A program made the position numbers and the translations under genes. Under the pieces are notes generated by a model. The model had not been told where the DNA came from. It did no database searches and saw nothing but the letters and a program-made list of their open reading frames with translations. 21,846 bases of DNA from IMG/VR virus record IMGVR_UViG_3300019776_000866, positions 1 through 21,846 of that record. One strand, written 5' to 3'. This document shows positions 1 through 21,846 of this stretch, one piece after another; the first letter of the stretch is position 1; the number at the start of each line of letters is the position of its first letter. The stretch comes from a virus.

Positions 1-88
1 CCGCGAGAGCGTTAAAGGCAGCCACCTGTGTTGGGTCCGGTCGCTGAAACTCAAACTCGGCACCCGTTCCTTCATTCGGGGAAATCAT
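1..88 (-). CDS. partial CDS, N-terminus only (29 codons)
   Basis: The last visible gene of the minus-strand operon; it runs off the left edge. Its ATG (86-88) overlaps the TGA of the preceding gene in an ATGA junction. A strong AAGGAGGG ribosome binding site lies just upstream, inside the end of that gene. The 29 visible residues start MISPNEGTGAEFEFQRP and show no recognisable domain. The strong RBS and the overlap, repeated at every junction of this operon, support it as a real gene. No function can be assigned from so short a fragment. Confidence 0.6.
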   Translation of the reverse strand, partial: MISPNEGTGAEFEFQRPDPTQVAAFNALA

Positions 89-621
89 GGCTGCCCTCCT
101 TTCCTTACCGGCTCCATCCCGAGGGCCCGCATCAGGCGGTCCAGTTCGACGATGGCCTGGCTGAAGAGCCGGAGGCACTCGATAGCCGTTCTGCCCGCTG
201 GGATCGATCGATCAAATGTTCCATCGAACGACTCCGCCGACATCCACCATTCCCACATCCACTGAGAGTATGCGGCTCCGTCCAGAGCCTCCTCCCATGC
301 GTTCATCACCCTCTCTTTGAGCGGAGCATGATTATCCGCCAGCTCAGTCGGGTATTTCTCACGGCCCATCGCCTGTCGTGCGGCCATAGCCTCGCGGACC
401 CGTTGCATGATCACGTCCCCGTCGGCTGTACCGAAAACGCTGAGCCGGAACTCCATGGCCCATGCGGCCGCGGCTTCGACGCCTGTCAGCTTGGCAGGCT
501 TGGCAGGAACCTCCCGGTCCGGAAACCCCGCCACCGCCCGGTCTGCATCAGCCACTCTCTGCGGGCAAGGGCTGTCATCGTGGCCGGTGGCTCCGCAGTA
601 CGAGCAGTCGCTACCGTTCAC
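85..621 (-). CDS. CCHC zinc-knuckle protein, function unknown (178 aa)
   Basis: I chose the GTG start at 619-621. It overlaps the upstream stop as GTGA and has AAAGGGGG about 8 nt before it. A longer reading from an ATG at 690 would run deep into the previous gene. Residues 6-19 match the CCHC zinc knuckle C-x2-C-x4-H-x4-C exactly (C6, C9, H14, C19), a motif that in known families binds single-stranded nucleic acid. The rest is largely helical and rich in W, M and A. Around GREKYP and the following helix there is faint resemblance to phage dATP/dGTP diphosphohydrolase-like (MazG-type) helices, but no complete metal-binding EExxE-ExxD set is visible. Seventh gene of the operon; function unassigned. 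Confidence 0.75.
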   Translation of the reverse strand: MNGSDCSYCGATGHDDSPCPQRVADADRAVAGFPDREVPAKPAKLTGVEAAAAWAMEFRLSVFGTADGDVIMQRVREAMAARQAMGREKYPTELADNHAPLKERVMNAWEEALDGAAYSQWMWEWWMSAESFDGTFDRSIPAGRTAIECLRLFSQAIVELDRLMRALGMEPVRKGGQP

Positions 622-1067
622 AGCGCACCCCCTTTCTTGCTCGCCCGGATGCTCGCCCGGACGGATTGCCATCGGGCATCCGCGCCACACTTGGCACTGC
701 AGTAGCTGCGCTTCTTCCAGTTAAGCATTGAGACGTCGCTCGTTCGTTCGAAGGTCGTGCCGCATCTGGCGCAGACCTTCGGCCAATACATCCGGACAGC
801 GGGACGATCGTAGTCGCCCGGAAGCATGCACTCCCAATCTCCATCGTCCCATTTCTGCGTAATCGCATAGCACTCGGGATGGAAGTGGACGGTCCACCAT
901 CCCTCGCCAGGTTCGACGCCAGTCCACCGCACGCACTCCTCCCCCGGATAGATCCATTGTCCGCAGATTTGGCACTCATGCCGCTTCCGAGGACGGCACG
1001 GATTCGGGTACTGTTTCAGTACCCAATCTGGCAGAGGCGCACGCTCTCTTTCGAGTGCCGCACTCAC
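618..1067 (-). CDS. double zinc-finger protein, function unknown (149 aa)
   Basis: The GTG start (1065-1067) overlaps the upstream stop as GTGA, with GGGAGGTG about 8 nt upstream. Two metal-binding modules are visible. The first is C32-x2-C35 with H63-x2-C66, spaced like a treble-clef or PARP-like finger. The second is C99-x2-C102 with C123-x3-C127, of zinc-ribbon or HNH-fold type. No HNH catalytic histidine-asparagine pattern follows, so I do not call it a nuclease. It lies between two other zinc-motif genes in a tightly overlapping operon, which suggests a shared role, perhaps DNA or RNA binding or host takeover. That role is inference; the cysteine pattern is directly visible. Confidence 0.75.
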   Translation of the reverse strand: MSAALERERAPLPDWVLKQYPNPCRPRKRHECQICGQWIYPGEECVRWTGVEPGEGWWTVHFHPECYAITQKWDDGDWECMLPGDYDRPAVRMYWPKVCARCGTTFERTSDVSMLNWKKRSYCSAKCGADARWQSVRASIRASKKGGAL

Positions 1068-1429
1068 TCCGCACCTCCCTTCTCAATCACGTACCCCACG
1101 AGTCTGGTGACCCGGAAGTTCGAGCTGCATTCCTCGCACCATGTCTCGGTCGGCGTTTGCTGGTCTCCGGTAAATTCGGGAAGATCCCTCATAGGATGAT
1201 CGCATTCCGGGCAGTGAGGCCATGGTTCCCGGTCTGGCTCGGTGGTTACCCCAGCAATCGTGGCATCATCTGCCGCATACTGCAGCCACCGGCGTGTCCA
1301 CTCTTTGATCAGCGCCCGGTACCGGGTCAGCGCCTTCTCTCTTGGGAGTTCGTTGCTGATGGTCATCTCCTCCGCCTTCACCCCGGCAGAGACGCATCGG
1401 ATCTTGATCTCAAGTCTCGAGCTTTTCAT
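1064..1429 (-). CDS. small zinc-ribbon protein, function unknown (121 aa)
   Basis: The ATG at 1427-1429 is preceded by a textbook AGGAGGTG and overlaps the preceding stop as ATGA. An in-frame extension upstream to 1624 is only the antisense of neighbouring coding sequence, rich in Arg, Pro and Ala. Residues 1-70 look like an alpha/beta region with a basic helix (about 30-50). C73-x2-C76 and C98-x2-C101 form a zinc-ribbon-like pair near the C-terminus. No family is recognised. Fifth gene of the minus operon, flanked on both sides by genes encoding other CxxC proteins. Confidence 0.75.
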   Translation of the reverse strand: MKSSRLEIKIRCVSAGVKAEEMTISNELPREKALTRYRALIKEWTRRWLQYAADDATIAGVTTEPDREPWPHCPECDHPMRDLPEFTGDQQTPTETWCEECSSNFRVTRLVGYVIEKGGAE

Positions 1430-1677
1430 GCTGCACCTCCTGTGGTGCGATGCTGCAGCGCGGCGCGGTGGCGCAGGATGGCCTGCCGGGCCCGCGCGCG
1501 GACGGCATCGAGGGCGGGCTGGGCTGCGCCGGCGTCGTGCAGGCGTCGAGACATCCGCACCCATGCCCAGCGCCACCAGAAGGCCTGGCGGGCGGCCGCG
1601 GCGGGAGGGGTGCAGAATGGGCATGGTCGGCCGTCGATTTTGCCGGTGGATCCGCAGGCGGAACAGGGTTGGGTCAT
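1426..1677 (-). CDS. small CxxC-x10-CxxC zinc protein (83 aa)
   Basis: The ATG at 1675-1677 overlaps the preceding TGA as ATGA; only a weak CGGA precedes it. The N-terminus has C5-x2-C8 and C19-x2-C22 separated by ten residues rich in G, S and T, resembling a single DnaJ-type or rubredoxin-like zinc knuckle. The remainder (about 30-83) is a strongly basic, Ala- and Arg-rich helical tail with several tryptophans (QAFWWRWAW). A zinc knuckle plus a basic helix suggests nucleic-acid binding, but this is inference. Longer readings upstream cross two other genes and are rejected. Confidence 0.65.
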   Translation of the reverse strand: MTQPCSACGSTGKIDGRPCPFCTPPAAAARQAFWWRWAWVRMSRRLHDAGAAQPALDAVRARARQAILRHRAALQHRTTGGAA

Positions 1678-1826
1678 TCCGGGAGTGAGTGAGGGCTGGA
1701 CGACCGGACGGATGCCTCGTGGAAGAGCAGGCCCACGCCGAAGCATGCGCCGAGTAGGAATGAGAGGACGCATAGGAGGACGCACAGTGGCCCCGGGATG
1801 CGGGGCAGTGACGGGAGAGATGTCAT
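1674..1826 (-). CDS. 50-aa membrane or lipoprotein-like peptide
   Basis: The ATG at 1824-1826 overlaps the upstream stop as ATGA, and the stop overlaps the next start in the same way. Residues 13-36 form one hydrophobic segment. Within it, LLGAC (24-28) resembles a lipobox, which would make C28 the lipidated residue of a 23-residue mature lipoprotein. A plain single-pass membrane peptide is equally possible. It follows a gene whose product ends in a membrane helix. A small lipoprotein overlapping a membrane protein recalls Rz/Rz1 spanins, but the partner has its membrane helix at the wrong end, so I do not call it a spanin. Confidence 0.55.
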   Translation of the reverse strand: MTSLPSLPRIPGPLCVLLCVLSFLLGACFGVGLLFHEASVRSSSPHSLPE

Positions 1827-2452
1827 GGCCGGGTGATGATGGCCCGCAGCCACGCGAGGCTCTGGGCGGTCTGGTAGAGCCCTGCGACGCTGAGCCACGC
1901 GGCTGCAGCGATGAGGATGATGGTTGGGACGATCCCCAGCGGCTTGTTGCGGACGGTCGCAACGGTCCCTTTTCCGGCCATCTCCTCCCTCTTCTTCTGA
2001 TATTCGATCCGGTCAGATCTGCGCCGCCCGCGCCAGTTGTCCTTGTAGACGTGCCCGTTGACCACAACCATTGACGCCATGTTGCATTCAAGGTTAAACA
2101 GCCGCTCGAATTCGGACCTCTGACCTCCTTCTTTATGACCGATCACAACCAGTATCCTCCCTGTCCCGCCGAGATCCGTGATCTCTGGTGCGCCCGGGTC
2201 TCCTTCAATGGAGGCCCACTTGGCCATCTCAGCACGGACATTTGCCAGCTGTCTGACCTCATCCGGAGTGATCTCAAGGTCATCGAGGAGCAGTTTGAGC
2301 GCACGCCATTGGCGGACTGGGACGCCGCCATTCAGCCCCATGTCTACGGGCTGATCGGCATTTTCCGCACCAGCCAGGAGGCCTCCGCTGCGGTGCGGAT
2401 TTTCCAGGAGCGGAGGGATAGCGGTATGTGGTGATGTAGATGGTGTGTTCAT
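1823..2452 (-). CDS. C-terminal tail-anchored membrane protein, unknown (209 aa)
   Basis: The reading frame ends in a clear hydrophobic helix (about 176-198, with WLSVAGLYQ) followed by a short basic tail, so it is probably a tail-anchored protein with a cytoplasmic N-terminal domain. Residues 48-75 form a charged helix. Residues 95-130 contain a beta-like segment with ILVVIGHKEGG and FNLECNMASMVVVNG. Residues 135-160 are strongly basic. Both ends join neighbours by ATGA overlaps. No SD precedes the ATG at 2452. The first 37 residues are low-complexity, so M38 (2341) is an alternative start, also without an SD. A 99-aa ORF on the opposite strand is in exact codon register and is treated as its shadow. 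No family recognised. Confidence 0.65.
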   Translation of the reverse strand: MNTPSTSPHTAIPPLLENPHRSGGLLAGAENADQPVDMGLNGGVPVRQWRALKLLLDDLEITPDEVRQLANVRAEMAKWASIEGDPGAPEITDLGGTGRILVVIGHKEGGQRSEFERLFNLECNMASMVVVNGHVYKDNWRGRRRSDRIEYQKKREEMAGKGTVATVRNKPLGIVPTIILIAAAAWLSVAGLYQTAQSLAWLRAIITRP

Positions 2453-2661
2453 GGGATTTTAGGAGTGGGAATTGGGTTGGAGTCGCCTTTGCTGGAGTGC
2501 AGCAGTTCGACCGCGAACAAGCGGCTGAGGGCTTGCTTGCCGAGCACGGGCCGGGCACCGATTACGATGAGCCCAGTGAGTACTGACTGATCAGGACCCT
2601 GGCTGATGGCGGTGCCGGATGGATCCGGGCGGGATGGTGGTATTGTGGTGCCTGTATTCAT
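2449..2661 (-). CDS. possible first gene of minus operon (70 aa)
   Basis: A 70-codon frame from the ATG at 2659-2661; its TGA overlaps the next ATG as ATGA, the junction used by every other gene in this operon. The product is rich in Pro, Ser, Gly and Thr at the N-terminus, with one hydrophobic stretch (about 28-37, including LTGLIVIGA). No SD is visible and no domain is recognised. Its start lies about 40 nt from the divergent lipoprotein start, leaving little room for two promoters. The overlap favours a gene; the composition and missing RBS argue for caution. If it is not a gene, 2453-2702 is the operon's leader and promoter region. Confidence 0.4.
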   Translation of the reverse strand: MNTGTTIPPSRPDPSGTAISQGPDQSVLTGLIVIGARPVLGKQALSRLFAVELLHSSKGDSNPIPTPKIP

Positions 2662-2702
2662 AAATATTGACGATGCGCCGTATTCCGGACATGGTTCTGG
2701 AA
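2640..2702. promoter_or_regulatory. AT-rich divergent intergenic patch, possible promoters
   Basis: Between the minus-strand operon and the plus-strand lipoprotein gene lies a short AT-rich patch (about 2654-2669, TATTCATAAATATTGA) in an otherwise GC-rich sequence. It is the only plausible promoter area for both directions. No convincing sigma-70 pair with correct spacing can be assigned, so this is a weak call based on position and composition. Confidence 0.25.
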
Positions 2703-3356
2703 ATGAAACTCCTCCTGATTCTTCCTCTGGCCGTTCATCTCGTGAGCTGCGCAGCACCGCAGCAGAAGCCATCCGTTGCCGCGGCTCCTGCGGTGCCGGC
2801 TGGATTCGTTAAAACTGCCGATGGCACGCTCTACGCGGCCGACTCGGTGCCGAAGGGTGCCCAGCTGGCCACGGTGCAGGCGGAAGCCCCGGCCACGACC
2901 CCTGCCCCGGCATCGACCGGCGGCCGCAAGAAGTTCTGGACGCCCGAGCGCCGTCAGTCCCTGATGCTCGGCCTGATGGCAGCGTCGAGCGTGGCGAGTT
3001 CCTACTACAGTGCCCAGGCAGCGTCCTACAGCGCGCAGGCGGCGTCCTACAGCGCACTGGCCGCATCCAACACGGGGAGATACAACACCTACGGCTACTC
3101 GGCCTACAAGCCCATCAGCCCGTATTCCTCGGGCTTCGGTGGATTCAATCCCTACATGGATGACACCATCCGCCTGCGGCATTCCTTCGGTGACCGGTGG
3201 AAGGACCAGTCCGGCAACAGCTACAAGATCAGGCAGGATCCGTTCGGCACGTCGATCAATGGCGACGTCTACAGGATCACAGCCGACGATGGCAGGGCGT
3301 ACAAGGCAACGCCCACCTTCAGGGAAGGCCAATACAAGCTGACGCCCATGTGGTGA
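2703..3356 (+). CDS. predicted lipoprotein with heptad repeat, unknown function (217 aa)
   Basis: I chose the ATG at 2703 because it begins exactly at a type II signal peptide: K2, a hydrophobic core, and the lipobox LVSC with C16. In-frame starts at 2667 (TTG), 2673 and 2691 would add a charged leader. The mature part has an Ala/Pro-rich linker (24-75), a hydrophobic segment (87-100), three copies of YSAQAAS-like heptads (102-122), a Gly/Tyr/Ser-rich region (124-152), and a small C-terminal domain (153-217) rich in charged and aromatic residues. It is expected on the inner face of the outer membrane or in the inner membrane. Phage lipoproteins of this kind may act in superinfection exclusion or lysogenic conversion, but nothing here proves that. 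Confidence 0.75.
   Translation: MKLLLILPLAVHLVSCAAPQQKPSVAAAPAVPAGFVKTADGTLYAADSVPKGAQLATVQAEAPATTPAPASTGGRKKFWTPERRQSLMLGLMAASSVASSYYSAQAASYSAQAASYSALAASNTGRYNTYGYSAYKPISPYSSGFGGFNPYMDDTIRLRHSFGDRWKDQSGNSYKIRQDPFGTSINGDVYRITADDGRAYKATPTFREGQYKLTPMW
3006..3068 (+). repeat. three tandem 21-bp repeats in lipoprotein gene
   Basis: Three consecutive 21-bp units at 3006, 3027 and 3048 encode YSAQAAS, YSAQAAS and YSALAAS. The units differ mainly at third codon positions, so selection appears to act on the peptide rather than this being a fresh duplication. Confidence 0.85.
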
Positions 3357-3399
3357 CGCTCCGCCGCTCAGCGGATGCGGTCCGGGCCGGAGGGTGGAG

Positions 3400-3430
3400 G
3401 GTTCTGCGAATTCGTAGAATTCCTGGAACC
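3400..3430 (+). terminator. candidate hairpin after lipoprotein gene
   Basis: GGTTC(TG)C-GAATTC-GTA-GAATTC-C(TG)GAACC folds as a stem of about 13 pairs including two G-T wobbles, with one C-C mismatch and a 3-nt loop. It lies 44 nt after the lipoprotein stop and 47 nt before the next start. No U-tract follows, so it may be a weak or factor-dependent terminator, an mRNA-stability hairpin or a protein-binding palindrome. Confidence 0.35.
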
Positions 3431-3476
3431 AGGCAGTTATTGACAGGTAAGGTGGGATTGACGCAGGGTCGGCAGC

Positions 3477-4028
3477 ATGCCGATAAAACCCCTCTTCTGC
3501 CTCCAATATGCGAACGCGACGCTCACGAAGGCTTCGTGGTATTACTGGCTCGGGTGCCTCCTGATGTTCCACGTGCTGCCCGACATGATATCCGACATCC
3601 CAAAGGCCCAGCTGATGGCGGCCTGGTCCCCGTGGCGAACCTCCGTCGTCATCGCGGTTCTTTGGCTCCTCCTGAACCGCAGCGCCATAGTCGGCAACAT
3701 GGTGTATCCGAAGGCCGGAGAGGAGGAGTGGACTGAGGAGCAGATTACCCAGCCGTTTGGGTGCAGCTACAGCCTGTTTGTGCCGATCATCATGGCAGGT
3801 GCCATCGCTCTGATTGTGCCGCACCCAGTACCTCCCGCCCTGCACGGCACCGCATGGAGAATGATCGCCGCCTTTGTGGTCTACACCACGGTCTTCGAAT
3901 ATTTCGTCATGATCCGCATTCGGAACCGTCTGATCGAAGCAATTCAGGCCGAGCAACGGATGCTCCGAAACCAGATGTGGTACCAGCAAACTCCCGACGA
4001 CGTGGAGTATCCCGACGACGTGGAGTAA
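3477..4028 (+). CDS. four-helix integral membrane protein, unknown (183 aa)
   Basis: Four hydrophobic segments are clear: residues 21-37, 54-73, 98-116 and 127-147. They are followed by a charged, probably cytoplasmic C-terminal tail that ends in a duplicated PDDVEY element. The ATG at 3477 has only a weak AGGG about 10 nt upstream. At 183 aa with four spans it is larger than common holins, and no holin or transporter signature is seen. It is on the same strand as the lipoprotein, 120 nt downstream, and between two minus-strand genes. That position fits an accessory membrane module, for example exclusion of superinfecting phage, but this is inference only. Confidence 0.7.
   Translation: MPIKPLFCLQYANATLTKASWYYWLGCLLMFHVLPDMISDIPKAQLMAAWSPWRTSVVIAVLWLLLNRSAIVGNMVYPKAGEEEWTEEQITQPFGCSYSLFVPIIMAGAIALIVPHPVPPALHGTAWRMIAAFVVYTTVFEYFVMIRIRNRLIEAIQAEQRMLRNQMWYQQTPDDVEYPDDVE
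3993..4028 (+). repeat. 18-bp tandem duplication forming the gene's end
   Basis: Two 18-bp units, 3993-4010 and 4011-4028, differ only in the last base: the first ends TAT (Tyr) and the second TAA (stop). The duplication defines the last residues of the membrane protein. Confidence 0.85.
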
Positions 4029-4106
4029 GCTGACAGCCGATAACTCTCGAGCCAGACCATCTTGGTGACGCCGCCAGAATGGTGCCGCCCCACTTAGCCC
4101 CGGCAC

Positions 4107-4123
4107 CCGGGCCACGGGCCCGG
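4107..4123. terminator. GC-rich hairpin between convergent genes
   Basis: A perfect 7-bp stem, CCGGGCC/GGCCCGG, with an ACG loop lies in the 106-nt space between the converging membrane-protein gene and the RHH gene. No T-run follows on either strand, so an intrinsic terminator is possible but unproven. Confidence 0.35.
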
Positions 4124-4134
4124 AATGATCTTGC

Positions 4135-4416
4135 TCACGCGTTCTTGCGTTTGGCCGGCAGCGGTGCTGGCGCGGTGGCTGCCTGCTCAGCGGTAGCTCG
4201 GGCTTCGACCTGCTGCCAAAGCTCACGGAAGTCCAAGGGCAGGTGGACGCGCCCGTTGTTTGCAGCAATGTACTGCCGCATCGCGTCCAACGCCCACCGG
4301 AGGACCTGGACAGCGTCGACGCCGTAGGTGGCAGCGACCTCAACAAGCCAATCGCGATCCGCTTTTGGAATCCGAGCGGAGAACACGACGGTCTCTTGGG
4401 CGTTCTTTTTTGGCAT
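4135..4416 (-). CDS. ribbon-helix-helix regulator, Arc-like (93 aa)
   Basis: Residues 9-50 fit the ribbon-helix-helix fold: an alternating beta strand (VVFSARIP, 10-17), helix A (about 18-32), a YGV turn, and helix B (about 34-50). The arrangement closely follows phage P22 Arc. RHH proteins dimerise and insert the strand pair into the DNA major groove. The tail (51-93) is charged, then Ala/Pro-rich, ending in lysines and arginine. I chose the ATG at 4414-4416; a GTG at 4425 would add three residues. It diverges from a second RHH gene across a perfectly centred dyad (4432-4491), so it probably represses its own promoter, the rightward early promoter, or both. Confidence 0.75.
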   Translation of the reverse strand: MPKKNAQETVVFSARIPKADRDWLVEVAATYGVDAVQVLRWALDAMRQYIAANNGRVHLPLDFRELWQQVEARATAEQAATAPAPLPAKRKNA

Positions 4417-4430
4417 AGGCACCACATCGC

Positions 4431-4492
4431 ACGACTACATAAAACCACAAGATAATTCTTGCAAGTCGTTTGTTGTCGTTTTATGTCGTCGT
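4431..4492. promoter_or_regulatory. symmetrical divergent operator/promoter between two RHH genes
   Basis: CGACTACATAAAAC (4432-4445) and GTTTTATGTCGTCG (4478-4491) are inverted repeats matching at 13 of 14 positions. They are centred on the palindrome CTTGCAAG (4458-4465), so the whole 60-bp region is one dyad with axis at 4461.5. The central TTGCAA can be read as a -35-like element in both directions. Weak -10-like TATGTC (4482-4487, rightward) and TATGTA (complement of 4436-4441, leftward) each lie 17 bp away. GTCGT also recurs at 4465, 4475 and 4485, exactly 10 bp apart. The symmetry is seen; the promoter reading is inference. Confidence 0.7.
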
Positions 4493-4493
4493 C

Positions 4494-4694
4494 ATGGCTG
4501 ACGAATCCATCACGATGACACTTCGACTGGACCCTCAGGAGGTTGAATTCCTCGACCACCTGGCCGAGTCCTTCTGCAACACGCGCGCCGGGATGATCCG
4601 GTACGCCATCAAGTCACTGAAAACCGCCGCCGCGCCTGGCTCCGAGCCCGCCGCTCTCCCCGCGCTGAAATCCCAAACCGAGGAGGCCGCATGA
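4494..4694 (+). CDS. second ribbon-helix-helix regulator (66 aa)
   Basis: The ATG at 4494 is adjacent to the operator dyad; an in-frame start at 4470 lies inside the dyad and is rejected. Residues 5-43 form an RHH domain: strand SITMTLRLD (5-13), helix A (14-27), turn CNT, and helix B (about 30-43, with RAGMIRYAIKSLK). The C-terminal 20 residues are an Ala/Pro-rich tail. It is the first gene of the rightward early operon and is divergent from another RHH gene of different sequence. If the promoter reading is right, transcription would begin almost at the ATG, giving a leaderless mRNA. It probably acts as a Cro-like partner in the switch; this is inference. Confidence 0.75.
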   Translation: MADESITMTLRLDPQEVEFLDHLAESFCNTRAGMIRYAIKSLKTAAAPGSEPAALPALKSQTEEAA

Positions 4695-4996
4695 AGAGCT
4701 GGGGCTGCATCGCGGCAGCATCGATGGCCATCGGTGCCCTTGGCCTTTTCCGGGGTTTCCGTTCCCGCGCCAGCCGCTCCGATCTGGAGGCAACGCCGGC
4801 CCGGCCATCCATCGCTTTTCCGGCGGAGGCCGAGGCTTGTGCCTTGGGTCGTCAGTCCGAGGAAAGCCGCCGGTGGCACCTGGAGCGCGCCAATGAGAGG
4901 CGGACGCGCCGCTTGGAGCGCCGCCTGACGCTCAACGCCACCAGTGCAGCCGAGAACCCCGCATGGGCATCCCTGTCAGACAGGAGGGCACTGTGA
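4691..4996 (+). CDS. small single-pass membrane protein, unknown (101 aa)
   Basis: The ATG overlaps the RHH gene stop as ATGA and has a strong AGGAGG before it. An N-terminal hydrophobic segment (about 4-20, rich in Ala and Gly) is followed by a basic stretch and an Ala/Pro/Glu region. A strongly charged helix rich in Arg and Glu (about 55-80) could form a coiled coil. No known domain. Its TGA overlaps the next GTG. Small early genes of this type are often host-takeover functions, but nothing in the sequence indicates the target. Confidence 0.65.
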   Translation: MKSWGCIAAASMAIGALGLFRGFRSRASRSDLEATPARPSIAFPAEAEACALGRQSEESRRWHLERANERRTRRLERRLTLNATSAAENPAWASLSDRRAL

Positions 4997-5094
4997 TCCA
5001 GACCATCTGCCTCTGGATCGAACGGGCGGCCATGCGCGTGGCGCTGGCGGTCGCGGTCACAATGCTGGTGGCGGCCATTGTCGTGTGCTCATGA
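4993..5094 (+). CDS. 33-aa transmembrane micropeptide
   Basis: A GTG at 4993 overlaps the upstream stop as GTGA, has CAGGAGGG ending 4-5 nt before it, and ends at a TGA (5092-5094) that overlaps the next ATG. The product is a short amphipathic N-terminus followed by a single strongly hydrophobic helix (about 14-33, with VTMLVAAIVV). A perfect RBS and two 4-nt overlaps make it a convincing gene despite its size. Function unknown. Confidence 0.6.
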   Translation: MIQTICLWIERAAMRVALAVAVTMLVAAIVVCS

Positions 5095-5291
5095 GTCGGA
5101 CGGCATCAGAGCCAAAACTGATGGTCTACGGCCCTTGCGGCGTCGTGGCCCTGGTGCCGTGGTCCGTAGCAGAGGCCCTCGACATCGTCGGCGGCCAGCG
5201 GCTCACGGAGGACCAGCTCGACCTGCTGGAACAGGTGGCCGTTAACCTCCGGGTGGCCGCGAAGATCATGCGGGAGGCTGGCGGACGGTGA
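5091..5291 (+). CDS. small soluble early protein, unknown (66 aa)
   Basis: The ATG at 5091 overlaps the micropeptide stop as ATGA; no SD is evident, so translation may be coupled. An upstream in-frame start at 4944 would overlap two better-supported genes. The product has a beta-rich N-terminal half (PKLMVYGPCGVVALVPW) and a C-terminal helix pair (about 38-63). No family recognised. Its TGA overlaps the next ATG by one base. Confidence 0.6.
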   Translation: MSRTASEPKLMVYGPCGVVALVPWSVAEALDIVGGQRLTEDQLDLLEQVAVNLRVAAKIMREAGGR

Positions 5292-5380
5292 TGGCGGCCA
5301 AACAGAGACCCAAGAAGCGCCCCCGGCCGTCATGGACGCCCGGGAACCGCCAGTGGGCGGCCATGAAAGGAGGCGACTGA
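5291..5380 (+). CDS. 29-aa basic micropeptide
   Basis: The ATG shares its A with the previous TGA (TGATG), and an in-frame GTG lies one codon earlier (5288). The product is very basic and rich in Pro and Trp (KQRPKKRPRPSW), ending MKGGD. The codons for KGG also supply the AGGAGG ribosome binding site (5369-5374) of the next gene, so the frame could be a translation-coupling leader rather than a functional protein. Confidence 0.45.
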   Translation: MAAKQRPKKRPRPSWTPGNRQWAAMKGGD

Positions 5381-5384
5381 TACC

Positions 5385-5750
5385 ATGCCAGCCCGCCGCA
5401 CAGGCAGACCGGCAAAGCCGGTGTACAGCCCAGAGGAGGTCGCCGACCTCTGTGAGCTGCCTGTCGCCATCGTGCTGCGCCATCTGCGCGCACCGGGCCG
5501 TTCTTTTTTTCCAGGCGCATGGGAGGAGTCAGACGGTCACTGGCGGGTCCCTGAAGATGGCGTGCGCGCCTTCATGGGCCGCCGCATCGAGCGCCACTAC
5601 AGCCTCCAGAGCGTCGCCGAGCTGCTGGAACTCTCCTACGACCACGTCTGGCGCACCGTGAAGGCCCAGCGACTCGCGGTGGAGGTCGCCGGCACGCAGC
5701 GGGTCCCCGAGTCCGCGATCCTCAAACTCATCTCCCGGAAGTTCGCATGA
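5385..5750 (+). CDS. tandem helix-turn-helix DNA-binding protein (121 aa)
   Basis: The start at 5385 follows AGGAGG (5369-5374) by ten bases. Two HTH units of the excisionase/MerR-like kind (helix_turn_helix_17 style) stand in tandem. The first is residues 14-65, with YSPEEVADLCELPVAIVLRHL and a wing ending in RVPEDGVRAFM. The second is residues 72-117, with YSLQSVAELLELSYDHVWRTV and a wing ending in RVPESAILKLI. Each repeat has the sequence order helix, turn, recognition helix, beta wing with a conserved RVP[ED]. Internal duplication is therefore likely. It may be a regulator or a small terminase-like DNA recogniser; the early position favours regulation. Confidence 0.7.
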   Translation: MPARRTGRPAKPVYSPEEVADLCELPVAIVLRHLRAPGRSFFPGAWEESDGHWRVPEDGVRAFMGRRIERHYSLQSVAELLELSYDHVWRTVKAQRLAVEVAGTQRVPESAILKLISRKFA

Positions 5751-6445
5751 GCCGCCGCGCACCAGCCGATTCCCCGCCCCCTCTTTTTTTGCCGAGCAGG
5801 ATCGAAGAGGAACGAAAGGCACGTGGTGCCGAGCTGGATCTGGGCCTGCCGGACATCGCGGAGTCGGAAACCGCAGCGCACAAGCGAGGGCAGTTCACCG
5901 GGGAACATCTCTGGACCCATGACAAGGCCCGCTACGACGCCATCGTGCAGAGCCTCGCGGCCCGGAAGCCCATCCGCTGGATCACCACCACCTACCGGGT
6001 CAGCGCCCACACCGTCTTCGCCATCCGGGATCGCGAGGGTTCGGAGATAGCAACACGGAAGGCCACCCTCGCCAGCCGCATGCTCGACGCGGCGGAACTG
6101 GCAGTGGAGCGGGCGATCGACAAGATCGACGACCTGCCGGCTGACAAGGCTGCCATCACGGCCAGCGTCCTCACGGAGCGAGCCCGGGAACTCCTCGGAG
6201 AGGCCGACAGCATGCGCCATACCCACGTGCACGTCGGCATGACCATGGACCAGTTCGCCGACCTCCTCAGAACCGGTTCTGTCGGCGAGGAAATCTCCGC
6301 TCCGCGGCCCGCCCGCGGCTCCGTCGTCGACATCGATCCGGCACCGGCCGCCGCCCCCGCTCCGGCCCTGAACCCGTCTGCAGTTGATATGGAATCAACC
6401 GCGAAAGGACCGCTTTCCGTTGAATTTCAGCCAGTTAAAAAATGA
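5747..6445 (+). CDS. HTH-domain early protein, possible terminase small subunit or regulator (232 aa)
   Basis: ATGA overlap with the upstream gene; a partial GGAAG precedes the start. Residues 1-55 are an acidic, Pro-rich leader. Residues 63-97 look like a helix-turn-helix (DAIVQSLAARKPIRWITTTYRVSAHTV is split here as helix 64-72, helix 76-83 and recognition helix 86-95). Residues 105-153 are a long helical region with Ala, Glu and Arg that could oligomerise. The C-terminal tail (185-232) is Pro/Ala-rich. An HTH plus helical oligomerisation core also describes many terminase small subunits, and none is evident beside the large subunit. I keep both options; the distance from the large subunit (about 4 kb) is a point against. 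Confidence 0.6.
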   Translation: MSRRAPADSPPPLFLPSRIEEERKARGAELDLGLPDIAESETAAHKRGQFTGEHLWTHDKARYDAIVQSLAARKPIRWITTTYRVSAHTVFAIRDREGSEIATRKATLASRMLDAAELAVERAIDKIDDLPADKAAITASVLTERARELLGEADSMRHTHVHVGMTMDQFADLLRTGSVGEEISAPRPARGSVVDIDPAPAAAPAPALNPSAVDMESTAKGPLSVEFQPVKK

Positions 6446-6636
6446 CCTCGCCGATATCATACCCAGATCCCGCACCCGACAGGGTCGGCCCGGTAAAAAC
6501 CCGACCCGCCGCGCGCGCCTTCCCGGGCGGATTGACCGGGCGCGCAGGCCCGGCCGCGCGCACGGGGGGGGCGGGGGTCGGCCGGCCGGCGGACCTTGTT
6601 CTTAATGTCCGGTCACCAAGCGGGAAATTTTTTGCC
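6446..6636 (+). other. 191-bp GC-rich structured region, probably non-coding
   Basis: The frame stays open from an ATG at 6442, but the encoded 65 residues are almost wholly Pro, Gly, Arg and Ala, unlike a folded protein. The DNA contains inverted repeats: GGGTCGG (6482-6488) with CCGACCC (6501-6507), and GCGCGCC with GGCGCGC around 6511-6544. It also has a run of eight G (6564-6571) and alternating GGCC blocks, followed by an AT-richer stretch just before the next start. It could be a leader with strong RNA structure, a regulatory site, or an accessory replication element. Confidence 0.45.
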
Positions 6637-7032
6637 ATGACTGAACTCGAAATCTCCATCGTCACCGGCATCAGCCGGACGGATCTGGCCCGGTTCCGCC
6701 GGGACCGCCTCGACCCGGGCCTGTATGTGAAAACCAAAGCGGGGATCACATACACGGCCGCCGCCCTCGACCAGCTTGCCGCCAATTTCGGCCTGAAAAA
6801 AATAGAGGCCCCCCCAGCCGCCGGGACCGCCGTGACCCTGACCATCAGGCGACACTGCCTGAACCCGAAGATCCTCGAATGCTCGGACGGCAAGCGCCAC
6901 GACCTCCGTCTGCAGGTGCGCGACAGCAGCGCCTTCCGCCCCGGCCAACTGGTCGAGGCAATCGCCGTCGACGCACTCCACGGCCTTTACGCCCTGAGCG
7001 GCCCCCAACCCCGTCCCCGACACATCGCATGA
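6637..7032 (+). CDS. small winged-helix-like early protein, unknown (131 aa)
   Basis: I prefer the ATG at 6637, where the composition becomes protein-like; an ATG at 6442 overlapping the previous stop would add 65 low-complexity residues. Residues 1-52 look like an HTH with a short wing (TELEISIVTGISRTDLARF, then a Tyr-containing strand and helix ALDQLAANF). Residues 64-120 are beta-rich (KILECSDG, then LRLQVRDSSAFRPGQLVEAIAVD), possibly an OB- or KOW-like small barrel. It sits directly before the exonuclease and replication genes with an ATGA overlap, so a replication or recombination accessory role is plausible but unproven. Confidence 0.65.
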   Translation: MTELEISIVTGISRTDLARFRRDRLDPGLYVKTKAGITYTAAALDQLAANFGLKKIEAPPAAGTAVTLTIRRHCLNPKILECSDGKRHDLRLQVRDSSAFRPGQLVEAIAVDALHGLYALSGPQPRPRHIA

Positions 7033-7622
7033 ACACCCTCAATCTCCTAGCCATCGACCTCGAGACCGGAGGCCTCGACCCGACGGTCCACCCCATCCTG
7101 TCGATTTCCGCCGTCCCCGGGTGGGATGCCAAACCGTTCCACCAGCTCGTGCTCCCTAAGGAGGGGGACTGTCTCAACCCGGAGGCCGTCGCAGTGAACG
7201 GATACGATCGGAACGCTTGGGTCCAGCTCGGCGCGATCCCGATCGAGGAGGCCCTCGAGCGCTTCCGCCTCTGGCTGCTCGAGCGGCCTGCCGATGTCCC
7301 GGTGGCGGTGCCGCTGGCGCACAATGCCGCCTTCGACTCAGCCTTCCTGCTCCGCTACGGAGCCGTCAAGATCCCCGCCCTCAGCAGCCGCTGGGAATGC
7401 AGCAGGGCCGCCCTGCTGGTCGCCCAGCGCGCCGGGTTGGTCCGCAGGGGTGGAAGTAGCCTCGATCACCTGGCTTCGCTGGCAGGCCTCCCTGCGCGCG
7501 GCGCAGTGCACTACGGTCCCGAGGACGCCCGGCTCTGCCTCGACGGCTACCGCTGGCTCCTCCGTAAATTCCGCCCCTCCCTGCTGCGCCGCGTGGCCGC
7601 AGCCATCCTGCCTATCCGATGA
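7029..7622 (+). CDS. DEDDh 3'-5' exonuclease (DnaQ-like)
   Basis: All three exonuclease motifs of the DEDDh/RNase T/DnaQ superfamily are present. Exo I has AIDLETGG with D10 and E12. Exo II has HNAAFDSAFL with D103. Exo III has HYGPEDARL with H161 and D166. These residues bind two metal ions and hydrolyse DNA or RNA from the 3' end. At 197 aa it is a bare exonuclease domain without a polymerase. The start at 7029 forms an ATGA overlap with the previous stop. Its position before the replication protein and helicase suggests proofreading or end-processing during phage replication. Other family members act on RNA, so the substrate is uncertain. Confidence 0.85.
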   Translation: MNTLNLLAIDLETGGLDPTVHPILSISAVPGWDAKPFHQLVLPKEGDCLNPEAVAVNGYDRNAWVQLGAIPIEEALERFRLWLLERPADVPVAVPLAHNAAFDSAFLLRYGAVKIPALSSRWECSRAALLVAQRAGLVRRGGSSLDHLASLAGLPARGAVHYGPEDARLCLDGYRWLLRKFRPSLLRRVAAAILPIR

Positions 7623-8617
7623 GCAACGCCATCCTCACCAGAGCATACCAGAGCACAGTGACGAGCCCGACCGACATGGCAGTGCTGGCCTCCCTCGCCG
7701 ATCAGGCGAACGATGACGGGATCTGCTGGCCATCGGTGGGCAGCCTGAGCCGCCGCACCCGGCTGGGAGAGAGGACGGTCCAGATGTCCCTGCGGCGCCT
7801 CGCCGCCGCCCGCCACATCAGCACCACCGGCTACGTGGCAGGTGGTGCCCCCCGGCAGACTCCCACCTACGTGGTGCATCCGGTTGTTCCTGCCATAGCG
7901 ACGGGTGCAGGAGATGCACCCGTGCAGCACATGCACCCCTCTACGGGTGCACCAGATGCACCCGTGCAGCAGCTGCACCCCTCTACGGGTGCAGGAGATG
8001 CACCCCACGGGTGCACCAGCTGCACCCCACGGGTGCAGGAGCTGCACCCCACGGGTGCAGGAGCTGCACCCGAACCCTCATTGAACCATAAAGAACCCTC
8101 AGAGAACCCTCATGCGGGCACGTGCGCGGACGCGAGCGCCCGCGCACACGCACGCGAGGGAACCTCTGTTCTTCTGGACGTCGATCGTTTGCCAAAAAAA
8201 TCGAAGGGGGGCGCGGGCGCGCCGACGGTCGAGTGGGACGGCGCTGGCTTCCGGGTGCCACCGCTGGTGCTGGCTGAGTGGCGTATGGCCTTTCCCGCCC
8301 TCGACGTGTCCGGTGCCATCCGGGCCGCGGCCGCATGGGTGACCGACAATCCCAGCCGCGCTGGCAAGAAGCAGTGGGCGCGCTTCCTCCTCAACTGGCT
8401 CAAGCGCACCCGGCCCGGCGAGTCTCCGCCGCCGTCAGACGACGCGGATCCGCTGCCGCCGATGGTGACGGGACCTGACGACGGCCCGCCTGGATGGCAG
8501 GCGGCATACGAATCGATGTACGACCACGCCCCGACAGTGCCGTGGTCGAGGCAGATTGCGGACGTCCAGCTCGAATGCCGTCAGTGGCTCAAGAAATCGG
8601 AGAGGGGGGCCGCATGA
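7619..8617 (+). CDS. HTH replication initiator-like protein containing an iteron array (332 aa)
   Basis: The N-terminus (about 18-75) is the winged-helix type (HTH_36-like) found in phage replication initiators: MAVLASLADQANDDG, then WPSVGSLSRRTRLGERTV, then a second helix and a wing. Residues 95-185 are a low-complexity linker rich in Gly, Ala, Pro, Thr and His, encoded by the iteron array at 7903-8071 and the phased repeat after it. The C-terminal domain (about 205-330, with WRMAFPALDVSGAIRAAAAW and FLLNWLKR) resembles helicase-loading C-terminal parts of phage replisome organisers. It lies directly upstream of the DnaB-like helicase with an ATGA overlap. This parallels lambda O, whose gene also holds the origin. 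The role is inferred from domain and context. Confidence 0.8.
   Translation: MSNAILTRAYQSTVTSPTDMAVLASLADQANDDGICWPSVGSLSRRTRLGERTVQMSLRRLAAARHISTTGYVAGGAPRQTPTYVVHPVVPAIATGAGDAPVQHMHPSTGAPDAPVQQLHPSTGAGDAPHGCTSCTPRVQELHPTGAGAAPEPSLNHKEPSENPHAGTCADASARAHAREGTSVLLDVDRLPKKSKGGAGAPTVEWDGAGFRVPPLVLAEWRMAFPALDVSGAIRAAAAWVTDNPSRAGKKQWARFLLNWLKRTRPGESPPPSDDADPLPPMVTGPDDGPPGWQAAYESMYDHAPTVPWSRQIADVQLECRQWLKKSERGAA
7903..8071 (+). repeat. iteron array, candidate replication origin
   Basis: Six 19-bp units of GGGTGCA-N5-TGCACCC start at 7903, 7945, 7987, 8009, 8031 and 8053. Two degenerate units with CCGTGCA as the left half start at 7920 and 7962. In total there are fourteen exact copies of the 7-mer (either orientation) in 169 bp. 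The N5 spacers are only ggaga, ccaga, ccagc or ggagc. The last four full units are 22 bp apart, close to two helical turns, and 22 is not a multiple of three, so the units pass through all three reading frames. The DNA, not the peptide, is therefore what is conserved, as expected for initiator-binding iterons. Confidence 0.85.
8072..8112 (+). repeat. helically phased GAACCCTCA repeats next to iterons
   Basis: GAACCCTCA occurs at 8072, 8093 and 8104, with a variant GAACCATAA at 8083. The four copies are spaced 11, 10 and 11 bp, about one helical turn each, so all face the same side of the DNA. They begin immediately after the last iteron and are less GC-rich than their surroundings. They may be a second protein-binding array or part of the DNA-unwinding element. 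Confidence 0.7.
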
Positions 8618-10347
8618 ACGGGATCAGCGATGCGATGCAGGGTGAGCAGGCCGTGCTGGGTGCGATGCTGCACTCCCCTGACATTGCGCTTCCGGTGGCG
8701 ATTGACCTCCTGACGGCGACGGACTTCGGGTTCCCTCTTCACCAGAAGGCGTTCGAACTGATGCGGACGATGGCGAACGCGGGGCAGCCTGTGGACGCGA
8801 CCACATTGGCGATCAGGATGATGGATGCGCAGCTGCTGGAGGGCCGCGAAGTCGGAGTGGTCACTGATTGGCAGTCGGCCTGCCCCAACCCCGGGAATGT
8901 CAGGGAGTACGCGCGCCTTGTCCGTGGGAAGGCGCGACGGCGGGAGTTTCTCGGCCTGCTCGATGATGCCATCCGCAAAATCGGCGAAGGCGCGGAGACG
9001 GAGGAGGAATTCCGGGCCGTCATGGAGGGCGTGATGGCTGGATCGGAGCGGCTGCAGGCGACAGTGATGCACACCCATCGAGGACTGCGGAGTGGTGGCG
9101 ATGCGCTCGCGGAGGTGGCGACGGCCATGGCGGAGCGATTCCGGCACCGCGGTCAGCCCCTCGGGTTGGCGGTCGGCCTCGCCGACGTCGACCGGGTGGT
9201 CAACGGGTTCCAGAAGCAGGATCTTGTCATCATCGGCGCACGCCCGGCGATGGGGAAAACGAGCCTGGGGGCCGGCATCGCAGAGGGTATTGCCCTGGAC
9301 GCAGCCAACCGACGCAACATCCCCGTCCTGATGGTGACTCTGGAGATGAGCGATGCGCAGATCATGGAGCGCATGATCCTCGGCCGGTGTGAGATCAAGT
9401 ACTCGAAGGCCCGCACTGGAATGTTCAGCGATTGCGAGGGTGCGATCTGGGCAGCGGCACAGGAAGCCCTGTCCGCCCGGGCCGGAAAATCGGGGCAGGA
9501 CATCAAGATGGAAATCTTCGACCTTGCCGTCGAGAAGCTCCAGGCAAAATGGGAGCGCAAGGGCCGGATGGTCCCGGATGCCGCCAATCCGGTGACCAAC
9601 ACCGAGGTCAAGGAAAGCGGTGAGCAGATCCAGATGATGGCCGAGAAGCTCGCCGCCGTTGCCACCGGAATGCTGACGTTCTATGACAGCTACGGAGCGA
9701 CGACGCAGGAACTGAGGACGGTGATTGGTCAATGGGTCCGGAAAATCGGATGGACGGCAGATGCCGGAGACCTGTGCCCACCGGTAGTGATCATCGATTA
9801 CATCCAGCTCATCAAGCCGAGCGAGAAGGCGAACCAGCGGGAGAAACGGATGGCGATCGAGGAGGCCTGCGCAGTACTGAAGGGACTGGCCAAGAGGCAC
9901 AACATCGTCATCGTCGGCCTCGCCCAGGTGGGGCGATCGGCCGCGGACAACCCGGGCCAGAAGCCTGCGATGAAAGACTTCAAGGAATCCGGCGCGATCG
10001 AGGAGTACGCCGACGTCCTCATGTCTCTGCACCGCGACCCGTACTACAAAAAATGGGAGAAGCTGGGGGACGAGGCAAAGGAGGCGTGGGAGAAGCGCGC
10101 CGGATTCCGGAATCGAGAGCCAGCGCATGAGCAGCTCGGCGAGCCGGAGTGGGACGGCCAGTCCTACTACGAGGCCCAGGCCACGCTGGAGATCCTCAAG
10201 GGGCGGAATGTGCCGACCGTCGAGATCCCCATCCTGTTCCACGGGAAGCACATGAGGTTCAGCTCACTCACCCCTGCACTCTACTCCAACAATCCCGACA
10301 AACGGCAGAAGCCGCAACAAACCGAAGAACAAAACCTCGACTTCTAA
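8614..10347 (+). CDS. dnaB-like: replicative DNA helicase, DnaB family
   Basis: A RecA-fold hexameric helicase that unwinds DNA 5' to 3' at the fork. The N-terminal helical domain (about 1-110, starting near EQAVLGAMLHSPD) is typical of DnaB. Walker A is GARPAMGKTS (208-217), the Walker B/H2 segment is DYIQLI (395-400), and the DnaB motifs QVGRSAA, KDFKESGAIEEYADVLM and HRDPYY follow. At 577 aa it is about 100 residues longer than usual. Much of the excess lies between Walker A and B (about 425-480 nt beyond the motif, roughly residues 275-355), where a Lys/Glu/Ala-rich insertion occurs. The start overlaps the upstream stop (ATGA) and has GGAGAGGGGG before it. Partner of the replication protein upstream. 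Confidence 0.95.
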   Translation: MNGISDAMQGEQAVLGAMLHSPDIALPVAIDLLTATDFGFPLHQKAFELMRTMANAGQPVDATTLAIRMMDAQLLEGREVGVVTDWQSACPNPGNVREYARLVRGKARRREFLGLLDDAIRKIGEGAETEEEFRAVMEGVMAGSERLQATVMHTHRGLRSGGDALAEVATAMAERFRHRGQPLGLAVGLADVDRVVNGFQKQDLVIIGARPAMGKTSLGAGIAEGIALDAANRRNIPVLMVTLEMSDAQIMERMILGRCEIKYSKARTGMFSDCEGAIWAAAQEALSARAGKSGQDIKMEIFDLAVEKLQAKWERKGRMVPDAANPVTNTEVKESGEQIQMMAEKLAAVATGMLTFYDSYGATTQELRTVIGQWVRKIGWTADAGDLCPPVVIIDYIQLIKPSEKANQREKRMAIEEACAVLKGLAKRHNIVIVGLAQVGRSAADNPGQKPAMKDFKESGAIEEYADVLMSLHRDPYYKKWEKLGDEAKEAWEKRAGFRNREPAHEQLGEPEWDGQSYYEAQATLEILKGRNVPTVEIPILFHGKHMRFSSLTPALYSNNPDKRQKPQQTEEQNLDF

Positions 10348-10352
10348 ACCCC

Positions 10353-10646
10353 ATGGCCCATATCAAAAAAATCCTGAAGATGCAGGTCGGTGAATACACC
10401 GATCAGACCGGAAAGACCTCGCCGGAGATGCGCGAGATAGGCGTTGTCATCGAGCACGAGAGGAATGGCGACACCTGGCTCACGCTCAAACTCCACGCCG
10501 ACATTCTGAATCCGGTGCTGTTCCAGATGGTGAGGCCGTTCTCTCCTAAAGGATCAAGCGGCGTCACCGTGAAGCTTTACGATCTGGCGCGCCGCAAGGC
10601 CGCGCCGGACGACGATGGAGACATGGAGACGGAGAAACCATTCTGA
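10353..10646 (+). CDS. small beta-rich protein with SSB-like acidic tail (97 aa)
   Basis: Starts 5 nt after the helicase stop without an SD. The body (1-80) alternates beta strands and turns (IKKILKMQVGEY, REIGVVIEHE, TWLTLKLHADIL, GVTVKLYDLARR), which could fit a small OB-like barrel. The C-terminus, DDDGD followed by METEKPF, is acidic and ends in Pro-Phe, like the DDDIPF tip of bacterial SSB that recruits partner enzymes. Next to a helicase, a single-stranded-DNA-binding or helicase-accessory role is attractive, but no SSB family is clearly recognised and the domain is shorter than normal SSB. Such small phage proteins are widespread and mostly uncharacterised. Confidence 0.65.
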   Translation: MAHIKKILKMQVGEYTDQTGKTSPEMREIGVVIEHERNGDTWLTLKLHADILNPVLFQMVRPFSPKGSSGVTVKLYDLARRKAAPDDDGDMETEKPF

Positions 10647-10648
10647 TC

Positions 10649-12403
10649 ATGGACCGCGCCGCTCTCGTTGCTGCACTGTCCGACGGCCGTCTGCCGCAGA
10701 CAGAACACCCGGTAGTGCCACTGCTCACGGTGGATCGACTGCGGTCGATGCCTGTCGAGCAGGCATTCCAGCTCTGGCAGAAGCGAGAGGAAGTGATCGC
10801 GGCGGAGGCGCGCGATCCGCTCCGCTACGGTCACCGGCCCCGAATGTGGCGGACGGCCGATGCCGTCATCGCCGAAATGCGTCAGCGCTCGCCGCGTCTG
10901 GTGCTGGAGCTGCTGGCACTCGGCGGCAACCGCGCGGGAAAGACGGAGTGGGCAGCCCGCTCAGTCTGCGACATCCTCACCAATCGTCCGAAATCGGTGG
11001 TGTGGTGCCTGCACGCCAAGGAGGACAGCAGCCGAGCAATCCAGCAGGCACGGATCTTCAAGTACCTGCCGGCCGAGTGGCGGCCCGCGTCCGGGAAACT
11101 GAAGAAGAGCCGCACGGTAAAGCTCAACTACAGCGAGGCTGGTGGATTCACCGAGAACATGTTTGCCCTTCCGAACGGGTCGAAGTGCTACTTCAAATTC
11201 TACAGTCAGGATGTGCGCACCGTGGAAGGGGACGAACTCGACGTTGTCTGGAGCGACGAGCTGGTGCCACTGGACTGGGTTGAGGCCATGAAGCGCCGAC
11301 TCGCGTCCCGGGCCGGCTTGCATCTCATCACCTTCACCCCCATCGAAGGCTACAGCCCCACGGTCAGCTACTTCCTGAATGGAGCGGTCGCCACCGAAGA
11401 GGCCCCGGCTGAGCTGCTGCCGATCGCTGGACCCGGCGGCACGATCGCCGGCCATGAGATGGTGCCGCTTGTCCAGAGGTGCCGCGAAGCAACCAAGTCC
11501 GTGGTCTACTTCCACACGAAGGACAACCCCTATGGACAGGCGTACGAGACCCTCGCCGCGATGGCGAAGAACGCCGGTCGCAACGAGATCAAGGCCAAGC
11601 TCTACGGCATCCCCACCAAGGTTCGCGGTGCCAAGTTCCCCAGCTTCCGGCCCTCCCTCGGGGTGCACCTCTGCCGAAGGGATGACCTCCGCCACCTCTG
11701 CCCCCGTGGCACCGACTACCACGTCGTCGACCCATGCAGCGGCCGGAACTTCTACATGCTGTGGGCGCGGGCCTGCGGGAATCGCATCTACATCCTTTCG
11801 GAGTGGCCAATGCCGTCAGAGTACATCCAAGGGATAGGGCTTCCGGGCCACTGGGCGGAGCTGAGTCAGGATGGCAAGAAGCTCGACGGCCAGCGGGGCG
11901 AGGCACAGCAGCCTTTTGGATTCGGGATCCGCAGGTACATCGAAGAGTTCGAGCGCAAAGAACGCTGGTTGGCCCGCGACGTCCTCGAAATGCCTGATGA
12001 CTCAACGCTCGATCCGGAGCGCATCATGGACAGCCGGTTTGGTGCGTCGCCCACTCAGACCAAGGAAGGCCGAACCACGCTCATCGATGAGTTCTCCGAC
12101 GAGGGAGTCGACTTCGAACCCGCCTCCGGAGAGCATCAGGATGAAGGCTGGCAGCTCATCCACGACGCGCTGGCCTACAACGAGGCCGAACCGGTCAGCA
12201 GCCTCAACGCACCAACGCTGGTGATCTGCGAAGACTGCGAGAACCTGATCTTCGCGCTCACCCACTTCACCGGCGCAGATGGGGCGCACGGGGCATGCAA
12301 GGACCCTATCGACGTGCTGCGCTACCTGCTCCTTGCCAAGCCGGTCGACGCCAACAGCGCCGACTACCGCCAGCCCCGGCGGCCCAAGGGAAGACTCTAC
12401 TGA
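10649..12403 (+). CDS. terL: terminase large subunit (packaging ATPase and nuclease)
   Basis: It powers DNA translocation into the procapsid and cuts the concatemer. The ATPase domain has Walker A GGNRAGKTEW (92-101) and Walker B with DVVWSDE (198-204; D203 and E204 as the acidic pair). The C-terminal RNase H-like nuclease begins at DYHVVDPCSG (356-365), with D361 the likely first metal ligand. Further acidic candidates are D461 in IMDSRFGA and D555 in KDPIDVLRYL. The length of 584 aa is normal for the T4 gp17-like/Terminase_6 class. It starts 2 nt after the previous stop with no SD. No obvious small subunit is adjacent; the gene that follows is only 65 codons long. Confidence 0.92.
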   Translation: MDRAALVAALSDGRLPQTEHPVVPLLTVDRLRSMPVEQAFQLWQKREEVIAAEARDPLRYGHRPRMWRTADAVIAEMRQRSPRLVLELLALGGNRAGKTEWAARSVCDILTNRPKSVVWCLHAKEDSSRAIQQARIFKYLPAEWRPASGKLKKSRTVKLNYSEAGGFTENMFALPNGSKCYFKFYSQDVRTVEGDELDVVWSDELVPLDWVEAMKRRLASRAGLHLITFTPIEGYSPTVSYFLNGAVATEEAPAELLPIAGPGGTIAGHEMVPLVQRCREATKSVVYFHTKDNPYGQAYETLAAMAKNAGRNEIKAKLYGIPTKVRGAKFPSFRPSLGVHLCRRDDLRHLCPRGTDYHVVDPCSGRNFYMLWARACGNRIYILSEWPMPSEYIQGIGLPGHWAELSQDGKKLDGQRGEAQQPFGFGIRRYIEEFERKERWLARDVLEMPDDSTLDPERIMDSRFGASPTQTKEGRTTLIDEFSDEGVDFEPASGEHQDEGWQLIHDALAYNEAEPVSSLNAPTLVICEDCENLIFALTHFTGADGAHGACKDPIDVLRYLLLAKPVDANSADYRQPRRPKGRLY

Positions 12404-12408
12404 TCGCC

Positions 12409-12606
12409 ATGACCACCCGCACGCTGCCATCCCGTCTCCGTCGCGCCGCCGCCCTTGCCCTCCTCACGGATCTGGGCCTAAGTCTCTACGAGGCCCGCAA
12501 GGTCCTCTCCGAGCTGCAGTGCCGGCCGGGAGCTACATGGCGCACACGCCCCGGGGCGCGTGCCTACTTTGACCGCGCCGCCCTTATGGCGGCCGTCTCC
12601 GCCTGA
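12409..12606 (+). CDS. 65-aa HTH-like protein between terminase and portal
   Basis: The ATG at 12409 lies 5 nt after the terminase stop. Upstream in-frame extension to 12295 only re-reads the end of the terminase gene. The product has a basic N-terminus and a helix-turn-helix-like pattern (LALLTDLGLSLYEARKVLSEL), then a short basic segment ending in RAYFDRAALMAAV, reminiscent of the end of MerR/excisionase-type domains. It may bind DNA during packaging, acting as or with the missing small terminase subunit, but it is much shorter than known ones. No SD is seen. Confidence 0.6.
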   Translation: MTTRTLPSRLRRAAALALLTDLGLSLYEARKVLSELQCRPGATWRTRPGARAYFDRAALMAAVSA

Positions 12607-12626
12607 ACTCACCCCCACTGCCACTC

Positions 12627-14858
12627 ATGAAATCCGACGAAGTCACACATCAGCACCCACGGGAGGCTCCTGACATTCAGAAGCTGTTCACCCAGATGGA
12701 ATCCCAGATCAGCCACTTCACCGGCGCTGGCTCCGTGGTGCAGCGTATGGAGGACGCTCACCGAATCCTGCACTGTATCTGGGATGACCAGCACCCGGAT
12801 GGCTGCAAGCATGGCGACGATGCCAACCCTTACGAGGGTGCGAGCGACGTCCGGGTCCGCGTCGCCGAGGAGGTCGTGCAGGAATGCGCGCTGGTCCAGT
12901 ACTCGGCATTCGTTGCCGGGAAGACCAGCGTGACGCCCGGCCCGTCCGTCGCCAACAACGCGCCGGAACAAGCCCAGCTGGTGCTGGCCGTGCTCAACCA
13001 CACATGGAGCCAGATGAAGCAGAACCTCCGCACGGCCCTGCGGCATTTCCTCACATGGAAGGAGACCTACGGGCACGCTGTAATGCATGTCTGCTGGCAT
13101 GAGGAGCGCGACGTCGAGGCCCGGACGGTCACACTGCAGGAGGTGGCGCAACTGGCCATCGACGGCGACCTTCTGGCACTCAATCTGCCAACCACCGCCG
13201 ATGTGCAGTCTGCTGTCGATGGTGGACAGGAGCCGCCTCAGGAACTGATGCAGCAAATGAACACCGTGGCGGAAATGGCCATGGATGCACTGCAGGCCAT
13301 GATTGCCGACCCGGAGCGCGAGGCCGCTGTGATCAGCCTTCTCATGGAGCATGATGGCGACATCACCGTGGACGAAGCGCGCCGCGTTGCCCGCGCCCTT
13401 CGCCGGGGCGAGCAGGCCGTCCAGTACTTCGCTCCATACGTGAAGTCAGCCGTGCCCCGATGGGAGCCGCTGCTGCCATTCGTCGACGTGTTCTACCCGC
13501 TGGACACCACGGACATCCAGCAGGCGCGATGGGTCGCACGCGTCCACTGGCTTTCCCGCGTCCAGCTGGAGGAACGCGCCCTCATCGAAGGATGGGACGA
13601 GCAGTGGCTGGAGAAGGTCCGCGAACACCCGGGCCGGGCCTTCTCTGGCACTCTGCTCTCGGATTCGTGGGCGCTGTCAGGCGTAGGCGTCATGCACCGT
13701 CTCGCCTCCGACGTGCTGGAGAGGGAGGACTGCTATCAGGTCATCGAGCTGCACTACCGAGCCATCAGTATTGCCGGAACACCGTGCCTCTACCGCACCA
13801 TCCTCCATGACGCTGTCCGCGACATGGCTGCCATCCACGAGCCCAATCCGTACGAGCATGGCCAGTACCCGTACGTTGCCGGCCGCCGCGACTTCACTGA
13901 GACGGCACTGGTCGCTTCCCGCGGCATCCCGGAAATCATCGGCACGCAGCAGTGGGCCATCAAGGGACAGCACGACGCCCGGCGGGACCGCGTCGCCCTC
14001 GCCACCAACCCGCCCGCCATCGTCCCGCAGTTCCGCGCCGGCGCACGCTACCGGATCGCCCCGGGCGAGCAGATCCCAGAGCGCCGCACCGGGGGTATCC
14101 GCTACCTCGAAACCCCACGGATGGACGTCGACAGCATCAAGATTACCGAGGCCGAGTGGGCGATGATCGACCGCTACTTCGGCCGGTTCGCCCCGAGCGT
14201 CCCGCAACCCGTCACTCAGCTGCACCAGCGCGCCATGGTGTCGGACTTCCTCACCGACATCACCGCCGCCGTGGAGCAGACCTTCAAGCTGATCCGTCAG
14301 TACCGCACCGACGAGTGGGCATTCCGCATCACCGGCATCAACACGCTCTTCCACGCTTCGCGCGATCTCCTGCAGGGCGACTACGACTTCCACATCAGCT
14401 TCGACCCGATGGACATGGACCTCGAGTGGCTGAAGGCCAAGCTCGGCATCATTGGCGAAGTGGTGCTCCCGCTCGACAGCGATGGCGCGACGGATCGCAC
14501 GAAGCTCCTGCAGTTCGCTTTCACCGCCATCGACCCGGGCCTCGCTGCTCAGGTCCTCCGCCAGCGCGATACCCTCCAGCAGGACGAGATCGAGGACGAG
14601 CAGAACTCACTGAACAAGATCCTCAACGGCCTCGAACCGCCGTTCAAGATCGGACAGAACCACGCCGGCCGCGCCGCCTTCCTGCGGCAGATGGCCACCG
14701 TATCGCCCCCCGTCGCCGCCCGGCTGCAGGAGGACGAGACCATCCGCAAGCTCTTCGAGGCGCGCCTCCAGATGCATGACCAGCAGGTCATGCAGGATCA
14801 GAACCGCATCGTCGGCCGCATGGGCGCAGCTCCGGTGCTGGACGGAGTCAGCCAATAA
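12627..14858 (+). CDS. portal protein
   Basis: The portal forms the dodecameric ring at the capsid vertex through which DNA passes and on which the neck assembles. Support comes from position right after the terminase, length (743 aa, in the range of P22-like and podovirus-type portals), and typical portal segments: an acidic N-terminus, residues around VRVRVAEEVVQECALVQYSAF, the aromatic region ERALIEGWDEQWL, the block with REFTET-like sequence preceding IPEIIGTQQ, and a long Gln/Glu-rich C-terminal helical region (about 640-735) that could form the barrel. No SD precedes the start; CACTC comes directly before the ATG. I cannot assign a subtype with certainty. Confidence 0.85.
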   Translation: MKSDEVTHQHPREAPDIQKLFTQMESQISHFTGAGSVVQRMEDAHRILHCIWDDQHPDGCKHGDDANPYEGASDVRVRVAEEVVQECALVQYSAFVAGKTSVTPGPSVANNAPEQAQLVLAVLNHTWSQMKQNLRTALRHFLTWKETYGHAVMHVCWHEERDVEARTVTLQEVAQLAIDGDLLALNLPTTADVQSAVDGGQEPPQELMQQMNTVAEMAMDALQAMIADPEREAAVISLLMEHDGDITVDEARRVARALRRGEQAVQYFAPYVKSAVPRWEPLLPFVDVFYPLDTTDIQQARWVARVHWLSRVQLEERALIEGWDEQWLEKVREHPGRAFSGTLLSDSWALSGVGVMHRLASDVLEREDCYQVIELHYRAISIAGTPCLYRTILHDAVRDMAAIHEPNPYEHGQYPYVAGRRDFTETALVASRGIPEIIGTQQWAIKGQHDARRDRVALATNPPAIVPQFRAGARYRIAPGEQIPERRTGGIRYLETPRMDVDSIKITEAEWAMIDRYFGRFAPSVPQPVTQLHQRAMVSDFLTDITAAVEQTFKLIRQYRTDEWAFRITGINTLFHASRDLLQGDYDFHISFDPMDMDLEWLKAKLGIIGEVVLPLDSDGATDRTKLLQFAFTAIDPGLAAQVLRQRDTLQQDEIEDEQNSLNKILNGLEPPFKIGQNHAGRAAFLRQMATVSPPVAARLQEDETIRKLFEARLQMHDQQVMQDQNRIVGRMGAAPVLDGVSQ

Positions 14859-14869
14859 ACTCACATGCA

Positions 14870-15517
14870 TCAGTGTAATCGGTCCCGCAATACCGAGTGA
14901 ATATCGCGGAGCCGGTCTGATACCGATGGCCTGAAGTCGCCATACATATCCGCCATGGAGCCCAAGGAGATGGTATGATTGTAAGAGACCTTACTGTCAT
15001 CATGACACCAAAATTCTACTTCCACCGCAAAATTCAATTCTCCGTGGAACTCTTTGACCTGCGCCCACTGACCAATGTATTCCACCAGTTCCTGTTCTGG
15101 CACCAGCCAAGAAATAGGATTCATTGTGAGCCGGGCCTGACTAGATGGGTCCAGAAATGGCCTCATCAAAGGGGGATTGAATCTCACGATCACGTTCCTC
15201 GCTGGGGTAGCCCCCAAGTTCCTCACTCTAAGCATGAGATATTCAGACGGAATGAGGTCCACTACCACCTGAGCCCTAGCCCTTTCGACTTCCAGCTTCG
15301 AGAGCACATCAATGTTGTTCCGGGAAACCTGCACAGCGTCTCTGGTCGCCCTCAGGATTTTATAAGTCACCCACGTGTAGAGGATGGTTGAGAGCATTGT
15401 AAGCACGGCAGCGACAACATCCAGAGCAGCGGCATTTTGATTCATCCAACTCCAGGCGTCACCGGAGACAGCCGCGATCGAGCCCAAGAATGGAGCGAAG
15501 AATTCGAAGTTCATCAT
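14870..15517 (-). CDS. opposite-strand membrane-anchored protein, probable moron (215 aa)
   Basis: It is transcribed against the late operon; its stop lies 11 nt from the portal stop. I chose the ATG at 15517; 15514 and 15541 are alternatives. The frame could extend to 15598, but that overlaps the next plus-strand gene. Residues about 32-52 form a membrane helix (VVAAVLTMLSTILYTW), followed by a coiled-coil-like charged helix (55-85, with RATRDAVQVSRNNIDVL) and a soluble beta-rich domain containing LMLRVRNLGATPARNVIVRF, like Ig-type domains in other membrane-bound bacterial proteins. The base composition is clearly lower in GC than the flanking genes. Strand, position and composition fit a recently acquired cargo gene. 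Confidence 0.7.
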   Translation of the reverse strand: MMNFEFFAPFLGSIAAVSGDAWSWMNQNAAALDVVAAVLTMLSTILYTWVTYKILRATRDAVQVSRNNIDVLSKLEVERARAQVVVDLIPSEYLMLRVRNLGATPARNVIVRFNPPLMRPFLDPSSQARLTMNPISWLVPEQELVEYIGQWAQVKEFHGELNFAVEVEFWCHDDSKVSYNHTISLGSMADMYGDFRPSVSDRLRDIHSVLRDRLH

Positions 15518-15563
15518 CCCGCCACTCAACACCCATTCCATGAAGCCACAAGCCACCACTACC

Positions 15564-15824
15564 ATGTCCGTCACCATCGCCGGTGAACTCTCCGGCAAAC
15601 TCCTCAGCGCTGATCAGCGCACCGCCGCGATCCGCGAGAACCGGGACAATCCCGGGGTCCGCGCAATCCTGCAGATGCTGGAGGACGAGGCCGTCCAGCA
15701 GCAGGGCACAGCCCAGCTCCCGACCACCGTTCAGGCTGGCCTCACGACCTACCACTGCGGCGCTGCAGCGTCGGTGAACAACGTGCTCGATGCTGTCGCC
15801 GGCATCCTGAAAGAGCCGGATTGA
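15564..15824 (+). CDS. small late protein, unknown (86 aa)
   Basis: Starts with MSVTIAGELSGKLL; an ATG at 15540 would add eight residues and overlap more of the opposite-strand gene. No SD precedes either start. The product is helical, with Gln/Glu-rich middle (about 28-48) and an Ala/Val C-terminal helix (VNNVLDAVAGIL). No domain recognised. It sits between the moron and the scaffold-like gene, so it is probably a minor head or assembly protein. Confidence 0.65.
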   Translation: MSVTIAGELSGKLLSADQRTAAIRENRDNPGVRAILQMLEDEAVQQQGTAQLPTTVQAGLTTYHCGAAASVNNVLDAVAGILKEPD

Positions 15825-15850
15825 CACCCTTCCACGTTTGAAAGTTGGAC

Positions 15851-15880
15851 CGAGTCCGTCCGACTCCGTCCGAGTCCGCC
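15851..15880 (+). repeat. 10-bp tandem repeat x3 upstream of scaffold gene
   Basis: CGAGTCCGTC, CGACTCCGTC and CGAGTCCGCC stand head to tail at exact 10-bp spacing, in the 110-nt gap before the scaffold gene. One helical turn per unit suggests a protein-binding site or promoter element. A TTGACG follows at 15900-15905, but no convincing -10 is present. Confidence 0.7.
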
Positions 15881-15934
15881 CGGTTTCGAGCGGGGAGATT
15901 TGACGGCCTGACAATTGGCCGCATTCTCGGCCTC

Positions 15935-17062
15935 ATGCCACCTGTATCCGCCGATTTTGAAGTTGATGCGTTAGAAGAAGATGTGCTTTCCGCATGGCAA
16001 TCCGGCGGCGGGGATACAGAGGAAGGAGATACCGAAGTCCAGGCCGGTGAGACAGTAGAGGAGGTGCCGACACAGCGGAAGCCCAAGACAGCGGACCCGG
16101 CTGGGGAATCCGATGACGAGGAGGAGGAAGGGGATGATGACGAAGAGGAAGAGGATGACAGCGAGGACGATGAGGATGAGGAAATTCCTGAGGGCGAGCT
16201 GGACGAATGGGCCAAGGACCTCCCTGAGGAAATCCAGGCTAAAATCCGGGCGAAGAACGCCGCCGCCCGGATGCGGATCGATCAGCTCAAGGAGCAGCGT
16301 GAGACGGCCCGGCAGGCCAAAGCGGCCGCCGAGCAAGAACGCGACGGCATCAGGGAGCGCGCGAACGCGGTGCTCCGCCAGCCGCTGCCGCTGAGCCGCA
16401 CGGAATCCGACCCGCTGTCCGACATCGCCACCTTCGACGCCTTGGACGCAGAAGTGGCGCAGGCCCGTCAGATGATTGCTTGGGCCATCGACCACGCCGA
16501 TGGCATCGACGATCTTCCGGATGGCAAGGGCGGCACCGTCAGTTACTCCGCCCCTCAGGTTGCGAGGATGAAGGCTCAGGCCGAGGCCGTGCTGACGCTG
16601 CATGCTCCCGCCCGCCGCGAGTACCTCAAGGCCCATGCTGCCCACACGGCTGAGGCCCGCAAATCTTTCCCGTCCCTGTATCGGGACGGAACCCCCGAGA
16701 AGCAGTTCGCCCTGTCCGTTCTGTCGCGAGTGCCAGAGCTGGCAAAATCGCCGGACTACGAACTGCTGCTCGGCTACATGGCACGCGGTCGCCAGCTGGC
16801 CCTCGATGAGGCGTCAGGCGTCCAGTACGTGAAGCTCAAGCCAAAGTCCGATCGGACCGCGGCGCAGAAGCCTCCGGAGGCCAAGGAGAAGAAACCCAAA
16901 GCGCCCGCGCCACTCAGTGCCGGTGCCCGACCGCCAGCCCTCGCGCCCGGACAAAAGCCGGACCCTTCCGCCCCCGTGAGGCAGGCACTCGCCAAAGCTC
17001 AGACGGAAGAGGACATCAGTGATGCCCTCACCCGCAGCCTCGAAGCGAAGTTCGGTTCCTGA
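15935..17062 (+). CDS. probable capsid scaffolding protein (375 aa)
   Basis: Position directly before the major capsid gene is that of a scaffold. The ATG at 15935 is chosen; a TTG at 15845 would add 30 residues encoded by the repeat. Residues 59-90 are almost pure Asp/Glu. Residues 96-147 form a charged coiled coil rich in Gln, Ala, Glu and Arg. The middle (about 155-275) is helical with Ala and Glu. The tail (about 300-350) is rich in Pro, Lys and Ala, and the last 25 residues are a helix. Low complexity, high charge and coiled coil are typical of scaffolds, which direct capsid assembly and then leave the prohead. No protease motif is seen. Confidence 0.75.
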   Translation: MPPVSADFEVDALEEDVLSAWQSGGGDTEEGDTEVQAGETVEEVPTQRKPKTADPAGESDDEEEEGDDDEEEEDDSEDDEDEEIPEGELDEWAKDLPEEIQAKIRAKNAAARMRIDQLKEQRETARQAKAAAEQERDGIRERANAVLRQPLPLSRTESDPLSDIATFDALDAEVAQARQMIAWAIDHADGIDDLPDGKGGTVSYSAPQVARMKAQAEAVLTLHAPARREYLKAHAAHTAEARKSFPSLYRDGTPEKQFALSVLSRVPELAKSPDYELLLGYMARGRQLALDEASGVQYVKLKPKSDRTAAQKPPEAKEKKPKAPAPLSAGARPPALAPGQKPDPSAPVRQALAKAQTEEDISDALTRSLEAKFGS

Positions 17063-17100
17063 ACATCCTGTCAATCGTCCGGCACAACCAAACCAAGAAA

Positions 17101-18111
17101 ATGCCCGCCCTGACTGAACCAAATACCCCGCTCAAACGCGAGGACCTCGGTGACGAACTCACCATTGTCGACCACAAGACTTGCCCATTCTCGTCCATGG
17201 TGGCGAAGAAGGGACCGCCCAACGACTCCATCTTCTACTACCCAGTGGACGACTACGCCTCGCCAAAGACCGGCGGGCGTGCCGACGGTGCCGACGTAAC
17301 GGCCGGGGAACTGACGAACGGCACCGAGAACATGAAGAAGCTCGGGGCCTGCATCCAGTGGTTCCACCGCGCCGTCGGCATCGGGAAGATCGCACAGACG
17401 GTGCCGAACGTCGCTGGAGTCGGTAAAGGGAAGCTCCTGAGCCGGGCCATCAGCAAGAAGCTGGTCGAACTGAAGCGCGATCATGAGTATCAATTCCTGT
17501 CATCGCGGGAATCCGTCCAGGACAACGGCACCGTTGGTTACGAGACCCGCGGCATCGGCCGCTGGATCCAGACCGGCGCGCAGTCGCACCTCCCTGTGGA
17601 TGCCGCGTACCGGGCCCAGGCCGGCGCAGTGGTGACGGTGACTGCCATTACGGATTTCACCGAGGCGCACCTCAACGACATGCTCGAAGCCATGTTCGGT
17701 GTCACCGGCTCGAAGGACCTCATCCACGCGTTTGTCACCACATCCCTCAAGCGTGTGGTCACGAACTTCCGGAACATCGTTTCGAACTCGGCCGGCACCA
17801 CGGTGCTGCGCCGCTACAATGACGACCTCAAAGCCACCACGCTGAAGAACGTCGTGGATGTCTACGAGGGGGATTTCGGCCGCGTGGTGTTTACACCGGT
17901 GCTGTTCCTTGACCCGACAGTCGCCACCGGAAACGCCCCAAAACAGCATGGGTACTTCCTGCACATGGACCGATGGCATACACGGAACCAGCAAAGCCCT
18001 GGCGCGGAAGACCTGCCAAACGGTGGCGGCGGCCCGAAGAAGCAGATCGATGCGATCTGCGCTCTCGCCTGCGATAACCCCAAGGGAGAGGGCAAAGTAC
18101 AGCTCGCCTGA
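17101..18111 (+). CDS. major capsid protein, SU10/DUF5309-like
   Basis: It forms the HK97-fold icosahedral shell. Segments with the family look are the N-terminal region ending in CPFSSMVAKKG (compare TPF-type segments of this family), GADVTAGELTNGTENMKK, then a hydrophilic loop and the helix LSRAISKKLVELKRDHEYQF, whose ELKRD-type helix is characteristic of SU10_MCP (DUF5309). The 336-aa length fits. A short A-rich leader (CCAAGAAA) rather than an SD precedes the ATG. The order scaffold, capsid, small protein, connector supports the call. Confidence 0.85.
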   Translation: MPALTEPNTPLKREDLGDELTIVDHKTCPFSSMVAKKGPPNDSIFYYPVDDYASPKTGGRADGADVTAGELTNGTENMKKLGACIQWFHRAVGIGKIAQTVPNVAGVGKGKLLSRAISKKLVELKRDHEYQFLSSRESVQDNGTVGYETRGIGRWIQTGAQSHLPVDAAYRAQAGAVVTVTAITDFTEAHLNDMLEAMFGVTGSKDLIHAFVTTSLKRVVTNFRNIVSNSAGTTVLRRYNDDLKATTLKNVVDVYEGDFGRVVFTPVLFLDPTVATGNAPKQHGYFLHMDRWHTRNQQSPGAEDLPNGGGGPKKQIDAICALACDNPKGEGKVQLA

Positions 18112-18128
18112 TCGCCTGATCACCTGAC
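18105..18128 (+). repeat. 8-bp tandem triplet at the capsid gene's stop codon
   Basis: CGCCTGAT, CGCCTGAT and CACCTGAC follow each other across the stop of the capsid gene (18109-18111). This may be replication slippage or a binding site. It creates extra TGA triplets in one frame beyond the stop. Confidence 0.7.
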
Positions 18129-18144
18129 CGGAAGCACCCATCCC

Positions 18145-18531
18145 ATGTCGGAGCCCTCCACGTTCAGCATGCTGCAGTCGCGCTTTGGCGCAGATGTCGC
18201 CGCGGATGTCGTGCAGGAACTCCGAGTGGGATGGGAGTTGGACAAGACGCTGGCCCGTATCGAGCAGGAACGGATCGCGCGCGCCACCGACAGAATCGAA
18301 AGCGCGCACATCGACGGTCTCGGCCAGCACGTCGCACAGATCGACCTCACAGCATTCATCTACTGGCACCAGCGCACCAATGGCGAGTGCTGGAAGGATG
18401 ATGGGTTCTTCCGCGAATTCCTCCGGGACAACCCAGCAGCCCGAGCAGCGGCAGTCAGCCGGCGCTCGACAGTTGCCATCACCACCCCGCCACCAGCCGC
18501 AAAACGCGGCATCATCCTCACCAACGACTGA
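18145..18531 (+). CDS. small protein after capsid gene, unknown (128 aa)
   Basis: Starts at ATG 18145 with no SD. The body (about 5-100) is helical and charged, with GADVAADVVQELRVGWELDKTL, QERIARATDRIESAHIDGL and FREFLRDNPAARAA. The C-terminal 25 residues are Pro/Arg-rich. No domain is recognised. The place right after the capsid gene and 3 nt before another virion gene suggests a head-completion or assembly role. Confidence 0.7.
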   Translation: MSEPSTFSMLQSRFGADVAADVVQELRVGWELDKTLARIEQERIARATDRIESAHIDGLGQHVAQIDLTAFIYWHQRTNGECWKDDGFFREFLRDNPAARAAAVSRRSTVAITTPPPAAKRGIILTND

Positions 18532-18534
18532 TCC

Positions 18535-19473
18535 ATGCCTCAGGGAAATCCATACTTTGACAGCTGGGGTGCCTTTAGTCGCAACAGCCCGGGAGCTGTC
18601 GACTACGGTCAATACGCCATGCTGCAGGCGATCCTGCCGCGTGGGCAGCAACGAGACATCCTTGCAGGCCCGACCGTGCTCCGCCCGGCTCCGACAGGGC
18701 TCGGATCTGCAGTTCTCACCTTATCCAGTGGCGCAGGGACGCTTGAGGTATCCGGCAGCATCGCGGCCGCCGGCCGATACATTGCATACAACGACGGCGA
18801 TTCCTGGGTGGAGCTGGCAGTCGGAGCGGCTGCGCAACCGGTCATCATCGCACCATTCGAGACCCAGGAGATCACCACGGCGGCCAATTCCGCAATCGTT
18901 GCCGGCTGGCAGGACTCCGGCCTTCCGTGGGGGCGGCCGTTCCGGGTGGCGTTCGATCATGCCACCAATCGCCAGAACTCTACCTGGGACGCCGCTACAT
19001 TCACCGTTCGCAAGAGCGGCGGCACCGCCAGCTGGGCGGACCATTACCAGCATGCGACCAACGCCGCCATAGCCAACGCGTCCGATGCGCTCGCGTACAT
19101 CATGCCAGCCACCGCGCCAGGTGCGTCCATCGAAATCGGATTTGGCGGGACAGTGAATGTGTTCTCCTCCGCGGTGAATCCGCTCAGAGCATCGAACTCT
19201 GCCACTGTGTTCGGGGCTGTTCAGTACAATGCCAACGGCACGACCGCGACACCAAACCTCCCGACCGGGGCAGTTCTCCGCATGGGGATCCGCAATGGGA
19301 TCGTCACGCAGGAATTCCTCATCCCCGGTCTCCCTGCCCGTCTCATGCAGATGTGGTCCCAGTCGATCACCTATCCGCTCAACCTGAATCTCAGTCTGCT
19401 TACCCCCGGTCACATGTGGGGTCCTGTGTATGCCCAGCGCCGCGCCGCGCTGCAACTATTCGCCGCTCCCTGA
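18535..19473 (+). CDS. probable virion protein, unrecognised (312 aa)
   Basis: Starts 3 nt after the previous stop without an SD. Beta-rich with Ala, Gly, Thr and Ser (for example VLTLSSGAGTLEVSGSIAAAG and ITTAANSAIVAGW), with an N-terminal Trp/Phe/Asn segment (FDSWGAFSRN). The middle is Asn/Ala-rich, and the C-terminus resembles a capping or attachment region (PLNLNLSLLTPGHMWGP). Such composition is typical of head-decoration, head-fibre or internal virion proteins. I do not recognise the family. It is in the right place for a head protein, after the capsid gene and before the connector. Confidence 0.65.
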   Translation: MPQGNPYFDSWGAFSRNSPGAVDYGQYAMLQAILPRGQQRDILAGPTVLRPAPTGLGSAVLTLSSGAGTLEVSGSIAAAGRYIAYNDGDSWVELAVGAAAQPVIIAPFETQEITTAANSAIVAGWQDSGLPWGRPFRVAFDHATNRQNSTWDAATFTVRKSGGTASWADHYQHATNAAIANASDALAYIMPATAPGASIEIGFGGTVNVFSSAVNPLRASNSATVFGAVQYNANGTTATPNLPTGAVLRMGIRNGIVTQEFLIPGLPARLMQMWSQSITYPLNLNLSLLTPGHMWGPVYAQRRAALQLFAAP

Positions 19474-19480
19474 TCCAATC

Positions 19481-20179
19481 ATGAACTTCCGTGAAATTCT
19501 CTGGAGCGTCGCCAACAAGGCGGGGCTCGTCCCACAGGAATCCGATGGCCTCCAGATTGCCGAGGCCGTACAGATTACCGACGCCATCAATACCGCCATG
19601 CGTTACGCATGGAACCGCTACGACTGGCCGCCAGTGTGCCCGGTATCGGCAGTCCAGCTCACCGCCCACTCCCGCGGCACCAGGCACCTTCCGATCGCTG
19701 ATGCTCCGGAAACGGTGTTCGCATTCTACGAAGCCGATCCGCTGGTCGGCAACGCCCGGGAGCTGCGGAACTATCAGGACCCGGAAGGCTATCATTTGCC
19801 GCCAGACTCCCCGGATACGGTCTGGTGCCGGTATCGGCCCGCAGCCCCAACGTACAATGCCATCGACTGGCGCGATGACGTCACCTACCGCGCCGGCGAT
19901 GTGGTGTATTACGAGCCGAAGCGGAATTGCTACCGAGTGAACGACAGCGTTGCTTCCACGGTTGGTACGTCACCTCTCGACACGGGTGTCTGGGAGGAAG
20001 TTCCCGTTCCTGCCTTCCTTGCGGAGGCAGTCAAGGCCGCCGCGTTCGCGCTCTTCACATCGACCGAAGGCCAGCATGGCACAGCCGCGCTGCTCTCATC
20101 CGCCGCGGACAATCTTCTGGACGAGGAAGTGGACCGCTTTGAGTTCCAGCAACACCGGAGCCACAAACCCTGGCGCTAA
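19481..20179 (+). CDS. head-tail connector or adaptor-like protein (232 aa)
   Basis: The ATG at 19481 is chosen; the frame extends to 19430 inside the previous gene. The N-terminus (1-50, with ILWSVANKAGL, then helix DAINTAMRYAWNRYDWPP) matches the pattern of neck/connector proteins that carry a W-rich helix near YDW. A small beta domain (about 132-172, with DVTYRAGDVVYYEPKRNCYRV and closing W171) resembles the aromatic-rich carbohydrate-binding or chitin-binding-type-3 modules found in some phage virion proteins. The C-terminal helical segment (180-215) follows. A neck adaptor is the best reading from position and motif; the inserted module could give surface adhesion. Confidence 0.6.
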   Translation: MNFREILWSVANKAGLVPQESDGLQIAEAVQITDAINTAMRYAWNRYDWPPVCPVSAVQLTAHSRGTRHLPIADAPETVFAFYEADPLVGNARELRNYQDPEGYHLPPDSPDTVWCRYRPAAPTYNAIDWRDDVTYRAGDVVYYEPKRNCYRVNDSVASTVGTSPLDTGVWEEVPVPAFLAEAVKAAAFALFTSTEGQHGTAALLSSAADNLLDEEVDRFEFQQHRSHKPWR

Positions 20180-20190
20180 CCCCTCACGCC

Positions 20191-20481
20191 ATGCCTATCG
20201 CCACAATTCTGCCGGGCGCTGGTGCCACGGCTCAGGTTCCGGCCTCGGTGAATGCAGCGGAAACGCTGCTGGAGATCGAGAACCGCAGCGAAGTGGACAT
20301 GTACTACCGCCTCGGCAATCCGGTCAGCCCAAGTGATCCGGCGCTCGCTGGTATCCGGATTCCCGCAAATGGTGGGTATCGCTGCATCTCCGGTCCAGGT
20401 GCCCGCATGGCCATCTATGTCACCCATGCCAGCAGCTCAAACCAGGAGCTGGTATGGAACCGCAGCAGCCCCCCGGTCTGA
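20191..20481 (+). CDS. small beta-rich virion protein, unknown (96 aa)
   Basis: ATG at 20191, 11 nt after the connector stop, without an SD. The product is a short beta sandwich-like sequence: TLLEIENRSEVDMYYRLG, then IRIPANGGYRCISG, then ARMAIYVTH and ELVWNRS. There are no membrane or signal features. It lies between the connector and the tail fibre, so it may be a small tail, decoration or fibre-adaptor protein. Family not recognised. Confidence 0.7.
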   Translation: MPIATILPGAGATAQVPASVNAAETLLEIENRSEVDMYYRLGNPVSPSDPALAGIRIPANGGYRCISGPGARMAIYVTHASSSNQELVWNRSSPPV

Positions 20482-20484
20482 CCA

Positions 20485-21846
20485 ATGAGCAGTCCTACGC
20501 TGATCATCCCGGGCGTCACGCGCCAACCGACCGGAACCGGATCGGCCAACCTCTCACTGCAGCGCACCACAACCGCTGTGGTGGTGGTGTGCGATGGGGG
20601 AACGGATGCCGAGATTCCAGCCGCGACGCCACTGCTGGCCGGGATCATGACCGCCACCATGGCCGGAGCGGTCAATGGACTGCTGTCGACCCCGGGAGGC
20701 ACTGTGTTTGGCAGGGCCCCGGGCTCCACTGGACCCGCTGGCCCGTTGGATATTGGAGATGGGTTGCTGGTTTCAGGCGGAAGAATCGACGCCTCCGTGC
20801 AGATGTCACTGGAGGTAAATGAGTTCGGACTGAAGCTTGTCAATGATGAGACGACACCTGGATCGCTGAAGTATTACGGCACAAGCGCAGCCGGCGTTAA
20901 AGGGTTTCACCCGCTCCCATCAGGATCCGGGGCAACCAATCTGGGTGTCACCACAGCTGCCAGCCAACTAACTGTCACCAGCAGCTCTGGCTCATCGGCG
21001 GTACTTCCAGCGGCGACGACCTTGCTTGCTGGAGTAATGACCGCGGACGACAAGACAAAGCTTGACGGCATCGCATCAGGAGCGACAGCCAATGCGACCA
21101 ATGCCGAACTGCGAGACCGCGGAACCCACACCGGGTCGCAGTTGGCATCCACGATTTCCGACTTTGCGGCGGCAGCCAGGGTGCAGGTTCTTGGTGCGGT
21201 TGTCGCCGGCACAAACATCACGGTGACGACCAGCGGTGCTGGCGCGACAGCGGTCACCACAATCACTGCAGCCGGGACGAATATTTCCTCTTCGAGGACG
21301 ACGACTGCTGTGACCATCACAAGCAGCACAGGCAGTAGCGGATCCATTCCTGCCGCAACGACGTCGCTTGCTGGGGTGATGACTTCGTCCGATAAAACGA
21401 AGCTGGACGGCATCGCATCAGGAGCGACAGCCAATGCGACCAATGCCGAACTGCGAGACCGCGGAACCCACACCGGGTCGCAGTTGGCATCCACGGTTTC
21501 TGACTTTACGGAGGCCGTCCGGGCGCAAGTGGCAGCAATGCTGGTTAGCGGCAGCAATGTCACCCTGACCCAAACCGGCAGCGGTGCCACCCTGCAGATC
21601 ACAGTCGCGGCAACAACTGGAGGGTCTGGGTCCACCAACCTCGGAGTCACCACGGCCGCGAGCCAACTGACTGTCACCAGCAGCTCTGGCACATCGGCGG
21701 TACTCCCTGCGGCGACGACCTCGATTGCTGGAGTGATGACGTCGACTGACAAATCCAAGCTCGATGGGATCGCGGCCGGCGCGACGGCCAATGCATCCAA
21801 TGCTGCGCTGCGGGATAGGTCCACTCACACTGGCGAGCAGCCAGCG
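20485..21846 (+). CDS. tail fibre protein, partial (454 codons, open to right edge)
   Basis: Opens with ATG at 20485, 3 nt after the preceding stop, and stays open for 454 codons to the edge. Repeated modules contain VTTAASQLTVTSSSG, LPAATTxLAGVMT, then KLDGIASGATAN, NATNAELRDRGTHTGSQL, a signature seen in many phage tail-fibre and receptor-binding proteins. KLDGIA-type motifs start at residues 193, 307 and 426. A short collagen-like stretch (GSTGPAGP) lies near residue 80. Thr/Ser/Ala-rich beta structure points to a trimeric fibre. The receptor-binding C-terminus is outside the window. Confidence 0.9.
   Translation, partial: MSSPTLIIPGVTRQPTGTGSANLSLQRTTTAVVVVCDGGTDAEIPAATPLLAGIMTATMAGAVNGLLSTPGGTVFGRAPGSTGPAGPLDIGDGLLVSGGRIDASVQMSLEVNEFGLKLVNDETTPGSLKYYGTSAAGVKGFHPLPSGSGATNLGVTTAASQLTVTSSSGSSAVLPAATTLLAGVMTADDKTKLDGIASGATANATNAELRDRGTHTGSQLASTISDFAAAARVQVLGAVVAGTNITVTTSGAGATAVTTITAAGTNISSSRTTTAVTITSSTGSSGSIPAATTSLAGVMTSSDKTKLDGIASGATANATNAELRDRGTHTGSQLASTVSDFTEAVRAQVAAMLVSGSNVTLTQTGSGATLQITVAATTGGSGSTNLGVTTAASQLTVTSSSGTSAVLPAATTSIAGVMTSTDKSKLDGIAAGATANASNAALRDRSTHTGEQPA
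21064..21153 (+). repeat. 90-bp direct repeat in tail fibre, copy 1
   Basis: These 90 bp are identical to 21406-21495. They encode the DGIASGATAN to QLAST part of the fibre module. Complete identity over silent positions indicates recent duplication or gene conversion. Confidence 0.9.
21406..21495 (+). repeat. 90-bp direct repeat in tail fibre, copy 2
   Basis: Identical to 21064-21153. A third, diverged version of the same module begins at about 21763. A further pair of related blocks stands at 20935-21022 and 21634-21720. Confidence 0.9.

Follow-up and report, generated by a model that had tools for sequence, protein, structure and literature searches.

A conserved 62-bp inverted repeat as a probable shared control region of two divergent, putative ribbon-helix-helix genes in an uncultured phage lineage

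The divergent genes P0001 and P0002 of a 21.8-kb IMG/VR virus record, a genome fragment that was analysed over its whole length (the window), lie 77 bp apart, and most of this gap, 62 bp (4431-4492), is taken up by one inverted repeat. From the features of this sequence we propose that the dyad is the shared operator/promoter region of two divergent operons headed by probable ribbon-helix-helix (RHH) genes, with at least one of the RHH proteins binding the arms, a reading to which we assign a probability of about 0.58. It is very probable that the dyad is a control site for both flanking genes, and the system as a whole, which is genuine, conserved and in all probability regulatory, consists of ordinary parts in a somewhat unusual combination. 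If true, a lambda-like early-control site would here be run by an RHH pair on one symmetric site, which would replace the usual helix-turn-helix (HTH) repressor and Cro, and a compact regulatory element with a defined 20-bp motif would be available from a phage lineage represented here solely by uncultured records.

The dyad is built from two abutting 31-bp arms, the left arm (4431-4461) reading CAAGAATTATCTTGTGGTTTTATGTAGTCGT on the minus strand and the right arm (4462-4492) reading CAAGTCGTTTGTTGTCGTTTTATGTCGTCGT on the plus strand, with 24 of 31 positions paired (77% complementary) around an axis at 4461.5, as the first-pass annotation of this DNA had proposed. The same annotation had described a 14-bp inverted repeat with one mismatch and a central sequence, and both are borne out: the outer 14 bp match at 13 of 14 positions (ACGACTACATAAAA / TTTTATGTCGTCGT), and the central palindrome CTTGCAAG is present at 4458-4465, contains the hexamer TTGCAA and is kept in a related phage. 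Among the 21,785 possible even-centred dyads with 31-bp arms in the window, this one ranks first. None of 2000 simulations (160 bp, local composition) reached 24 pairs (mean best 14.1, maximum 20), and simulations of the whole window gave a top score of 22, compared with 24 for the observed dyad, confirming that the dyad is genuine and far above chance. The sole comparable dyad of the window (23/31, centre 7962.5) lies within an iteron-like array.

The related phage, G002, is an uncultured phage of 41.4 kb that was reached via P0002 and is present in two IMG/VR contigs (one of them a shorter copy), so that the conservation described here refers to a single pair of phages, the window phage and one distinct relative. 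G002 carries the same divergent gene pair: P0003 shares 59% identity with P0001, and P0004 shares 94% with P0002. Its dyad is identical to that of the window at 59 of 62 bases. Four-fold degenerate sites are identical at 10 of 20 positions in P0001 and at 20 of 38 in P0002 when compared with the G002 homologues, i.e., at about half of the silent sites, and the non-coding gap is therefore more constrained than the adjacent silent sites. A third phage, L039, which was reached through DnaB, stops short of the dyad region. When the dyad was searched as a 27-base exact pattern, there were no viral matches, and a strict symmetric dyad pattern matched only the two contigs of G002. A relaxed pattern (ACATAA-16-TTGCAA-16-TTATGT) gave, beyond this phage pair, only chance-like matches in AT-richer DNA among viral and genome contigs.

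Each arm holds one exact copy of a 20-bp element, TTGTNGTTTTATGTNGTCGT (right copy at 4473-4492, plus strand; left copy at 4431-4450, minus strand), and no further exact copy exists in the window; G002, too, has just the corresponding two in its 41.4 kb. The right arm displays three GTNGT repeats with a spacing of 10 bp (4465-4489, with starts at 4465, 4475 and 4485; plus strand), and the left arm two (4448-4444 and 4438-4434; minus strand). The 10-bp-spaced triple occurs a single time in each of the two sequences, and the right arm matches itself at lag 10 in 14 of 21 positions, a value equalled in 19 out of 5000 shuffles. The dyads of the window and of G002 differ by three substitutions, two at the free N of GTNGT and one in the inner, repeat-free portion of the left arm, a distribution that is in keeping with the repeat reading, was noticed post hoc and is suggestive only. 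The usual binding mode of RHH proteins involves tandem sites occupied by adjacent dimers, and GTNGT at 10-bp spacing is, by analogy, a candidate for a layout of the kind that RHH dimers bind. AmrZ, e.g., forms a dimer of dimers on DNA (PMC3325190).

P0001 (4494-4694, plus strand) encodes a putative RHH protein of 66 aa and is the first gene of the rightward operon, in the position of Cro, and P0002 (4135-4416, minus strand) encodes a putative RHH protein of 93 aa in the position of the repressor. P0001 matched the Pfam family RHH_1 with 13.4 bits, below the cut-off of 20.5 (E = 0.079 against the library, E = 0.0027 in the search within this genome), and a comparison with curated RHH profiles gave no RHH family match for P0002, P0003 and P0004. 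P0001 and P0002 are related to each other: their two-sequence profiles aligned over 46 ungapped columns with an hhalign score of 22.8, whereas column shuffles of this alignment reached a mean of 9.4 and a maximum of 17.6 (0 of 300 as good), and by this comparison the two proteins have one domain in common. In RHH proteins, an N-terminal strand precedes two helices, one about 14 and the other about 16 residues long. In low-confidence models, helices are predicted at residues 14-27 and 31-46 of P0001 and 18-31 and 35-52 of P0002, and the N-terminus is non-helical, so the modelled helix positions of both proteins would fit the RHH arrangement. The AlphaFold models were poor (pLDDT 56 and 67) and yielded no significant structural match; weak structural hits to TacA2 and Arc, both RHH proteins, were set aside as evidence, the comparison being uninformative. 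In the profile alignment, the predicted DNA-reading residues are T7-T9-R11 in P0001 and V11-S13-R15 in P0002. The predicted strand is invariant between P0002 and P0004, and at position 7 of P0001, a predicted DNA contact, the window has T and the relative M, with the operator unchanged. Neither protein matched an HTH family in Pfam, and the sole HTH hint, a similarity of P0002 to BldC, was not significant (E = 0.07). Searches for homologues of P0001 and P0002 in annotated phages returned nothing usable, P0002 had no match among plasmids, and the alignment of P0002 with P0004 found no relative in genome contigs. Taken from sequence and models, both are probably RHH proteins, P0001 more securely than P0002, for which we infer the fold. 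The earlier description of two different RHH proteins diverging from the dyad is therefore accurate for the divergence, and its RHH label is reasonable and only partly verifiable.

Rightward of P0001, we found small genes, a gene for an HTH_17/excisionase-like protein (5385-5750, plus strand; Pfam HTH_17, E = 3.8e-7; weak PHROG excisionase/regulator match), an exonuclease-like gene assigned by inspection, a gene for an O-like replication initiation protein (7619-8617, plus strand; PHROG replication initiation, E = 4e-19) with an internal iteron-like array of tandem repeats (7901-8071), a gene for a DnaB-like helicase (8614-10347, plus strand; Pfam DnaB_C, E = 1e-49), and then terminase, portal and SU10-type capsid genes. 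This order (divergent pair, HTH, exonuclease, O-like, DnaB) parallels that of the lambdoid phage P22 (c2 on the minus strand, cro on the plus strand, c1, the O-like gene 18 and the DnaB-like gene 12), and the pair therefore occupies the immunity position. However, c2 and Cro are HTH proteins, whereas both proteins here are probable RHH proteins, and the window phage has a single operator region, with no second copy in the 21.8 kb of the window or the 41.4 kb of G002. The resemblance to a CI/Cro switch, as noted in the first-pass annotation, thus extends to the immunity position with O-like and DnaB genes downstream but not to an HTH repressor and Cro. No integrase was found in the window, which is a fragment. 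G002 encodes a 447-aa protein (L008 6282-7625) with a weak C-terminal similarity to phage integrases (phrog_1, E = 1e-3); motifs resembling those of tyrosine recombinases were seen in it by eye, and a search with Pfam integrase families gave no match. Judged from these sequences, the phage lineage may be temperate. The leftward operon of G002 also includes an HTH_31 protein (L008 11103-11630), a possible classical repressor; we recognised nothing equivalent to it in the fragmentary window.

With regard to mechanism, P0002 (most likely, being highly conserved) would bind the 10-bp-spaced GTNGT repeats in each arm as adjacent RHH dimers, and the bound dimers would cover the DNA just upstream of both genes, repressing both directions together. 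Given the close similarity of the arms, binding of a single protein should influence either side, and affinity could be graded by the additional repeat of the right arm. P0001 probably reads identical or overlapping repeats, because its predicted reading strand is similar to that of P0002. By its position, the dyad would then be the point of early control in a lambda-like genome and would govern the leftward operon as well as the HTH-exonuclease-O-DnaB operon on the right; the DNA binding of the two proteins and the direction of regulation are what we infer here. Autoregulation by a single repressor is a possible, tentative alternative, in which a single protein (P0002 is the probable one) occupies the dyad and turns off the early operons on both sides, while the other acts elsewhere. 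One protein would suffice for a symmetric site, and the near-identity of P0002 to its homologue, with its invariant predicted strand, compared with the lower value for P0001, would suit such a role; yet there is no further copy of the element in either sequence and the proteins are related, which makes a common site the simpler explanation and argues for the shared operator.

A bistable switch of the CI/Cro type would be a special case of the shared operator, in which the two RHH proteins compete for one operator, each favouring its own promoter, and the binding of polymerase is mutually exclusive. The position of the gene pair is equivalent to that of c2/cro, the predicted reading strands of P0001 and P0002 are similar, and the arms differ in carrying three (right) and two (left) GTNGT repeats, which could give direction-specific affinity, but we regard this case as doubtful, since with near-equal arms one bound protein is expected to repress both sides, the promoters are not above chance, and the window has no sign of lysogeny. 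We likewise consider it unlikely that the region, in the immunity position of lambda, acts as a switch for lysis/lysogeny or for early genes, with the two RHH proteins competing for the 62-bp operator and the back-to-back promoters being mutually exclusive. P22 also has two related RHH genes in divergent orientation; there, the intervening sequence contains separate operators for Mnt and Arc, and the target of the pair is ant, which belongs to the late region. The genes of this immI region, mnt (37994-38245, minus strand) and arc (38336-38497, plus strand), are separated by 90 bp, compared with 77 bp here (the mnt/arc region is described in PMC8022706 and PMC2629481); the window phage differs in that a single dyad occupies most of the intergenic sequence and that the pair stands at the head of the early replication operon. 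Unlike P22, with ant beside mnt/arc, no antirepressor gene was recognised in the rightward operon. P0001 and P0002 had no significant sequence match to Arc and Mnt: the Mnt alignments were in the expected register (FSARIP/FNFRMP and MTLRL/FNFRM) with an arginine at the same place, 12 and 49 of 100 shuffles being as good (not significant), and the Arc alignment was out of register over the strand. A dyad scan of the P22 gap covered even centres only, misses the odd-centred Mnt operator and was left out of the evidence.

The symmetry could also reflect a bidirectional promoter, i.e., symmetric sites for RNA polymerase with no protein operator and with the RHH genes incidental. The hexamer TTGCAA (4459-4464) is palindromic and a candidate -35 on both strands, and it is followed at an equal spacing of 17 bp by TATGT on either strand, an arrangement kept in the relative, giving a weak candidate promoter TTGCAA-17-TATGTC towards the plus-strand gene (4459-4487; the top plus-strand pair in the gap, below chance expectation) and a weak candidate TTGCAA-17-TATGTA towards the minus-strand gene (4436-4464; second on its strand, not above chance). 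Both have 7 of 12 consensus bases and a score of 4.77, compared with a mean best of 6.1 in random sequence, under a simple sigma-70 scheme with textbook consensus frequencies (the promoter type of the host may differ), and a consensus scan for sigma-70 promoters found none. These pairs are the best promoter candidates by their symmetric spacing and conservation, not by strength, and the shared TTGCAA -35 claimed earlier is thus present and palindromic as a hexamer, without strong back-to-back promoters on it. An alternative -10, GATAAT (4451-4456), was given less weight, having no good -35 and an altered core in the relative (GATATT). Symmetric bidirectional promoters, which are DNA able to bind polymerase both ways, are common in bacteria (PMC12825309), but those of E. 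coli share the -10 and have starts about 10-23 bp apart (PMC12825309), whereas here only the weak -35-like hexamer would be shared and the inferred starts would lie about 65 bp apart; in addition, the scores are not above chance and the symmetry continues past the hexamers, which renders this reading improbable. In the Pc/Pr region of pLS20, overlapping divergent promoters are under an autoregulator (PMC4207663), but there one regulator, RcoLS20, uses two operators and DNA looping, with no second divergent repressor. The earlier remark that no switch of this exact geometry is described is thus to be qualified by P22 mnt/arc (90 bp), the switches of PMC4207663 and the promoters of PMC12825309, and in the open-access literature covered, which was incomplete, we found no description of a system that combines two RHH proteins with a single dyad filling the gap in the immunity position.

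The ATG of P0001 begins one base after the end of the dyad. Leaderless translation of P0001 is not established by the absence of a Shine-Dalgarno sequence, because in either phage the majority of genes, those for capsid and portal among them, are without a clear one, and the missing ribosome site of P0001 thus says little. The pattern hints that the host makes little use of Shine-Dalgarno sequences.

An origin or partition site (iteron or centromere) bound by an RHH or Rep protein is very improbable and was rejected as a function of the dyad. In its favour, the short tandem repeats lie in both orientations, and centromere binding is known for some RHH proteins. However, we saw no ParA-type gene adjoining the dyad, and the O-like gene contains a better origin candidate, an iteron-like array that has counterparts at the corresponding place in related phages. 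Such arrays, with a period of about 22, lie at 7901-8071 within the O-like gene of the window and immediately before the DnaB gene in each of two related phages (L008 15958-16080; L039 1940-2085), in a corresponding place and with different sequences; by analogy with lambda O, they are probably origins of replication. On the other side of the dyad, a lipoprotein-like and a membrane-protein-like gene (2667-3356 and 3477-4028, both plus strand) are convergent to P0002, and nothing similar was seen at the matching place in the relative; together, they look like an inserted cargo (moron) unit.

Follow-up and report, generated by a model that had tools for sequence, protein, structure and literature searches.

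The window, by which we mean the whole 21,846-bp stretch of viral DNA analysed, very probably carries a lambda-type phage replication origin inside the gene of its own initiator; protein binding, melting and origin activity are the parts of this reading that we infer. At the level of the sequence itself, we demonstrate a two-part DNA architecture, selection that acts on DNA over peptide, covariation between the residues of a helix and the letters of the sites, and a low-GC valley at the second of the two parts. These parts are an array of eight iterons (7903-8071) and, directly adjoining it, a block of AACC repeats (8072-8112). A lambda-O-like origin embedded in its initiator gene had been proposed in an earlier sequence-only reading of this DNA, and it is supported here, on comparative grounds, as the best reading. 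The AACC array is absent from that earlier account.

The initiator gene and its iterons

The initiator gene (7619-8617, plus strand) encodes an O-like protein of 332 residues, laid out as a winged helix (residues 1-90), a disordered linker whose codons hold the putative origin DNA, and a C-terminal domain. Residues 16-67 match Pfam HTH_36 (PF13730) with an E value of 1.1e-9 and 38.4 bits against a curated cut-off of 25, and residues 1-166 match the PHROG profiles phrog_1032 (replication initiation protein, E 4.3e-19) and phrog_391 ('replication initiation O-like', E 6.1e-17). Apart from HTH_36, a Pfam scan with E values up to 0.1 gave a weak match to RP-C and nothing else, the lambda O model being absent; the protein would work like lambda O but by Pfam falls outside the lambda O family. 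AlphaFold predicts a confident winged helix for residues 1-95 (mean pLDDT 90) with its recognition helix at residues 51-63. In the full-length model the linker and the C-terminus are of low confidence, and residues 94-214, which are encoded by the iteron array and the AACC block, have a pLDDT under 50, i.e. they are predicted to be disordered. Assigning the protein to a family by its fold proved unworkable, given that the structure matches point to a generic winged helix and to no single family: RNA polymerase III subunits (Z 9.7), the CRP DNA-binding domain (Z 8.9, rmsd 1.5 Å over 62 residues) and the plasmid initiators 4pt7/4pql (Z 8.2). Among proteins of solved structure, the DnaD-type initiation protein 2vn2 is the best match by sequence (E 5e-5).

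The gene sits in a replication cluster. Its start is overlapped by a 3'-5' exonuclease-like gene (RNase_T; 7029-7622, plus strand), and its stop is overlapped by the ATG (ATGA) of a gene for a DnaB-type replicative helicase (8614-10347, plus strand; Pfam DnaB and DnaB_C; PHROG 'DnaB-like replicative helicase', E 3e-74). Further along the same strand, past the replication genes, come those for the terminase large subunit (10649-12403) and an SU10-type major capsid protein (17101-18111, Pfam E 8e-38). The GC skew of the window dips no more than weakly near 8 kb, a local minimum on which we place no weight, and a megablast search of 5385-10347 against phage records gave no match.

Six of the eight iterons are exact copies of GGGTGCA-N5-TGCACCC, namely iterons 1 (7903-7921), 3 (7945-7963), 5 (7987-8005), 6 (8009-8027), 7 (8031-8049) and 8 (8053-8071), the last of which adjoins the AACC block. 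Iterons 2 (7920-7938) and 4 (7962-7980) have a degenerate left arm with two mismatches each. All eight lie inside the initiator ORF and no other gene of the record has any; indeed, no further site with up to three mismatches occurs anywhere in the 21.8 kb, and 100 shuffles at the same tolerance gave 2.06 sites on average and six at most. The distance from TGCA to TGCA is 9 bp in 8/8 iterons, and the start-to-start spacings are 17, 25, 17, 25, 22, 22 and 22 bp. Between 7903 and 8005 the 17/25-bp alternation forms a 42-bp supercycle in which every second unit has a weak left arm, and the remainder is a regular 22-bp array.

Taken in order, the six exact iterons fall in reading frames 2, 2, 2, 0, 1 and 2. 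The first three of them (iterons 1, 3 and 5) are 42 bp apart and share one frame, and the last four (starting at 7987, 8009, 8031 and 8053) are 22 bp apart and rotate through all three frames, as the sequence-only reading had described. When the codons of the initiator gene were permuted synonymously 5000 times, exact sites averaged 0.20 and peaked at three, against the six observed. Given that the frame changes while the motif is kept, these results bear out the claim that selection acts on the DNA and not on the peptide. The remaining description of the locus held as well: the six exact and two degenerate units were recovered by motif search at 7903-8071 and nowhere else in the record, the array lies in the linker of an HTH replication-protein gene, and this gene is directly upstream of a DnaB-type helicase gene.

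The eight 19-bp dyads are what is expected of a lambda-type locus, i.e. inverted-repeat iterons of about 19 bp within the initiator gene. The 19-bp double half-site had been considered distinctive, a claim that we do not uphold: the iterons of lambda, which are bound by O dimers, are also 19-bp inverted repeats (PMC5043065, PMC7466680), and the GGGTGCA/TGCACCC-type motif of the window recurs in other phages. The distinctive part of the locus looks to be the AACC block adjoining the iterons. Among the relatives, several have iteron units with only one good arm. The near-identical contigs L009 and L010 differ (at ~4290-4370) by one 21-bp iteron unit, a shift of copy number that stays in frame. 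Vibrio phage H20, also a relative, has perfect 24-bp in-frame repeats (CCGAAAACGGTACTTTGAATAGGC; L007:3296-3415) instead of dyad iterons, followed by AACC units.

The AACC block

The block directly 3' of the last iteron reads GAACCCTCATT GAACCATAAA GAACCCTCAGA GAACCCTCA (8072-8112, plus strand), and we propose it as the duplex-unwinding element. AACC occurs at 8073, 8084, 8094 and 8105, at spacings of 11, 10 and 11 bp and in alternating frames. With protein similarity as the sole criterion, 164 distinct relatives were picked; of these, 119 have three or more AACC units spaced 9-13 bp apart, on the coding strand only. Runs of this kind appeared in ~7% of synonymous permutations, in 0.2% of shuffled sequences and in none on the reverse strand. 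The other 45 relatives lack a run of three, many of them having two units or hitting a contig edge. The consensus unit is GAACCRTCA, repeated three to five times, and 11 bp is the modal spacing (193 of 304 spacings, with 12 bp in 80 and 10 bp in 29). Among the carriers are prophages of Pseudomonas, Comamonas, Stenotrophomonas, Xanthomonas, Roseovarius and Rhodococcus, as well as a Verrucomicrobia bin.

Selection on the peptide can be rejected as the cause of the block. The units occupy more than one reading frame in 116 of the 119 loci, and among the closest relatives a near-identical stretch of DNA translates as APEPSLNHKEPSENP in the window, HPNPHRTQREPSRNP in L009 and GTQTLIEPKENPQRT in L011; at the sequence level, this comparison demonstrates that the DNA has been kept while frame and peptide changed. 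The association also holds in reverse: when viral contigs were scanned with the iteron-AACC junction pattern, protein information being left unused, an HTH profile was found in the same ORF in 75 of the 80 listed loci. Among the five exceptions, one (L052) belongs to a short ORF and the remaining four are no more than 150 bases from the end of a contig.

Over its first 45 bp, the block has a GC content of 0.445 across 107 loci, compared with 0.65 for the iterons, 0.61 for the DNA downstream and 0.598 as the gene mean, and it lies below the gene mean in 107/107 loci tested. This valley makes it a likely unwinding element. The window itself has an A+T region of about 40 bp at this position, with a GC content of 0.49 (8072-8116) against 0.69 in the iterons and 0.67 downstream, a local value, as a 45-base stretch at 8161 reaches 0.42 and the block is not the lowest point of the gene.

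Most AACC elements found elsewhere than in HTH_36 genes were dismissed, being simple repeats or lying in ORFs cut by a contig edge. Long AACCGT/AACCAT simple repeats from IMG/VR (L332, L344, L349, L353, L359, L411, L446, L475 and L499) are false positives of the AACC scan. Two loci (L336:6540-7316, minus strand, and L392:11507-12424) have tandem AACCATCAAGC at exactly 11 bp, apparently without dyad iterons, in genes for initiators or loader-like proteins from other families (phrog_5810, phrog_345, DnaD-like). Judging from such matches, the AACC element may not be confined to HTH_36 genes.

Tentatively, and with slightly less than even confidence, we suggest that the block is a sequence-specific opening element of a large, multi-phylum phage group, in which GAACCRTCA repeats spaced by ~11 nt would be read single-stranded, after melting, by the initiator or a partner; it would be the phage counterpart of the 13-mers in plasmid duplex-unwinding elements (DUEs). 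The block could instead be a double-stranded specific site for a second protein, such as a host factor or a helicase loader, or a helix-phased architectural element, with no part in unwinding. That GAACCRTCA is conserved in sequence, beyond mere A+T richness, and that its units are spaced by about one helical turn (10-12 bp, mode 11) would suit such a site. Nonetheless, we consider it unlikely, although it is the alternative that retains the most weight: it leaves aside the low-GC valley found at the block in every locus tested, the position of the block, which matches that of the 40-bp A+T opening region of lambda, and the number of repeats, three to five, which compares with the four single-strand-bound 13-mers of RK2 (PMC4081077). 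Moreover, no candidate second protein was identified.

Helix residues and half-sites

The outer arms of the iterons (GGTG...CACC) are widespread, and the inner letters vary even among close relatives: TGCA in the window, GTGAC/GTCAC in L009 and GCCAC in L011. Exact-5-mer dyad finding missed units with one weak arm, and half-site classes were therefore counted as 5-mers. In 98 non-redundant classifiable loci, the columns sharing most mutual information with the site class were 56, 53 and 55 of 89 profile columns, all within the predicted recognition helix (codons at 7769-7807, plus strand); residues 55-56 (Q and M in the window) are the proposed specificity residues. Loci with QR have GTCAC sites (18) or GTGGC (2), and those with QK have GTTC in 6/7. 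R followed by N, D, T, M, K or V goes with GGCA/TGCC sites, and Q followed by most other residues goes with TGCA, as in the window. Two residues are not the whole code, given that L009 and L011 are both QR and have different sites. Arg185 of CRP, which presumably lies at about the position of column 56, contacts the TGTGA half-site, and this half-site resembles the GTGA of the QR class.

This residue-to-site rule agrees with 86 of the 98 loci (permuted mean 33, maximum 48), a figure to be read with the caveat that the motif classes were defined after viewing the data, so that the hold-out alone is clean. In a tree from which the recognition-helix columns were left out, both members fit the rule in 18 of 25 independent pairs differing in motif. 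One such contrast is pL075/pL044, close neighbours (tree distance 0.04) with QN and TGCA versus QK and GTTC. For the hold-out, the rule was fixed in writing before further scans and applied to 90 non-redundant loci outside those used to build it, of which 45 could be scored, 19 were unclassifiable and 26 had residues beyond the rule; loci L113-L151 stem from an earlier scan in which they were neither used nor displayed. The rule was right in 40 of the 45 and wrong in five, against a permuted mean of 14.8 and a maximum of 26 in 20,000 permutations, with 12 of the 45 rows being QY, eleven of these with closely similar helices. We infer that the HTH protein reads the sites embedded in its gene, for which the covariation of helix and site is strong indirect evidence.

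Recognition and purpose are different matters, and the array could be mainly an autoregulatory operator at which the HTH protein represses its own transcription or blocks elongation, rather than a replication start. Dyads within the gene of the binding protein would arise likewise, covariation speaks for recognition and not for purpose, and the list of solved winged-helix structures is headed by transcription factors, CRP included. We hold this to be improbable. The sites begin about 280 bp into the gene and a scan of 7000-9000 found no sigma-70-like promoter; the conserved low-GC AACC block directly 3' of the array would go unexplained; and the PHROG matches are to replication initiators, with dnaB as the next gene. 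Considerably less probable still is a chain of mRNA hairpins (7-bp stem, 5-nt loop) that controls translation or termination and has an unstructured spacer in the AACC block. Every exact dyad could indeed pair with itself in RNA. However, the same scan found no terminator-like site, the single good arm per unit in several relatives does not suit a stem, and RNA pairing gives no reason for the letters of the arms to track amino acids 55-56. Neutral tandem-repeat expansion in a disordered linker, in keeping with the tandem units and with the one-unit difference between L009 and L010, which shows that slippage adds and removes copies, we discount almost entirely. It is contradicted by the link between motif class and helix residues, which holds for distant proteins and for hold-out loci alike, by dyads retained while frames rotate, and by the fixed junction with the AACC block.

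Proposed mechanism and comparison with known systems

Under the reading of a replication origin, dimers of the winged-helix initiator would fill the eight dyads, the inner bases of each half-site (here TGCA) being read by the recognition helix (here QM). Strain from the filled array could then open the adjoining 40-bp AACC block, at which the phage DnaB, the product of the next gene, would be loaded. By analogy with RK2 (PMC4081077), we conjecture that the AACC repeats are read as a single strand by the initiator or a partner. If this holds, the block would be constant while the iterons diversify with the recognition helix, giving modular origins, with a variable address and a constant door, both of them predictable from sequence.

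Origins embedded in initiator genes are classical, and for the related Pseudomonas phage MD8 a 2021 paper noted repeats in the O-like gene (PMC8508860). In the open-access literature, to which our search was confined, neither the AACC block, as a constant second element, nor the residue-to-site code turned up. The passages of the MD8 paper that we consulted make no mention of either (PMC8508860), and two papers on the replication of Stx phages mention HTH proteins and no iterons (PMC8044961, PMC8951638). Prophages commonly carry the HTH_36 O-like gene, usually with no annotation beyond DNA-binding or replication protein. By the two-part signature, i.e. iterons ending in CACCC or CCCC followed by AACC repeats, DNA alone suffices to place a candidate origin within ~200 bp. 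A simple code of two residues and a half-site would give natural initiator-origin pairs, allowing replication compatibility to be predicted and orthogonal replicons to be built, and the constant AACC block raises a testable question about duplex opening.

The closest functional parallel is lambda (NC_001416, our L312), in which the iterons lie inside gene O and the ~40 bp that follow them, which are A+T-rich, open when the template is supercoiled (PMC5043065, PMC7466680). Lambda and the window share an origin, putative in the window, in the initiator gene, at least four 19-bp inverted-repeat iterons, an A+T region of ~40 bp on their 3' side and an N-terminal DNA-binding part of the protein. 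They differ in the letters of the iterons and in the opening region, which in lambda lacks AACC repeats and in the window consists of sequence-conserved repeats. The partners differ too: lambda uses the loader P and the host DnaB, whereas in the window a phage DnaB gene comes next and no P-type loader is found there.

Nearer in sequence are the O-like proteins of the Pseudomonas phages MD8, LESphi3 and phi2, with 34-37% identity to the initiator over residues 1-164. All three phages have TGCACCC-type arrays at the same place as the window, with the AACC block next to them in LESphi3 and MD8. In contrast to the window, the units of this group mostly have one weak arm, and MD8 has a P-like protein instead of DnaB.

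Iteron plasmids offer the third comparison. Plasmid iterons bind monomers (PMC5043065) and the Rep proteins of plasmids contain a pair of winged-helix domains (PMC4081077), whereas a single HTH domain is recognised in the window initiator, which has one modelled winged helix, disorder, a low-confidence C-terminus and, as its one listed match to a plasmid Rep family, RP-C below threshold. Nonetheless, plasmids of the RK2 type resemble the window in that an initiator array adjoins a repeat-containing unwinding element. In RK2, the Rep protein TrfA binds one strand of the four DUE 13-mers sequence-specifically, and altered 13-mers disturb binding and stop replication (PMC4081077).
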